Source of the DNA: Chromatiales bacterium
GTDB lineage: Bacteria; Pseudomonadota; Gammaproteobacteria; Steroidobacterales; GCA-2729495
Direction of reading: 5' to 3'
Assembly (NCBI GenBank): GCA_020351875.1
Contig: CP070671.1
Span: 1,346,334-1,410,333 of the forward strand
DNA length: 64,000 nucleotides
Positions 1-64,000 of the stretch are shown here, one piece after another (the stretch's first letter is position 1; each line of letters starts with the position of its first letter). The position numbers were made by a program, and so were the translations under genes. The notes under the pieces are model-generated. The model saw only the letters and a program-made list of their open reading frames with translations. It was not told where the DNA came from and did not search any database.

Positions 1-2
1 AG

Positions 3-158
3 TTTGCTGTCGTCAGTCCAGGCGAAGTTGGCCTAGAGTGTGGCTATTACGATGAAACCGATGATCCCATAACTGCCAGGTATATGGAGGTCACAGAATC
101 AGAAGCTGCGCAGTGTGCTGAGCAAATCGTGCAACGTTGCGAGCAACTTGGATTGTAG
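3..158 (+). CDS. Hypothetical protein, C-terminal 51 residues only
   Basis: An open frame enters the window from the left and stops with TAG at 156-158, giving an acidic tail that ends EQLGL. It contains ITARYMEVTESEAAQC and two further cysteines. I do not recognise the family. The frame is supported because it is open from the window edge and a terminator follows 25 bases after the stop. Confidence 0.6.
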   Translation, partial: FAVVSPGEVGLECGYYDETDDPITARYMEVTESEAAQCAEQIVQRCEQLGL

Positions 159-183
159 GCTCCTTTCAGCATCTCAATGCAAC

Positions 184-213
184 CAAGAAACCCGCTTCGG
201 AGGGTTTCTTTTT
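184..213 (+). terminator. Rho-independent terminator
   Basis: AAGAAACCC pairs with GGGTTTCTT around a short GCTTCGGA loop and runs into a T tract. It sits just downstream of the partial gene ending at 158. A near copy lies at 2672-2706. Confidence 0.75.
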
Positions 214-227
214 GCTTCTATGCAAGG

Positions 228-251
228 GTCCGCTTCTGGCCGAAAGCGGAC
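228..251. repeat. Dispersed palindromic repeat, full copy
   Basis: GTCCGCTT at the left pairs with AAGCGGAC at the right around CTGGCCGA. It is preceded by TGCAAGG, as in the copies near 1503 and 2719. This is the clearest left-end member of a family found about ten times in the window. Confidence 0.8.
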
Positions 252-295
252 ATTAATGTGCCATGACCGGGGAATGAGGGTAGCGCAACAATAGA

Positions 296-664
296 GTGGA
301 TACAGCCGCGAGAGTGTATGTTGTGCTCGTAGGCATAATCGGATATCTGTTTGGGCAGCTGTTTTTCGGCTCATTCAGCTTAGTGGCCACCTTAACTGGT
401 CTGAGTGGCATCTTTGCCGCGAGACTATGGCAACGTGGTTGGCGGCTGCATCGGAACATTGCTTTAGGCGTAGCCGTGTTATCGATGATCGCTCTCGGCG
501 GCTTTCTTTTCGAGACCTACAAGTACTATCGCTACTTAGATAGCCCAGGAAATGATTTCGCGTGGGAGCTTCGCGCTCCCTATTTGGTGGCGGTTCTCTG
601 GTTGGCTATCGATTCATCCCGCAGGCTAATTACCCCAATCGAAGCAAATTCGGCCCCGGATTAA
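296..664 (+). CDS. Small integral membrane protein, unknown
   Basis: A 122-residue protein with a GTG start. An in-frame ATG at 263 runs into a stop at 275, so it cannot be used. Hydrophobic stretches near residues 8-45, 55-73 and 93-104 suggest three or four membrane segments, with basic residues (RLWQRGWRLHR) between the first two. I do not recognise a family. It lies between palindromic repeats at 228 and 675 in the low-GC left end. Confidence 0.5.
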   Translation: MDTAARVYVVLVGIIGYLFGQLFFGSFSLVATLTGLSGIFAARLWQRGWRLHRNIALGVAVLSMIALGGFLFETYKYYRYLDSPGNDFAWELRAPYLVAVLWLAIDSSRRLITPIEANSAPD

Positions 665-674
665 TTTGATGGCC

Positions 675-699
675 AATGTCCGCTTCTGGCGGTATGGAC
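675..699. repeat. Dispersed palindromic repeat, degenerate copy
   Basis: The left arm AATGTCCGCTTCTGGC matches the family. The right arm has decayed to GGTATGGAC. It lies 11 bases after the stop of the membrane protein gene. Confidence 0.6.
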
Positions 700-825
700 T
701 TCCCGCAATATCGTGGACACGCCAAGGCCCCATTTTGAGGCGCCCTGAACCGGCTTGTCGGCAGGTCGTCAAACGCGCTAGATTGGGTCACGAGCCGACT
801 ATTGAGTACAAACAGGGAAATCATT

Positions 826-1326
826 ATGGCTGCTTCAGATAACGCCAAAGAAGGAAAAACAGTTCTGCAGGCGGTTGCCGCCTCGGCGATAAAAGATATT
901 GAGGCCATTACGGCGAATCATAAAAACGAAATTGTCGCGCTGAGGAATACGCTGACAGCAGCGGTGAAACAGGCTTCTCTCGAGGTAGAAATTCTCAAAA
1001 AGCTGACCAAACAAGTGTCGAAAGATGCAAAAAAGATCCTGCAACGCGCTGTCAGGGACGCCGAAAAACTGGTGGCGAAAGCCGCAAGCGATGCTGAAAA
1101 GCTTAAGCTGCAGGCAGCCGGAAGGCCTGTGCCCAAGAAAAAGCTGAAGAAGAAAGCGGCGAAAAAGAAAACCGGTAAGAAGAGGGCTGCAAAGAAAAAG
1201 GTTGCCCCAAAGAAGAAGGTTGCCAGGAAAAAAGCTGCTAAGAACAAGACTGCGGGCAAGAAAAAGGTAGCCAGAAAGAAGGCGCCGAAGAAAAAAGTGG
1301 CCAGGAACAAGGCGAAGAAGAAATAA
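826..1326 (+). CDS. Lysine/alanine-rich histone H1-like protein
   Basis: A 166-residue protein, probably DNA-binding. Residues 1-95 are a predicted helical, coiled-coil-like region rich in Ala, Lys and Glu. From about residue 100 to the end there are repeated KKKAAKKK/KKKVARKK blocks, as in bacterial histone H1-like proteins and the AlgP and PhaF tails. I chose the ATG at 826 because AGGGAA lies 7 bases upstream; a TTG at 802 would add 8 residues. Membership in the H1-like class rests on composition only. Such tails also occur in PHA-granule proteins, but no pha genes are nearby. Confidence 0.7.
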   Translation: MAASDNAKEGKTVLQAVAASAIKDIEAITANHKNEIVALRNTLTAAVKQASLEVEILKKLTKQVSKDAKKILQRAVRDAEKLVAKAASDAEKLKLQAAGRPVPKKKLKKKAAKKKTGKKRAAKKKVAPKKKVARKKAAKNKTAGKKKVARKKAPKKKVARNKAKKK

Positions 1327-1390
1327 GCCTGCAGCTGGGCTCGACAATGTCCCGGGCGACGGTCTCGATAGGGGGGGTTCTTGCCTGCTG

Positions 1391-1475
1391 AATGTCCGTA
1401 TATGGACTCCTCCCCCGTTTGCAAGCTTGCTGACTGACGACGGTTAGGCACGACTGCGTACGTATATCCGGCCTC
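1391..1475. repeat. 85-bp repeat, copy 1
   Basis: It matches 3312-3396 with three substitutions by eye. It begins with a small palindrome (GTCCGTATATGGAC) and contains the 10-base palindrome GCAAGCTTGC. It starts 65 bases after the stop of the histone-like gene. Confidence 0.9.
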
Positions 1476-1502
1476 GCGGGACTTCATCGCTGCATTGCAA
1501 AG

Positions 1503-1530
1503 GTCCGCTAATGGCCGTTAGCTGCCGTTC
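1503..1530. repeat. Dispersed palindromic repeat, variant
   Basis: GTCCGCTAATGGCCGTTAGC followed by TGCCGTTC. The GCTAA/TTAGC arms keep the palindrome although the sequence differs from the commonest form. It is preceded by TGCAAAG, as in other copies. Confidence 0.65.
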
Positions 1531-1573
1531 AGAACCCTCCAAAGCGGGGCCCGATGCTGCAGCGCAAATGAGG

Positions 1574-1599
1574 GACTGCTTCCGACCCAAAGCGGACAT
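1574..1599. repeat. Dispersed palindromic repeat, inverted copy
   Basis: It ends in CCCAAAGCGGACAT and starts GACTGCTTCCG. It is the reverse-complement orientation of the copy at 4002. Confidence 0.65.
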
Positions 1600-2018
1600 C
1601 GGCTGCCGTTTCACATAATGCTGCGCGACATCATTGCGTGTTCTTCAGCGCCTGTCTGAGCAGATGGACGCAAGTCGCTGACACGGGGCTCGCACATGAT
1701 GGTCTTTTGCATAGGTTTGCATGAGCGCAACAAACAGCGTAATACAACCGTTACCGACCAATCCCGATGACGCAATCTCAGGACGGGTCGTCCGACCACC
1801 GGAAAGTGGGAAGAGCGCGATCAGCGTCGCAAGAAGGGGTTCCTGCGAGCGGCTAACTCGTCCGTCTCTCAGCACGCTTGCCGTGCCGATAGCGGTCGAG
1901 CGGTCTGTTCGCTGCGGACTTGATGAAGGGTCGCGATACCGGTCCCGTGGGCCGGGCTGGACGCGTAAAAAAGCTTCCAGCTCGACCTGCAGGGGCAATT
2001 CACTGGGGGAAAGTAATC

Positions 2019-2654
2019 ATGAAGAAATTGACTGCCTGGGGGGCGCTCAGCGTCGTTGTGATGTTGCTGGGCCAGCTGCCTGCACACGCGAACGCGGTGT
2101 CGTTCAACCCGCAACTTCACCTGTCATCGTCGTCCACCTTTGACCCAGCGACAAGCACGGTCGGCACCTTTGCTACTAACGTACCGTTCGACGTCTACGT
2201 CATCGCCGACAACTTTACCGATACCACCGGACTCAGTGGCTTCGAATTCAGTCTGGGGGGGGTGCCCGCGGAATTCTTTTTATTGAGTACTGTGTTGCCC
2301 GCGGGTGCTGTGAATTTTGGCAGCGTCTACAACTTCCTTGTTGGGTTGTCAGCGCCCATCGCTAACACTGGGCCGGTGGTTTTGGCCACACTGACGTTTT
2401 TGCCTATTGCTCCTCTAAATGATGTGCTGTTGACTCTGGGACCAGCAACCCCCAGTAGTTTCGGCGGTTCTGCCCCCGGATATGCAGCGGGCAACCCTGA
2501 AAATTTGATTCCATTTAACTTCACCAGTGACTTGCTGCTGAATCAGGTGTCTGAGCCCACGCCACCGGGTGCACCCGTGCCAGTTCCCGCCGCGGTCTGG
2601 CTTTTTGGATCGGCGCTGGGCTTGCTGGGGTGGCTGCGTCGCAAGCAGGCGTAG
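2019..2654 (+). CDS. VPLPA-type PEP-CTERM sorted surface protein
   Basis: A 211-residue exported protein. Residues 1-24 are a signal peptide ending AHA-NA. The middle region (about 27-180) is Ser/Thr/Gly-rich and beta-strand-like, resembling cohesin-type domains of sorted proteins. The C terminus has VPVPAAVWLFGS, a hydrophobic helix and the basic tail RRKQA, the tripartite signal for exosortase. From family knowledge, VPLPA variants are processed by a dedicated exosortase and anchored or released at the surface. The ATG at 2019 is preceded by GGGGGAAAG. No exosortase gene is in the window. A terminator follows at 2672. Confidence 0.88.
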   Translation: MKKLTAWGALSVVVMLLGQLPAHANAVSFNPQLHLSSSSTFDPATSTVGTFATNVPFDVYVIADNFTDTTGLSGFEFSLGGVPAEFFLLSTVLPAGAVNFGSVYNFLVGLSAPIANTGPVVLATLTFLPIAPLNDVLLTLGPATPSSFGGSAPGYAAGNPENLIPFNFTSDLLLNQVSEPTPPGAPVPVPAAVWLFGSALGLLGWLRRKQA

Positions 2655-2671
2655 CTAGGCACGACATAGCG

Positions 2672-2706
2672 AAAAAAGAACCCGCTTCGGCGGGTTTCTT
2701 TTTTGC
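2672..2706 (+). terminator. Rho-independent terminator
   Basis: GAACCCGC, loop TTCG, GCGGGTTTC, then a T tract. It lies 18 bases after the VPLPA-CTERM stop. The terminator and the palindrome that follows it are nearly identical to 184-251. Confidence 0.85.
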
Positions 2707-2718
2707 TGCTATGCAAGG

Positions 2719-2746
2719 GTCCGCTTCTGGCCGAAAGCAGCCGTTC
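2719..2746. repeat. Dispersed palindromic repeat
   Basis: GTCCGCTTCTGGCCGAAAGC matches the copy at 228, but the right arm diverges to AGCCGTTC. The same GCAGCCGTTC ending occurs at 4020. Confidence 0.75.
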
Positions 2747-2839
2747 AGACCCCGTCAGGGCAAAGGCTCTGCCCAAGAGCCGCTAGCGACGTTATGCTGG
2801 TTGTCTCCATGCATAGCTAGCACAGCTGGGTTAGTGACT

Positions 2840-3250
2840 ATGGACAATCAAATTCCATTCAACGAAGCAATGTTTACCCTCGCCAGCGGCTGGCAGACTG
2901 CTTGGCTCTACTGGATGTCGTTTGCGATTACGGTCACGCCGCTGGTGCTGATTTTTTCAAAGGCTACGCGTCTTGATGCGGTTATCGTATTTCTGACGAA
3001 TCTCGCTATGTTCGCCGGCATGAGCTGGGTATATGACCAGATGGGCTACGTCCGACTCCTGGGCATCGTGCATGTCATTCTGTGGACGCCGCTTTTGATT
3101 TATCTCTTTCTACGCGCCAAGAACGGCGAAATGCCGTTGCCCTGCCGGCTGGCCATGTGGATGTTTGCAGCGACACTGGCAGTGTCTTTGGTATTCGATT
3201 ACACGGATGTCGTTCGCTACTTGTTGGGTGAGCGCGATAGTATGATCTAG
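2840..3250 (+). CDS. Four-helix membrane protein, unknown
   Basis: A 136-residue hydrophobic protein with about four membrane segments (near residues 20-40, 47-65, 70-92 and 103-122). I chose the ATG at 2840. The frame extends upstream to 2630, but that would run through the terminator and the palindromic repeat. I do not recognise a family, and no enzymatic motif is visible. It is alone on its strand. Confidence 0.6.
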   Translation: MDNQIPFNEAMFTLASGWQTAWLYWMSFAITVTPLVLIFSKATRLDAVIVFLTNLAMFAGMSWVYDQMGYVRLLGIVHVILWTPLLIYLFLRAKNGEMPLPCRLAMWMFAATLAVSLVFDYTDVVRYLLGERDSMI

Positions 3251-3300
3251 TTGCCAGCAGATATTTCCCAAGTCCACATGCTTCTTGACAAGTAAAGGCA

Positions 3301-3320
3301 GCGGACACCTGAATGTCCGC
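3301..3320. repeat. Short palindrome abutting the 85-bp repeat
   Basis: GCGGACA and TGTCCGC form an inverted pair around CCTGAA. The right arm overlaps the start of the 85-bp repeat. Confidence 0.55.
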
Positions 3321-3396
3321 ATATGGACTCCTCCCCGGTTTGCAAGCTTGCTGACTGACGACGGTTAGGTACGACTGCGTACGTATATCCGGCCTC
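3312..3396. repeat. 85-bp repeat, copy 2
   Basis: A near-identical copy of 1391-1475. It begins 62 bases after the stop of the preceding gene, almost the same offset as copy 1. Confidence 0.9.
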
Positions 3397-3473
3397 TGTA
3401 GTTCGCATACGTTGATGCCGGGCCTTAATGGGCTATCCGCGCGCCAGCTCCCAATCGCTTTTCCGGACTCGAA

Positions 3474-3486
3474 GTCCGCGGACATT
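3474..3486. repeat. Short palindromic repeat remnant
   Basis: GTCCGCGGACATT: the two arms of the palindromic family with the loop lost. Confidence 0.5.
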
Positions 3487-3493
3487 CACAGGA

Positions 3494-3522
3494 CAAGAAA
3501 AACCCGGCGCGAGGCCGGGTTT
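3494..3522 (-). terminator. Terminator of the Flp pilin gene
   Basis: Read on the minus strand, AAACCCGGC, loop CTCGC, GCCGGGTTT, then a T-rich run. It lies about 25 bases after the pilin stop. Confidence 0.8.
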
Positions 3523-3547
3523 AAGCATGAAGCATTAGCAATACCCG

Positions 3548-3730
3548 TTACGGTGCGGGGGTATTGTTGTTGATCTCCCCGGTGATGAACGTGATCACGT
3601 TGTCCACCGCCGTACCGAGATCAACGAACGCCAGCACAACGGCAGCGCCGACCAGGCCACCAGCGATGGCGTATTCCACCGTCGTCAGGCCTTCTTGTTC
3701 CCAGAGGAACTCCATTAAAGCTTGTTTCAT
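3548..3730 (-). CDS. Flp/Fap-type pilin
   Basis: A 60-residue Flp-family type IVb pilin. It has a short basic N terminus and then GLTTVEYAIAGGL, carrying the conserved Glu and Tyr after the prepilin cleavage Gly, followed by a hydrophobic helix to about residue 40. Flp pilins are processed by a TadV-type peptidase and assembled by the Tad machinery. No tad or cpa gene is in this window, so this is an orphan or remote pilin gene. AGAGGT precedes the ATG, and its own terminator follows. Confidence 0.9.
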   Translation of the reverse strand: MKQALMEFLWEQEGLTTVEYAIAGGLVGAAVVLAFVDLGTAVDNVITFITGEINNNTPAP

Positions 3731-4057
3731 TGGTATCTACCTCTGTGAATGACCAAGTAGCTACAGACGGGCTTCCAGCCCTTGCGTCATCCAGGTAGAT
3801 TCCCAGTGACCTTGGCGAAACATTAGTGGAGCAATACTTCGGCTGCATGCAGATTGATGCGATAAGCCTGAAGGATAGTGCAGCGCCATGTGAGCCAACT
3901 ACACGCTTAAGTTCAATTCACTGCAGGTACGGGGCATTTGCCGGGTCGTAGTGGACCCGCTAGTGAGCTATTTCTGGTGCGATTTTTTTGGTTTTTCGAG
4001 CGTCCGCTTTGGGTCGGAAGCAGCCGTTCGACGCGGTTGCAGCATTCTATCTGACGC
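3731..4057. other. Intergenic region upstream of the Flp pilin
   Basis: These 327 bases presumably hold the pilin promoter, since minus-strand transcription enters from the right. A palindromic repeat lies at 4002-4029. I see no gene. Confidence 0.5.
4002..4029. repeat. Dispersed palindromic repeat
   Basis: GTCCGCTTTGGGTCGGAAGC followed by AGCCGTTC, the rightmost member of the left-end group. Confidence 0.7.
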
Positions 4058-5779
4058 CTAGAGCCTGACCTCGTCCAGGATCTCCACGTCCACCAGCTTC
4101 CACGCGCCGTCGATGGGCTGCAGTGTCAGGTCGGCCTGGTATTCGTTGCGCCGTTCGTGGATGTGGCCCCAGTGTCCGACAGCTGCGCGCACCTGCCAGG
4201 TGGCCCGGGCCTGGATACCCTGGTCCTCCGCCGGCTCGGCCTCCAGTTCCACGAGTTCGACGTCCTTTACCCGCGCGCTCGCACCGCCCTGGCTTGCCAG
4301 CACCAGGCCGCGGCGCATCTCCAGGTAAACGTCGCGCAACAGCTCGCCGTCGACGCTGCGTTCGAGCACGTCGTAAACGTCGCTCTCCGCGCGGAAGTCG
4401 AACGCGCGGTAGACATTGGTCAGCACGCCGGTGATAACTGACCGCGTCGCGTCATCTTTCAGCCGCACCTGGGCACCCAGCCACCAGCCGCCCATCGTGA
4501 CCGCGATACCGACACCGGTCAGGATGCCGATGCCGGCGAGTTGGTTCGTCGGTGCCATCGCCGAGCGCACGAACCACAACATCAGCAATGCGCTAATCAA
4601 TAGCAGCCCCCAACGGCCGTAGTAGAGGAACTGCGCGACGGCGCTTGGCGGTGAGGTGACTTCTGCGAGCTGCGGCATCACCGGGATACGAATGAAGTTC
4701 TGCCATTCCAGCAGGTCGTAATCGGGCTCCAGGAACTGCGGCAGTGGCCCGGTTGGGTCCACCGCCGACACCGGCACCATCTGTGTCCGTTCGTCCCACA
4801 GGTCCCAGCGCATCGTCGCTTTATCCGGGAAAGACTCGTGCGGGTAGATGAACTTCACGCCCATGATCGCGGCGTTTACGTCCAATTCTTCCGGCGGATC
4901 GATCACGCGGCTGGTGCGCAATGTGCGCTCCAGGAAATCCGCGCGCACCATGGCCGGCTCGGCCGGCTTGCCGTCGATCGTCACCGGGTGATGCTGGCTC
5001 AGGAAGTCGATGATCTTCTGGCGCACGTCCGCCTGCATCTCCACCGGGATGGTGTTGCGGCCTTCCAGCCCTAGGTCCACGTAGCGCTGGATGTCCTTCG
5101 GCCGGACGATGATTTCCTTGCGCACCTCGTAGGGTTCCACGTAGATGAAGCCCGTCATCGGCGCGTAGTACTGGCGGCGCAGCGCGCGGGTCTCGAAGGC
5201 GCTGTACCACGGGTCGCCCCAGTCGAGCTTCAGCACCTGGCTCGCGGTCATGTAGCGGAAGTCGTTCACCGCGATGCCTTCGTGGTACACCACGAAGCCG
5301 ACAGACGCTGCGGCTGGCAGCGCCAGGCCGAACTCGATTTGCGCCGGCGGCTCGTCCAGCATCCACAGGAAGGTGGCATTGATGACGATCTCCGGCTCCT
5401 CGCCGGGCGGCAGGGGTTCACCGGTGATCTCGTCCCGCCGCACGCGGTCGGCCGGACCAATGCGCAGCAGCTCCCCGTCCAGCGCGTTGCCACCCGCGAA
5501 GATCACGAACTCGCTGTCGAGAAAACGCGCGATGCGCGCAGCCATCGGTTCCGCGTCGAAGCCCAGCTTCTGGTGGATGTCGTCCGGCAGCAGGCTGCGA
5601 AAGGCGCCGAGATCCGCGAGCCCGATTTCCAGTTCCAGGCGTACCGACGTTTTCTCGACATAGAGCTCTGCAATGGTCGACGCGAACATCGCCTGCGTGC
5701 GGATGATGGCGTCGCCCGAAGCGGCCAGCGGCAGGAGGCCCACGATCAGCAGGGGCAGGATCTTTGTCTTATAGGTCAT
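4058..5779 (-). CDS. Exported membrane protein, unknown, next to an ABC exporter
   Basis: A 573-residue protein. Residues 1-22 look like a signal peptide. About 23-385 form a soluble, presumably periplasmic region with repeated proline-rich turns. Two membrane helices lie near 389-406 and 414-436, and a C-terminal domain of about 135 residues is rich in short strands. I do not recognise it, although the tail could be NTF2-like. It follows the ABC ATPase and permease genes on the same strand, separated by a 117-base gap holding a MITE-like palindrome. A role alongside that exporter is only an inference from position. Confidence 0.75.
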   Translation of the reverse strand: MTYKTKILPLLIVGLLPLAASGDAIIRTQAMFASTIAELYVEKTSVRLELEIGLADLGAFRSLLPDDIHQKLGFDAEPMAARIARFLDSEFVIFAGGNALDGELLRIGPADRVRRDEITGEPLPPGEEPEIVINATFLWMLDEPPAQIEFGLALPAAASVGFVVYHEGIAVNDFRYMTASQVLKLDWGDPWYSAFETRALRRQYYAPMTGFIYVEPYEVRKEIIVRPKDIQRYVDLGLEGRNTIPVEMQADVRQKIIDFLSQHHPVTIDGKPAEPAMVRADFLERTLRTSRVIDPPEELDVNAAIMGVKFIYPHESFPDKATMRWDLWDERTQMVPVSAVDPTGPLPQFLEPDYDLLEWQNFIRIPVMPQLAEVTSPPSAVAQFLYYGRWGLLLISALLMLWFVRSAMAPTNQLAGIGILTGVGIAVTMGGWWLGAQVRLKDDATRSVITGVLTNVYRAFDFRAESDVYDVLERSVDGELLRDVYLEMRRGLVLASQGGASARVKDVELVELEAEPAEDQGIQARATWQVRAAVGHWGHIHERRNEYQADLTLQPIDGAWKLVDVEILDEVRL

Positions 5780-5815
5780 CGGCTCCAGGCAACGTTGGTG
5801 ATTCGTCCTAGCAAC

Positions 5816-5891
5816 GGGGACAGTTTACTTATCTCCCCCGCAGAGCAGGCTTTGACGTTCCGACTTTACGGGAGATAAGTAAACTGTCCCC
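5816..5891. mobile_element. MITE-like palindromic element A
   Basis: A perfect 22-bp inverted repeat: GGGGACAGTTTACTTATCTCC-C at 5816-5837 and its complement at 5870-5891, around a 32-bp loop. Similar GGGGACAG-type ends are, to my recollection, found with REP-associated (Y1) transposases. No transposase is present here. It sits between the ABC permease and the 573-residue protein gene. Confidence 0.85.
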
Positions 5892-5896
5892 GGAAG

Positions 5897-7078
5897 TCAG
5901 GCCAGCAGGATCCAGCGGAACAGTTCGTCGCCCCAGGCCGTGGCGAGCGCCGTCAGCAATCCGGCGAGCATCAGGCTCGCGACCAGCACCAGCAGGATCT
6001 CGGCGCCGAGAATCGCGGCCACGCGGCCCGGCGCGGCGCCGATGCGCGTCATTGTAGTGATTTCGGCGCGCCGCAGGCGGATGGACAGCAGGAAGACCAG
6101 CGCAATCGTGGCCAGCGTTGCCAGGCCCACCAGCGCGACCGCTGCCAGCACGTACTGGCGCACGGTGAATACCGTGGCCAGCAGCTCGTCCATCACGGCC
6201 ACCGGCCGCGCGATGCGGACCGGTGCATCCGGTTCCTGGTAACGGCCTTCCAGCAAGACACCGGACTTCTGGTCGACGGGCACCGTGATGATCGCCGAGG
6301 CCGGGAACGTGGCGATGTCGCCGTGGAAATGAAACTCCCCCAGGTTTTCCGCGGTGATTTCCCGGTACTGCGCCACGGCTGCGTTCGCGACGATGTTTTC
6401 GCCATCGCGTTTCAGCACCGACCCGGATGCTTCCGGCTGGCCGAGGTCTTCGTGGCCGTGACCGATGCCGCCAATGATCCAGGCAGTGCGCATGTCCACG
6501 AACACGGCCTGGTCGTCGGGTGTGCCGGTCGGCGCCAGCACGCCGACCACGTTGAGCCTGATCGGGTAGGTACCCGTCACGTCGAACACGGTTTCCGGCG
6601 CGGTCACAACCCCGTCCCCGGGCCCGGCTTGCAGGGCCTGTGCCGCCGCAGCGCCCAGCACCGCTTCGCCGGAAATCGCCGCCGGCCTGCCGGCCGCAAT
6701 GCGCAGCTGCCGGAAGGTGAAGTAGTCTGGACTGGTGCCGACCACCGGCTGGCCCGCGACCCGGTGGCCGAGGTGCAGCGGTATCGCGGTGGCAAGCCCG
6801 CTCGCAGTGACGTCGGCGGTCACGCCATATTCGAGCGTAGCCGGCGGTTCGCTGTCGAAGTACAACGCACCCAGCACCAGTTCCAGCGGGCTGCCCGGCG
6901 CGCCGAGCAACAACGGCGTTTCAATGGCGCGCGCCCGCAGGCGTTCCGAACTTCTGTCCAGCACCAGCTCCAGCGCCAGCGGCAGGAACAGGATTACGGT
7001 GATGGCGGCAATCAGGATGCCGGTCTTCCAGCGGTTGAACACCAGGTAGCGCCAGGCGAGGTACAGCACGTGGTTCAC
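5897..7078 (-). CDS. ABC transporter permease, FtsX/MacB-like
   Basis: A 393-residue permease. It has an N-terminal membrane helix near residues 20-40, a large periplasmic region (about 45-290) and three C-terminal helices, the FtsX/MacB core topology. GTG/ATG context: its start overlaps the ATPase stop by four bases (7075-7078), so the two are translationally coupled. The substrate cannot be read from sequence; relatives move lipoproteins, lipids, peptides or act mechanically. Confidence 0.85.
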   Translation of the reverse strand: MNHVLYLAWRYLVFNRWKTGILIAAITVILFLPLALELVLDRSSERLRARAIETPLLLGAPGSPLELVLGALYFDSEPPATLEYGVTADVTASGLATAIPLHLGHRVAGQPVVGTSPDYFTFRQLRIAAGRPAAISGEAVLGAAAAQALQAGPGDGVVTAPETVFDVTGTYPIRLNVVGVLAPTGTPDDQAVFVDMRTAWIIGGIGHGHEDLGQPEASGSVLKRDGENIVANAAVAQYREITAENLGEFHFHGDIATFPASAIITVPVDQKSGVLLEGRYQEPDAPVRIARPVAVMDELLATVFTVRQYVLAAVALVGLATLATIALVFLLSIRLRRAEITTMTRIGAAPGRVAAILGAEILLVLVASLMLAGLLTALATAWGDELFRWILLA

Positions 7079-7743
7079 GTGGGGTCGCCCGCGTGGAAGT
7101 CCCGCATGTCCAGCACCCGGTCGAAGGGCTTGAGCAGGTCGTGGTCGTGGGTCACCATCACCAGCGTGGCGCCGTGGTTCGCGACCTGTTCCAGCAGCAA
7201 AGCGAGCACGCGCTGCTTGTTTTCCGGGTCGAGATTGCCGGTGGGTTCATCGGCCAGGATCAGGCCGGGTGCGGTGATCAGTGCGCGGCAGATCGCGGCG
7301 CGCTGCCGTTCGCCCTGCGAGAGCTGTTCCGGGAGCCGGTCGAGCCGGGCCGCGATGCCCGTCTCTGCCGCCAGCTTTTCCACGCGCGTATCCGGGTCGC
7401 CGGGTCGTTGCAGTGTGGGGCCCAGCCGGTACGGCAGCAGGATGTTGTCGCGCACCGTCAGGTATTCGAGCAGTTCGAAGGCCTGGAAGATCAGCCCGAT
7501 CTGGCAGATCCGAAAATCGCGTAACGAGGCATCTGAAAAATCGGCCAGCAAATTACCCGCCACGGTAATCGCACCGGCGCGCGGGTTTCGAATTCCCGCG
7601 ATGAGATCCAGCAGCGTGGTCTTGCCCGACCCGCTGGCGCCGACCACCGCCACCCGCTCGCCCGCGCGCACCTCCAGGGCCGAAACCTGGAGTCGGAAGC
7701 CCCCGCGTGGATAGCGGAAGTCGAGTTGACGAATGCTGATCAA
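7075..7743 (-). CDS. ABC transporter ATP-binding protein (MacB/LolD-like)
   Basis: A 222-residue ATPase. Walker A GASGSGKTT lies at residues 35-43. The signature is LSQGERQR, Walker B is LILADEPTGNLD, and the switch His is in MVTHDHD. This is the LolD/MacB/FtsE type that works with FtsX-fold permeases. It is coupled to the permease by a four-base overlap. It forms the downstream end of the run that starts at 13180. Confidence 0.92.
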   Translation of the reverse strand: MISIRQLDFRYPRGGFRLQVSALEVRAGERVAVVGASGSGKTTLLDLIAGIRNPRAGAITVAGNLLADFSDASLRDFRICQIGLIFQAFELLEYLTVRDNILLPYRLGPTLQRPGDPDTRVEKLAAETGIAARLDRLPEQLSQGERQRAAICRALITAPGLILADEPTGNLDPENKQRVLALLLEQVANHGATLVMVTHDHDLLKPFDRVLDMRDFHAGDPT

Positions 7744-7782
7744 CGAAACGAGTGTTCTTGTTATTGGAGCTTGCGGTCGATC

Positions 7783-9108
7783 TTAATCGGGCGCCGTTAC
7801 GATCACCTGGCCACTGACATGCAGCCGGCGACGCACCAGGTCGATGTCACGGCGGAGTTTATAGACATCGTCGGTGTAGCTGCGCGGGACTGCAAGCTCG
7901 GCGACTTCCTGGTCGATGGATTCGAGCCGTTCCAGTCGCTGCTTCAGGTCGCCTTCGTCCGCCAGTGCCCTTTGCGCGGGATCCAGGGTATCCAGCTCGT
8001 CGTACATGTTGAGCAGGCGCCGGCGTACGCGCCAGCGAAATGCGGGTGGCACCAGCTTGAACACCGGAATCGCGAGGCCGATCAGCGGCAACAGCAGCAC
8101 CCACAGCCGGTCCACCAGCGTCGCCGCCCAGAACGGCAGGTAGCGCAGCAGGAAGGGCGGACCGAATTCGTAGTGCCGTTCTGCCTCCGGGCTCAGCGGC
8201 AGGTCGATGAAGCGCGGCGCCGGAAAATCGCCCGGGTCACTCAGCAGGCTGCTGCCACCGTGGATCTCCGTGGCTGCGACCAGCAGCAGGTCGATCAGCG
8301 CCGGGTGCAGCGCCTGGTTCGCGGCGAGCATGGCGGTGGGCGCGGTGGCGTGGATGTCTCGATCCGGTACGTTCGCGTCCAGGTCCAGTATCCCTTCCGG
8401 CAACAGCACCGGTGACAGGAAGCGATACACGCGTGCATAGGCCGGTGTGCGTTCGAAATCGTAGAGCGTGACGCCCGGTGCCGCACTCAGCTGGCGCACG
8501 ACGCTGGATTCCGGTGCCGCGACCAGGAACGCGGCGTCGAGGTTACCGCGGGCAAACGCGGTGGCGGCCTCCACGCCGCCCAGTTCCGACAGCTCGGCGT
8601 TGCGCTCATTCACACCGTTGGCGGCGAGCAGTGTCAGCGCGACAGCGCGGGTACCGCTACCCTCGGCGCCCACATTGATGCGCGCGCCGGCCAGGTCGCC
8701 GATGTCGTCGATGTTCAAGCCCTCGCGAAGGAACAGCAACAGCGGTTCCAGGTACAGCGAGCCCAGCGCCAGCACGTTGTCGGTGGGCTGCACGTCCTTC
8801 AGACCGCTCTGTACGAAGGCGATGTCTGCGTCGCCGGCGTCCAGCAGCGCGAGATTTTCGACTGAGCCGGCGGTCGACTTCAGCTCCACGGTGATGCCGT
8901 CGCGCGCCAGAACTTCGGCGTAGCGCTTGCCGAAACGTTCGTAAGCACCGCCCGGCTGGCCCGTTGCCATTGCGATACGGCTCGGCGGCGGCGGACCCAC
9001 GAACTGGTAGGCCGCGACCGTGGCCGCAACAATGACCAGGATACCGAGGCCCCACGTGCCGCCGATGTCCCTGATGCCTTGCCAGGCGCGCTTCAGGCCC
9101 CGGCTCAT
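7783..9108 (-). CDS. TAXI-family substrate-binding protein, membrane-anchored
   Basis: A 441-residue protein related to the TAXI type of TRAP solute receptors. An N-terminal helix (about 20-37) is followed by ATGQPGGAYERFG, the typical TAXI start, and the GSVENL and ADIAFVQSG motifs. An extra C-terminal membrane helix (about 333-351) is followed by an 85-residue coiled cytoplasmic tail. The start is placed at 9108 (MSRGLKRAW); an upstream extension is low-complexity. No TRAP permease is nearby, so it may be an orphan receptor or sensor. Confidence 0.85.
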   Translation of the reverse strand: MSRGLKRAWQGIRDIGGTWGLGILVIVAATVAAYQFVGPPPPSRIAMATGQPGGAYERFGKRYAEVLARDGITVELKSTAGSVENLALLDAGDADIAFVQSGLKDVQPTDNVLALGSLYLEPLLLFLREGLNIDDIGDLAGARINVGAEGSGTRAVALTLLAANGVNERNAELSELGGVEAATAFARGNLDAAFLVAAPESSVVRQLSAAPGVTLYDFERTPAYARVYRFLSPVLLPEGILDLDANVPDRDIHATAPTAMLAANQALHPALIDLLLVAATEIHGGSSLLSDPGDFPAPRFIDLPLSPEAERHYEFGPPFLLRYLPFWAATLVDRLWVLLLPLIGLAIPVFKLVPPAFRWRVRRRLLNMYDELDTLDPAQRALADEGDLKQRLERLESIDQEVAELAVPRSYTDDVYKLRRDIDLVRRRLHVSGQVIVTAPD

Positions 9109-9175
9109 GTCACGTCCCGGTGACGCGCTTGCCGGCCGCGACGGTCCTGGTGGTGAATTGCGCGCGGCGCCATTA

Positions 9176-9532
9176 CTAGCTGACCGGCTGGGGCTGTTTC
9201 GACGCGGCCAGTCGCTGGCCCAGCCATGCGCCGAGGATTGCACCGGCGAAGGACCCGACGGAAACCATCGGGTGCTGTTCCAGGATCAGGCTGATGATGG
9301 ACTGCTCGCGCATCTGTGCGACCACCACGTAGGTGAGCGTCGAGAAGCCCAGGTTTAGCGCCACCGCGATCCAGATGAAGTTGCGTTTCGCCAGGTAGCC
9401 GCCCACCAGCATGCCGCAGAACATGGCCACGAACGCGTGCATGTAGCTCAGGCCGATGGGCTTGAGCAGGAAATTTCCGGCCGCATCCGTTGCGAGGTAG
9501 ACCACGATGGCGGCGAGTACGGCTTTCCACAT
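9176..9532 (-). CDS. Small membrane protein, four helices
   Basis: A 118-residue protein with helices near residues 3-20, 28-47, 50-70 and 85-105. I do not recognise the family. It starts 21 bases after the AGCS symporter stop and ends 67 bases before the TAXI gene, on the same strand, so it is probably co-transcribed. Confidence 0.65.
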   Translation of the reverse strand: MWKAVLAAIVVYLATDAAGNFLLKPIGLSYMHAFVAMFCGMLVGGYLAKRNFIWIAVALNLGFSTLTYVVVAQMREQSIISLILEQHPMVSVGSFAGAILGAWLGQRLAASKQPQPVS

Positions 9533-9553
9533 CGGTCGTTGTTTGTGTGGCTG

Positions 9554-11269
9554 CTAGCGCTCGACGTCCCGGCCGCTGATCAGATCCTCGAGCGACGGTG
9601 GTGCGTGACCCTTGCCAATGCGCCCGTCGTCCAGCCGCTCGATGTAGTTGTGATAGGCGAGCATCGCCTGGCGGCCCAGCAGCCACATGATCGGCAGGTT
9701 CGCGAACAGCATCACGCCGGTGCCGATGCCGGTCAGATTGTCGAGCTGCGCATCGGTCTTCAGGAAGCCCGCGGTGGCGACGATGCAGAGAAGGCAGAAC
9801 ACGAGCTTGTAGACCATCACGGAACGCTCGCCGGCGAGGAAGACGGACCCCTGCTCGCCGTAATAGCTCCACGAGATCATCGTGGAGATTGCGAACAGCC
9901 ACGATGCAATGGTCACGAGCCATTTGCCGAGACCGGGTGTGACGGAGTCGAAGGCGCGCGCGGTGAGCGTCGCGCCGACCAGCGACTCGTAAACCAGCGT
10001 GCGCGTTTCCGGCTGTTGCGGACCTTCGAAGGGCGTCCAGACGATGCTCAACGCACCGTTCGCATCCAGCTCCGCGGTGCCCGGAATCCGGTGCAGCTCG
10101 GTCTTCGACTGCTTGTTCGGGTGGGCGCTGACGATGATGAAGAACTGGCCGCCCTCGGCCCAGCTGTCCGCCGGCAGCGGGCTGTCGGCCAGCTGCCACA
10201 CGCCGTCGCCCGCGGCGCTGACCGCCGGCGGTTCCGCCAGTTCCAGGGCGGCGTCGCGGTTCCACACGCCGGTGCTCATGATGACCAGCGCGGTCAGCGT
10301 GCAGACCACGATAGTGTCGATGAACGGTTCCAGTCCCGCGACCACCGCCTCGCGCACCGGTTCGCTGGTCTTTGCCGCCGAGTGTGCGATGGGCGACGAA
10401 CCCTGGCCCACCTCGTTGGAAAACAGCGCGCGCTTCATGCCGAACAGGAAGGCATAACCTGCCGCACCGCCGATGAATGCGCCGGTGGCTTCGGCAGGCA
10501 CGAACGCCGATTTCACGATCAGCGTGAACATCGCCGGAACCAGGTCGATGTTCATGGCCAGCACGTACGAGCCGGCCACCAGGTACAGGATCAGCATGAT
10601 CGGCACCAGGCGCCCGGCCACCGCGCCGATGCGCTTGATGCCGCCGATGATCACCATGCCCACCAGGATGGCCAGCACGATGCCCGTCAGGATGCTCGGC
10701 ACCCCGAAATAGTGCTCGGTGATTTCGCCGACGTTCCATGACTGGAACATGTTGCCGGCCGTCATGGTCGAGATCAGCAGCGTGACGCAGAAAATCGAGC
10801 CGATCGCCTTGCCCACCTTCGCCCAGCCCGGCCCGTGCCGGGCGAGTGACTTGCTGATCACCCACATGGGCCCGCCGTGCGGATTATCCGGGTCCTCGGT
10901 GTTGCGGTAGAGCATCGACAGCGTGACTTCGGTGAGCTTCAGCGCCATACCGATGGCGCCCACCACCCACATCCAGAACACTGCGCCCGGTCCGCCCAGC
11001 GAAATCGCCATGGCCACGCCGCCGATGTTGCCCAGGCCCACCGTGGCGGACAGCGCGGCGGACAGGGCCTGGAAGTGGTTGATCGCGCCCGGGTCGTCCG
11101 GGTTGTCGTACCGACCGCGCAGTACCGTAACCCCGTGGGTCAGGGCGCGGTACTGAGAGAACCCGCTCCAGATCGTGAACAGCACGCCGGTGCCGAGAAT
11201 GATGAACAGCACCGAGTCGTGCCACAGCAGGCTGTTCGCGTCGATCAGGAAGCGGTTGAAAGCATCCAT
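9554..11269 (-). CDS. AGCS-family Na+:alanine/glycine symporter with insert
   Basis: A 571-residue transporter that imports small amino acids with sodium. Family features include SATVGLGNIGGVAMAI (about 74-89) and FSNEVGQGSSPIAHSAA (about 283-299). Typical members are about 450-490 residues. The extra length lies between STGVWN and GATLTARAF (about 338-430), a polar non-membrane block. The start ATG at 11269 lies two bases after the thiolase stop, so the two are likely translated together. The upstream extension to 11317 is the thiolase tail in another frame. Confidence 0.92.
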   Translation of the reverse strand: MDAFNRFLIDANSLLWHDSVLFIILGTGVLFTIWSGFSQYRALTHGVTVLRGRYDNPDDPGAINHFQALSAALSATVGLGNIGGVAMAISLGGPGAVFWMWVVGAIGMALKLTEVTLSMLYRNTEDPDNPHGGPMWVISKSLARHGPGWAKVGKAIGSIFCVTLLISTMTAGNMFQSWNVGEITEHYFGVPSILTGIVLAILVGMVIIGGIKRIGAVAGRLVPIMLILYLVAGSYVLAMNIDLVPAMFTLIVKSAFVPAEATGAFIGGAAGYAFLFGMKRALFSNEVGQGSSPIAHSAAKTSEPVREAVVAGLEPFIDTIVVCTLTALVIMSTGVWNRDAALELAEPPAVSAAGDGVWQLADSPLPADSWAEGGQFFIIVSAHPNKQSKTELHRIPGTAELDANGALSIVWTPFEGPQQPETRTLVYESLVGATLTARAFDSVTPGLGKWLVTIASWLFAISTMISWSYYGEQGSVFLAGERSVMVYKLVFCLLCIVATAGFLKTDAQLDNLTGIGTGVMLFANLPIMWLLGRQAMLAYHNYIERLDDGRIGKGHAPPSLEDLISGRDVER

Positions 11270-11271
11270 GC

Positions 11272-12552
11272 CTAGCGTTCGACGATTGCGGTCACGCCCA
11301 TGCCGCCGGCGGTGCACACGGAGATCAGTCCGCGCCCGCCGCCACGCTGGTCGAGCATTTTCGCCAGCCCGCCGAGGATGCGCGCGCCGGTGGCCGCGAA
11401 GGGGTGGCCGATGGCCAGGCTGCCACCTTTCGTGTTCAGCTTCGCGCGGTCTAGCGGGCCGAGCGGCGTGGTGCGCCCGAGCCGCTCACGGCAGAAGTCC
11501 GCGTCTTCCCACGCGGCCAGTGTCGCCAGCGTCTGCGCGGCAAAGGCCTCGTGAATCTCGAACAGGTCGAAGTCCGCGAATGTGAGGTTGGCTGCGTTCA
11601 GCATGTTCGATACCGCGAAGGCCGGTGCCATCAGCAGCCCGTCGCGCTTTACGAAGTCGACGGCCGCCGCCTGCCCGAAACTCAGGTACGCGAGCACGGG
11701 CAAATCGTGTTCGCGGGCCCAGTCCTCGGACGCGAGCAGCACGGACGCTGCGCCGTCCGTGAGCGGTGTGCTGTTGCCGGCGGTCATCGTGCCGTTTTCC
11801 GTGCGATCGAACACCGTTCTGAGCTTCGCGAGTTTCTCGACCGACGTGTCGGCGCGAATGTTGTTGTCTCTATCCGCACCGGCAAAGGGCACGACGAGGT
11901 CCGAATAGAAGCCTGCTTCCCACGCGGCGGCGGCATGGTGGTGGCTGTGATACGCAAGTTCATCCTGCGCCTCGCGGGTGACGCCCCATTCCTTCGCCGT
12001 GAGTTCCGTGCTCTCACCCATGCTGAGCCCGGTGCGCGGTTCCACCACCCCGGGGAAGGCGGGCTTGAAGTGACGCGGTCGCAGGCCGAGCCACGGTTTC
12101 AGCTTGTCGCCCAGGCTGCGGCCCCGCGCACTGCGCAGCAGGATCTTGCGAAACCCGTCGCTGTACACGACGGGCGCGTCGCTGATCGAGTCCACCCCGG
12201 CGGCGATGCCGGCATCGATCTGCCCCAGCGCAATCTTGTTGCCGATCAGGATCGCGGCTTCCAGGCTCGTACCACACGCGCGCTGCAGGTCGAAGGCCGG
12301 CGTTTCCGGCGACAGCCCGCTGTCGAGCACGCATTCCCTGGCCAGGTTCCAGTCGCGCGAGTGCTTGATCACCGCGCCGAGCGACACGTCACCCAGGCGC
12401 ACGCCCTCCAGCCGGTAGGTCTTGACCAGCGCCTGCAGCGCTGCCGTCATCATGTCCTGGTTCGAGGACTCCGCGTAGTTGGTATTCGCGCGCAGGAACG
12501 GGATGCGCTTGCTGCCGACGATCGCAACCCGCCGGGTGGGCTGGTAATGCAT
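11272..12552 (-). CDS. Acetyl-CoA C-acyltransferase (thiolase, FadI-like)
   Basis: A 426-residue thiolase catalysing acyl-CoA thiolysis or condensation. The nucleophile Cys is in QRACGTSLEAA. The HEAFAAQTLA and GHPFAATGARI motifs give the active-site His residues, and the second Cys is in SVCTAGGMG. The sequence pattern and the ANSTPLTDGA-like AGNSTPLTDGAAS block are closest to FadI. No hydratase/dehydrogenase partner (fadJ) is adjacent. It lies between DUF924 and AGCS genes on the same strand. Confidence 0.9.
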   Translation of the reverse strand: MHYQPTRRVAIVGSKRIPFLRANTNYAESSNQDMMTAALQALVKTYRLEGVRLGDVSLGAVIKHSRDWNLARECVLDSGLSPETPAFDLQRACGTSLEAAILIGNKIALGQIDAGIAAGVDSISDAPVVYSDGFRKILLRSARGRSLGDKLKPWLGLRPRHFKPAFPGVVEPRTGLSMGESTELTAKEWGVTREAQDELAYHSHHHAAAAWEAGFYSDLVVPFAGADRDNNIRADTSVEKLAKLRTVFDRTENGTMTAGNSTPLTDGAASVLLASEDWAREHDLPVLAYLSFGQAAAVDFVKRDGLLMAPAFAVSNMLNAANLTFADFDLFEIHEAFAAQTLATLAAWEDADFCRERLGRTTPLGPLDRAKLNTKGGSLAIGHPFAATGARILGGLAKMLDQRGGGRGLISVCTAGGMGVTAIVER

Positions 12553-12568
12553 AGGGACTCCGTTGTTG

Positions 12569-13180
12569 CTACTGGCCGAAGGACACGCCTTCGTTGGCCA
12601 GGTAAGCCTCTTCGGCTTCGGTGTTCTCGCGGCCGAGCACCCTGTTTCGATGCGGGAAGCGGCCGAACTGCTCGACGATGTCGCGGTGTAGCTCCGCAAA
12701 CTGGGCGGTGGTCATAAACGTTTCGCGCTGCGTCTCTGACACTTTATTGGCCAGGGCCCGGTAGATAGAGACGGACTTGTCCTGCAGTTTGCTCGACTCG
12801 GCGTGCTGCAGCGGCATGAAGAAGAAGATCTGTTCCTCCGGCCGCAGCTTCTTGTAGGCGCGATTCACGATGCCGTCCACGCAGAACTTCAGGGCCTGGC
12901 CGTCACGGGAAAAGGCTTCGGCTGTGCCGCGATGGATATTGCGGCGAAACTGGTCGATGAGAATGATCAGCGCAAGGCGCCCGCGCGGTTCGTCGGCCCA
13001 ATGGTCCAGCTTGCCATTTGAGGCTTGCGCCACGAGCGTGCCAAAACGTTCGCCGATCTCGTCGTCGAGCCGGGCGTCGTTGCCGAACCAGCGGTCCATG
13101 CGCGCATCGATGTGGGGGGCGTCCTGCTCGCAGCCGTCGAACCAGAAGCTCAGGACGTCCTCGTACTCTGCCGCACTCAT
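12569..13180 (-). CDS. DUF924 family protein
   Basis: A 203-residue, mostly helical cytoplasmic protein. It has the family hallmarks LSFWFDG near the N terminus, WFGNDARLD, IILIDQFRRNIHRG, and the FFFMPLQHAESSKLQ and GRFPHRNRVLGR blocks. The biochemical role of DUF924 is unknown; the fold is TPR-like. It heads the minus-strand run, 16 bases before the thiolase. Confidence 0.9.
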   Translation of the reverse strand: MSAAEYEDVLSFWFDGCEQDAPHIDARMDRWFGNDARLDDEIGERFGTLVAQASNGKLDHWADEPRGRLALIILIDQFRRNIHRGTAEAFSRDGQALKFCVDGIVNRAYKKLRPEEQIFFFMPLQHAESSKLQDKSVSIYRALANKVSETQRETFMTTAQFAELHRDIVEQFGRFPHRNRVLGRENTEAEEAYLANEGVSFGQ

Positions 13181-13249
13181 AGCGCAATAATGGCACGAAG
13201 CCGCCTGCCGGTCAGGCTTTGCACCCGTTGCCAGTGGCCGGGTGTGGCG

Positions 13250-13279
13250 TTGAGTCGTGCCGGGGCGCTGACTTATAAT
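13250..13279 (+). promoter_or_regulatory. Putative sigma70 promoter of gltB
   Basis: TTGAGT at 13250-13255 and a consensus TATAAT at 13274-13279, with an 18-base spacer. Transcription would begin near 13286 and leave a leader of about 245 bases. Confidence 0.65.
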
Positions 13280-13355
13280 CTCCGGTTCTGGGCCGTCTGG
13301 GTGGACCTCGAGAGTTCTCGCTTAAAACCCAGAAGAAACAACCGTTTAGGGTAGA

Positions 13356-13416
13356 CCTCTCGATCATGCGGCGGCGAAAGCCGGGCGCAAGCCGTAAGGC
13401 CGCTTTCGTCGAGGGG
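13356..13416 (+). ncRNA. Candidate structured element in the gltB leader
   Basis: CCTCTCGA (13356-13363) pairs with TCGAGGGG (13409-13416). Inside, GCGGC (13368-13372) pairs with GCCGC (13399-13403). That helix encloses two adjacent hairpins with GNRA loops: GGC-GAAA-GCC (13373-13382) and GGC-GCAA-GCC (13384-13393). A further hairpin GCTGT-CAG-ACAGC follows. I do not recognise a known riboswitch class. The alternative is coincidence in a GC-rich 40-codon frame. Confidence 0.4.
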
Positions 13417-13530
13417 CTGTCAGACAGCAGCTTCACGCACCAGCGCCGGCGACCTTCGACCGCCGGTGAGCGGTCCCTGCGCCGTTAGCAGAATGGCGCC
13501 ACGGCAGCGGTGAGGAAGAGATAAAAAGAT

Positions 13531-18126
<4,596 letters not shown>

Positions 18127-18128
18127 GC

Positions 18129-19625
18129 ATGGGTAAGCCGACCGGGTTCATGGAATTTCCGCGCAGGACCGTGCCGTACCGCGATGCGGACGAACGGTTG
18201 CGGGACTTCGCCGAGATCTACACGCCGCCGGACGAGGCCGCCTTGAAGCGCCAGGCTTCACGCTGCATGGATTGCGGTGTGCCGTTCTGCCAGTCGGACG
18301 AAGGCTGCCCGATCGACAACCTGATTCCGGAATGGAACGACCTGGTCTACCAGGGCCGCTGGCGCGATGCACTGGACCGCCTGCACCGCACCAACAATTT
18401 CCCGGAATTCACCGGCCGCACCTGCCCCGCGCCGTGCGAAGGCGCCTGCGTGCTGGGCATCACGGACCCCGCCGTCACGATCAAGAACATCGAGAACGCC
18501 ATCATCGATCGGGGCTACGAAGAAGGCTGGGTGCAGCACGAAAAGCCCGCGACACGCTCCGGCCACAAGGTCGCGATCATCGGTTCCGGTCCGGCGGGAC
18601 TCGCCGCGGCCGACCAGCTCAACAAGGCCGGGCACCTGGTCACGGTTTACGAGCGCGCCGACCGCATCGGCGGTTTGCTGATGTATGGCATTCCAAACAT
18701 GAAGCTCGACAAGAGCTACGTGGACCGGCGCGTGGCACTGATGGCTGACGCCGGCATCGAGTTCAAGACCAATGTGGATGTCGGCAACAATGTAGATGCG
18801 AAGCAGCTGTTGGCAGAGCACGACGCGGTGCTGCTGGCCACGGGTGCGACGCGGCCGCGCGACCTGCCGGTGCCGGGCCGCGAGCTGGCCGGCGTGCACT
18901 TCGCGATGGATTTCCTGACGGCGAACACGCAAAGCCTGCTGAACAGCAATCTGGAAGACGGCGATTACATCAGCGCGAAAGACAAGAACGTGGTGGTGAT
19001 CGGTGGTGGCGACACCGGCACCGACTGCATCGGCACGTCACTGCGCCACGGCTGCAAGAGCCTGGTGAACCTGGAGCTGCTGGACAAACCGCCGGCGGAG
19101 CGGGCGCCTGGCAACCCGTGGCCGATGTGGCCGAAGATTTTCCGCACCGACTACGGTCACGAAGAAGCCGATGTGCGTTTCGGGGCTGATCCCCGGCGTT
19201 ACACGACCGTGACCAAGCGTTTCGTCGACGACGGCAACGGACAGGTTGAGGGCGTGGAAACCATCCAGGTGGAATGGCGCCAGGGTGCGGATGGCCGCAT
19301 GCAGATGACCGAGTTACCCGGCACCGAACAGACCATCGAGGCCGAACTGGTGCTGCTGGCGATGGGCTTCCTGGGTCCGGAGACCTACCTGTCGGAAGCA
19401 CTGGCTGTCGAACTGGACGACCGGACGAACTACAAAGCCCAGCACGGACCCTTCGCCACGAGCCTACAGGGCGTGTTCGCTGCCGGTGACTGCCGCCGCG
19501 GCCAGTCCCTGGTGGTCTGGGGCATCAACGAAGGCCGCGGTGCTGCCCGCGCCATCGACCAGTTCCTGTGCGGTGCGAGTGAACTGCCCGCGCCGGGCAT
19601 AACCCTGGGCGCGGCAACGGGTTAG
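18129..19625 (+). CDS. gltD: Glutamate synthase small subunit
   Basis: A 498-residue GOGAT beta subunit that passes NADPH electrons to GltB. The N-terminal domain has two Fe-S cysteine groups (CMDCGVPFC with GCP, and CPAPCEGAC). An FAD-binding motif [14 protein letters not shown] lies near residue 148 and an NAD(P)H motif [13 protein letters not shown] near residue 288. It is translated in step with gltB. The last four bases overlap the convergent isocitrate dehydrogenase gene. Confidence 0.98.
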
Positions 19626-20638
19626 AGTCGCTCGATCACCGCGTCGGCGAATTCGCTGGTGTTCAGACTGCCGCCGAGGTCTCGTGTCCTCTGCCCGTCC
19701 GTCAACGCCGCATCGTAGGCAGTCTTGATGCGTTGCGCGGCCTGGCGCAGCTGCTCGTCACCGTGCTTGTCGGCAAGGTAGTTCAGCATCATCACGGCCG
19801 ACATCAGCAACGCGAGCGGGTTGGCCAGGTTCTGGCCCGCGATGTCGGGCGCGGAGCCGTGTACTGCTTCGAAAATCGCGCGCTCGTCACCGAAGTTGGC
19901 TCCCGGCACCACACCCAGGCCGCCCACGAGGCCGGCGCACAGGTCGCTGACCACGTCGCCGTAGAGATTCTCCAACAGCAGCATGTCGAACTGGCTGGGG
20001 TCCTGCACCAGGCGCATGCAGGCCGCGTCGATGATCTTGGTGTCGTACTCGATGTCAGGGTAGTCGGCATGTACGGACTCGGCACAGCGCAGGAACATGC
20101 CGTCCGTCAGCTTCATGATATTCGCTTTGTGGAAAACAGTGACTTTCTTGCGCCCTCGCTGGCGAGCGTAGTCGAAGGCCCAGCGTGCAATGCGCGTGCA
20201 GCCCTTCTCGGTCGCGACCTTCATGCTGGTGACCACGCCGGGCGTGATTTCATTCTCTACGCCGCTGTACAAACTCTCCGTATTCTCCCTGATCACGACG
20301 ATGTCGACGTCCTTGAAGGGCGTTTCGACGCCGGGCATGTTGCGCACCGGCCGCACGGCGGCATAGAGGTCGAAGGCCTTGCGCAGCTGCACGTTGACGG
20401 AGCGAAAACCCTTGCCGACCGGCGTGGTGCACGGGCCTTTCAGGGCGACCCCGTGTTCGCGGATTGCATCGAGCGTGGCTTCCGGCAGCACTTCGCCTAC
20501 CGTATCCATTGCGGCAACGCCCGCCTGTTGCTCTACCCAGTCGAGTTCCGCACCCGTGGCTTCGAGCACGCGCAGGGTTGCGGCGGTAATTTCCGGGCCA
20601 ATGCCGTCGCCCGGGATCAGGACGGCTGTAATGCTCAT
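19622..20638 (-). CDS. Isocitrate dehydrogenase, NAD-type (IDH/IMDH family)
   Basis: A 338-residue protein of the isocitrate/isopropylmalate dehydrogenase superfamily: [10 protein letters not shown] at the N terminus, [11 protein letters not shown] (phosphorylation-loop Ser region), and the catalytic Tyr in [17 protein letters not shown]. The NTESLYSG block and 338-residue length match NAD-dependent homoisocitrate/isocitrate enzymes rather than the longer NADP-dependent Icd. It could supply 2-oxoglutarate to the adjacent, convergent GltBD. Isopropylmalate dehydrogenase activity is less likely from the Ser-region residues. Confidence 0.88.
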
Positions 20639-20710
20639 GGTGGCGGATTATAGCGGCAGGCTTCTCGGGAGATGCCGGCGATAACGGCTCGGCTCTGGCG
20701 TCCGCAGACG

Positions 20711-21265
20711 TTAGTGCAGTTCTGGCCTGAGCTGAGCGAGCTTCAGTAACCCAGCGACGCTCAGCACATCGGTGATGTCACCTTTCATGACCAGTTGCAG
20801 CGCATCGCGAAAGGGCAGGCGCCGAATCTGCAGGTCTTCGGTGTCGTCGAAATCCGGTTCGCCCTGCGTGAGCCCTTCCGCGACGTAGACCACGCCTATC
20901 TCGTCGGTGATGGAATTGCTGATATGGCTGTCCATGACCCGCTCCCAGCGTTCCGCTGTGAGCCCGGTTTCTTCCTTGAGTTCGCGTTTCGCACCGTCCA
21001 GCAGATCCGCATCGCGCGACACCCCACCCATCGGCACTTCCCATGAATAGATGTCCAGCGTGTAGCGGTACTGGCCCACCAGCCAGGTGTCGCCGTTATC
21101 CGAGACGGGAATGATCGCGCAAGCGATGTTCTTGAAACTGACCTTGCCGTAAATGCCGGGATCGCCCGAAGGTTTGATCACGTCTTCAGCCGTGACCCGG
21201 ATCCATGGGTTGTCATAGACCTCGCGAATCTTCAGTGTCTGCCAGGGATTCTTGGTCTTGGTCAT
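20711..21265 (-). CDS. NUDIX hydrolase, ADP-ribose pyrophosphatase-like
   Basis: A 184-residue NUDIX enzyme hydrolysing a nucleoside diphosphate derivative. The NUDIX box begins at GGVSRDADLLDGAKREL and continues into KEETG, close to GX5EX7REUXEEXGU. The upstream block (GSVSFKN-like YGKVSFKNIAC, VGQYRYTL) resembles NudF-type ADP-sugar pyrophosphatases. The ATG at 21265 overlaps the MATE gene stop (21262), so it is translationally coupled. Confidence 0.85.
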   Translation of the reverse strand: MTKTKNPWQTLKIREVYDNPWIRVTAEDVIKPSGDPGIYGKVSFKNIACAIIPVSDNGDTWLVGQYRYTLDIYSWEVPMGGVSRDADLLDGAKRELKEETGLTAERWERVMDSHISNSITDEIGVVYVAEGLTQGEPDFDDTEDLQIRRLPFRDALQLVMKGDITDVLSVAGLLKLAQLRPELH

Positions 21266-22617
21266 GGGCTGCGTTCCTCGAGGGGTGGCAAGGCAGCGCC
21301 GCCCGCCATCAAACGTTTGAACCAATAGTGCATGCCCAGCCCCCGGCCCGCCATGAACAGCGTGAAGGCGAGCCACAGCGCCTGGTTACCCAGGTCCGCA
21401 AACAGGTACCACGCCGGCAGAAACAGGCCGATCGTCGAACCCACCATCACTACCATCATCTCCCGGCTGCGGGTGATGCCCACGTAGACACCGTCGTAAA
21501 GGAAACTCCACACGGAAATTAGTGGCGAGACGATGAGCCAGGGCAGGTAGGTGCGCGCCGTGTCACGAACGGCGTCGATGCCGGTCAGCAGGTCGATCAG
21601 GCGGGTGCCGGCAATCAGATAGGCCAGCATAAACGCGGTGGCCAGCCCGACGGACCAGCGCAGCGTGCGCGCGACGGCACGCAACAGGCCGGCACGATCC
21701 CGGGCGCCCGCCGCCCGGCCCACCAGGGCCTCGGCCGCGTGGGCAATGCCGTCCAGTGCGTAGGCCAGCAACATCTGGAAGTTCATCAGCACCGCGTTGG
21801 CGGCCAGTACCGTGTCGCCCAGGCGCGCACCGCGGGCGGTGATGAAGGCGAATACGAACATCAGTGCCATCGTGCGCAGGAACAGGTTGCTGTTCACGTC
21901 CAGCAGGCGCGCGTAACGTCGTGGGTCGCCGAGGCGGACGGTGGACCAGTCGCCGGCGCGCGCCTGCAGTTCGTGGCGAACGAACAGCGATCCCATCGCG
22001 AGGCCGGCCAGCTCCGCGATCAGTGTCGCTGCGGCCACGCCCTCCACACGCCAGCCGAGGCCGACGACGAACCAGAGGTCCAGCACGATGTTCACGGAGT
22101 TGATGGTCAGCACCATCGCCAGCGGACCGCGCGCATTCTGCATGCCGAGCAGCCAGCCGATCAGCACGAAGTTCAGCAGGGAAGCCGGTGCGCTCCATAC
22201 CCGGATCGCAAAATACAGGCGCGCCTGCTCCGCCACCTCCGGCCCGGGTGCGAGCAACTGCAGCGCGATGTCGATGATGGGGGCCTGCAGCACCACGATC
22301 AGGCCCGCGAGCAGGAGCGCGGCCAGCGCCGGCTGGCCAAGCGACTCGCGCACGCCGTCGTCGGACCCGGCGCCGAAGGCCTGCGCGGTCAGGCCGGTGG
22401 TGCCCATGCGCAGGAAGTTCAGGCCCATGAACAGGAAGGTGAAGATCGTGGCGCCAACGGCCACCGCGCCGAGATACCAGGCCTGCTCGAGATGACCCAC
22501 CACGGCCGTGTCCACCATGCCCAGCAGCGGCGTGGTGACGGCCGACAGGATCATCGGTCCGGCGATACGCCAGATCGCGCGGTTGCTGTACGGGTCGGGG
22601 ACGTCGGTGTCAGACAC
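21262..22617 (-). CDS. MATE-family efflux transporter, DinF-like
   Basis: A 451-residue transporter with 12 predicted membrane helices in two six-helix halves. AGPMILSAVTTPLLGMVDTA at the N terminus and GLNFLRMGTTGLTAQAFG match the DinF branch of MATE exporters. These use H+ or Na+ gradients to export cationic compounds, but the substrate here is unknown. It sits upstream of the NUDIX gene, with which it overlaps by four bases. Confidence 0.92.
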   Translation of the reverse strand: MSDTDVPDPYSNRAIWRIAGPMILSAVTTPLLGMVDTAVVGHLEQAWYLGAVAVGATIFTFLFMGLNFLRMGTTGLTAQAFGAGSDDGVRESLGQPALAALLLAGLIVVLQAPIIDIALQLLAPGPEVAEQARLYFAIRVWSAPASLLNFVLIGWLLGMQNARGPLAMVLTINSVNIVLDLWFVVGLGWRVEGVAAATLIAELAGLAMGSLFVRHELQARAGDWSTVRLGDPRRYARLLDVNSNLFLRTMALMFVFAFITARGARLGDTVLAANAVLMNFQMLLAYALDGIAHAAEALVGRAAGARDRAGLLRAVARTLRWSVGLATAFMLAYLIAGTRLIDLLTGIDAVRDTARTYLPWLIVSPLISVWSFLYDGVYVGITRSREMMVVMVGSTIGLFLPAWYLFADLGNQALWLAFTLFMAGRGLGMHYWFKRLMAGGAALPPLEERSP

Positions 22618-22629
22618 CGGTGGCTTGAT

Positions 22630-23097
22630 TCAGTAGCGGATGCCAAGCCGGCGATAGAGGCTGGCCAGCACCCACAAAGGACCGATCATCAGGAACTGCA
22701 GGTCACGAAAGAATGCTGGCCGGCGGCCCTCGACCATGTGGCCATAGAACTGGCCCGCCCAGGCGAGCACGAACACGATGCCGGACGTCAGCCACAGGGG
22801 CCAGGTGAGCTGGTCAGCCCAGTTCACGATGACGACGGTGATCAGCACCATCGGCAGCATGCCCAGTGCCAGCGGTACGGACATGATCAGGTAGTACACG
22901 ACGCTCGCCAGCAGGAAGGCCGTGGCCCAGTTCAGCGCGGGTGAAATTCGGGTGAATTCCTCCGGCACCGGGATACACCACATCAGGCCGATCAGGCTGA
23001 CCACGATCAGGGGTACGCAGATTTTGTGCGCGCGCTGGTTCACCGGATGCTGGTGATCCTTCGCGTACTCGTCTAACCAGATATGGACGTGAGGCAT
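22630..23097 (-). CDS. Mpo1/DUF962-like membrane protein
   Basis: A 155-residue four-helix protein. HIWLDEYAKDHQHPVNQRAH near the N terminus and GHMVEGRRPAFFRDLQFL near residue 120 carry the conserved histidines of the Mpo1 family. The yeast member is an iron-dependent 2-hydroxy fatty acid dioxygenase of the ER; bacterial members are unstudied, so the activity is inferred. The gene ends 12 bases before the MATE gene starts. Confidence 0.88.
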   Translation of the reverse strand: MPHVHIWLDEYAKDHQHPVNQRAHKICVPLIVVSLIGLMWCIPVPEEFTRISPALNWATAFLLASVVYYLIMSVPLALGMLPMVLITVVIVNWADQLTWPLWLTSGIVFVLAWAGQFYGHMVEGRRPAFFRDLQFLMIGPLWVLASLYRRLGIRY

Positions 23098-23220
23098 GGC
23101 TATTCCCTTGACTCACGGTACCTACGCGGGCGCTGCGGCGTCAACTAAGTGTGCGGTTATACGTTTTATTAGGTTAAGACACCTGTTATAAGGCCCCGGG
23201 ACATCAAGGAGGATTGCCCG

Positions 23221-23895
23221 ATGACTGGCTATTTCAAAGAGTGCACGGCTGCTGCCGTCGCCATCGTTTTGCTCGTGCCTGCCTGCACCACGCTCGACCC
23301 CTACACCCGCGAAGAGAAGACCAGCAACGCGGCCAAGGGCGCTGCCATCGGGGCCGCATCCGGCGCGGTCATCGGCCTGATTTCCGGGGACGACTCGTCG
23401 GAGCGCAAGAAGCGCGCGCTGATTGGCGCCGGCCTCGGCGCACTGGCCGGCGGCGCCGTGGGCGCCTACATGGACCAGCAGGAACTCGAACTGCGGCAGG
23501 AACTCGAAGCCACCGGTGTCAGCGTGACGCGCATCGGCGACAACATCACGCTCAATATGCCCGGCAACGTCACCTTCGCGGTGGACAGCGCGGATATCAA
23601 TGCGTCGTTCTATCCGGTGCTCCGCTCCGTCGCACTGGTGCTCAACAGATACAGCAAGACTTTCATCGAGGTGGCCGGGCACACGGACAACACCGGCACC
23701 GAGGCTTACAACCAGGCGCTGTCGGAACGCCGCGCCGAGAGCGTGGTAGCGTACATCACGACCTTTGAAGTGCGTTTCGACCGATTCATCATGGTGGGTG
23801 CCGGCGAGTTACGACCCATTGCGACCAACGACACGCCGGAGGGGCGCCAGCAGAACCGGCGCGTGGAGATCACGATTGTCCCGGTGACGGCCTGA
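23221..23895 (+). CDS. OmpA-family lipoprotein with glycine zipper
   Basis: A 224-residue envelope protein. A signal peptide ends in the lipobox LVPAC. A glycine-zipper segment (GAAIGAASGAVIGL, GAGLGALAGGAVGAYM) spans about residues 38-85. A C-terminal OmpA peptidoglycan-binding domain (about 110-220) has VAGHTDNTGTEAYNQALSERR and NRRVEI. It is similar to YiaD. AAGGAGGA lies about 10 bases before the ATG. It likely tethers the outer membrane to peptidoglycan. Confidence 0.93.
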   Translation: MTGYFKECTAAAVAIVLLVPACTTLDPYTREEKTSNAAKGAAIGAASGAVIGLISGDDSSERKKRALIGAGLGALAGGAVGAYMDQQELELRQELEATGVSVTRIGDNITLNMPGNVTFAVDSADINASFYPVLRSVALVLNRYSKTFIEVAGHTDNTGTEAYNQALSERRAESVVAYITTFEVRFDRFIMVGAGELRPIATNDTPEGRQQNRRVEITIVPVTA

Positions 23896-23977
23896 CGGCA
23901 CGCAGGCGCGGGTCAGCGCAGACAACGCGGCAGCACGGGTAGTCGGGGCGGCGGCAACCGGCTCTGTGCGGCTGGAC

Positions 23978-24841
23978 TCAGGCGGCCAAGCACGCGCGCA
24001 GCTTGCGCATGGCCTGGTTTTCGAGCTGGCGAATGCGCTCTGCAGACACACCGTAGCGGTCAGCCAGCACCTGCAGCGTGGTCTTGTCTTCGGCGAGCCA
24101 GCGCGACGCGAGAATGTCGCGACTGCGGTCGTCGAGTTCCGTCAGCGCTTCGGCGAGTTGCGCGTTGTGATGGTTCTGCCAGTCGTAGTCTTCGACCGTG
24201 ACCGCGGGATCGGCATCGTCGCTTTCCAGGTAATGCGCGGGCGAGAAGGCCTCTTCATCATCGGCACCCGGCGCCGGATCGAAGGCCACATCGTAGCCGG
24301 ACAGCCGCTGTTCCATGGCCGTGACTTCCTGCGGCGTCACGCCCAGGTCCCTGGCCACCGCTTCCGTCTCGCTGGCGCTCAGCCAGCCCAGGTGTTTCTT
24401 GGCCTTGCGCAAATTGAAAAAGAGTTTGCGCTGGGCCTTGGTGGTGGCGATTTTCACCAGGCGCCAGTTGCGCAGCACGTATTCGTGAATTTCGGCGCGA
24501 ATCCAGTGCACCGCGAACGACACCAGGCGCACGCCCACGTCCGGGTCGAAGCGCTTCACCGCTTTCATCAGCCCGATGTTGCCTTCCTGGATCAGGTCAC
24601 CCAGCGGCAGGCCGTAGCCGAGGTAACCGCGGGCAATGTGCACGACAAAGCGCAGCTGCGACATCACCAGTTCACGAGCCGCATCCAGGTCTTCGTCATC
24701 ACGAAAACGGCGCGCCAGTGCCTGCTCTTCTTCGGCGCTCAGCATCGGCACCGAGTTGGCTGCCTGGATATAGGTCTCCAGGCTGCCGACGGGTCCGGCA
24801 AGTATCAGGTCGCGATTCAGCGGGGCTACGGCAGTCGTCAT
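23978..24841 (-). CDS. rpoH: RNA polymerase heat-shock sigma factor (sigma32)
   Basis: A 287-residue sigma70-family factor of the RpoH group that directs heat-shock transcription. Region 2 has [20 protein letters not shown], and the RpoH box [13 protein letters not shown] follows. Region 4 ends with a helix-turn-helix ([16 protein letters not shown]). The ATG at 24841 is chosen because AAGGAGGA (24851-24858) sits 9 bases upstream; a GTG at 24850 touches that site. A perfect CIRCE palindrome lies upstream, and ftsX precedes it as in E. coli. Confidence 0.97.
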
Positions 24842-24869
24842 CGGGCGCACTCCTCCTTGGGACGCAATT

Positions 24870-24896
24870 TTAGCACTCGGGCATTTAGAGTGCTAA
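24870..24896. promoter_or_regulatory. CIRCE operator (HrcA site) upstream of rpoH
   Basis: TTAGCACTC, nine bases, GAGTGCTAA: an exact match to the CIRCE consensus bound by the HrcA repressor. It lies 28 bases before the rpoH start, in the likely promoter/leader. hrcA is not in this window. Confidence 0.92.
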
Positions 24897-24950
24897 ACGG
24901 CGCCTGAGTTCCGGACCGGAAACGAGAAAAAATATAATAAAAACAAACAG

Positions 24951-25865
24951 TTAAACTTTTGGCTGGATGGCTGCCAAGTGCCTGGCCACGGCCACCCAGG
25001 CGCCCGCCAGGCCGGCCAGCAGGCCGCCGCCCACCACGGCCAGGCTACTGGTGCCGTCCAGGCCCACCAGGCGGAAACTGCCGCCATACAGCATGCTCAG
25101 GCGGGCCACCGGCCCGCCCAGCAACGCGAGCCCGCCCGCCACCACGGCCAGCGCGAACAGGCCGCCCACCAGGCCATACCAGAATCCCGCGTACAGGAAC
25201 GGTCGGCGCACGAAGGCGTCCGTCGCGCCGAGCAGTTTCGCCACCTCGATTTCCGCGCGCTGGTTTTCGATGTCGAGCCGGATCGTGTTGCCGACAATCA
25301 CCACCACCGCACCCACCAGCAAGCCCGCCGCGAGCCAGATGCCGCGTCGGGTGAGGTCGAGCAGCGCGTTCAGTCGCGCGACCCAGTCGGTATCGAGTCG
25401 CACCTGGTCCACGATGTCGCGCTTGCCGAGCTCGGCGGCCAGGCGTTCCAGGTTGGCCGCCGGCACCTCGGCCTTCGGTCGCACCACCAGCGTGTGCGGC
25501 AGCGGGTTTTTTTCCAGACCATCCAGAACGCCGGCAAAGCCACCCGAGTCGCGCAGTTCTTTAAGGGCCGCATCGGCCGTGACGAGTTCCACCGACTGGA
25601 TGTCGACGACGTTTTCCAGTTCGTTGACCAGGGCCTGCGCGTTCGCCAGCTCGGCACCCGGCTGCAGGTACACGGAGAAGTCGCGCACGCTTTCCCAGCC
25701 ACCCGCCAGGGCTTCGCCGTTGCGCACCAGGATGTTGAGTCCCGCCGGCAGCGCCAGCGACACGCCGATCACCGCGACGGTCAGCAGCGTACCGCCCGGG
25801 TGGGCGACGAGCCGGCCGACGGATGCTACGCAGTTCTGCGCGTGCCGGGTGAGCCACTGCCGCAT
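24951..25865 (-). CDS. ftsX: Cell division protein FtsX
   Basis: A 304-residue inner-membrane permease-like protein that links FtsE ATPase cycles to periplasmic amidase activation. It has one N-terminal helix (about 25-45), an extracellular domain (about 50-165) and three C-terminal helices. VRDFSVYLQPG and IVGNTIRLDIENQRAEIEVA are typical. It lies three bases after ftsE in the conserved ftsY-ftsE-ftsX-rpoH order. Confidence 0.96.
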   Translation of the reverse strand: MRQWLTRHAQNCVASVGRLVAHPGGTLLTVAVIGVSLALPAGLNILVRNGEALAGGWESVRDFSVYLQPGAELANAQALVNELENVVDIQSVELVTADAALKELRDSGGFAGVLDGLEKNPLPHTLVVRPKAEVPAANLERLAAELGKRDIVDQVRLDTDWVARLNALLDLTRRGIWLAAGLLVGAVVVIVGNTIRLDIENQRAEIEVAKLLGATDAFVRRPFLYAGFWYGLVGGLFALAVVAGGLALLGGPVARLSMLYGGSFRLVGLDGTSSLAVVGGGLLAGLAGAWVAVARHLAAIQPKV

Positions 25866-25868
25866 GGC

Positions 25869-26531
25869 TTAGCCGCTCCCGCCGCTGACCCGGCCGTCGG
25901 CCAGCACCACGCGGCGGCCGCCCACCAGGTCGAGCAGGGCCAGGTCGTGCGTGGCAATCAGCATGGTCACACCCACCTGGTTCAGCCGCTTGAACACGGT
26001 CATGATCTCCAGCGACAGCGCCGGGTCGAGGTTGCCGGTGGGTTCATCGGCAATCAGCAGGCCGGGCCGGCTCACTACCGCGCGGGCAATGCCCACGCGC
26101 TGCTGCTCGCCGGTGGACAGGGACTCGGGTTTGGCCGACTCGCGCCCGAGCAGGCCTACCTGATCGAGCGCGGCGCGCACACGGCGCGCAATTTCACGCC
26201 GGGGCATGCCGGCAATGATCAGCGGCAGCGACACGTTCTCGAACACCGTGCGCTCGGGCAATAACTTGTGGTCCTGGAAGACCATGCCCAGGCTGCGCCG
26301 ATGTTTCGGGATCGCCCGCGCGGGCAGGCGCCCGATGTTGCGCCCATCCACCAGCACCTGGCCGCGCGTCGGGCGCTCGATCAGCGCAATGAGTTTCAAC
26401 AGCGTGGTCTTGCCGGCGCCTGAATGCCCCGTCAGGAACACCAGTTCGCCCGCCTCGACTTCCAGGTTCACTTCGCTAAGGCCGTCACGCCCGCCCGCGT
26501 AACGCTTGGTCACGTTGTCGAAACGAATCAT
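25869..26531 (-). CDS. ftsE: Cell division ATP-binding protein FtsE
   Basis: A 220-residue ABC ATPase paired with FtsX. Walker A is GHSGAGKTT (about residues 35-43), the signature LSTGEQQRVGIA, Walker B LLIADEPTGNLD, and the switch His is in IATHD. The start at 26531 overlaps the ftsY stop by four bases. The frame stays open far upstream inside ftsY, but the family N terminus (MIRFDNVTKRY) fixes the start. Confidence 0.97.
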   Translation of the reverse strand: MIRFDNVTKRYAGGRDGLSEVNLEVEAGELVFLTGHSGAGKTTLLKLIALIERPTRGQVLVDGRNIGRLPARAIPKHRRSLGMVFQDHKLLPERTVFENVSLPLIIAGMPRREIARRVRAALDQVGLLGRESAKPESLSTGEQQRVGIARAVVSRPGLLIADEPTGNLDPALSLEIMTVFKRLNQVGVTMLIATHDLALLDLVGGRRVVLADGRVSGGSG

Positions 26532-27472
26532 GCCGATTCGATACCGGCTAGGGCCGCGGCAAACGCGTCCGCGTCGAACACGTCCATGTCCTCGGCCTGT
26601 TCGCCCACGCCGATGAAGCGAAACGGCACGTCGAGTTGCGCGGCGAGTGCTACCAGCACGCCGCCCTTCGCGCCCCCATCGAGCTTGGTCATCGTGATGC
26701 CAGTCAGCCCCACCGCGTTGTGAAACTCCACGGCCTGGCTGATCGCGTTCTGCCCCAGGCTCGAATCGAGGACCAGCATCTTCTCGTGCGGTGCGGCCGG
26801 GTCGAGCTTGCCGGCAATGCGCACCACCTTTTCCAGTTCCGCCATCAGCCCGGCCTTGTTCTGCAGCCGCCCGGCCGTGTCGGCGAGCAGCACGTCCGCC
26901 CCGCGCGCCCGGGCCGCTTCGCACGCGTCGTAGATCACGGCGGCCGGATCTGCGCCCGGCTGCTGCGCCACCACCGGCACGTCGTTGCGCTCGCCCCAGG
27001 CCTGCAGCTGTTCAATCGCGGCAGCGCGATAGGTGTCGCCGGCGGCCAGCATCACCGAGTAACCCTGGTCTTTCAGGCGCCTGGCCAGTTTGCCGATGGT
27101 GGTGGTCTTACCCGAACCGTTAACACCCACCACCAGGATCACGTAGGGCCGCGCGCTCGTGTCCACGGTCAGCGGCTGCGCGTGGTCTCGCAGCATGTCG
27201 GCCAGCACGTCGCGCAACAACGCGCGCACCTGGTCGTCGCTGTCGATGGCGGCTTTGCCCAGCTTTTTCCGCATTGCGGCCAGGATCCGGTCGGCGGCAT
27301 CCAGGCCCACGTCGGCCATCAGCAGCTGGGTCTCCAGCTCTTCAGCCAGTTCGTCGTCGAGCTTGCGGCCGGCGAAGCCCAGCGTCAGGCCCAGGCCGCG
27401 ACCGCGGTTCATGCGTTCGCGCAGCCGCTTGAAGAATCCGCCGCGCGGTTTTTGCTCGTCCCGATCGCTCAT
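26528..27472 (-). CDS. ftsY: Signal recognition particle receptor FtsY
   Basis: A 314-residue SRP-receptor GTPase that docks ribosome complexes at the membrane. An N domain (about 10-100) precedes the G domain with GVNGSGKTTTIGKLA (about 117-131), the DTYRAAAIEQL insertion motif, DTAGRLQNK and TKLDGGAKGG. The acidic A domain of E. coli FtsY is nearly absent. The start is either 27472 or an ATG three codons upstream at 27481. Divergent from rsmD. Confidence 0.96.
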   Translation of the reverse strand: MSDRDEQKPRGGFFKRLRERMNRGRGLGLTLGFAGRKLDDELAEELETQLLMADVGLDAADRILAAMRKKLGKAAIDSDDQVRALLRDVLADMLRDHAQPLTVDTSARPYVILVVGVNGSGKTTTIGKLARRLKDQGYSVMLAAGDTYRAAAIEQLQAWGERNDVPVVAQQPGADPAAVIYDACEAARARGADVLLADTAGRLQNKAGLMAELEKVVRIAGKLDPAAPHEKMLVLDSSLGQNAISQAVEFHNAVGLTGITMTKLDGGAKGGVLVALAAQLDVPFRFIGVGEQAEDMDVFDADAFAAALAGIESA

Positions 27473-27551
27473 GGCGCGCATGGTAATGGAAAACACCGGC
27501 CACCTCGTCGTGTCCGTGCGGTGGCGATGGATGTTAGGAGACAATGCCGGC

Positions 27552-28124
27552 ATGGCGGCCAGGAGCAGGCGAACGGCGCGCGCGGGCAGCGTGCGGATCA
27601 TCGGCGGGCGCTGGCGCGGCCGCCGCCTTGCGGTGGCCGATGCCACCAGCACGCGGCCGACGCCGGACCGGGTTCGCGAAACCCTGTTCAACTGGCTCGC
27701 GCCCGTATTGCCGGGTGCGCGCTGTCTGGACCTGTATGCCGGGACCGGCGCGCTGGGTGTCGAGGCCCTGTCGCGTGGCGCCAGCAACGTGGTGTTTGTG
27801 GAACGCAATGCAACCGTCGCGAGGCAGATCGAAACCAGTCTCGATATGCTGGGCGCTGAAGGCGGGCACGTGGTCACGGCCGATGTCGAGGCATTCCTGA
27901 ACGGCACGCCCGTCGCGAGCGACGTGGTCTTCCTGGACCCGCCCTACGGAACCGTGCTGGACAACTTGTGTACACTGCTTGAACAGGGCTGGCTGGCACC
28001 GCGGGCGCGGATCTACCTGGAGTGGAACCGCAAGCAGGCGCCACCGTCGTTGCCACCGAGCTGGCAGCTGTTGCGGGACAAGGCAGCGGGCCAGGTGCAA
28101 TTCGGGTTGGCAGAGCGAGGTTGA
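27552..28124 (+). CDS. rsmD: 16S rRNA (guanine966-N2)-methyltransferase
   Basis: A 190-residue SAM-dependent methyltransferase for 30S assembly. RIIGGRWRGRRL and STRPTPDRVRETLFNWL at the N terminus, the SAM motif DLYAGTGALGVEALSRGA and the catalytic DPPYG are all present. TAGGAG lies 11 bases before the ATG at 27552. It is divergent from ftsY and followed by coaD after four bases. Confidence 0.95.
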   Translation: MAARSRRTARAGSVRIIGGRWRGRRLAVADATSTRPTPDRVRETLFNWLAPVLPGARCLDLYAGTGALGVEALSRGASNVVFVERNATVARQIETSLDMLGAEGGHVVTADVEAFLNGTPVASDVVFLDPPYGTVLDNLCTLLEQGWLAPRARIYLEWNRKQAPPSLPPSWQLLRDKAAGQVQFGLAERG

Positions 28125-28128
28125 CAGC

Positions 28129-28611
28129 ATGCCGACAGGCGCCATGTACCCGGGGACCTTTGACCCGATCACGAACGGGCACCACGAACTGATTCGCCGG
28201 GCTGCGCGCGTTTTCGATCACATCGTGGTCGCGGTGGCCGCCAGCCCGCACAAGAAGACGATGTTCAGTCTCCAGGAACGAACGCGCATGGCCAGCGAAG
28301 TGCTGACCGACATCCCGAACGTTTCTGTGGATTCCTATGAAGGTCTGACCGTGGAGTACGCGCGGGCCAACGACTTGCGCGCCGTGGTGCGTGGTCTGCG
28401 CGCGGTGAGCGACTTCGAGTACGAATTCCAGCTGTCGAGCATGAACCGGTCACTGCGCCCGGACGTCGAGACCGTGTTCCTGTGCCCGGAGGCCGAGTAC
28501 ACCTTTATTTCCTCTACCCTCGTTCGCGAAGTGGCGGCGCTGGGTGGGGACGTGAGTCGTTTTGTGCACCCGGTGGTGCAGGCCACGCTCACCGAGCACT
28601 TCGGTCGCTGA
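28129..28611 (+). CDS. coaD: Phosphopantetheine adenylyltransferase
   Basis: A 160-residue nucleotidyltransferase making dephospho-CoA from 4'-phosphopantetheine and ATP, the fourth step of CoA synthesis. GTFDPITNGHHEL carries the T/HxGH-type site near the N terminus, and ISSTLVREVAALGG is the C-terminal ISSTxVR motif. The start at 28129 follows rsmD by four bases. CoaBC, the preceding CoA enzyme, is encoded at 34218. Confidence 0.97.
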   Translation: MPTGAMYPGTFDPITNGHHELIRRAARVFDHIVVAVAASPHKKTMFSLQERTRMASEVLTDIPNVSVDSYEGLTVEYARANDLRAVVRGLRAVSDFEYEFQLSSMNRSLRPDVETVFLCPEAEYTFISSTLVREVAALGGDVSRFVHPVVQATLTEHFGR

Positions 28612-28615
28612 TCCC

Positions 28616-30310
28616 GTGCGGGCGTTTGCACCGATTCGCCGGGGGCGGTGGTGGCTGGTCGCGACCCTGCTGGTTGCGGTCGGTGTGTTGGCGCGGGAAA
28701 CGCGCGACGCGGCTATTGCGAGCGCGCACCCGATGGCCACCGCTGCGGGTCACGAAATCCTGGCGGCCGGTGGCAACGCCTTCGATGCGGCGGTCGCGGT
28801 TGCCGGTGCGCTGGCGGTGGTGGAGCCGCATTCTTCCGGCCTCGGCGGCGGCGGCTTCTTCCTTCTCTACATAGCTGCCGAAGACCGCTACGTGTTCGTC
28901 GATGCGCGCGAAGTCGCGCCCGCGGCTGCCACACCGTCAACCTACCTGGATGCGGCGGGCAAACCGCGGCGCGGGGCGTCCACCAACGGGCCACTGGCAG
29001 CCGGCATTCCCGGCGAAGCGGCGGGCTTTGCGCACCTGGCAGAGCGCTACGGGCGCCTGCCGCTGGCCACGTCCCTGGCCCCGGCCATTCGCTACGCACA
29101 GCAGGGTTTTCCGGCCTACCGGCGCATGCTGCTGGGTTTGCGTTTCCGGCAGAAAACGGCGGCCCAGTGGCCGGCCTTCGGGGAGGTGTTCTACCCGGAC
29201 GGTGCACCGCCGGAACCGGGCTACGTGATTCGCCAGCCGGATCTCGCGAAAACCCTGCAGCGCCTGGCGGCCGAAGGTGCACCGGGTTACTACACCGGCG
29301 AAACCGCACAATTCCTGGTGGACGGCGTGCAGGCGGCCGGCGGCAACTGGACCCTGGCAGACCTGGCCGGTTACCGGGTGGTGGAACGCGAGCCGCTGTT
29401 TACCGAGTATCGCGGTGTGCGCATCGTGACGGCGCCGCCGCCGGCTTCGGGCGGTATTGCAATTGCCACGATCCTGAACGTGATGTCTGGCTACGATCCG
29501 GCCGCGCTGACCGGTGTAGACCGCAAGCACGTGCTGGTCGAAGCCATGCGCCGCGCCTATCGTGACCGGGCGATTTACCTGGGCGACCCGGATTTCATCG
29601 ACATCCCGGTCGAGCGCCTGGTGCACCCGTTCTATGCGGCCGGACTGCGCGCGTCGATTCGCGTCGACCGCGCCACGCCGTCGGCGAGCCTGCCGGGTTT
29701 GTGGCCGGCCGGCGCGGAGCGGCCGCAGACCACCCATTTTTCCCTGATGGATGCGGCCGGCAATCGCGTGGCGGCGACCATCACGATCAACGGCTGGTAC
29801 GGTTCTGGCTTCATGCCACCCGGCACCGGCGTGATCCTGAACAACGAGATGGACGACTTTGCGACTGCGCCCGGCGTGCCCAACGATTTCCTGTTGCTGG
29901 GGGCCGATGCGAATGCGGTCGGCCCCGGCCGGCGTCCACTGTCGAGCATGACCCCGACCTTCCTGGAGTCCGACCGCGGCATCGCCATACTCGGTACGCC
30001 GGGTGGCAGCCGCATCATCACGATGGTGCTGCGCTCGTCCCTGGCGTGGATGGATGGCGCGACGGCGCAGGAAATGGTGAGCATGAAGCGCTTTCACCAC
30101 CAGTATTATCCGGACCGGATTACCGCCGAGACCGGCGCGTTGACTGACGAAGAGCAGGCGGAACTGGAACGGCGCGGCCACGAGGTATCGGTGTCGCCGC
30201 GCAATTTCGGCAACATGAACGTGGTGACCTGGGAGCGGGCCAGCGGCCGGGTGGAAGCGGCCACCGATCCCCGCGGTGCCGTCGAGGCGGAAAACGTTCG
30301 CGTCTACTGA
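28616..30310 (+). CDS. ggt: Gamma-glutamyltransferase
   Basis: A 564-residue periplasmic N-terminal-nucleophile enzyme that cleaves gamma-glutamyl bonds such as glutathione. A GTG start four bases after coaD gives a signal-anchor helix (WWLVATLLVAVGVLA). ASAHPMATAAGHEIL and SSGLGGGGFFLLY are family blocks. Thr372 of QTTHFSLMD is the expected autoprocessing site and nucleophile. The C-terminal PLSSMTPTF and GTPGGSRII blocks bind the glutamyl group. All catalytic blocks look intact. Confidence 0.95.
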   Translation: MRAFAPIRRGRWWLVATLLVAVGVLARETRDAAIASAHPMATAAGHEILAAGGNAFDAAVAVAGALAVVEPHSSGLGGGGFFLLYIAAEDRYVFVDAREVAPAAATPSTYLDAAGKPRRGASTNGPLAAGIPGEAAGFAHLAERYGRLPLATSLAPAIRYAQQGFPAYRRMLLGLRFRQKTAAQWPAFGEVFYPDGAPPEPGYVIRQPDLAKTLQRLAAEGAPGYYTGETAQFLVDGVQAAGGNWTLADLAGYRVVEREPLFTEYRGVRIVTAPPPASGGIAIATILNVMSGYDPAALTGVDRKHVLVEAMRRAYRDRAIYLGDPDFIDIPVERLVHPFYAAGLRASIRVDRATPSASLPGLWPAGAERPQTTHFSLMDAAGNRVAATITINGWYGSGFMPPGTGVILNNEMDDFATAPGVPNDFLLLGADANAVGPGRRPLSSMTPTFLESDRGIAILGTPGGSRIITMVLRSSLAWMDGATAQEMVSMKRFHHQYYPDRITAETGALTDEEQAELERRGHEVSVSPRNFGNMNVVTWERASGRVEAATDPRGAVEAENVRVY

Positions 30311-30316
30311 CCCGCG

Positions 30317-31132
30317 TCAGGTCTGGCAGTCCAGGCAGTAGTAGGTCGCCCGCTGGCCCAGCACGGCGTGGCGAATGGACGCCCCGCAACGCACGCACGG
30401 CTCGCCTTCACGGTCGTACACGCGCAATTCCCGCGTGAAATAGCCGGGCGTGCCGTCACCGCCGTGGAAATCCCGCAGAGTGGTGCCGCCGGCCCGGATG
30501 GATTCCTGCAGCACGTCTTTCACGCTGGCCACGATCGCGTCGCATCGCTGCCGGGCAATCCGCCCGGCGCGGCGTTTCGGGTGCACGCCCGCGCGAAACA
30601 GCGCTTCGCTCGCATAGATGTTGCCGACCCCGACCACGATGTGCGCGTTCATCAGGTGCGGCTTGATGGCCAGCCGCCGGCCGCGGCTCACCCGGTACAG
30701 GTACTCGCCGTCGAATTCCGGGTCCAGGGGTTCCGGTCCCAGGTCGCGCAGCAGCGGGTGCGCCCCGGGATCGGCCCCGGCCCACAGCAGGCTGCCGAAG
30801 CGCCGCGGGTCGTTGAAGCGGAGTACCGGCCCGCGATCCAGGACCAGGTCATAGTGGTCGTGCGGCTGCGGTGCCGCGCGGTCGTAGACCAGCCGCAGGC
30901 TGCCCGACATGCCGAGGTGCAGCAGGGCGGTGCCCCGGCTGCTGCGTAACAGCAAATACTTCGCGCGGCGCTCCACCGCTTCAATTTGGGCCCCGGCCAG
31001 GCGCCGTTCCAGCCCCGGCGGCACCGGCCAGCGCAGGCGCCGGTCGCGCACCACCAGCCGGCTGATGCGCTGGCCTTCCAGTGCGGGCGCGATGCCCCGG
31101 CGGGTAGTCTCGACTTCGGGTAGTTCCGGCAT
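30317..31132 (-). CDS. mutM: Formamidopyrimidine-DNA glycosylase
   Basis: A 271-residue base-excision glycosylase/AP lyase for 8-oxoguanine and Fapy lesions. The N terminus MPELPEVET exposes catalytic Pro2 and Glu3. GMSGSLR and the N-rich GVGNIYASEALF blocks are present. The C-terminal zinc finger is CVRC followed by CLDC. It ends six bases from the convergent ggt stop. Confidence 0.97.
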   Translation of the reverse strand: MPELPEVETTRRGIAPALEGQRISRLVVRDRRLRWPVPPGLERRLAGAQIEAVERRAKYLLLRSSRGTALLHLGMSGSLRLVYDRAAPQPHDHYDLVLDRGPVLRFNDPRRFGSLLWAGADPGAHPLLRDLGPEPLDPEFDGEYLYRVSRGRRLAIKPHLMNAHIVVGVGNIYASEALFRAGVHPKRRAGRIARQRCDAIVASVKDVLQESIRAGGTTLRDFHGGDGTPGYFTRELRVYDREGEPCVRCGASIRHAVLGQRATYYCLDCQT

Positions 31133-31239
31133 TGGGATGCAGTTAGTAGTAATCCGGCGGTAAAGGATGAAACCTCTGCTTTCGGGGAGTCGAAGCTTTG
31201 GTTATATTGGCTGGCCGTTAATTTGGAGCAACACGCGCG

Positions 31240-32418
31240 ATGGAGCAATACCTGTTCGGAATCTGGGACCTGAGCCTCTGGGGCTATGTACTCGTAGCCT
31301 TCATGATGGTGCAGGTTTCGATGATGGCCGTCACCCTTTACCTCCATCGCGACCAGGCGCACCGGGCGATCGACCTGCACCCGGTCCTGCGGCATTTTTT
31401 CCGGCTCTGGATCTGGATGACCTCCGGCCAGATCACCCGCGACTGGGTCGCGGTGCATCGTAAACACCACGCCATGGTCGAGCGCGAGGGCGACCCGCAC
31501 AGCCCCGTGGTCTTCGGGCTGAAAAAGGTCCTGACGGAAGGCGCGGAACTCTATCGCGAAGAAGCCAACAAGCCCGAGACGCTCGAGAAATACGGCCGCG
31601 GCTGTCCCGACGACTGGGTCGAGCGCAACGTATACGAACGCTACAAGAACGGTGGCCTGGTCAGCCTGGCGATCATCGACCTCGCGCTGTTTGGCGTCGC
31701 CGGCATTACCATCTGGGCGATCCAGATGCTGTCGCAGCCGGTCTTCGCGGCCGGAGTCATCAACGGGCTGGGCCATGCTCGCGGTTACCGCAACTTCGAG
31801 TCGGACGATGCGTCCACGAACCTGACGCCCGTCGCCGTGCTGATCGGCGGCGAGGAATTGCACAACAATCACCATGCGTTCCCGACGTCGGCGAAGTTTT
31901 CCGTGCGCTGGTGGGAATTCGATATCGGCTGGCTCTACATCAGCGTGTTCCGTGTCCTGGGCCTCTGCAAGGTGCGTCGCGTGGCACCGGTGCCCGCAGT
32001 GGCCGACACGCCTCGCAAGGTAGACCTGGAAACGTTGAAGGCCGTCCTGCAAAACCGCATGCACGTATTCCGCGACTTCTCGCGGGAGGTGACCATGCCG
32101 GTACTGCGGCGCGAGATTCGGGCCAACCGGCTGGACACTGCGCTGCGCAAAGCCCGCAAGGCCCTGCTGCGGCGCCCGCAGTTGCTGGACGAGACCGCCA
32201 TCGCGCGGCGCAAGAAACTGCTGGCTGAAAGCGCGGCCCTGAGCACGGTCAATGAATACCGCCAGCAGCTCCAGGCCCTGTGGGGGCAGGCCAACGTGAG
32301 CAACGACGCGCTGGTGAAGCACCTGCGCGACTGGTGCGAACGGGCCGAGGCCAGCGGCATCCGGGCGTTGCAGGAGTTTTCCGCGCACCTGCGGGGTTAC
32401 GTGCCGCAGGCGGCCTAG
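31240..32418 (+). CDS. Acyl-lipid/acyl-CoA desaturase with helical C-terminal extension
   Basis: A 392-residue membrane di-iron desaturase introducing a double bond in fatty acyl chains. Three histidine boxes are seen: HRDQAH (about 36-41), HRKHH (about 73-77) and HNNHH (about 207-211). Hydrophobic segments lie between them. Residues about 255-392 are charged and helical, ending with a WCERAEASGIRALQEF block that resembles a helical part of ISL3-type transposases; this resemblance is from memory. Divergent from mutM, interrupting the usual mutM-rpmG order. Confidence 0.9.
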   Translation: MEQYLFGIWDLSLWGYVLVAFMMVQVSMMAVTLYLHRDQAHRAIDLHPVLRHFFRLWIWMTSGQITRDWVAVHRKHHAMVEREGDPHSPVVFGLKKVLTEGAELYREEANKPETLEKYGRGCPDDWVERNVYERYKNGGLVSLAIIDLALFGVAGITIWAIQMLSQPVFAAGVINGLGHARGYRNFESDDASTNLTPVAVLIGGEELHNNHHAFPTSAKFSVRWWEFDIGWLYISVFRVLGLCKVRRVAPVPAVADTPRKVDLETLKAVLQNRMHVFRDFSREVTMPVLRREIRANRLDTALRKARKALLRRPQLLDETAIARRKKLLAESAALSTVNEYRQQLQALWGQANVSNDALVKHLRDWCERAEASGIRALQEFSAHLRGYVPQAA

Positions 32419-32450
32419 CGCCTGGCGGCCATGGATTCCCATTAGTCGCC

Positions 32451-32475
32451 GTGGGAGCGGCTTTGGCCGCGATTC
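32451..32475 (+). repeat. REP-like sequence, forward
   Basis: GTGGGAGCGGCTTTGGCCGC followed by GATTC, an imperfect palindrome of the kind found as REP sequences in Pseudomonas and Xanthomonas. Its inverted copy is at 32859. Confidence 0.75.
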
Positions 32476-32821
32476 TTGCTTGAACCTCGGTTGAACCTTC
32501 CTTGGGCGCAGTGCCGGGCCGCTTTCCTGGCGATGCTTTTTCGTTCGCTCCAAAAAAAGTCGCTCACGAAAAACATCCCCAGCGCGGCCTGCATCGTTGG
32601 CGGGTGAATCTCCGTCCTTCCTCGCGTGATGGCAGCACCTGGTCGCCGCGAAGGAAGCTGTTGCGCTCGGGACGACCAGCGGCCTGAGCGGGTGGGCCGG
32701 GACTGGTGAGCGGAACGTAAGAGCCGTCTTCTTAGACGGCAGTGCAGCTCAGCTGTCGCGGCCCGCGCGCGAATCGAAGGGTCCGGAACCTGGATGCTTG
32801 TTGCCCGACTGGGCTCAGGCA

Positions 32822-32851
32822 ACAAAAAACCCGCCATCCGGCGGGTTCTTG
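32822..32851 (-). terminator. Terminator of rpmB-rpmG
   Basis: On the minus strand AACCCGCC, loop GGAT, GGCGGGTT, then a T-rich run. It lies 34 bases beyond the rpmG stop. Confidence 0.85.
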
Positions 32852-32858
32852 TCGAGCT

Positions 32859-32883
32859 GAATCGCGGCTAAAGCCGCTCCCAC
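32859..32883 (-). repeat. REP-like sequence, inverted
   Basis: The reverse complement of 32451-32475 with one mismatch. It overlaps the space immediately after the rpmG stop. Confidence 0.75.
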
Positions 32884-32884
32884 C

Positions 32885-33055
32885 CTACTTGATCTTCGAT
32901 TCCTTGTAGGCCACGTGCTTCCGGATCGTGGGGTCGTACTTGCTGACTTCCATCTTTTCCGGGTGCGTCTTCTTGTTCTTGGTGGTGGTGTAGTAGTGCC
33001 CGGTGCCCGCGCTGGACACCAGCTTGATCTTTTCGCGGTTGCCTTTCTTGGCCAT
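32885..33055 (-). CDS. rpmG: 50S ribosomal protein L33
   Basis: A 56-residue ribosomal protein. It starts [20 protein letters not shown] and has the YYTTTKNKK and [10 protein letters not shown] motifs of L33. The zinc-binding cysteines are absent, so it is the C-minus form. It follows rpmB by 18 bases. It is short, and a longer frame on the same strand overlaps it. Confidence 0.96.
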
Positions 33056-33073
33056 ATCGGTGCTCCGTTGCGC

Positions 33074-33310
33074 CTAGATGCGCTCGCCCTTCGCGCGCAG
33101 TTCCGCCACCACAGTTTCGATGCCGCGCTTGTCGATGGTGCGCAGGCCCTTGGTCGAGACCTTCAGCTTCACGTAGCGCTGCTCGCTCTCGAGCCAGAAG
33201 CGGTGCGTGTGCAGGTTCGGCAGAAACCGCCGCCGCGTCTTGTTGTTCGCGTGGGAGACGTTGTTGCCGGAAGCGGGTCGCTTGCCGGTGACCTGGCAGA
33301 CGCGTGACAT
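33074..33310 (-). CDS. rpmB: 50S ribosomal protein L28
   Basis: A 78-residue ribosomal protein. [20 protein letters not shown] and NLHTHRFW are characteristic. It is the first gene of the rpmB-rpmG pair. Confidence 0.98.
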
Positions 33311-33410
33311 GGTGAACCTTCGTCAAATCAGTGGGTTGCTGCCGCCGCGGCGGCGAAGGGAGCGCATTTATACCAGCCCGGCCGGCGGCAGGCAAGGCAG
33401 CAAGCGGGAT

Positions 33411-34094
33411 TCAGACGAGCCCGCGGCTGGCCAGCGACACGCAGCTGCCGTCACCCACCACGAAATGGTCCAGCAGCCGAATGTCCACCAGGTCCAGCGC
33501 GTCGCGGATCCGGCGGGTGATCAGGCGGTCGGCGTCGCTGGGTTCCGCGACCCCCGACGGGTGGTTGTGGGCCAGGATCACGGCCGCCGCGTTGCGGGCC
33601 AGGGCCTGCTTCACCACCTCGCGGGGATAGACCGCCGTGTTGTCGATGGTGCCGCGAAACAGCTCGTCGAAGGCCAGCACCCGGTGGCGGTTGTCCAGGA
33701 ACAGGCAGCAGAAGACCTCGTGGGGCCGGTCCCGGAGCCGGGCCAGCAGGAACTGGCGGCTGTCGCTGGGTGAGCCGATGGCTCGCCCCGGAGCCAGTTT
33801 CTCCTGCATATAGCGATTGCAGCACTCGCGCACGGCCACCAGCTGGGCCGCGCGGCCCGGCCCGATGCCTTTCACTCCTTCCAGCTGGGTGGCGGCCGCA
33901 TTCAACAGCCCCCGCATGCCCCCGAACCTCGTTAGCAGCGCCCGGCCGAGGTCCACGGCCGACATGCCCGGCGCGCCGCGGCCCAGCAGCACCGCGAGCA
34001 GCTCGGCGTCGGACAACCCGGCCGGCCCGCCGTGGCGCAGTCGCTCCCGCGGCCGTTCCCCCGCTGGCCAGTGCTTGATGCGGCGGTATTGCAT
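33411..34094 (-). CDS. radC: RadC-family JAB/MPN protein
   Basis: A 227-residue protein. A helix-hairpin-helix region (LEGVKGIGPGRAAQLVAV) precedes a JAB domain with the metal motif HNHPSG and downstream SDAD. The molecular function of RadC is unsettled; it is not required for RecA repair as first proposed. The start at 34094 matches the family N terminus (IKHWPAGERPRERL). Gene order is as in E. coli, divergent from coaBC. Confidence 0.94.
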   Translation of the reverse strand: MQYRRIKHWPAGERPRERLRHGGPAGLSDAELLAVLLGRGAPGMSAVDLGRALLTRFGGMRGLLNAAATQLEGVKGIGPGRAAQLVAVRECCNRYMQEKLAPGRAIGSPSDSRQFLLARLRDRPHEVFCCLFLDNRHRVLAFDELFRGTIDNTAVYPREVVKQALARNAAAVILAHNHPSGVAEPSDADRLITRRIRDALDLVDIRLLDHFVVGDGSCVSLASRGLV

Positions 34095-34217
34095 AACCCC
34101 AGTCTCGGCCGAAGCAGGATCAGCGCCAAGGCTCGAAAGCCGGCAAGACGGCGACAAAATGCCGCGGCCCGCCCACCCTTGGGCTAAGCTATCCGCAGAC
34201 CAGAACGGGGCATCCAG

Positions 34218-35459
34218 ATGAGCACCGCAGACCATCCCCGGGTGCTGCTCGGCGTGACCGGCGGCATCGCGGCATACAAGAGCCCGGACATCGTGCGGCG
34301 CCTGCTCGACCGGGGCGCTGACGTGCAGGTCGTGATGACGCACAGCGCCGAGCGCCTGGTCTCGCCCACCGTATTCCAGGCCGTGTCGGGCCGTGCCGTG
34401 CGCGGCGAGCTGTGGGACGAGCAGGCCGAGGCGGCCATGGGTCACATCGAGCTGGCTCGCTGGGCCGACCGGATCCTGATCGCGCCGGCCACCGCCCACG
34501 TGATGTCGCAACTGGCGACCGGCGCGGCGGGCAGCCTGCTCACCACGCTTTGCCTGGCAAGCGACGCGCCGGTGTTTCTCGCCCCGGCAATGAACCAGGC
34601 CATGTGGCGCCACCCAGCAGTGCGCGCGAACCACGCGTTGCTGCTGGAACGCGGTGTGCGCTTCATTGGTCCGGCGGAAGGCGAGCAGGCCTGCGGCGAC
34701 GTCGGGCCTGGGCGTATGGTCGAGCCGGAGAGCATCGTGGCGGCGTTACTGGAGGCCGCCGGCGTCACGGCCGGGCCGCTGTCGGATACCCGGGTGCTGA
34801 TTACAGCCGGGCCCACCCGCGAACCCATCGACCCGGTGCGCTTCGTGAGCAACCGCAGCTCCGGCAAGATGGGTTTCGCCGTGGCCGAGGCAGCCGCCGC
34901 CGCCGGTGCGCAGGTCACACTGGTGGCCGGCCCGGTGAACCTGCCGACGCCGCGCGGCGTGGAAAGGATAGATGTGGAAACCGCCGCGCAGATGCGCGAA
35001 GTCACGTTGAAACGCGCCCCCCAGGCCGACATCTACATTGGTGCGGCGGCCATTTCCGATTACCGGCCGGAGCAGGTGGCCAAGCACAAGATCAAGAAGC
35101 ACAGCGAGACGCTGTCTCTCGACATGATCAAGTCGCCCGACGTGCTGGCAGAAGTGGCCGCGCTGCCGGCGCGGCCGTTCACCGTGGGGTTTGCTGCCGA
35201 AACCCAGAAGCTCGAAGAACACGCGCGCGCGAAACTGCAGGGCAAGGCCCTGGACATGATCGTGGGTAACCTGGTCGGCGAAAAGATTGGTTTCGACTGC
35301 GACCAGAACAGTGCGCTCGTGCTGTGGGCCGATGGCAAGCAGTCCCTGCCGGAGATGTCCAAGGCCGATCTTGCCCGCCGACTCGTTGCATTGATCGCGA
35401 GTCACTATCTGGCGGTGACGAAAGCGCCGACCCCGCTGCGCCAGCCGTCCGCGTCCTGA
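34218..35459 (+). CDS. coaBC: Bifunctional CoaB/CoaC phosphopantothenate enzyme
   Basis: A 413-residue fusion. The N-terminal flavoprotein CoaC (about 1-185) decarboxylates phosphopantothenoylcysteine and has [10 protein letters not shown] and the PAMNQAMW motif with catalytic Asn. The C-terminal CoaB (about 190-400) ligates cysteine and has [20 protein letters not shown]. Both halves of CoA synthesis upstream of CoaD are thus present. dut follows after seven bases. Confidence 0.97.
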
Positions 35460-35466
35460 TTGCCCG

Positions 35467-35928
35467 ATGACGGCTCGCCCGAAGGTCCCGCTGCGCATCC
35501 TCGATGAGCGCCTCGGCCGCGACTTTCCGCTACCGGACTACGCCACGCCGGGTTCTGCCGGCGTGGATCTGCGCGCCTGCGTCGACGCGCCACTCACCGT
35601 GGCGCCGGGCGCCACCGAGCTGATTCCCACCGGCATAGCGATGCACCTGGAAGACCCCGGGCTGGCGGCGACCATCCTGCCGCGCTCCGGCCTGGGCCAT
35701 AAGCACGGCATCGTGCTGGGCAACCTGGTGGGCCTGATCGACTCTGACTACCAGGGCGAGATCCTGGTGTCGTGCTGGAACCGCGGTAACGAGCCCTTTC
35801 AGATAGAGCCAGGCCTGCGCCTGGCACAGCTCGTGATCGTGCCGGTGGTGCAGGTGCAGTTCGAAGTGGTGGAGGGGTTTGCCAGCAGCCAGCGCGGCGC
35901 CGGCGGCTTTGGGCACACGGGGCAGTGA
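35467..35928 (+). CDS. dut: dUTP diphosphatase
   Basis: A 153-residue trimeric dUTPase, hydrolysing dUTP to dUMP. Five conserved motifs are visible: [51 protein letters not shown], and the C-terminal arm [11 protein letters not shown]. It is encoded directly after coaBC. Confidence 0.98.
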
Positions 35929-35931
35929 CGG

Positions 35932-36588
35932 CTACGGCACGCCTTTCAGTTCTTTGAAACGGTCGATGTCTTCGTCGAACTTCGCCACCAGCTGCACTTT
36001 GCGGCTGCGCGCGGCCGTCAGCGTCTTCTCGTAGCGAATAATCGAATCCAGCGTGTCGGAGAGTTCCTTCGCCAGGTTCTCGTGGATCGGCGGCGCTTCG
36101 GGGTCCGAGTTATACGGGCGGAAGCGCGCGGCATCGGCCTGCAGGCGTTCCAGCTTGTCGCGCAGTGCGTCGAGGTACAGCGTGGTGTAGTGAATCTGGC
36201 CGTCGAGCATTTCCGCGCGGCGGTCGCGCAGCGACTCGATTTCCTGCACCGACAGGTAGGTGTCCAGCAGGGTCTCGTCGCGGGCGCGGGCGGCTTCCTG
36301 GCGTTGCTTCAGTGCCTGGGCCGCCTGCTCCCTGGCGGTTTTCTCGGCCCGTTCCTCGGCGGTCATCGCGCCTTCCTGCCGCGCGATGGGCACGCCGTAG
36401 TCGTTCAGCACGTGGCGGTCATGCACCGCGTACTCCGGCGGCACACTGTCGCCGAAGTGCACGACACCCTGGTCGTCCACCCAGCGATAAACCTTGCGTC
36501 CCTCGGCCTGCGCCCCTAGCGCAGTCATTACGGCTAACGCCGCTACGAGGACCTGCCACCTGTCAGCCATATTCGTCGCGCCCCGCAT
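35932..36588 (-). CDS. Exported DUF4124-domain protein
   Basis: A 218-residue periplasmic protein. A signal peptide ends near AQAEG, then KVYRWVDDQGVVHFGDSVP is the DUF4124 motif. The rest (about 85-215) is a charged helical coiled coil. Function unknown. The second ATG at 36570 (MADRWQV) could be the true start. It replaces slmA between dut and pyrE of the E. coli order. Confidence 0.88.
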   Translation of the reverse strand: MRGATNMADRWQVLVAALAVMTALGAQAEGRKVYRWVDDQGVVHFGDSVPPEYAVHDRHVLNDYGVPIARQEGAMTAEERAEKTAREQAAQALKQRQEAARARDETLLDTYLSVQEIESLRDRRAEMLDGQIHYTTLYLDALRDKLERLQADAARFRPYNSDPEAPPIHENLAKELSDTLDSIIRYEKTLTAARSRKVQLVAKFDEDIDRFKELKGVP

Positions 36589-36648
36589 TCTGAGACCCGA
36601 TTATGACATGCGTCACTGGCCCCAAACCGTGAACTGGTACCACCCCGC

Positions 36649-37290
36649 TCAGACCCCGTATTCCCGCCGGTAGGCCTCCATCTGGGGCAGATAGTCCCCC
36701 AGCTCCGGGTGGCCTCGCAGGTGCTCTATCAGGTCACGCATGCCGACAATGCTGCCCACCGGGGCTCCCAGGCTGTCCCGGACCTCCTGCACCGCCGATT
36801 TGGCGCCGGTGCCGCGCTCTTCCCGGTCCAGCGCGATGATCACCCCGGCCAACTCGGCATCGTTGGCCTGCAGCACGTCCACACTTTCGCGGATGGCCGT
36901 GCCCGCGGTGATCACATCGTCCAGCACCAGCGCGCGGCCGGTCAACGGGGCGCCGACCAGGGCCCCGCCCTCGCCATGGGCTTTCGCCTCCTTACGGTTG
37001 AAGCAGTAGGGCACGTCGCGGTCGTGGTGCTCGGCCAGCGCGGCGGCCGTGAGCGCCACCAGCGGGATGCCCTTGTAGGCCGGCCCGAACAGGATGTCGA
37101 AGTCGATGCCGGCATCCTGAACCGCGGCAGCGTAGAAGCGGCCGAGCGCGGCGGCGGAACGGCCGGTATTGAACAGGCCCGAGTTGAAGAAGTACGGACT
37201 CTCCCGGCCCGACTTCAGGGTAAAACTGCCGAAGCGCAGCGCACCCACGCTCAGCGCCAGTTCGATGAACTCAGACTTGTATGACTGCAT
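36649..37290 (-). CDS. pyrE: Orotate phosphoribosyltransferase
   Basis: A 213-residue enzyme forming OMP from orotate and PRPP in pyrimidine synthesis. [24 protein letters not shown] and the PRPP motif [11 protein letters not shown] are present. The start at 37290 (MQSYKSEF) is the family N terminus; the frame is open 13 codons further. Divergent from the ExoIII/Crc homologue. Confidence 0.97.
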
Positions 37291-37365
37291 CGGGGGCGAT
37301 CGTGACAACCTGCTGTTAGAGTATCGCACTTCTTTAAGGGGCGGCCGGCAACTCTGCAGTCATTC

Positions 37366-38133
37366 ATGCGTATCGTCACGCTGAACGCGAACGGCATTCG
37401 CGCCGCAGCCCGCAAGGGCGTGTTCAACTGGCTGCCCCGCCAGTCGGCCGACGTGATTTGCCTGCAGGAAACCCGCGCGCAGGTCGAGCAGCTGACGGAC
37501 CGCATGTACTTTCCGCGTAACTGGCACTGCCTGTACGAAAGCGGGCAGCGCAAGGGCTATGCCGGTGTTGCGCTGTACAGCCGGCGTGAACCGGACGAGG
37601 TGATCCGCGGTTTCGGTGTGGACGAGTTCGATAACGAGGGCCGGTACATCGAGGCCCGCTTCGGCAAGCTCAGTGTGGTGTCGCTGTACGTGCCGTCGGG
37701 GTCGTCCAATGAAGCGCGGCAGGCGTCGAAGTACCGCTTCATGGATGCCTTCAAGCCCTATCTCGAACAGCTGCGCGACTCGGGCCGAGACTACGTGATT
37801 TGCGGCGACTGGAACATCGCCCACAGGGAGATCGACCTGAAGAACTGGCGCTCGAACCAGAAAAATTCCGGCTTCCTGCCGGAAGAGCGCGCGTGGCTAG
37901 ACGAGCTGTTCGACGACCTGGGTTTCGTCGATGCGTTTCGTGAGGTGAACCAGCAGCCGGACCAGTACACGTGGTGGTCCAACCGCGGCCAGGCCTGGGC
38001 AAAGAACGTCGGCTGGCGCATCGACTACCAGGTGCTGTCGCCGCAGCTCGCCGGCAGCGCGACCAACGCGCGCATCTACAAGACCAAACGCTTCTCCGAT
38101 CACGCCCCGCTGATCATGGACTATGACTACTGA
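37366..38133 (+). CDS. Exodeoxyribonuclease III family protein, Crc-locus type
   Basis: A 255-residue endonuclease/exonuclease-fold protein. The ExoIII residues are intact: N9, E35 (CLQETRA), D148 and N150 (GDWNIAH), D245 and H246 (SDHAP). Sequence style and the RFSDHAPLIMDYDY tail match Pseudomonas Crc, which lies next to pyrE too, but Crc has lost the catalytic residues. This copy is probably an active AP endonuclease/exonuclease. The last 11 bases overlap the AmpG-like gene. Confidence 0.94.
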   Translation: MRIVTLNANGIRAAARKGVFNWLPRQSADVICLQETRAQVEQLTDRMYFPRNWHCLYESGQRKGYAGVALYSRREPDEVIRGFGVDEFDNEGRYIEARFGKLSVVSLYVPSGSSNEARQASKYRFMDAFKPYLEQLRDSGRDYVICGDWNIAHREIDLKNWRSNQKNSGFLPEERAWLDELFDDLGFVDAFREVNQQPDQYTWWSNRGQAWAKNVGWRIDYQVLSPQLAGSATNARIYKTKRFSDHAPLIMDYDY

Positions 38134-39418
38134 CGGCGAGGGCAGGAATGGTTGGCTGAGCGCCGCACAGGTGTACCTGCACCCGCGGGTCGCCGCGATG
38201 CTGTTCCTCGGCTTCTCCGCCGGGCTGCCGTTCCTGCTGGTGGCCGGCACGCTGACTGCGTGGTTGAAGCTCGCCGATGTCAGCATCACGGACATCGGCC
38301 TGTTCGCGCTGATCGGCGTCGCGTACTCGGTGAAGTTCCTGTGGGCGCCGCTGGTGGACCGGCTACCGTTGCCGATACTGAACCGGGTCCTCGGGCGCCG
38401 GCGCAGCTGGATGCTGCTGGCACAGGTGGCGGTCATTGCAGGTCTCGTGGGCCTGGCCGGCACCGATCCCGCTGCCCAGTTGTTCACCGTGGCGGTCTAT
38501 GCACTGGTCGTGGCGTTTGGGTCGGCCACCCAGGACATTGCGATCGACGCCTATCGCATCGAGGCGGTGGAGCTGAGCCGGCAGGGCGCGATGGCGGCGG
38601 CTTACCAGACGGGGTATCGCATCGGCATCCTGGCCGCTGGGGCCGGCGCCCTGGTAATTGCCGAGTGGCTCGACTGGGAAGCCGCGTACCGGGTCATGGC
38701 CGCACTGATGGGCATCGGCCTGGTCACCGTGCTGCTGATCGAGGAACCGGAACGGCCGGCAGCGGCGGCAGACCATGACCGGGCGCCTGGCATCGCGCAG
38801 TGGTTTGCCACCGCCGTGGTCGGCCCGTTCGTGGATTTCTTCGAGCGCAACGGCAAGATCGCGCTGCTGCTGCTGGCGTTCATCGGTTGCTACCGCATCA
38901 GCGACATGGTGCTCGGCGTGATGGCGAACCCGTTCTATATCGACCTCGGTTTTACGCTGACCGAGATCGCGGCCGTGACCAAGGTGTTCGGGGTGCTGGT
39001 CACGCTGTTCGGTGCGGCCGTCGGCGGTGTGGCGGTGGCGCGCTACGGGTTGAACGGCCCGCTGGTGTTCGGCGCGGTATTGCTGGCCGTGACCAACCTG
39101 TTCTTCGCCGGTATGGCGCTGTACGGGCCCGAACTCTGGTTCCTGGTGCTGACCATCAGTGCGGACAACCTGGCGGCGGGTTTCACGGGCACCGTGTTTA
39201 TTGCGTACCTGTCAGGCCTCACGAACGTCGCTTACACGGCGACGCAGTATGCGTTGTTTTCCTCGCTGATGACCCTGCCGGGCAAGCTGATCAGTGCCGG
39301 CTCGGGCTGGGTGGTCGCACAGGTCGACTGGTTCAGTTTCTTCATCTATGCATCGGGCATGGGTCTGCCGGCGGTGTTCCTAGCGATTGCCGTCACGCGG
39401 CGGCGCGCTCCCGCATGA
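38123..39418 (+). CDS. AmpG-like MFS transporter
   Basis: A 431-residue major-facilitator protein with about 12-14 helices. LGFSAGLPFLLVAGTLTAWL, the basic LGRRRSW loop and ATQDIAIDAYRIE are AmpG hallmarks. AmpG imports anhydro-muropeptides for cell-wall recycling. Its start overlaps the ExoIII gene end, and its stop overlaps the Rieske start (ATGA). Confidence 0.9.
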   Translation: MTTDGEGRNGWLSAAQVYLHPRVAAMLFLGFSAGLPFLLVAGTLTAWLKLADVSITDIGLFALIGVAYSVKFLWAPLVDRLPLPILNRVLGRRRSWMLLAQVAVIAGLVGLAGTDPAAQLFTVAVYALVVAFGSATQDIAIDAYRIEAVELSRQGAMAAAYQTGYRIGILAAGAGALVIAEWLDWEAAYRVMAALMGIGLVTVLLIEEPERPAAAADHDRAPGIAQWFATAVVGPFVDFFERNGKIALLLLAFIGCYRISDMVLGVMANPFYIDLGFTLTEIAAVTKVFGVLVTLFGAAVGGVAVARYGLNGPLVFGAVLLAVTNLFFAGMALYGPELWFLVLTISADNLAAGFTGTVFIAYLSGLTNVAYTATQYALFSSLMTLPGKLISAGSGWVVAQVDWFSFFIYASGMGLPAVFLAIAVTRRRAPA

Positions 39419-39813
39419 GTGAGTGGGGAGAGTGGCCGGTGGCAGAAGTCGCGCAGCTGGACGATCCCGGTGCGCGGAGTTTCGAGGTGGGGGACGGCAC
39501 CTGGCCCTTTCGCGGGTTTGTCGTGCGGCGCAACGGCGAATTGCGGGCCTTCGCAAACATCTGCCCGCACCTGAGCCACCCGCTGGATATGTTGCCCGAT
39601 GCGTTTTTCGCGGAAGAGGGCCGGGTGTTGCGCTGCATGTCGCACGGCGCGCGGTTCGACCCCGACAGTGGCTATTGCATCGTCGGCCCGTGTGCCGGGC
39701 AGTCGCTGTTGCAGCTGGAATGCCGGGTGGAAGACGACCGGGTCTGGGTGCGGGCGCCCGAAACCCTGCAGGAGGGCATCGCGTTGGTCAGGGCAGCGGG
39801 TGGAGCAAAATAA
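39415..39813 (+). CDS. Rieske [2Fe-2S] protein
   Basis: A 132-residue ferredoxin-type protein. The cluster ligands are in CPHLSHPLD and, 19 residues later, CMSHGARFD, followed by GPCAGQSL. It is a stand-alone electron carrier with no signal peptide. The partner is unknown. The gene is coupled to the AmpG-like gene by a four-base overlap. Confidence 0.93.
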   Translation: MSEWGEWPVAEVAQLDDPGARSFEVGDGTWPFRGFVVRRNGELRAFANICPHLSHPLDMLPDAFFAEEGRVLRCMSHGARFDPDSGYCIVGPCAGQSLLQLECRVEDDRVWVRAPETLQEGIALVRAAGGAK

Positions 39814-39861
39814 TCCCGACGCGCGTGACGCGCGCCTGGCAGTCGGGTAGCCGGTACGCAA

Positions 39862-40146
39862 CTAGTCGAGGCGGTCGACGAACTCCATCGGATCGTGCCA
39901 CCCGAGTCCCGCGACTTCGCGCAACTCCCTGAGCTCCGGACGGTCGAGGTCCAGCGGGCCCGAATAGTCTTCCGGTGCGGCCGCGGGTTCCAGTTCCACC
40001 CCGTGCCAGAGGTCGAAGTCCATCTCGCCGATCGTGCCGTCGAAATACTGGAGTTCGACCGTAAGCTCTTCGTCGTCTACCGCCACGACCTCGAAAAGAC
40101 GCCCATCGAGACGGCGGTACCAGCTTCCCACCTGTGGAGAGATCAT
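39862..40146 (-). CDS. DUF6763-like small protein
   Basis: A 94-residue acidic protein. VGSWYRRLDGRLFEVVAVDD and QYFDGTIGEMDFDLW match a small conserved family of unknown function known from gammaproteobacteria, which I recall as DUF6763. No membrane segment is seen. Confidence 0.8.
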   Translation of the reverse strand: MISPQVGSWYRRLDGRLFEVVAVDDEELTVELQYFDGTIGEMDFDLWHGVELEPAAAPEDYSGPLDLDRPELRELREVAGLGWHDPMEFVDRLD

Positions 40147-40237
40147 CCCATAGCGGTGTGTCTGTCCGGTCAGTGAGTACAGCGCCCCGTACGACGCTGA
40201 CTCTCTTTATAGCGCACGCGAAGGGCGCGGTCACGCG

Positions 40238-40909
40238 CTATTGCCGGCGGTAGCGCAAGTCCCTGATTTCGTGCCCCAGCCGCTCGCCCCGGCGCTCGAA
40301 TTTGGTGGGCGGGCGGTCACTGTCCGCGGCAAGCGGCACGAAATCCGCGCTCGCGGCCAGCACCTCTTCGATGTGTTCGGCATAGGGCGCCCAGTCGGTG
40401 GCCATGTGCAGCAGCCCGCCGGGCTTCAGCCGCGCGGCCACCAGGGCCACGAAGGCCGGCTGCACGATGCGCCGCTTGTGATGTCGCTTTTTCGGCCACG
40501 GATCCGGAAAGAACAGGTTCACCCGGTCGAGGCAGGCCCCCGCCAGCCAGTGCTGCAGCACCACGACGGCGTCTTCGCGAATCAGCCGCACGTTGTCGAG
40601 CCCCGCCTTTTCCAGGCCGAGCAGGCAATGCCCGATGCCCGGCTCGTGCACCTCCACGCCGAGGAAATCCTGTTCCGGATACTGTGCCGCCATCGTGAGT
40701 AACACGTCGCCATTACCGATGCCGATTTCCATCACCCTGGGCGCCTGGCGGCCGAAGAGCGTATCGAGGTCGAGCGTATCGGCGGGCGGTTCCACGCCCC
40801 ACCGCGGCCAGAGTTCAGCAAGCGCGCGCTGCTGGCCGGCTGTGACTCGCCCGGTGCGGCGCACGAAGCTGCGCACGCGGCGCGGCCCTGTTTGTCCCGT
40901 GGTGCCCAT
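40238..40909 (-). CDS. trmB: tRNA (guanine46-N7)-methyltransferase
   Basis: A 223-residue SAM-dependent enzyme. RSFVRRTGRVTAGQQRAL at the N terminus, the SAM motif MEIGIGNGDVLL, the LFFPDPWPKKRHHKRR catalytic block and the C-terminal TKFERRGERLGHEIRDLRY are all present. The start is placed at 40909; the upstream extension overlaps the next gene's promoter. Confidence 0.97.
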   Translation of the reverse strand: MGTTGQTGPRRVRSFVRRTGRVTAGQQRALAELWPRWGVEPPADTLDLDTLFGRQAPRVMEIGIGNGDVLLTMAAQYPEQDFLGVEVHEPGIGHCLLGLEKAGLDNVRLIREDAVVVLQHWLAGACLDRVNLFFPDPWPKKRHHKRRIVQPAFVALVAARLKPGGLLHMATDWAPYAEHIEEVLAASADFVPLAADSDRPPTKFERRGERLGHEIRDLRYRRQ

Positions 40910-40978
40910 GGCCCGGCCGATGATGCCACGCCGGCGCCCGGCGCTAGAATCCGGACATTCGCCACCGGGGGGCAGGCC

Positions 40979-41665
40979 ATGCGTATTTCCGTGCGAGCCG
41001 CGAGCGTTGCGGCATTCCTGATCGTCGTCGGGTTCCTGATTCACAACGTGAATGCGTTGTGGCTGGAGCCGACCTATCTCGGTTTCGAGGACAAGGCCAA
41101 AGACTACGGCGATATGGCGAAGATCGAGAACGCGCTGTGGTCGTTCTCGTTCACGTCCAGCGGCATCTCCCATATCGTGGTCGGCTTCTCAATGATGTTT
41201 CTCGGCCTCGGCGTCAGCGACCTGTTTCGTCAGGCACACTCGGCCGCGGCCCGCTTGATCCTGTTGTCGGCGGTGCTGTCCGGTATCGGGTTTCTGCTGA
41301 CCGGCATATCGGACATCCCCGGCACGCTTTACGGTGGCATCCTGCGCGACCTGAACGCCGACTACAACGTGACGATTCTGCTGATCACAACCATGTTCCG
41401 CGGCATCGTGAACGTGATGGCCATTGCGTGCCTGGGCTGGTTTGCCGGCCAGGTGGCGTGGTGCACGCTGAAGACCGGACTGTTCCCGAAATGGTTCGGC
41501 TACTACGGCTGGGTGAACGTGCTGCCCGGCGTGATGAGCCTGGTCTTCCCACCCGCCGGTTTCGCGTACATCCAGCTGTACCCGATCTGGATGGCGGCAC
41601 TGGGCGTGTTCCTGCGGCGCGAAGCGGCAGTCAATATTGGGGTCGAACCGCAATTACATAGCTAG
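40979..41665 (+). CDS. Membrane protein, unknown, ending inside a MITE-like element
   Basis: A 228-residue protein with about six membrane helices and a short periplasmic loop after the first. I do not recognise the family. GGGGGGCAGG lies upstream of the ATG at 40979. The last 10 codons and the stop lie in the left arm of the palindromic element at 41639, so the C terminus (VEPQLHS) is element-derived. Confidence 0.75.
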   Translation: MRISVRAASVAAFLIVVGFLIHNVNALWLEPTYLGFEDKAKDYGDMAKIENALWSFSFTSSGISHIVVGFSMMFLGLGVSDLFRQAHSAAARLILLSAVLSGIGFLLTGISDIPGTLYGGILRDLNADYNVTILLITTMFRGIVNVMAIACLGWFAGQVAWCTLKTGLFPKWFGYYGWVNVLPGVMSLVFPPAGFAYIQLYPIWMAALGVFLRREAAVNIGVEPQLHS

Positions 41666-41716
41666 TGGCCAGAGCCTGGGTAGCGCTTGCACGCAACGTA
41701 ATTGCGGTTCGACCCC
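41639..41716. mobile_element. MITE-like palindromic element B
   Basis: A perfect 19-bp inverted repeat, GGGGTCGAACCGCAATTAC at 41639-41657 and its complement at 41698-41716, around 40 bases. Size and plan match element A (5816-5891), but the ends differ. No transposase is present. Confidence 0.85.
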
Positions 41717-41726
41717 GATTTTCCAC

Positions 41727-43040
41727 TCAGCAGATGTTTTCGATGTAACCGGCCTCGACCAGGTAGCGGTACAGGCGCCCCACCGGGGGCAGCAGCTCGA
41801 GGTTGTCGACATTCACGGTGTCCGACCTGGGTTCGCAGACGTGGTCCACGGGCACGCTCGCGGTTTGCAGGTGCTCGCGAAAGGCTCCCGCGTCCATCGC
41901 ATGACCGTAGGCTTTCACGTCGTGCGCAAACAGCTTGCCCGTGGCCTCGAGTAAACCGCCCGGCAGATCGGCGTAGTAGTCCTCGGCAAAGGTCAGTGCC
42001 AGGGACGACACGCCCAGGTTGTAGCGAAGGGGCGCATCGGAGTAGCGGCGCAGGTACTCGGTGACGCTGTAGCTTTCCCGGAGCCTGGTCAGCAGCACCG
42101 GGAAACCGTGGTCCAGCAGGCTCGCAATCCTGCCCAGGTAGTCAGAATCGGGCACGTCGGCGCCTTCACTCACGTTATTCACACTGAGTTCCATCAGGCC
42201 CAAGGGCTCGCGCTCGTCTGGCCCGGTTTCCGTCGCAACGCACCGAATGCCCGCCTGGAGCATCTCCGGGTGCACGTGTTCAGGCTCGCGATAGAGGCCG
42301 CGCGCAATGGCGACGGGACGTTTGCGAATCACCTCGGTGGGCGGCTCCATTCGTCCTTCGTCGGAGAGACATACGGCCTGGGCAAGGTCCCGACGCACAA
42401 GCTGCAGCCCCACTTCCAGGTCATCTTCAGCCGGTACATCCGGACCGGACATGTGCAGCAGGTCGATCTCGAGGCGGCTAAGCGACAGTTCTGCGAACAA
42501 GGACGTGAGAAAGATGTCCAGGCTGCCGATGGCATGCATGGCTGCGTGAATCAGGTTGACACCGAGGATGCCCATCGCGCGCTGCTGGCGGACATTCGTC
42601 TGATCCAGCATGTTGACATGCAGGATGACGTCGTTGGATTCCCCGCCGACTTTGTCCTGGAAGCGCAGGCCAAGCCAGCCGTGACATTCGTTCGTGCCCT
42701 GGTAGTTGCGTGCGGCGACGGTATTGGCAAAGGCGAAGAAACGCGTATCCGGACGGTCGTCGCTCAAGCGGTCCTGCAGCAGGCGGAACTCCCGTTCGAT
42801 CATGGCTTGCGCGCGCTCTCTGGACACGTAGCGCCCGGCCTTGCCGTAGATCTCGTCGCTGACCTTCATGTCATAGGCGGAGATGGTCTTCGCGACGGTA
42901 CCCGCCGCTCCGCCTACCTTGAAGAACCAGGCCGCCACCTCCTGGCCCGCGCCTATTTCGGCAATGGTGCCGTAGATGCCCGGGTCGAGATTGATATCCA
43001 GGGCTTTCTGATGGGTATCAGATTTCGCGGCGTCCATCAT
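41727..43040 (-). CDS. Conserved protein of unknown function
   Basis: A 437-residue soluble protein. IYGTIAEIGAGQEVAAWFF, AKTISAYDMKVSDEIYG and YQGTNECHGWLG are strongly conserved blocks that I recall from many Proteobacteria and Cyanobacteria, where database names conflict. No catalytic motif is obvious to me. It is 42 bases upstream (in genome order) of a flavin-type oxidase gene on the same strand, so the two may be co-transcribed. Confidence 0.85.
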   Translation of the reverse strand: MMDAAKSDTHQKALDINLDPGIYGTIAEIGAGQEVAAWFFKVGGAAGTVAKTISAYDMKVSDEIYGKAGRYVSRERAQAMIEREFRLLQDRLSDDRPDTRFFAFANTVAARNYQGTNECHGWLGLRFQDKVGGESNDVILHVNMLDQTNVRQQRAMGILGVNLIHAAMHAIGSLDIFLTSLFAELSLSRLEIDLLHMSGPDVPAEDDLEVGLQLVRRDLAQAVCLSDEGRMEPPTEVIRKRPVAIARGLYREPEHVHPEMLQAGIRCVATETGPDEREPLGLMELSVNNVSEGADVPDSDYLGRIASLLDHGFPVLLTRLRESYSVTEYLRRYSDAPLRYNLGVSSLALTFAEDYYADLPGGLLEATGKLFAHDVKAYGHAMDAGAFREHLQTASVPVDHVCEPRSDTVNVDNLELLPPVGRLYRYLVEAGYIENIC

Positions 43041-43082
43041 GTTGCCCCGTGGTCTGCTGTTGGTTGACGAGTGCCTGCGTGG

Positions 43083-43637
43083 TCAGACGTTGCCCCCGGG
43101 CACCACCTGGGTTTCAGCATCGCCGGGGCGCCAGATCTGCCGTGGCGCGTAGCCGTACTTGCGCATCAGGTGCTCGGTGTACACGATGCGCTCGGGTTCG
43201 ATTCGCGCGAGTTGTCCCTGGGGCGGCACCTCGAGTGGCCGGCCCAGTTCCGTGGACGACGCCTGCCATTTGAAGATGTGCATGCCGTGTTCCCATTCCG
43301 GCGTGCCGACGTCGAGCAGCTTGGCGTTGCCGAAAATCTGGCAGCCCATCACGCAGGCCCAGCCGGCCATGGGGTTGGCAATTGCAATCGCCACGCGCGG
43401 GTCGCGCTTGATGGCCTTGATCTTCGGACTATTGGGCTGCGGGAAGATGTACAGCGTGAAGCCGTCGGCATAGAACTCCAGCGGGCTCACGATGGGCTGG
43501 CCATCTTTCATCGTGGTGCCGAGGTAGCCGATGTTCGTCAGCGTGAGTATCCGTTCGATGCGCTGCTCGAGCAGTTCCTTCGGCATGCTCGCGGTGGGCC
43601 AGGGTTCCTGTTCCAGCCAGGGGTGGGCAAGACTCAT
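43083..43637 (-). CDS. Pyridoxamine 5'-phosphate oxidase family protein
   Basis: A 184-residue split-barrel flavin-binding protein. IGYLGTTMKDGQPIVSPLEF, SPKIKAIKRDPRVAIAI are typical of the PNPOx-like superfamily. The substrate is unclear; members bind FMN, heme or F420. It lies upstream of the unknown 437-residue protein gene. Confidence 0.85.
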   Translation of the reverse strand: MSLAHPWLEQEPWPTASMPKELLEQRIERILTLTNIGYLGTTMKDGQPIVSPLEFYADGFTLYIFPQPNSPKIKAIKRDPRVAIAIANPMAGWACVMGCQIFGNAKLLDVGTPEWEHGMHIFKWQASSTELGRPLEVPPQGQLARIEPERIVYTEHLMRKYGYAPRQIWRPGDAETQVVPGGNV

Positions 43638-43845
43638 GATGGCCTCCTCTTGTTATCGACTGCGGGAACGCGGGGCCCCAGTATCCCATACCTGGTTGTC
43701 CCAATGCCCGCTCGCCAGGCACTGGAAATCATCGAAACCGCCAGGGCCTGCTGCTGGTGCGATGACCGACAGCAACTTCAGGCAGAAGAGTGCGGCGTGC
43801 GGTTGTCGAAACATATCGACGGCGTTACGAGAATATGACAGAAAA

Positions 43846-44679
43846 ATGACAGGAACTGTTACCCTGCAATGCATGAACGACGCGAGCATGCAGAAGCTGC
43901 CGCGGGAGAGCCGGTTTGTCGACCTGAGCGACTACGCGCGACCGCTGGCCATTCGTCTTGTGAACCTGCTGCGCCCGTACCGAGTGGTGACGCCGGTGAA
44001 GGTCACGCTGGCCGGCGCGATTGTTGGCCTGGTGGCCGCGGCCCTGATCTGGAACGGCAAGTGGCTGTTGTTCGCCGGCCTGTTGTTACCCGCGAGAAGC
44101 TGGATCGATGCGGCCGACGGCTCTTTGGCCCGCGCGCGCAACCGGCCGTCGCAGGTGGGTCGGTTTTTCGATTCTTTCTGCGATTTTTTTGTCCACCTGT
44201 TGCTGTTCCAGGCCTTTGCTCACTACAACAACCAGTCCGCCGCGCTCGCATTCGTTGCTTTCCTGTGCGCGGTGTTCCAAGCATCGGTTTATAACTATTA
44301 CCACGTGATCAAGCGCCATGCGTGTGCCGGTGACCGCACCAGCGAAATTGATCAGCGCGCCCCGCCGGAGCCATATCCCTGGGACAATCCGGCTGCGCTG
44401 AAATTTCTGCATACGTCTTATCTGGTGTTCTACTGGTGGCAGGACCGGCTGGCGTACCTGCTCGACCCGGGTGCCATCGAACACGGTGGACGCCTGACGA
44501 GTCGATTTCTGACCGCGCTGAGTGCGCTGGCGATGGGCTTTCAGTTACTGGTGATGTGCCTGCTGCTCTGGGTCGGGCGCAGTGATGTCGTGCTGTTTTA
44601 TTTCGCGGTGCCCGCCATGCTCTACACGCTGGGCCTGATCGGCTACCGGCGGTTTTTCCTGACGCGGCGGTCTGGCTGA
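43846..44679 (+). CDS. CDP-alcohol phosphatidyltransferase
   Basis: A 277-residue membrane enzyme. DGSLARARNRPSQVGRFFD continues into SFCD, which fits DGx2ARx8Gx3Dx3D exactly. Such enzymes join CDP-diacylglycerol to an alcohol head group. The product cannot be told from sequence. About six helices are predicted. The start is uncertain: ATGs lie at 43846, 43873 and 43888, none with a clear ribosome site. Confidence 0.9.
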   Translation: MTGTVTLQCMNDASMQKLPRESRFVDLSDYARPLAIRLVNLLRPYRVVTPVKVTLAGAIVGLVAAALIWNGKWLLFAGLLLPARSWIDAADGSLARARNRPSQVGRFFDSFCDFFVHLLLFQAFAHYNNQSAALAFVAFLCAVFQASVYNYYHVIKRHACAGDRTSEIDQRAPPEPYPWDNPAALKFLHTSYLVFYWWQDRLAYLLDPGAIEHGGRLTSRFLTALSALAMGFQLLVMCLLLWVGRSDVVLFYFAVPAMLYTLGLIGYRRFFLTRRSG

Positions 44680-44725
44680 GGCCTGCCAACCGGGGCTGGA
44701 CCCGGCGAGCTGGGAAATGCCGGAT

Positions 44726-45028
44726 TCAGTCCGGTTCTTTTTCGGTCGCCGAGGCTCGGCTGCACTCCGGGCATTCCGGGTGACTCAATATCTGCTTGTA
44801 AAGCTCGGGCTGCATCAGCGCGTCCCAGAACCAGCGCGCTTTGCAGACGGGGCAGCGAATCAGCGCAACGCCGAGTGCGTAGCCGGCGATGGCGAGTATG
44901 GTGCCGACGGTCCACGACATGCCCGTGGCGGGAAATGCGGGCAGGACACTGCCGGCCAGCATGGCCACCAGGGCCGCCACGAGTTTCCCGCCCTGGCCCG
45001 TCGTTCCGATAATGGAATTTCCCAGCAT
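44726..45028 (-). CDS. Small membrane protein with a zinc-ribbon-like tail
   Basis: A 100-residue protein with two helices (about 15-34 and 38-58), followed by CPVC and CPEC pairs 27 residues apart that could bind zinc. No family recognised. Confidence 0.7.
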   Translation of the reverse strand: MLGNSIIGTTGQGGKLVAALVAMLAGSVLPAFPATGMSWTVGTILAIAGYALGVALIRCPVCKARWFWDALMQPELYKQILSHPECPECSRASATEKEPD

Positions 45029-45108
45029 GCGGGAAGCTTAGCCCGGCCAGCTACCCGGCGACAATCGGCCAGGTCTCAGTTCTCACGGTTGCTGAGTGCG
45101 TGGCGGGA

Positions 45109-45870
45109 TCAGGGGCCATGGTAGTAAGCGGTTGCGACCATGGCCGCTGAATTCCAGCCGATGTGAATGATGACCGCCGGCAGGATTGAATTCGTTTGCA
45201 GGCGCGACAGGCACAGGAGCGTGCCCAGTATGAATACCCATGCCATGTCGTACAGGTCGTACTGCAGGTGGGTTGCCGCCCACAACATTGACAGGAAGAC
45301 CGTCGTGCCGACCGGACCCAGGCGTGAATTGGCCCAGACCCTGGCGATGTAGCCGCGAAAGAGCAGTTCTTCGGTAATCGGGCCCATCAGCGCAATGCCA
45401 ATCCAGAAAAGCAGAAGATTGTCTGCCGAGCCGTAGGCTTTCTGAACGAACTCCGGCACTGGCGGGCGACCCAGCAACTCGTCGAGCACCGCGATGGTGA
45501 TGAGCAGGCCGATGGCGTAAACCGACCAGCGCAGTATCGATGCCTTGTCAGCAGAGCGTATTCCCAGGAACTCGAACAGCGGTTCGTTTCGCCTGTTCTT
45601 GACCGCAATGGCAAGCAGCCCGAGAACTGCGGGCAACGCAAGAACAAGTGACAATGCCAGCGTGTCGCCGTCGATGGCCAGCTCCATGACTCTGTCTTCA
45701 CCCAGCTCAGCGCCGGTTGTGGCTGTCTCCGCGGCTACCGCGATTACAATGGCAACGAGCTGCGCGATGCTGATGGCGACGTAGCCGATAACGAACCAGA
45801 TCAGGCCCGACCAGATCCCGGACCAGCTTTGACGGTTATCTTCAGGCGCTGGGGAGATGCTGCTGTGCAA
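45109..45870 (-). CDS. CPBP-family intramembrane metalloprotease
   Basis: A 253-residue membrane protein of the CAAX-protease/bacteriocin-processing (Abi) type. Motif 1 is EELLFRG (about residue 171), motif 2 is the His in ATHLQYD (about residue 204), and a third His-rich site is in IHIGWN. About seven helices. The bacterial substrate is unknown. Confidence 0.93.
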   Translation of the reverse strand: MHSSISPAPEDNRQSWSGIWSGLIWFVIGYVAISIAQLVAIVIAVAAETATTGAELGEDRVMELAIDGDTLALSLVLALPAVLGLLAIAVKNRRNEPLFEFLGIRSADKASILRWSVYAIGLLITIAVLDELLGRPPVPEFVQKAYGSADNLLLFWIGIALMGPITEELLFRGYIARVWANSRLGPVGTTVFLSMLWAATHLQYDLYDMAWVFILGTLLCLSRLQTNSILPAVIIHIGWNSAAMVATAYYHGP

Positions 45871-46070
45871 TGGGTTACCTGGCGAAATGCCGCTGTGGCG
45901 TTGTGGATGGACGACCAGCGTCGCCGGGTTGACCGTAACAAATTGAAAGAAGGTGCCGCAATGAAACTCAATTCCGTTTGTCGAACTGGCATGTTAGTTA
46001 GCTGATAGGCTGTTTCCCCGCCTTCGCAGCAGGCGTTCCACGTGGAGCCTGATCTTGAGGCGTTGATGTC

Positions 46071-46454
46071 ATGAACTATTACCGGTCATTCGAGAGGCTC
46101 GTCGGGATCCTGGGTGTCATCACGCTGGCACTCATTGCCGCGATAGTCTTCTTCGCCTCGCGCATGGCTCAGCCGGTTGTGGAACCCGTCGAGGAGCCTG
46201 CACAGGAATTTGATCCCCCCTGGGCCAGCCCCCAGGCACCTGCGGAGAGTGGGCTGGACCCGGACGCGTTGGCGCCGCTGAAAGAAGCCGTGCCGGTTGC
46301 GCCCCAACGTTCGCGCAGCAACGCGTGGCTGATTCAGGATGAACCGGAAATCGATACCCGGCCGGACTTCACAGAGCCATCCGCAACGGTTGAAGAGCCC
46401 CGCCGGGATGAAGACGCTAAGTCATTGATCCGTAGAGATACTCAGGCCCCCTGA
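46071..46454 (+). CDS. Single-helix membrane protein, unknown
   Basis: A 127-residue protein with an N-terminal helix (about 12-32) and a long acidic, proline-rich periplasmic tail. No family recognised. It marks the right edge of the core-like region before the second accessory stretch. Confidence 0.65.
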   Translation: MNYYRSFERLVGILGVITLALIAAIVFFASRMAQPVVEPVEEPAQEFDPPWASPQAPAESGLDPDALAPLKEAVPVAPQRSRSNAWLIQDEPEIDTRPDFTEPSATVEEPRRDEDAKSLIRRDTQAP

Positions 46455-46613
46455 TCGACGACTGAACGAACAGGATCGGCGGCCCAGTGGTGCGCTCATC
46501 GCCTTGTACACTAGCTTTATCTCGTTCTGTTCACGCTCTCGACAGTCTGTTTGTGGGTCCTTGCGATCAACGCCGTCAGAATTACCGTGTTCTGAGATCG
46601 GAGATTAAATCCA

Positions 46614-46901
46614 ATGTTTGTCGTACTTCTCAAATTTTCCAGTAACAAAGAACAAGCCAGCCAATTCATGGAAGGCCATAAAGAGTGGATCAATCGCGGT
46701 TTCAACGACGACGTATTCTTGGTGGTCGGGAGTCTTCAGCCTAATCTGGGTGGCGGGATCGTGGCGCACAACACTTCATTAGAAGGTCTTCAGCGCAGGG
46801 TAAACGATGATCCGTTCGTGGCTGAAAGTGTTGTCACTGCGGAAATCATCGAAATCGCGGCGTCCAGGGCCGACGGGCGGCTGGAATTCCTGCTTGGCTG
46901 A
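46614..46901 (+). CDS. YciI-like protein
   Basis: A 95-residue dimeric alpha/beta-barrel protein of the YCII-related fold. FVVLLKFSSNKEQASQFMEGH starts the domain, and the His near residue 22 is a typical active-site position. Function unknown. Base composition is lower in GC than the core genes. Confidence 0.85.
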   Translation: MFVVLLKFSSNKEQASQFMEGHKEWINRGFNDDVFLVVGSLQPNLGGGIVAHNTSLEGLQRRVNDDPFVAESVVTAEIIEIAASRADGRLEFLLG

Positions 46902-46941
46902 GCAAGCCTTGCTCGTTTTTAGAAAATCTCGGGTATATCAG

Positions 46942-47019
46942 TGCCAACGCGTTTCCAAGGTAGCGCGGCGCAGCTGCTTCCGGCGACTGAAGGGAGTGCA
47001 CTGCTTGCACTGGTTAGGT
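46942..47019 (-). repeat. attC-like site B (candidate)
   Basis: On the minus strand ACCTAAC (47019-47013) begins at the stop of the NfeD-like gene. L''-like CAGTGCAAGCAG follows. The right end GTTGGCA is a poor match to the complementary core. The length is 78 bp, close to site A. Confidence 0.25.
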
Positions 47020-47472
47020 GTCACTGGCACCGCCATCGATTAGGAGTGTGAGACCGTCTCGGCCAGAAACCCGGACTTCCTGACCAGCCGTAAGCGTGGT
47101 TCGATCGACAGACGAGCAACGGGCATTCCAGACTTCCCCGCGGACACTGACCTTGCCCAAGCCGTCTGCCGAAAAGTCGGATACGACCTTAGCTCGATCT
47201 TTGACAGGCGAATTAACGTGGCCTCGATCACCAGGCCCCACTGTAATGTGGGTTGGCGCCATCGCCTCAAAACCCAAGGCCAAGAAGAAATCGCCAACGG
47301 CAGCACCAATTACAAAGGCCCAAATGTATTGCGTGTCCGAAAGTTCCCCCAACAAATAGAGGGCTATAGCCACCACGGCGCCGCACGTAAGTCCAGTGGA
47401 AAGGACCCAGGCCCACCATACTTTTGAAAATCTAGCCGGAACGTTCACCTGCTGACACCTAATGCTTTGCAA
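47014..47472 (-). CDS. NfeD-like membrane protein
   Basis: A 152-residue protein. Two helices (about 20-40 and 48-68) precede a C-terminal OB-type domain (about 88-150) with GKVSVRGEVWNARC and DGLTLLIDGG, typical of NfeD. NfeD partners with stomatin-like proteins, which are absent here. A GTG at 47448 is an alternative start; the ATG at 47472 lies within the attC-like site. The gene is flanked by TTAGGTGTCA and TGACACCTAA. Confidence 0.8.
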   Translation of the reverse strand: MQSIRCQQVNVPARFSKVWWAWVLSTGLTCGAVVAIALYLLGELSDTQYIWAFVIGAAVGDFFLALGFEAMAPTHITVGPGDRGHVNSPVKDRAKVVSDFSADGLGKVSVRGEVWNARCSSVDRTTLTAGQEVRVSGRDGLTLLIDGGASDT

Positions 47473-47537
47473 CAGCCGCGGCCAGCCGGCTGGCCGTGCG
47501 CCGACCGGAGGGAGGGGACTGCTTCCACTGGTTAGGT
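47457..47537 (-). repeat. attC-like site A (candidate)
   Basis: On the minus strand ACCTAAC at 47537-47531 and ATTAGGT at 47463-47457 are complementary save the terminal base. TGGAAGCAG near the left pairs with CTGTTGCA near the right with one extra unpaired base, as in integron attC sites. The central part is the palindrome GGCCAGCCGGCTGGCC. It lies between two minus-strand genes. The weak point is A for G at the crossover base. Confidence 0.35.
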
Positions 47538-47544
47538 GGCCAGC

Positions 47545-47790
47545 TCATTCCTGTTCTTTTTGTTTTGATGCCCAAATAGCCAGTCGATGTCTAATGGTCT
47601 CTTGAGACACTTGTTCTTCCGGCAGCGGCTGAATCAACTTGTCGTGAACCAGCAGTCGATAAATATATTCCAGCTTCTCGCTTGCTGAATCTGTAGGCTC
47701 AAACTCGACGGCTCCGCGCGCCTCGCCGTACGCCACGCCAAGGGCGATCGCCTTCTTAACTAGTTGTTTCTCGTTCTCTAGCTTCTTCAT
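47545..47790 (-). CDS. Small helical protein, unknown
   Basis: An 81-residue charged helical protein (KKLENEKQLVKKAIALG at the N terminus). No family recognised. The gene ends eight bases before the attC-like site A, the position expected for an integron cassette gene. Confidence 0.55.
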   Translation of the reverse strand: MKKLENEKQLVKKAIALGVAYGEARGAVEFEPTDSASEKLEYIYRLLVHDKLIQPLPEEQVSQETIRHRLAIWASKQKEQE

Positions 47791-47966
47791 TGAGCCCTGG
47801 TGATAACGTCAAAAGTCACTTGCCACGTAACAGCTGATTCTCCGGACGCCGCGATATATCTCGCGTAGATCAGAAAACAACAGCCGCCTCCGTAGTTGTT
47901 GATTCAGGTAGCTTTGGCTGTCTTGGACCGTACCAGATCCACGGATAATGCCGCAATGCAACGGTT

Positions 47967-47994
47967 ATGTCCGCTAACGGCCCAAAGCGGACAT
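47967..47994. repeat. Dispersed palindromic repeat
   Basis: ATGTCCGCT and AGCGGACAT form a perfect nine-base inverted pair around AACGGCCCAA. It belongs to the family of the left end. Confidence 0.8.
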
Positions 47995-48019
47995 TGGGAG
48001 CCAGTAATATCGGCCTCAA

Positions 48020-48226
48020 ATGAACACGCGTTTCACCTCAACGCTGACTTGCCCTGAGTGCGGCCATGAAACCATTGAACAAATGCCGACCGACTCATGT
48101 CAATTCTTCTTCGAATGCACTAATTGCCAGACGATGCTGAAGCCACGGAATGGCGATTGCTGTGTATTCTGTTCGTTCGGTGACGTACATTGCCCCTCGG
48201 TGCAAGAACAAAGACGGTGTTGCTGA
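48020..48226 (+). CDS. GDCCVxC-type small cysteine protein
   Basis: A 68-residue protein with CPECGHE, CTNCQ and GDCCVFCSFGDVHCP. The last block defines a small family I recall as GDCCVxC, which includes selenoproteins with U in place of C. Its metal or redox role is not established. 95 bases lie between it and the next Cys-rich gene. Confidence 0.85.
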   Translation: MNTRFTSTLTCPECGHETIEQMPTDSCQFFFECTNCQTMLKPRNGDCCVFCSFGDVHCPSVQEQRRCC

Positions 48227-48228
48227 AT

Positions 48229-48250
48229 GATCGCTTCGGGCCGAAAGCAG
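48229..48250. repeat. Dispersed palindromic repeat, degenerate
   Basis: GATCGCTTCGGGCCGAAAGC plus AG: the family core CGCTT...AAAGC remains but the outer bases have decayed. Confidence 0.5.
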
Positions 48251-48321
48251 GCAACCGGCGAGGCGTGCATATCTGGCACGATCTATCGTTCACGCGCGGC
48301 GTTAAAGGAGAATAGGCAAAA

Positions 48322-48840
48322 ATGCCGATCCATCTTAGAGATTTGGACGTTCGCCCTGAAGTCGCGGGATTGAGTTCCGCGTTAATCGTTCCCTGCAACA
48401 TGTGTCCTGCAGTGACGGTAGCCGTTAAAGAACAAGAGCCATTTATTAAACTCTTCAGCAGCTTTCTCAAATCGGCTCCTTTTGACCACCACATTAAGGC
48501 ACTGCAGTCGAGATTGAAGGAACAAGGCGTGACCACGAAGGTGTTCAAGAGCAGTCTTTATCACCAATGGTTTCTCTGCATGTGGACTGCGGGCCGGCGC
48601 AAGAAACTACAAGAATATGCAAAGCAATTTGATGCAGTAATAGTCCTTGGCTGCGATTCTGCGACCGAAACTGTCCGCGAGGCACTCAAGTCAACTGATT
48701 GCAAAGTAATTCCAGGTATGGAAGTTGCCGGCATCATGAACGCGAAGCCACGATTCCAGCTTCCATGCAATATATCCTTTGAGGACGCCAAGGTGATTTC
48801 AATATCACAATCAAAACGAGAAGAAGACTCTTCGGGCTAA
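48322..48840 (+). CDS. Cysteine-rich conserved protein, unknown
   Basis: A 172-residue soluble protein. Cysteines occur in IVPCNMCPAVTVAV, in QWFLCMW, in VLGCDSATETVREAL, in DCK and in LPCNISFEDA. The pattern suggests thiol redox or metal binding, but I do not recognise the family. AAAGGAG lies 11 bases before the ATG. It is followed on the same strand by an AhpD-like CxxC gene. Confidence 0.75.
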   Translation: MPIHLRDLDVRPEVAGLSSALIVPCNMCPAVTVAVKEQEPFIKLFSSFLKSAPFDHHIKALQSRLKEQGVTTKVFKSSLYHQWFLCMWTAGRRKKLQEYAKQFDAVIVLGCDSATETVREALKSTDCKVIPGMEVAGIMNAKPRFQLPCNISFEDAKVISISQSKREEDSSG

Positions 48841-48942
48841 AACGGAATCCGTCGATAGACAGCATCATAAATTGTAGGTCGCACATTCTATTAGCCGATC
48901 GGCCCGAATTCGGGTTTCGGGTCTAATTGTGGGAGATAAAAG

Positions 48943-49164
48943 ATGGACGAACGTACTAAAGAGCTTGTGGCCATGGGTGCCGCAGCGGCCGCCAACTGCC
49001 ATCCCTGTATGGATTTTCACTTGGCGAAATGTGACGAGCTAGGGATAGACCGGGCGGAAGTCAGCGCGGCGGTCAAGGTTGGCTTGATCGTGAACCGTGG
49101 GGCGGAGAACGCCATACGCAAAAAGGCCCGTCAACTGCTTGGCGAAACAGCGATTCAAGACTGA
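48943..49164 (+). CDS. AhpD/CMD-like small protein with CxxC
   Basis: A 73-residue carboxymuconolactone decarboxylase-family protein. NCHPCMDFHLAKCDELG gives the CxxC...H redox centre of AhpD-type proteins. GGGAG sits just before the ATG. This short form is about half the length of AhpD. Its substrate is unknown. Confidence 0.88.
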   Translation: MDERTKELVAMGAAAAANCHPCMDFHLAKCDELGIDRAEVSAAVKVGLIVNRGAENAIRKKARQLLGETAIQD

Positions 49165-49197
49165 CCCAGGCAAGGTCTGTAGTAAACGGAGGCAAAG

Positions 49198-49443
49198 ATG
49201 GCAGAGACGACTCCAATGGCAATGTGCCCGATGGCAGGGGCGTGCAAGGGAATGATGGAAAAACCGCGGTCGGGCCTGATGCTCATGGCCCCCGGTTTTG
49301 TGTTCATCATTCTTGGTGTGGTGGTACTGATCGAGCCACAAATCCTTGCATGGCTGGTGGCGGTTGCGCTTATCGTAATGGGGGTTGCCATGCTGGCAAT
49401 GGCCAATTTCATGCGCAAAATGGGCCTACGCCTGCAAGGTTGA
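49198..49443 (+). CDS. Small membrane protein with Cys-rich N terminus
   Basis: An 81-residue protein. MCPMAGACKGMMEK near the N terminus carries two cysteines and several methionines. Two hydrophobic helices follow (about 27-47 and 50-70). CGGAGG precedes the ATG, and it starts 33 bases after the AhpD-like gene, so the two are probably co-transcribed. Methionine/cysteine clusters often bind copper, but this is inference. Confidence 0.75.
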   Translation: MAETTPMAMCPMAGACKGMMEKPRSGLMLMAPGFVFIILGVVVLIEPQILAWLVAVALIVMGVAMLAMANFMRKMGLRLQG

Positions 49444-49460
49444 CGGGAGTGCCGGCGAAC

Positions 49461-49487
49461 GGCCGCTTCTGGCCGAAAGTGGACATT
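49461..49487. repeat. Dispersed palindromic repeat
   Basis: GGCCGCTTCTGGCCGAAAGT followed by GGACATT. It is the last member of the family before the tRNA gene. Confidence 0.7.
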
Positions 49488-49609
49488 CGTACGACTCGTG
49501 GAGGGGCAAATTTCCTCCTGTGGCGATTAGCCGCCGATTCCGCTTAATATCTCCGCTTAAGCTGAAAGCCAGATGGCGTAAAGCCAATACTGACAAGGGC
49601 TAGAGCCAC

Positions 49610-49683
49610 GCGGGTGTAGTTCAATGGTAGAACCTCAGCTTCCCAAGCTGATGACGTGGGTTCGATTCCCATCACCCGCTCCA
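49610..49683 (+). tRNA. tRNA-Gly (anticodon CCC)
   Basis: Acceptor GCGGGTG/CACCCGC, D arm GTTCAATGGTAGAAC, anticodon stem TCAGC/GCTGA with loop TTCCCAA giving CCC, and T arm TGGGTTCGATTCCCA. CCA is encoded at 49681-49683. It closes the second accessory stretch. Confidence 0.97.
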
Positions 49684-49689
49684 AACAAA

Positions 49690-49717
49690 AAAGAGCCCCG
49701 TCGGGGCTCTTTCTTTT
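49690..49717. terminator. Bidirectional terminator between tRNA-Gly and asnB
   Basis: AAAGAGCCCC, loop GTC, GGGGCTCTTT, with a T run on the plus strand and an A-rich flank giving a T run on the minus strand. It can end both the tRNA and the convergent asnB transcripts. Confidence 0.9.
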
Positions 49718-49740
49718 TGGCAAGAGGGCCGTTGCGTTAG

Positions 49741-51702
49741 CTAGGGCGCTTCGCTTTCCTGGTGCCACGCCTGGAACATCAGCACTGCCCACAGCACGTT
49801 CGAGTGATTGCGCCAGCCGCAAAGGTGCTGGCGCCAAAGTGTCCTGACGCCAGCCGGCTCGAAGTAACCGACATCCTTCAGCATCTGTTCTGAGATCAGG
49901 GTCTCGACCCAGTCTCTCAGCGGGCCGCGCAGCCACTCGTCTAACGGCACGCCGAAACCGCGTTTTGGCCGGTCCGTGTACTCGGTGGGTACGTAGCGTT
50001 CCAGCACCTGGCGCAGAATTCTTTTGCCGCCTTTCGCATCCATCAGAAACTCGTAAGGCAGTGTCCAGGCAAACTCGGTCACTCTTGTGTCGAGTATCGG
50101 GCACCGGGCCTCCAGGCTCACGGCCATCGTCGCGCGGTCTACCTTCACCAGGATGTCGCCGACCAGGTAGCCGGAGAAATCGAACTGCAACATGGATGAC
50201 AGCGGGTCGATTCCCTGTGCCCACACAACCGGGTCGTTCATGTTGCTGGCGCCGCACTGCCCGTCGATCACCAGGCTTTCCGGCCGGTTGACCCGGGCGA
50301 AATGGTTGGCCAGCAATTCCTGGGGAGATCCCGCGCCCCAGTAGCGGGTCTTGCGCGGCAGCTTGCCGGCCGCGCGTCTCCAGCCCGGCAGTCGGCTGGC
50401 CGTCCCGGGGTCACCCGGCTGCAGCAATTTCCAGCTCGCATCGCTAAGCGCGGTGGCCGCCCTGGCAGCCGCGCGGCGCAGGCTGGCCGGCACAGCGGCC
50501 AGCCGGCCCCAGTGCGCAAGGCCCTCCGCGTAATGCTTGTAGCCGCCGAAGGTCTCGTCGCCACCGTCACCGGACAGCACCACCGTCACGTGCTGGCGGG
50601 CCATGTGGGCAACCAGGTATGTCGGGATCTGGGACGTATCTGCGAAGGGTTCGTCGTAGATGCTCGGCAACTTCGCTACCACGTCCAGGCAATCCTGCGG
50701 CGTGACGTACAGCTCTTCATGCTCGGTGCCCAGGTAGTCGGCAATCGCCGCGGCGTAGGTGGCTTCGTTGTATTTCTTTTCCCGAAAACCAATCGCAAAG
50801 GTCCGCACCGGGCGGTCCGAATGCCGTTGCATCATGCCAACCACGGTGCTGGAATCGATACCGCCGGACAGCAGCGCGCCAAGGTCCACGTCCGCCACCA
50901 TGCGTTCGGTCACAGCCCCGGTCAGGATCTCGTCCAGGCGATCGCAGGCCTGTTCGAAAGTCCCGTCGAAGCCATTCGCTCGCGCGTTCTCCATCATGTG
51001 TTTCGCCGACCAGTAGCGTTCTTCGGCAACGGTCCACGGCGCAGCGGTGGCAGTCACGGTCATGCAGGCTCCGGGCTGCAGCTTGCGGATGTGCCGGTAA
51101 ATCGACAGCGGTTCGGAAATCCACCCGTACTGGGTGAAGTGCGCCAGCGCATCGCGGTCAATCGTGTGGTCGAAGGCCGGGTGCACGCGCAGCGCTTTCA
51201 GCTCGGAGCCGAACAGGAACGCGTCGCCGCACCAGCCGTAGTAAAGGGGTTTCTTGCCCGCCCGGTCGCGGGCCAGCGACAGTTGCCGCGTCTCGCGGTC
51301 CCACACCGCAAACGCGAACATGCCGTGCACCGCATCCAGCGCCTTCTTCAGGCCCCAGCGTTCAATGGCTGCCAGCAGGATCTCCGTGTCTGAGTGGCCG
51401 GCAAAGGGGTAGCCTTCTGCCTCCAGTTGCGCGCGCACGGCGGTCGCGCCATAGATCTCGCCGTTGTATGCAATCACGTATCGGCCGCTGGCCGACCGCA
51501 TTGGCTGTGCGCCGGCTGCCGACAGGTCGATGATGGAAAGTCGCCGGTGACCCAGCGCAATGCCGGTTCCTGCATCGGTCCACGCGCCGCCGGCGTCTGG
51601 CCCGCGATGATGCAGGCGCGCCGACATCTGGTCGACGACACGTGTCAGTTCACCCGCATCCGGGCGCTGTTCACGGTACAGAAACCCCGCAATTCCGCAC
51701 AT
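49741..51702 (-). CDS. asnB: Asparagine synthase (glutamine-hydrolysing)
   Basis: A 653-residue amidotransferase. MCGIAGFLY exposes the class II nucleophile Cys2. RRLSIIDLSAAGAQPM and NGEIYG belong to the glutaminase half. The synthetase half (about 215-640) has the ATP motif LLSGGIDSSTVVGMM and SGDGGDETFGGYKHY. It lies upstream of glycosyltransferase genes, where such enzymes often amidate sugar acids for polysaccharides rather than make asparagine. Confidence 0.95.
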   Translation of the reverse strand: MCGIAGFLYREQRPDAGELTRVVDQMSARLHHRGPDAGGAWTDAGTGIALGHRRLSIIDLSAAGAQPMRSASGRYVIAYNGEIYGATAVRAQLEAEGYPFAGHSDTEILLAAIERWGLKKALDAVHGMFAFAVWDRETRQLSLARDRAGKKPLYYGWCGDAFLFGSELKALRVHPAFDHTIDRDALAHFTQYGWISEPLSIYRHIRKLQPGACMTVTATAAPWTVAEERYWSAKHMMENARANGFDGTFEQACDRLDEILTGAVTERMVADVDLGALLSGGIDSSTVVGMMQRHSDRPVRTFAIGFREKKYNEATYAAAIADYLGTEHEELYVTPQDCLDVVAKLPSIYDEPFADTSQIPTYLVAHMARQHVTVVLSGDGGDETFGGYKHYAEGLAHWGRLAAVPASLRRAAARAATALSDASWKLLQPGDPGTASRLPGWRRAAGKLPRKTRYWGAGSPQELLANHFARVNRPESLVIDGQCGASNMNDPVVWAQGIDPLSSMLQFDFSGYLVGDILVKVDRATMAVSLEARCPILDTRVTEFAWTLPYEFLMDAKGGKRILRQVLERYVPTEYTDRPKRGFGVPLDEWLRGPLRDWVETLISEQMLKDVGYFEPAGVRTLWRQHLCGWRNHSNVLWAVLMFQAWHQESEAP

Positions 51703-51811
51703 TCCTGGCTTCGATCCTGGCTGGGTTGCGTGCGGTGGCGTCTCGCACGGTTACGCCAATGATAAGTGTATTCCGCGGGAGGTGAGCCGGTTCCCGGCTA
51801 TGATTCCGGTT

Positions 51812-53044
51812 ATGGGCAAGGCCAAACGAATTGCGGTGCTGCTGCCGTCGCTGGCCGGTGGCGGCGCCGAGCGGTCGATGCTGAACCTGGTCGGTGCCTT
51901 TCTCCGGCAGGGCCGTGACGTGGACCTGCTCCTGTTTCGGCGGGAAGGCGCGTATCTGAACAGCGTGCCCGACGGCACCCGGGTCGTTGAGCTGCCGGCA
52001 GGTTCGGCGCTGCACGGGCGCTGGCTGGCCGCTCGCGCGGATCCGTCCGGCATCGGTGCACTGCTCAGGCCGGTGTTATTCCCGCGCAAGACCGACGGTG
52101 ACCTGCGGCACATCGCATCCCTCGCGTGCTACCTGCGCGAACAGCCGCCGGACGTGCTGCTCAGCGCGATGACATACACGAACCTGGTGGCCTTGTGGGC
52201 GCGGGATCTCGTGCAGGCAACTGTGCCGGTGGTCATCACCGAGCGGATCTCGTTGTCGCACCACATCGAGAGCAAGAGCGCGAAAAACGCGTGGCGGTGG
52301 CGTTACCTGTTGCCCGCCGTCAGCCATGCCTATCGGTCAGCCGACGGCATCTGCGTGGTATCGAACAGCGTGGCTGAAGACCTCGCGGCGAACACTCAGC
52401 TGGAACGCAGCGCAATCCGCACCCTCTACAACCCGGTGGTGGACGACAAGCTACGGGAGATGGCGGCCGAGCCCCTGGACCACCCGTGGTTCGCCCCCGG
52501 CGCGCCGCCGGTCGTGCTCGGCGTGGGCCGCCTGATTCCGCAAAAAGATTTCCCGACACTGCTGCGCGCGTTCGCACTCCTGTCTACCAAGTACCGTGCG
52601 CGGCTGGTGATCCTGGGCGAAGGGAGGCTGCGAGGCGAACTGGAAGAACTGGCCCGGGAACTCGGCATCTCGTCCCACTTCGACCTGCCGGGTTTCGCCG
52701 AAAATCCCTACCGGTACATGTCCCGGGCTGGCGTGTTCGCGTTGTCGTCCATCTACGAAGGCCTGCCGGGTGTGCTGATCCAGGCGCTGGCCTGCGCGTG
52801 CCCGGTGGTCAGCACCGACTGCCCGGGCGGTTCGGCGGAAATACTGGCGGGCGGCCAGGTGGGGCGGCTGGTGCCGATGCGGGACGCAGCCGCGCTGGCC
52901 GACGCCCTTCACACCACGCTGCAAGAGCCGCCACCGGCCGAGGCCCTGGCCGAACGTGCGGCCCGCTTTTCCGTGCAGCACACCAGCGCCGAGTACCTCG
53001 GCTATCTGGATGAAATCGTCTCGGCCAAGCAGAATAGCGCGTGA
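51812..53044 (+). CDS. Glycosyltransferase family 4
   Basis: A 410-residue GT-B enzyme transferring a sugar from a nucleotide donor to a polysaccharide or lipid acceptor. VLLPSLAGGGAERSMLNLV is the acceptor-side start. LGVGRLIPQKDFPTLLRAF opens the donor domain, and SSIYEGLPGVLIQALACACP carries the EX7E motif. The start is 51812; in-frame alternatives lie at 51782 (GTG) and 51800. Confidence 0.93.
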   Translation: MGKAKRIAVLLPSLAGGGAERSMLNLVGAFLRQGRDVDLLLFRREGAYLNSVPDGTRVVELPAGSALHGRWLAARADPSGIGALLRPVLFPRKTDGDLRHIASLACYLREQPPDVLLSAMTYTNLVALWARDLVQATVPVVITERISLSHHIESKSAKNAWRWRYLLPAVSHAYRSADGICVVSNSVAEDLAANTQLERSAIRTLYNPVVDDKLREMAAEPLDHPWFAPGAPPVVLGVGRLIPQKDFPTLLRAFALLSTKYRARLVILGEGRLRGELEELARELGISSHFDLPGFAENPYRYMSRAGVFALSSIYEGLPGVLIQALACACPVVSTDCPGGSAEILAGGQVGRLVPMRDAAALADALHTTLQEPPPAEALAERAARFSVQHTSAEYLGYLDEIVSAKQNSA

Positions 53045-53081
53045 ATTCGCAAGCCCGCCCGCTTGCCGCAAGAGATCCAAC

Positions 53082-53825
53082 GTGAAGAATTTTGAGCTGC
53101 TCGAATGGACGCCTGAGATGGTGCAGACTTTCTGGGACTATGAATCTCAGTTTCCGGAGAATTTTTTCGCCTACCGCTTCGGCCGGGAGATCATCGACCA
53201 GCTGCTGCCGTTCCTGCCGTCGCAGGGCCGGGTGCTGGACTACGGCTGCGGGCCCGGCAACCTGATCGAGCGTTTGCTCGACACCCCGCTCGAGGTGGCC
53301 GGCCTGGATTTTTCCCCCGCGACGATCCAGGCGGTGACCACGCGTTTCGCTGGCCGGCCGAATTTCATCGGCGCCTTCGAGCTGAACGAGCTGGATGAAC
53401 GCGCCGGTTTGTTCGACGCGGCGGTGGTCATCGAAGTGGTCGAACACCTGTACGATCAGCAGCTCGACGAACTGCTGGCGAACGTGAAGAAACTGCTGCG
53501 CCCGGGCGGCACTGTGGTGTTCACCACGCCGAACGAAGAGGTGCTGGAAGACAGCTACATCCTGTGCCCGGTGTCCGGCAAGCTCTTCCACCGCTGGCAA
53601 CACGTGCGCAGCTGGTCGGCGGAGTCCCTGTCGGCCTACCTGGCTAGTCGGGGCTTTCAGGTGCAGAAGAGTCTGACGACGGATTTCGTGGTGAGCTTCA
53701 ACACCAGCCACCGGCCGCACCCGCTGCGGGAAAAACTCACGGCGTTGAAAAAGACGCTGAAGTACAAGCTGAAGCCGCAAAAGAAGCGGCCGCACCTGGT
53801 GGTGGCCGCCAGTACCGCCGAGTAG
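53082..53825 (+). CDS. Class I SAM-dependent methyltransferase
   Basis: A 247-residue methyltransferase. A GTG start at 53082 precedes FELLEWTPE. SAM motif I is VLDYGCGPGNLIE (about residues 49-61), and VVIEVVEHLYDQQLDELL is motif II. LRPGGTVVFTTPN is motif III. The target is likely a sugar or lipid-linked intermediate, given the neighbours. It follows the GT4 gene by 37 bases on the same strand. Confidence 0.9.
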   Translation: MKNFELLEWTPEMVQTFWDYESQFPENFFAYRFGREIIDQLLPFLPSQGRVLDYGCGPGNLIERLLDTPLEVAGLDFSPATIQAVTTRFAGRPNFIGAFELNELDERAGLFDAAVVIEVVEHLYDQQLDELLANVKKLLRPGGTVVFTTPNEEVLEDSYILCPVSGKLFHRWQHVRSWSAESLSAYLASRGFQVQKSLTTDFVVSFNTSHRPHPLREKLTALKKTLKYKLKPQKKRPHLVVAASTAE

Positions 53826-53887
53826 GCCGCTGCGCTTAAAGGCAGAGCCCGCATGGCGCTCATGCCGCCCATCGTCGGGCGCGGGGC

Positions 53888-55159
53888 TCAGTTCGAGGCG
53901 GTGTCCTGTTCCAGGGCCGCGTACTTGCCCGCAATCTGCTCCAGCTCGGGTTGCACGGCTGCTTCCGCCGCACTCTGCGTGGCCGGCATCCACCCGTAAT
54001 CGAAGGCCGAGTAGTAGGTAAAGAGTGCTTGGTCTATCTCGTCTTCGGCCAGCGCTTCCCGCGCCGCCTGCCCGGCAATCTCGCGGTAGAAGATGGTTGC
54101 CGCCAGCCGGTTCGCCGCTTCCGCCCAGTGCCGGTCGTTCTCGAAATGCCAGTCGTCGTAACGGTAGTCCGGAATCGCCGCGTCGAACCGCGCGTGCAGG
54201 TCGATCACCCGGATGTCTTCCGGGATGACCGCCGTGACCAGGCTGCCGTAGCCGGTGGGCAGCAGTACCAACGAAAACTCCGCGCCGTTCGCACGGGCCA
54301 GGTCCCGCCACCGTTTCAGCAGCACCTGGAACACGGCCAGCGCGCGCGTGACGTCGGGGTTGTCTTCGCCCTCGAGCATGCTGTCTTCCACGGATTTGGC
54401 GCGGTCCGTGCGCATGCGCTTGCGCACGTGCTTGTCGGCGTGTTTCTCCTGCATGATCCGCGCATCGAAGCCCTGCCACGCGTTCTTGCGCGGGAACAGC
54501 CGGTTGTAACCGTCCTGCAGCAGGTAGGTCAGGTGCAGTCGCGAGATCAGCTTTATCCACCAGGGCGTGGCGAGGGCCGGGTTACGCTGCAGCTCACCGT
54601 TGTCGTCCAGGAAGAACAGGTCGTTCTCGTAGATGTTGCGAATATCGTTGATGCAGAACACGTAGAACACGTGGTCCAGCGCCGGGCCCAGTTCCGAGTA
54701 CCGGTACGCGAGATAAGACTGGTCTGTGCCGTAACCGCTCTGGCCGAAATTCAGCACGTTGAAGCGTTGCTCGCCCCGGTTCAGCAGGTAGTCCAGGGGT
54801 TCGGTAAACGAGTAGGGCCCCGGCAGGCCGAGATTCTCCATGTAAGAGTCGCCGAAGAAGCCCACGTTCACCGCGTCGGCGAGGTCCTCGGGCGCAAAGT
54901 CCCGGTGCTGGCGCATGCCGTGGTTGTTGTAAATCACCAGGTGCGTGCGGCCGTTGTCCGGGTGGTTTACCGTGTGGCGCGCATTGGCCGGGCGGGTGGT
55001 AATGCGCAGGCTGTCCGGCTGGAACTGCGCTTCGGCCGCAAGCTCGTACTTCGGATAGACCAGGCGCAACGCGATTTCGGCGAGCACCAGGGTGAGCCCG
55101 ACGGACACCACGGTCATCAGGAGGTTCTGGGTCCATGTCTTGAGCGTGTGCGATGCCAT
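53888..55159 (-). CDS. Membrane-anchored SGNH/GDSL hydrolase
   Basis: A 423-residue protein with one N-terminal helix (about 12-32). NVGFFGDSYMENLGL carries the catalytic Ser, GYGTDQSYL is the block II Gly, and DWHFENDRHWAEAAN has the Asp/His pair near the C terminus. Related enzymes de-acetylate or acetylate surface polysaccharides (AlgX/AlgJ-like). It lies convergent to the methyltransferase. Confidence 0.85.
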   Translation of the reverse strand: MASHTLKTWTQNLLMTVVSVGLTLVLAEIALRLVYPKYELAAEAQFQPDSLRITTRPANARHTVNHPDNGRTHLVIYNNHGMRQHRDFAPEDLADAVNVGFFGDSYMENLGLPGPYSFTEPLDYLLNRGEQRFNVLNFGQSGYGTDQSYLAYRYSELGPALDHVFYVFCINDIRNIYENDLFFLDDNGELQRNPALATPWWIKLISRLHLTYLLQDGYNRLFPRKNAWQGFDARIMQEKHADKHVRKRMRTDRAKSVEDSMLEGEDNPDVTRALAVFQVLLKRWRDLARANGAEFSLVLLPTGYGSLVTAVIPEDIRVIDLHARFDAAIPDYRYDDWHFENDRHWAEAANRLAATIFYREIAGQAAREALAEDEIDQALFTYYSAFDYGWMPATQSAAEAAVQPELEQIAGKYAALEQDTASN

Positions 55160-55214
55160 GAATCGTTGACGAATCAGCCGCCGTCGCATCCGGGGCCGCA
55201 AGTATACTTGCGCG

Positions 55215-56474
55215 ATGGACAAGCTGGTTACCGGCCCGAAGCTCTGCATCGCAACGCCGCTGTTCTTTCCCACCTACGGCGGTGCGCAGCTGCGCTACCT
55301 GCGCTATTTGCCTGGCCTGCGCGCGCAGGGCCTCGACGTCAGCGTGTTCACCGGCACCGCGACCCCGGTGGATTACACGCCCGACGACGTGTTCGCCAGC
55401 TGGAGCCACTATGCCCAGGGCACCATGCTGCCGGTAGAAGCGATCAACGGCACGCCCGTGCACCGCGTTCGCTTGCCGGAGCAGAGCGGCGGCCGCCGCC
55501 GGCTGATGTTCAACCGCAGCCTGCTGAAGTACTGCCGGGACCCGCAGCACCGGCCCGACGTGCTGCAGCTGCTGGGCACCATCCGCATCGGCAGCATTCC
55601 GTTTATCCGGCGCCTGCGCCGCCTGGGCATCAAGGTGCTGTATTCCGTGACCACGGCCTCGAAGGTCACGCGCCAGAAGTCCGGCTTCGATTCGCGGTTG
55701 TTTCGTTTTCGCCTGATCTACAACGCCACCGACGGCATCGTGTGCAACACGGAGCCCCTGCGCCAGGCGCTGCTGGACATGGGCGTGACGAAGCGCGTGG
55801 ATGTCATTCCGAACGGGGTGGACCTGGCCCGCTTCAGGTCCCCCCAGCCTGGTGACGGTGTCACCGAGTTGCGCGAGCGTTTCGGCATCAAGCCCGGTGA
55901 GCTGGTGATCACCGCGGTGGGCGGCATCATGGCGCGCAAGGGCAACGACATACTGGTGGAAGCCTTCAGCCGCCTGCACAAGCGCCGCGGCAATACCCAC
56001 CTGCTGTTCGTCGGCCCCAGGCAACCGGGGCTCGAAGCGCATCACCTGGAATTCCAGCGCAAGCTCGACGGCCTGGTAGCGGCATCGGGCGCACCCGAGC
56101 GCATTCACTTCGTCGACCTGACGGACAACGTGGCCGACTATCTGCGCGCGGCCGACATCTTCGTGCTGGCATCCACGCGCGAGGGCCTGCCCAATTCGGC
56201 GATCGAGGCCATGGCCTGTCGCCTGCCCGTGGTCATGACACCGTTTATCGGCCTGTCCGACGACCTGGGCGCAGCGGGTCGCGAATACCTGCTCACCGAA
56301 CGCAACCCCGAGGCCCTGGCCGCGACCTTCGAACAGCTGGTGGATGATGCCGGCCTGCGTGAAGGCCTGGCGAACCGCGGCCGGCGGTGGATCGAAGCCA
56401 ACATGAGCCTGGAGAAAACCATCGGGACCTACGCGCAGTTCTACCGCGACGTTGCGGCCGGCAGCAAGGCTTAG
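55215..56474 (+). CDS. Glycosyltransferase family 4
   Basis: A 419-residue GT-B enzyme. ATPLFFPTYGGAQLRYLRYL is the N-terminal site, VIPNGVDLARF opens the donor domain, and ASTREGLPNSAIEAMACRLP is the EX7E motif. It is divergent from the SGNH gene. A second GT4 in one locus suggests two sequential linkages in the same glycan. Confidence 0.93.
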   Translation: MDKLVTGPKLCIATPLFFPTYGGAQLRYLRYLPGLRAQGLDVSVFTGTATPVDYTPDDVFASWSHYAQGTMLPVEAINGTPVHRVRLPEQSGGRRRLMFNRSLLKYCRDPQHRPDVLQLLGTIRIGSIPFIRRLRRLGIKVLYSVTTASKVTRQKSGFDSRLFRFRLIYNATDGIVCNTEPLRQALLDMGVTKRVDVIPNGVDLARFRSPQPGDGVTELRERFGIKPGELVITAVGGIMARKGNDILVEAFSRLHKRRGNTHLLFVGPRQPGLEAHHLEFQRKLDGLVAASGAPERIHFVDLTDNVADYLRAADIFVLASTREGLPNSAIEAMACRLPVVMTPFIGLSDDLGAAGREYLLTERNPEALAATFEQLVDDAGLREGLANRGRRWIEANMSLEKTIGTYAQFYRDVAAGSKA

Positions 56475-56507
56475 CTCCGCGGGCGGGCGCCGATCCGCGC
56501 TGCCGGT

Positions 56508-58223
56508 TCAGGCCACATTCTTGGCCGGCGCCGGCGTCGTGCCTCTGCTTTCCGCTTCCGTGTCCGCCACGATCTTCGCGATGCGTTTCGAGAAGTAGTA
56601 AATGCGCTTGAAGTGCTCGATCACCTGGCTCTCCACCCGGTAGGTCGAAGTCCGATGCGGCTCCTCGGCGACCAGCCGCTTCACGAGGCGCTCGCTGACC
56701 CGGTCCGCCAGTTGATTCACATCCGCCTTCGTCTCGATCACTTTCATCGCCAGGTGCCGGTCGTCGCGGTCGATGGCCTCGGTGGCGGTCTCCAGCGTCC
56801 AGATCACATGCGTCGCCAGGTTGTTCAGCTCTTCCTGGGTTTCGCGGCTCACGCGCACACCGTGCGTCAGCCGTTCCGTGCCCACGTGGACCAGGTCGGT
56901 TTCCACCACGTCGCCGATACTTTCATACAGGGTTGCAGCGCTGAGCAGGTCGTTCAGCGTGTCGGCTTCCTGCGGCGTCAACTCTTCCCGTGACACCCGG
57001 CCGAGGTACTTCAGGATCGCAGCGTGCAGCAAGTCGACATTGGTGTCGCGATTGCGCAGGCGATCCAGGTCTGCATAGGTGCCCGCCAGCACGGCCGGGC
57101 CCGCATCGCGCACCATCGGTAACACGTAACCGGCCAGCCTGACGACTTCCATCCGGGCTGCGTCCAGGGCCAGCGTCGGGGTCTCGATCAGCGTTGCATT
57201 GAGAAAGCGGGGTTGGATCCCAGCCCTGCCGGCCCGCTCCTTGGCCGGCAGGATCTTGCTCGAGAACCACGCAAATGCACCTGTAAACCAGATGAAGACC
57301 AGCGTGTTGCCGACATTGAAAATCGTGTGCGCGTTCGCGATCTGGCGCGGCATATCTGCCGCAATCCGCTCGGCACCTGGCAGGTCCCGGGCCGATGGCG
57401 ATATCCACCGGGCAAGTGCTGCGAGCTCATCGATGAAACCGAACCAGAGCAGCACACCGGACACGTTGAAAGTCAGGTGAATCAGGGCTGGCCGCAAGGT
57501 CTCGCGCGGTTTGCCAATGGTGGCCAGCAGCGCGGTGACGCACGTACCGATATTGGCGCCCAGCACCAGCGAGATGCCCTGCTCCAGCGAAATCAGCCCC
57601 TGGCTGCCCAGCACGATGATCACGCCGACGGTGGCAGATGAACTCTGGATCACCGCGGTGAAGGCGGCGCTCAGCAGGATGGCCAGGACCGGGTTGTCCA
57701 TCCGGGCCAGCACGTCGATGAAGGGCTGGTAGTCGCGCAGCGGTCGCGTCGCGTCGCCCATCATGTTCATGCCGTAGAACACCAGGCCGAGGCCGAGGAT
57801 CATCGTTCCGTAACGCTTGGCCTGCTCGTTCGCGATGAGCAACTGCATCGCGAAGCCGGCGACCACCGCCACCAGCGCGTATTTCGTAATCTTGAAGGCG
57901 ATGATCTGGGCGGTGATCGTGGTGCCGATTTCCGCGCCCATTATCACGCCGATGGATTGCTGCACGGACATCAGGCCGGCTGACACGAAGCCGATGACCA
58001 GCACGGTGGTCACGGACGACGACTGAATCACCGCCGTGGTGAAGCCACCGGCAGCCACCGCCTTGAACCGGTTGGTAGTCACCTGGGCCAGTATGTCGCG
58101 CATGCGGGCGCCGGCCGTCGCCTTCAGCATGCTGGTGAGCTGGTCCAGTCCGAACAGGAATATCGCCAGGCCGCCGAGGAGGTTGACGACAATCGTCCAG
58201 ATATCAATCGTGCTGGTGTCCAC
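56508..58223 (-). CDS. Na/Pi cotransporter family protein (YjbB/NptA-like)
   Basis: A 571-residue transporter. Two inverted repeats carry QSSSVTTVLVIGFVSAG (about 70-86) and QSSSATVGVIIVLGSQG (about 195-211), each followed by GxxIGTT/C. A C-terminal PhoU-like helical domain spans about 335-550. It likely moves phosphate with Na+. The GTG at 58223 is preferred because AGAGGG is 6 bases upstream; the frame extends to 58241. Confidence 0.94.
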   Translation of the reverse strand: MDTSTIDIWTIVVNLLGGLAIFLFGLDQLTSMLKATAGARMRDILAQVTTNRFKAVAAGGFTTAVIQSSSVTTVLVIGFVSAGLMSVQQSIGVIMGAEIGTTITAQIIAFKITKYALVAVVAGFAMQLLIANEQAKRYGTMILGLGLVFYGMNMMGDATRPLRDYQPFIDVLARMDNPVLAILLSAAFTAVIQSSSATVGVIIVLGSQGLISLEQGISLVLGANIGTCVTALLATIGKPRETLRPALIHLTFNVSGVLLWFGFIDELAALARWISPSARDLPGAERIAADMPRQIANAHTIFNVGNTLVFIWFTGAFAWFSSKILPAKERAGRAGIQPRFLNATLIETPTLALDAARMEVVRLAGYVLPMVRDAGPAVLAGTYADLDRLRNRDTNVDLLHAAILKYLGRVSREELTPQEADTLNDLLSAATLYESIGDVVETDLVHVGTERLTHGVRVSRETQEELNNLATHVIWTLETATEAIDRDDRHLAMKVIETKADVNQLADRVSERLVKRLVAEEPHRTSTYRVESQVIEHFKRIYYFSKRIAKIVADTEAESRGTTPAPAKNVA

Positions 58224-58285
58224 TGTTATCCCTCTTGACACACTACGGTGTCGATGACTGGTGGCGGTCCATGGCCCGCTGACGG

Positions 58286-59542
58286 CTACGGCTCGGCCAG
58301 GAACCCGGCTTCCTGCAAGTCCGCATACATTTGCCGGGCAATCAGCTGATTGCCCTGGTCGTTATAGTGAATCGGGTCGTTGTATATGCAGTCTGCCACG
58401 CCGTCGAACAGCTGCCGCAGATCGATGAAGCGAATCTGCGCTTCGCTTGCATAAGCCTGATCGAGTGCTCCGTAAGCTTTCGCGTAGCCCTGGAAGGCGG
58501 TCCGCATGATGTCTGCATACCGCACTTCGTCGACCGTAGGGCCGAGTCGTCCCACCATCAGCTTGGTACCCGCTGCGCGTTCGCAGTCGAGATTCTTGTA
58601 TTCCCACGGATGGGGCTGCAGGTAACCAAAGAACCAGGTGTTCTGGCGCGCGGACCACGCGGCGGCAAGGTCCAGGTTGGTCTGCAGCACCGACTCGAAT
58701 CGCGGATCGCGCGATGCGACCCAGTCGGACAGTGTCTGTGCCGGCAGTTCGGCGTACAGCGCGGCGCGGCGCTGGCGCAGCGATTGTGAGTTGGCCCCGC
58801 CCAGCCACTCGGCGACCAGCAGGTAGGCGTAGGTCATCACGGGTGGCGCCGCGCGCAGGCTGCCCCGCAGGCCGGCCATGGCGTCGAAGTACTGGTAGCT
58901 GAAGTCGGCCCAGTTCATCAGCGGGGCGTCCAGCCCCGCGCGCAGGTGCTCGAGGTTCGAGTAGTGGGCGTCGTTGAAGCCGTCGAACATGATTACCGCG
59001 TCCGGTTGCAGGTAGGCCACCTCGGTGATCAGTTTCTGGAGTTCGCCGTAGGTGTAGTTGCCCCCCACGCCGAAATTCAGCACCTGGTAACGCGCGTCGC
59101 TGCCGGCGTTCAGTAGCCGTTCCAGCTGCGCGGCGATGGTCTTGTCATTGCCACTGGCTGTTGCGCCGGCAGCGCTGCTGCCGCCCAGCAGCACCAGCCG
59201 CTTGAGTCCGGCGGTTTTGTCGGGGAACGGCTCCGCTTCGTCCGGCCCGTTCAGAATGAAGCCGTGGCGGCCAACCTGCAGGTTCGAAAAGCGGGCGTTG
59301 GCGCGAAACGCGTACTGGGTCGGGGGCTGAAAAACGTACTCGCTGGCCCGGGTGATACCGCCGGCCCGCCGGCGGAACAGCGGGTGCTGGCGCACGCGCT
59401 CTTTGATGGCCTGCGCCAGGATGGTGTCGTCGGCGGCGGCAGAGCGCCAGACGAGTATTCCGAACGCCCCGATCTCCACCACGACCAGCGTCACGATGAC
59501 AATGACCAGGTACTCGCGAACGTTCTTGCCCAGGTTGCTCAT
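58286..59542 (-). CDS. Membrane-anchored SGNH hydrolase
   Basis: A 418-residue protein with a membrane helix at 10-30. The catalytic Ser is in LVLLGGSSAAGATAS, the Gly/Asn blocks are NFGVGGNYTYG and FDGFNDAHY, and the Asp-His pair is in NDPIHYNDQGN. A second such enzyme in the locus suggests a different acyl site. It follows the Na/Pi gene on the same strand (62 bases upstream in genome order). Confidence 0.88.
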   Translation of the reverse strand: MSNLGKNVREYLVIVIVTLVVVEIGAFGILVWRSAAADDTILAQAIKERVRQHPLFRRRAGGITRASEYVFQPPTQYAFRANARFSNLQVGRHGFILNGPDEAEPFPDKTAGLKRLVLLGGSSAAGATASGNDKTIAAQLERLLNAGSDARYQVLNFGVGGNYTYGELQKLITEVAYLQPDAVIMFDGFNDAHYSNLEHLRAGLDAPLMNWADFSYQYFDAMAGLRGSLRAAPPVMTYAYLLVAEWLGGANSQSLRQRRAALYAELPAQTLSDWVASRDPRFESVLQTNLDLAAAWSARQNTWFFGYLQPHPWEYKNLDCERAAGTKLMVGRLGPTVDEVRYADIMRTAFQGYAKAYGALDQAYASEAQIRFIDLRQLFDGVADCIYNDPIHYNDQGNQLIARQMYADLQEAGFLAEP

Positions 59543-59687
59543 GCGGTCTCATGGCGCAAGGGGTAATGGCCGGCCAAAAGGGCGTGTGGCGTATTGCCTG
59601 CGCCACCGGATTCTAGTTCAAGAGCCCGTAGCGGCCGAGAAACGACTTTCCGTGACGGGGCGCGGGCCTTAGACTCCCGCTGCCGAT

Positions 59688-60656
59688 ATGGAAGCCATGA
59701 ACCTGAATCCCCCGCCGCTGCTGCGTTCCCCGCACATGCAGACGCTGTTATCCAGCCGTATGGCCCGAGGCCTGAATGGTGCGGGCACGGCGCTGCTCCG
59801 GCGGGCGACGACCGTCACCATTCCGTGCCGCGACGGGATACGGCTGCAGGCGGAAGTGAACGCCGATCACCCGGGGGCGCCGCTGGTCATCGTGATACAC
59901 GGGTGGCTGGGGCGGGCCGACTCGCCCTATGTCTGTCGCGCGGCCGATGCGCTTTACGGCGCCGGCTTCAACGTGGCGCGCTTGCTGTTACGCGACCATG
60001 GCGGTACTGCGGCGCTGAACCTCGCGCTGTTCAACGCCGCCCGTATCGAAGAGGTGGTGGATGCGTGCCGGTATCTCGCGGGGAATTACGGTGCGGCGGG
60101 AACCGGGCTCATGGGGTTTTCCCTGGGGGGCAATTTCGTGCTGCGCGTGCTGGTGCACCCGGAACGCGGACTGGACTTCGGGGCCAGCCTGGCCGTTTGC
60201 CCGGTGCTCGATCCGAGCGCATCGGCCGACGCGCTGGATTCCGGCTGGGCGGCGTACCGGGCCTACTTCGTGAGCAACTGGCAGGCCGCATTTACCGAGA
60301 AGCAGGCCGCGTTCCCCGAGCACTACGACTTCTCGGACCTGCGCCGGCTGAAGAGCGTGGCCGAGCTGACCGACGTACTGGTCGAGCGCTACACGCCCTA
60401 TGCGAACGCGACGGAGTACTACTCCCACTACACGCTGGGAGCGGAAATGCTGGCGTCTATCGACCTGGACGTGCGCGTGATATCGGCGGTCGACGACCCG
60501 GTGATCCCGGTGGGCACCCTGGGCCCCCTGCGTGTGCTGCCGGGTGACAGTTTCGACCTGAGCCAGCGGGGCGGGCACTGCGCCTTCATCAAGGACTACC
60601 GCCTGCGCTCGGCACTGGATAATTACGCCGTGGACTTTTTCCAGCGGCTGCGCTGA
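59688..60656 (+). CDS. YheT-like alpha/beta hydrolase
   Basis: A 322-residue hydrolase. HGWLGRADSPYVCRAADAL carries the oxyanion HG, and GFSLGGNFVLRV has the nucleophile Ser. SAVDDPVIPV and GGHCAF supply the acid and His. The YheT/ABHD family acts on lipids or esters; the substrate is unknown. A second ATG at 59697 is possible. It is not part of the polysaccharide genes by strand. Confidence 0.9.
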   Translation: MEAMNLNPPPLLRSPHMQTLLSSRMARGLNGAGTALLRRATTVTIPCRDGIRLQAEVNADHPGAPLVIVIHGWLGRADSPYVCRAADALYGAGFNVARLLLRDHGGTAALNLALFNAARIEEVVDACRYLAGNYGAAGTGLMGFSLGGNFVLRVLVHPERGLDFGASLAVCPVLDPSASADALDSGWAAYRAYFVSNWQAAFTEKQAAFPEHYDFSDLRRLKSVAELTDVLVERYTPYANATEYYSHYTLGAEMLASIDLDVRVISAVDDPVIPVGTLGPLRVLPGDSFDLSQRGGHCAFIKDYRLRSALDNYAVDFFQRLR

Positions 60657-60665
60657 GGAAGAGCG

Positions 60666-61139
60666 CTACGCGGCCAGCGCGTGCTGCATCTCGTCCAGTT
60701 CTTCACCCAGCAGGTCGTTCTGGTTGGCCACCACGTAGCAGATGGCTGCCACTTCGTTGCTCTCGCGCCAGATGGCTTCCAGCTCGCCGCGTATCGGGTT
60801 GAGTTCCTGCGCGCGGCTCATCTGGTTAATCGCGTAGGCGGCGGCGGTGCCCCGAACCAGGTTGAAGCCGAGCCGGGTGACGGCCCCGTTGATGTTGTTG
60901 ATCTCGCGCCCCGACGGGTTCATGGCCGCCGAGTTGGCCATCTTCAGCAGCCGCGCGGTCAACACCGGCTCGGAGCCGATGACGTTCACCACCTCGCGCA
61001 CGCCAGCCGACTCGTCGGCCAGCGTGGCCTGCAGACGGCCGACCACGTCGGGGAACGCCGGCAGGTCGAGGTCTTCCTTGCCGAGGGAAGCAGCCAGTTG
61101 CTGCACGAACTGAAAGGCCGGGCCGTGACTGGCGGTCAT
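60666..61139 (-). CDS. HDOD-domain protein, short
   Basis: A 157-residue protein. LPAFPDVVGRLQATLADESA and VLTARLLKMANSAAMNP are HDOD blocks, and INGAVTRLGFNLVRGTA completes them. Complete HDOD domains usually have a further GLLHxIG block around residue 170, which is missing here; the gene stops just before the convergent YheT gene. HDOD proteins act in c-di-GMP and stress signalling. It is the last gene of the signalling operon. Confidence 0.88.
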   Translation of the reverse strand: MTASHGPAFQFVQQLAASLGKEDLDLPAFPDVVGRLQATLADESAGVREVVNVIGSEPVLTARLLKMANSAAMNPSGREINNINGAVTRLGFNLVRGTAAAYAINQMSRAQELNPIRGELEAIWRESNEVAAICYVVANQNDLLGEELDEMQHALAA

Positions 61140-61163
61140 GCGAATTCTCCTTGTTGCACAGGG

Positions 61164-61613
61164 CTACGCAGCTGTGGCTGCGTGCATCCTGCTGGCAGGT
61201 AGTTCCACCACCCGCCAGTACTTGTCGATGAGTTCCACCGCCTTCAGGAAGCCATTGGCCATGTCGGACTTCAGCATGTAGCCGGCCACGTTCAGGTTAT
61301 AGGCCTCGATCTTGTCCTGATCGTCGTTCGACGTGGTCAGGACAAAGACGATGGAATCACGCAGGTCTTCGTCACCGCGCAGCTTGCGCAGCAACTCAAT
61401 GCCCGACATGCGCGGCATGTTAATATCGAGAATGATGATGTGGGGCCGGGCGAGGGGCGTGTCGCCGTGCATGCCCTTCAGGATCTCCCACGCGTCAACG
61501 CCGTCTTTGGCCCGGATCACCGGGTTGCTGATGCGCTGCGTTTCCATCGCCCGCATGAATGCTTTGGCATCGATCTGGTCATCTTCAACCAGCAGAATGC
61601 TGACGGGTTTCAT
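61164..61613 (-). CDS. Rcp1-like response regulator, single domain
   Basis: A 149-residue receiver without an output domain. ILLVEDDQIDAKAF gives the acidic pair D11/D12, D63 lies in IILDINMPRMSG, the Thr is in VLTTSNDD, and the Lys is in YMLKSD. The overlap of 29 bases with the kinase gene indicates translational coupling, so this is the likely partner of that kinase. Confidence 0.94.
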   Translation of the reverse strand: MKPVSILLVEDDQIDAKAFMRAMETQRISNPVIRAKDGVDAWEILKGMHGDTPLARPHIIILDINMPRMSGIELLRKLRGDEDLRDSIVFVLTTSNDDQDKIEAYNLNVAGYMLKSDMANGFLKAVELIDKYWRVVELPASRMHAATAA

Positions 61614-63168
61614 CGGTGCCTGGCACATCAACGTCTTCCTCAGTCTCTGTAAAGATCTCTTCGCCTGGCAGGTCGGGGTTCTTTTGCCAGACGAACTTGA
61701 ATACGGTACCGACGCCGCCGGGCCCGGCGTGAAACCAGACACGCCCGCCCTGCCAGTCGATGATTCGTTGCACGATGGCCAGGCCCATGCCGCTGCCCTC
61801 ACGTTCGTCGCGCGGCTGCAGCGTCTGGAACATCTGGAAGACTTTTTCTGCATAGTCCTCCGGAATGCCTTCGCCGTCGTCCTGTACCGCAAACAACAGC
61901 GACTTGCCCTGGTCGACGGCGCTCACCCGCACGTGGCCCCGCTGGGTCGGGTGATGCTTGATCGCGTTGTTGATCAGGTTGCGCAGCACCTGCTCCAGCG
62001 GCGCGTGGTGGGTGTCGAAGGTGGGCAGGGTGGGCCCTGCCTCGACTCGCATGGAAGGCGGTGGGGCAAGCAGCGTGGCGATGTCCTGCACCATTTCGCG
62101 CGTGTTCACCTCGCGGCGGCTGCCCACCCGGCGTCCGGCGCGCGAGTATTCCATCAGGTCGTCCAGCAGCCGGTTCAGGCGCTGGGTGCGCTGGCGGAGC
62201 AGGCCGAGGTTGGTCTGCACTTCGCCGTCGGTATAGTCCTTCAGGTCTTCCTGCAGCCATTGTCCGAGCGCTTCGATCGCGCGCAGCGGTGCCTTCAGGT
62301 CGTGGGACGCGATGTATGCAAACTGTTCGAGATCGTGATTGGAGCGTGCCAGTTCCTCGCTCTTGTGCTGCAAAGCCTGCTCCGCCCGTTTTCGCTCGGT
62401 GATGTCGAGGGCCAGTGACATGACACCCTTTATGGCACCCTTTTCGTCGCGATAGGGCTGGTGTGAAACCCGGTAGAACAGCTCCGTGCCATCGGGTAAA
62501 CGGCGGTTGGCGTCGTACAGCAGTGTCTCACCTGCCAGCGCGGCGTCGTAACGGGGTTTGCGATCCCGAAATTCTTCTTCACCGACCAGTTCGGCCATAT
62601 GTTGACCCAGCAGCTCGTCGTGGGAACGTTCGAAGATTTCGCGGTACATGGAACTCATGAACACCACGCGATAGTCGCGGTCGATGAACGAGAACAGGCC
62701 CGGGATGCTGTCGGCCAGGTCCTGCATGCGCGATTCGGTACTGCGCAAGCGCTGTTCCAGCTCGCGGCGGTCTGAAATATCGATACAGACGCCGCGGATC
62801 TGCAGGCCGGTGCCGTCGGCTGTGCCGGCAGTCCTCGCGCGGCCGCTGATAAACCGCACCGTACCGTCCTTCCGCACGATGCGGTAATTGATGGACAAAT
62901 TGCCGGTGCGCATGGATTCCGTCACCGCCTGCCAGTAGTGGTCGACGTCGTCCGGATGGATACGCTTGCGCATGTTGTCCATGTCGAGCACGTCATCATC
63001 GGCCAGGTCGAACATCTCCCGGCAAACACGGTCAAGCTGCAGGGCGTGTGTCGCACTGTCGTACGACCAGGTGCCAACGCCGGTGGCCTCCAGCAGCATC
63101 TGCATGTCGGCCACCGCACAGTCGTGCGCCGAGTGATCTTCCAGGTGCAGGCTGTGACCTTTGGTCAT
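61585..63168 (-). CDS. PAS-PAS sensor histidine kinase
   Basis: A 527-residue soluble kinase. The two PAS domains span about 20-135 and 150-265. The HisKA box is IASHDLKAPLRAIEALGQWL with His289. The catalytic domain has NLINNAIKHH (N box), DDGEGIPEDYAEKVFQMF (G1) and GSGMGLAIVQRI (G2). No membrane helix is seen, so the signal is cytoplasmic. The order kinase-Rcp1 type resembles bacteriophytochrome partners, but no GAF/PHY domain is present. Confidence 0.94.
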   Translation of the reverse strand: MTKGHSLHLEDHSAHDCAVADMQMLLEATGVGTWSYDSATHALQLDRVCREMFDLADDDVLDMDNMRKRIHPDDVDHYWQAVTESMRTGNLSINYRIVRKDGTVRFISGRARTAGTADGTGLQIRGVCIDISDRRELEQRLRSTESRMQDLADSIPGLFSFIDRDYRVVFMSSMYREIFERSHDELLGQHMAELVGEEEFRDRKPRYDAALAGETLLYDANRRLPDGTELFYRVSHQPYRDEKGAIKGVMSLALDITERKRAEQALQHKSEELARSNHDLEQFAYIASHDLKAPLRAIEALGQWLQEDLKDYTDGEVQTNLGLLRQRTQRLNRLLDDLMEYSRAGRRVGSRREVNTREMVQDIATLLAPPPSMRVEAGPTLPTFDTHHAPLEQVLRNLINNAIKHHPTQRGHVRVSAVDQGKSLLFAVQDDGEGIPEDYAEKVFQMFQTLQPRDEREGSGMGLAIVQRIIDWQGGRVWFHAGPGGVGTVFKFVWQKNPDLPGEEIFTETEEDVDVPGTDETRQHSAG

Positions 63169-63181
63169 GCTGTGGCTCCTT

Positions 63182-64000
63182 TCAGGCGCGCTTCTTCGAT
63201 ACCGGCAGCCGCGCGGTAGCGAAGCCCGGAGCGTCTTCGATCAGGTCTTCGAGGAAGGGCATGACCTCCCGGGCCAGCAGCGGCTGGCCGAACAGGAAGC
63301 CCTGGGCGACGATGCAGCCACGCTCGACCAGGAAGTTCAGCTGGCCGCGGGTTTCCACGCCTTCGGCCACGGTGTTCAAGCGCAGGCTGCGGGCCAGCGA
63401 AATGATGGCCTCGACGATCACCTGGCTGTCTTCGCAATAATCGATATCGTTGATAAATGACCGGTCGATCTTCAGCACGTCGATCGGAAAACGGCGCAGG
63501 TAATTCAGGCAGGAGTGGCCGGTGCCGAAGTCGTCGATGGACACCCGCACTCCAGTGTCCTTGAGATGCTGGAGGGCGTTCTGGGCAGATTCCGTGTCTT
63601 CCATCAGCAGGCCTTCAGTGAGCTCGAGCTCCACCAGGTTTGGGCCGACGTCCTGGTGACGGAGCACGTCGGCTACACGGCGGTGGAAATCCGGCTGCTG
63701 GAATTGCCGCGCCGACACGTTGATGGAGACCGGCACCAGCGGCAGGTTCGCCGCCTGCCAGCGGTTCAGGGTGCGGCAGACCTCTTCCAGCACCCAGTGG
63801 CCCAGCGGAATGATGTGGCCACTCTGTTCGGCAACGGGGATGAATTCGGTAGGCGATATTGCGCCGCGTTCGGGATGCTCCCAGCGTAGCAGTGCCTCCA
63901 GGCCCTGCAGCTTGCGTGTCACCAGGTTCACTTTCGGCTGGAAGACCAGGTTGAACATCTCGCCGCTGATCGCGTCGCGAATCTCGTGTTCGAGCCGGTG
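63182..64000 (-). CDS. EAL-domain c-di-GMP phosphodiesterase, 5' end missing
   Basis: The frame is open to the window edge; 273 codons including the stop are visible. EAL-type motifs are intact: LEALLRW, the Glu in ELTEG, DDFGTGHS, KIDRSFI, AEGVET and QGFLFGQP. It should hydrolyse c-di-GMP. An upstream GGDEF or sensor domain is likely but not visible. It is the first gene of the signalling operon in transcription order, 13 bases before the kinase. Confidence 0.93.
   Translation of the reverse strand, partial: HRLEHEIRDAISGEMFNLVFQPKVNLVTRKLQGLEALLRWEHPERGAISPTEFIPVAEQSGHIIPLGHWVLEEVCRTLNRWQAANLPLVPVSINVSARQFQQPDFHRRVADVLRHQDVGPNLVELELTEGLLMEDTESAQNALQHLKDTGVRVSIDDFGTGHSCLNYLRRFPIDVLKIDRSFINDIDYCEDSQVIVEAIISLARSLRLNTVAEGVETRGQLNFLVERGCIVAQGFLFGQPLLAREVMPFLEDLIEDAPGFATARLPVSKKRA

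Follow-up and report, generated by a model that had tools for sequence, protein, structure and literature searches.

A predicted HrcA operator overlaps candidate sigmaE- and sigma70-type promoters of rpoH in a Chromatiales bacterium and in related genomes

Accounts of the heat-shock response usually set repression by HrcA and activation through sigma32 apart as two alternative strategies. In the Chromatiales bacterium analyzed here, these two systems seem to be connected. The rpoH gene, encoding sigma32, is preceded by a perfect CIRCE palindrome, which quite probably is a true operator of HrcA and extends over the rpoH promoter region rather than lying beside the promoters, with two candidate promoters, one of sigmaE type and one of sigma70 type, sharing bases with it. 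This overlap, which the original prediction of the operator had not noticed, is well supported by sequence comparison among related genomes.

The predicted operator at rpoH in the source genome

The window, i.e., the whole stretch of 64,000 nucleotides that was analyzed, reads TTAGCACTC-GGGCATTTA-GAGTGCTAA on the plus strand at positions 24870-24896, which matches CIRCE at 18 of the 18 fixed positions. The end of the palindrome is 28 bp from the ATG of rpoH (24841-24839, minus strand), and the surrounding features are listed in Table 1. The original prediction of a perfect 27-bp CIRCE on rpoH was correct with respect to both the operator and the gene, the latter being identified as rpoH by TIGR02392. 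When up to three mismatches are allowed, this is the only CIRCE match in the 64-kb window, whilst shuffled versions of the window contained a mean of 0.02 such matches. The whole genome, a single contig of 3.49 Mb, contains two sites at this threshold, one at rpoH and one at groESL. No intrinsic terminator between ftsX and rpoH was found in the segment 24820-25060. An inverted repeat, TTCCGG-T-CCGGAA, located just upstream of the rpoH site, is not common to the aligned relatives and was set aside. When RpoH only was compared, the nearest named loci were from gammaproteobacterial metagenome-assembled genomes, i.e., two Woeseiaceae with 68-70% identity and one member of the Gammaproteobacteria with 75%.

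Table 1. Features at the rpoH locus, in window coordinates
Feature	Position	Strand	Remarks
rpoH (sigma32, 287 aa), controlled gene	23978..24841	-	TIGR02392 412.2 bits (cut-off 323.1); Sigma70 regions 1.2, 2 and 4
Shine-Dalgarno sequence AAGGAGGAG of rpoH	24850..24858	-	read from the sequence
Candidate sigma70-type -10, TAAAAT	24867..24872	-	last bases of the right arm followed by AAT; a TG (24874-24875) would make it an extended -10; TAnnnT in 102/114 class sites
CIRCE, predicted HrcA operator (TTAGCACTC-N9-GAGTGCTAA, palindromic arms)	24870..24896	-	exact match; conserved before rpoH in the class, together with hrcA
Candidate sigmaE-type -10, TCTAA	24885..24889	-	last two bases of the left arm plus first three of the spacer; 16-bp spacing from the -35
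Candidate weak sigma70-type -35, TTAGCA	24891..24896	-	consensus match only; 18-bp spacing
Candidate sigmaE-type -35, GGAACTC	24906..24912	-	16 bp before CIRCE, the conserved register in an alignment of 113 class sites; occurrence depends on RpoE
ftsX, upstream neighbor on the same strand, outside the operator	24951..25865	-	TIGR00439 318.3 bits (cut-off 255)

The repressor on which the prediction depends is encoded in the source genome. The product of hrcA contains both the PF01628 domain (1.5e-62) and the HrcA winged-helix domain (PF03444; 5.1e-7), each over its cut-off. The gene stands upstream of open reading frames that can be read as grpE, dnaK, and dnaJ, names that were given from the translations without a family search. 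Since no CIRCE with up to three mismatches was found at this hrcA-grpE-dnaK-dnaJ operon, HrcA may not control its own expression in this organism. A TTGACA-like element is present upstream of hrcA (locus L121, around 6071-6252). The genome also contains rpoE (TIGR02939, 297.9 bits with a cut-off of 236.15), directly followed by rseA (RseA_N). The sequence CGAACTT-N16-TCAAT upstream of rpoE, which fits the sigmaE consensus at 8 of 10 positions only, is likely the rpoE promoter.

Conservation of the operator together with hrcA

That the site is conserved in relatives could be confirmed. In a set of 40 genomes, including the source genome, 37 contain hrcA, and 38 carry a CIRCE with up to three mismatches just upstream of rpoH (28 established by reading 30 loci and 10 by comparing the coordinates of CIRCE and rpoH). 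One genome in this set (G036) has neither a match to hrcA nor any CIRCE, and two others (G027 and G037) have a CIRCE at rpoH and no match to hrcA. In another genome (G019, locus L096), the spacer of the CIRCE at rpoH is 10 bp rather than 9 bp long; the extra base is located in a run of C residues and may be an assembly or sequencing error.

In a class-level sample, 184 genomes were searched for rpoH and hrcA, and 173 of them had rpoH with E-values up to 1e-45. The counts for the class cover the best 148 of these 173 genomes (150 loci), the other 25 being those with the weakest matches to rpoH. Loci that were not placed by tblastn (41) were placed by their coordinates. A site was scored as present with up to three mismatches; the decayed site of Xanthomonas (five mismatches) and the site of G019 with its 10-bp spacer are accordingly misses. 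Among the best 148 of 173 genomes, CIRCE was found at rpoH in 109 of 115 with detected hrcA vs. 5 of 33 without. As the sampled genomes are related, the Fisher values overstate independence and serve as a guide only. The exceptions are six genomes with hrcA and no site at rpoH, and five with the site in which hrcA was undetected. As a control, 100 permuted palindromes were run over the same rpoH upstream sequences of the best 148 of 173 genomes, which yielded 1 match in 14,800. Named loci with the site at rpoH include those of Dyella, Pseudoalteromonas, Methylocaldum, Nitrosomonas, Pandoraea, Trinickia, Herbaspirillum, and others, and no CIRCE was found at rpoH in the Vibrio, Pseudomonas, Shewanella, and enterobacterial loci among the 80 named ones. 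Since the site tracks hrcA throughout the class, and the permuted control and the named loci agree with this, the CIRCE at rpoH looks like an old, selected feature of the lineages that keep HrcA.

A further set of 80 genomes contained 60 from other classes of the phylum, and 10 of these 60 had loci, too few for a statement. One of the 10 (L296 of genome G278) has a CIRCE near rpoH at the threshold of three mismatches; it is a perfect one, at the start of the gene.

A candidate sigmaE-type promoter over the operator

When compared with the sigmaE promoter consensus, GGAACTT-N16-TCnnA with GGAACTT as the -35, the sequence GGAACTC-N16-TCTAA in the window matches 9 of 10 scored positions. The exact consensus occurs once in the whole genome and not at rpoH, because the copy in the window is one base off GGAACTT. 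In an alignment on CIRCE of 113 class sites (best 148 of 173 genomes), GGAACTT at positions -16 to -10 constitutes one conserved upstream block, and apart from this block the flanks are little conserved. The usual 16-bp spacing puts the -10 on operator positions 8-12, of which the TC belongs to the left arm and positions 10-12 to the spacer. The spacer is free in the CIRCE consensus, but 68% of the rpoH sites of the class sample (best 148 of 173) have T at position 10 and 81% have A at position 12. With at least five of seven bases required, GGAACTT was found at offset -16 in 68 of 114 class sites, at -17 in 10 and at -15 in 7, whilst the individual offsets between -60 and -18 gave 0 to 6 of the 114 (all best 148 of 173 genomes).

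Another explanation would be that the site is a plain HrcA operator, through which one ordinary rpoH promoter is repressed, and that its resemblance to a sigmaE promoter is vestigial or accidental. We regard this as improbable, although not negligibly so. The strong tracking of hrcA by CIRCE fits it, and the -35 is not in register in 33 of the 114 site-bearing genomes (best 148 of 173), among which 20 of the 101 with RpoE. Also 12 of 40 site-bearing named loci, including those of Pseudoalteromonas, Methylocaldum, Pandoraea, and Herbaspirillum, lack an in-register -35. The sigmaE overlap is not universal among site-bearing genomes. Furthermore, searching for the sigmaE motif with no fixed register is a weak guide, as 133 of 545 shuffled upstream sequences reach 8 of 10 positions. 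It was dropped as a test, and the case for the sigmaE promoter rests on the fixed register because of this lack of specificity. In that register, however, the -35 is sharply conserved, whilst the surrounding positions are for the most part almost devoid of information. Moreover, an element of a sigmaE promoter would be expected only where RpoE exists. Consistently, among the site-bearing genomes (best 148 of 173), 81 of 101 with RpoE, i.e., with RpoE over the profile cut-off, have an in-register -35, vs. 0 of 13 without. The two elements also go together: TCnnA is present in 75 of 81 sites with the -35 vs. 16 of 33 without it (best 148 of 173). Of the genomes that have neither hrcA nor the site (best 148 of 173), 7 of 12 with RpoE contain a sigmaE-like motif matching at least 9 of 10 positions, compared with 1 of 16 without RpoE. 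Finally, both elements are mostly absent from the groESL sites of the relatives (see below), which also argues against a plain operator at rpoH.

Several variant sites were observed in individual loci. In one locus of the Lysobacteraceae (L060), the site, TTAGCAGTCATATCCATCGACTGCTAA, shows a symmetric change in both arms, GCAGTC with GACTGC, and in two others (L024 and L025) the rpoH sites have decayed forms; the sigmaE-type -35 is kept in all three. The specificity of HrcA may have shifted in this family. In L204 and L217 (genomes G103 and G218), in which hrcA was undetected, the site, TGTGCACTC...GAGTGTTAA, gives the impression of decay, and a sigmaE-like TGAACTT-N17-TCTTA is kept. Another locus (L251 of genome G047) contains a half operator, GAGTGCTAA, just upstream of the CIRCE at rpoH, which suggests a second, neighboring site.

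A candidate sigma70-type promoter over the operator

A promoter scan flagged TTAGCA-N18-TAAAAT with a TG before the -10. The right arm of the operator plus the three bases AAT resembles an extended -10, TGCTAAAAT, which fits TGnTAnnnT and constitutes a candidate sigma70 promoter. In the class sample (best 148 of 173), TAnnnT is present at this position in 102 of 114 sites, whilst 17 offsets further downstream gave 0 to 12 sites each. Its presence does not depend on RpoE: it was found in 90 of the 101 site-bearing genomes that have RpoE and in 12 of the 13 that lack it. The corresponding -35, TTAGCA, is a weak match that is identical with the left arm of CIRCE and inseparable from the operator. 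Being part of the arm itself, its conservation is uninformative on its own.

The groESL sites of the relatives

If these promoter-like features were part of CIRCE itself, the operators at groESL should share them. As a control, 34 non-rpoH sites from those listed for the relatives and the one of the source genome were used; two of these 35 loci were without groES and were dropped, leaving 33. Among these, one has TAnnnT, two have the sigmaE -35, and four have A at position 12, and the combination of T at position 10 with A at position 12 was found in 0 of 33. Of the 28 rpoH sites of the relatives, all show TAnnnT, 24 show the -35, and 26 show TCnnA. Thus, the features are mostly not shared. 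The groESL site of the same lineage has the same operator as rpoH and presumably the same repressor, but it mostly lacks the bases of sigmaE and sigma70 type. Instead, a sigma32-type promoter (CTTGAAA...CCCTAT or similar) is located just before the groESL CIRCE in 26 of 33 loci by a strict pattern. Since the CIRCE (L122, 2370-2430, and L303-L334) is directly behind such a promoter in most of the 33, groESL appears to be controlled by HrcA and sigma32 at once.

Improbable readings: the palindrome as RNA or as a chance sequence

The palindrome could also act as RNA, i.e., as a hairpin in the 5' leader that affects the stability or the translation of the rpoH mRNA. The arms would pair perfectly in RNA and are predicted to pair. 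Nevertheless, the fold is ordinary in comparison with shuffled sequences (z -1.63; 14 of 200 as good), and no Rfam match was found between 24500 and 25200, for which reasons an RNA thermosensor or leader hairpin was rejected. In addition, transcripts from both proposed promoters would start within or downstream of the operator, so that the left arm would be left out of them, and an RNA device would not explain why the site goes with hrcA. This explanation is therefore very improbable. Least probable of all is that the palindrome arose by chance or is inherited but inactive: five of the best 148 of 173 genomes do carry it without detected hrcA, but only 2 of 100 window shuffles reach even one match with up to three mismatches while the actual match has none, and nearly all genomes with hrcA keep the site amid neighboring bases that mostly vary.

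A proposed circuit

From the observed sequences, their register, their conservation, and their co-occurrence with hrcA and rpoE, we infer as the best reading that HrcA would bind the operator and block both rpoH promoters, thereby gating a relay from sigmaE to sigma32, with GroEL as an input. Bound HrcA would hide both -10 elements, and polymerase with either sigmaE or sigma70 would be kept from starting. The activity of HrcA depends on GroEL in other bacteria, and on this basis it is proposed that GroEL, through HrcA, may hold down groESL and rpoH together. Upon protein-folding stress, HrcA activity would be lost and both groESL and rpoH would be freed. With HrcA off, envelope stress could raise sigma32 through sigmaE, whilst envelope stress alone would not raise it. 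At groESL, HrcA repression would be combined with sigma32 activation.

The full proposal is bolder. It holds that the 27-bp operator is overprinted with a sigmaE -10 and a sigma70 extended -10; that HrcA would make an AND gate of the envelope-stress input to rpoH, in which sigmaE raises sigma32 only if GroE/HrcA also reports folding stress; that the arrangement would be old in the class; and that the sigmaE promoter of the E. coli type would be a remnant left after the loss of hrcA. As a whole, this could equally well prove right or wrong. In E. coli, the rpoH promoter P3 is sigmaE-dependent. The rpoH upstream sequence of this organism reads TGAACTT-N16-TCTGA, which we take to be P3, and it has the same layout of -35 and -10 and the same 16-bp spacing as the candidate promoter in the window. 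In contrast to the source genome, E. coli had no HrcA match among the control genomes and no CIRCE in its rpoH upstream sequence.

Translational and stability control of sigma32 are known in E. coli. Because such control lies beyond HrcA, the original prediction was too strong in giving HrcA command over the sigma32 regulon; only initiation at the overlapping promoters is plausibly blocked. Its main idea, that HrcA on rpoH joins two heat-shock systems, is sound, but not unprecedented, given an earlier prediction and the recurrence of the site in the class. A perfect CIRCE was predicted at -51 of rpoH of Geobacter sulfurreducens (Rodionov and others, 2004; PMC545781, Table 8), where groESL and hrcA-grpE-dnaK-dnaJ also carry sites, and the bare idea of a CIRCE at rpoH thus has a precedent. 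It is the only rpoH case in that deltaproteobacterial table, and, comparing by description only, no overlap with a sigmaE or sigma70 promoter is described for it in the part of the paper available to us (PMC545781).

The new part is therefore not the CIRCE before rpoH but its overlap with the candidate rpoH promoters, which is not claimed here to be unpublished. No description of such an overlap between operator and promoters at rpoH was found in the accessible part of the open-access literature, a scope that leaves most subscription papers aside. Permina and Gelfand reportedly treated the HrcA/CIRCE regulons of beta-, gamma-, and epsilonproteobacteria, and their work is the most likely to list the rpoH sites of this class already.

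If the reading of a conserved operator inside the rpoH promoters is true, it would join HrcA and sigma32 into one circuit in many beta- and gammaproteobacteria. Envelope stress would be tied in through sigmaE, and a testable account would be available of how the arrangement in E. coli originated. The register of three short elements would give a sharp prediction for each genome.
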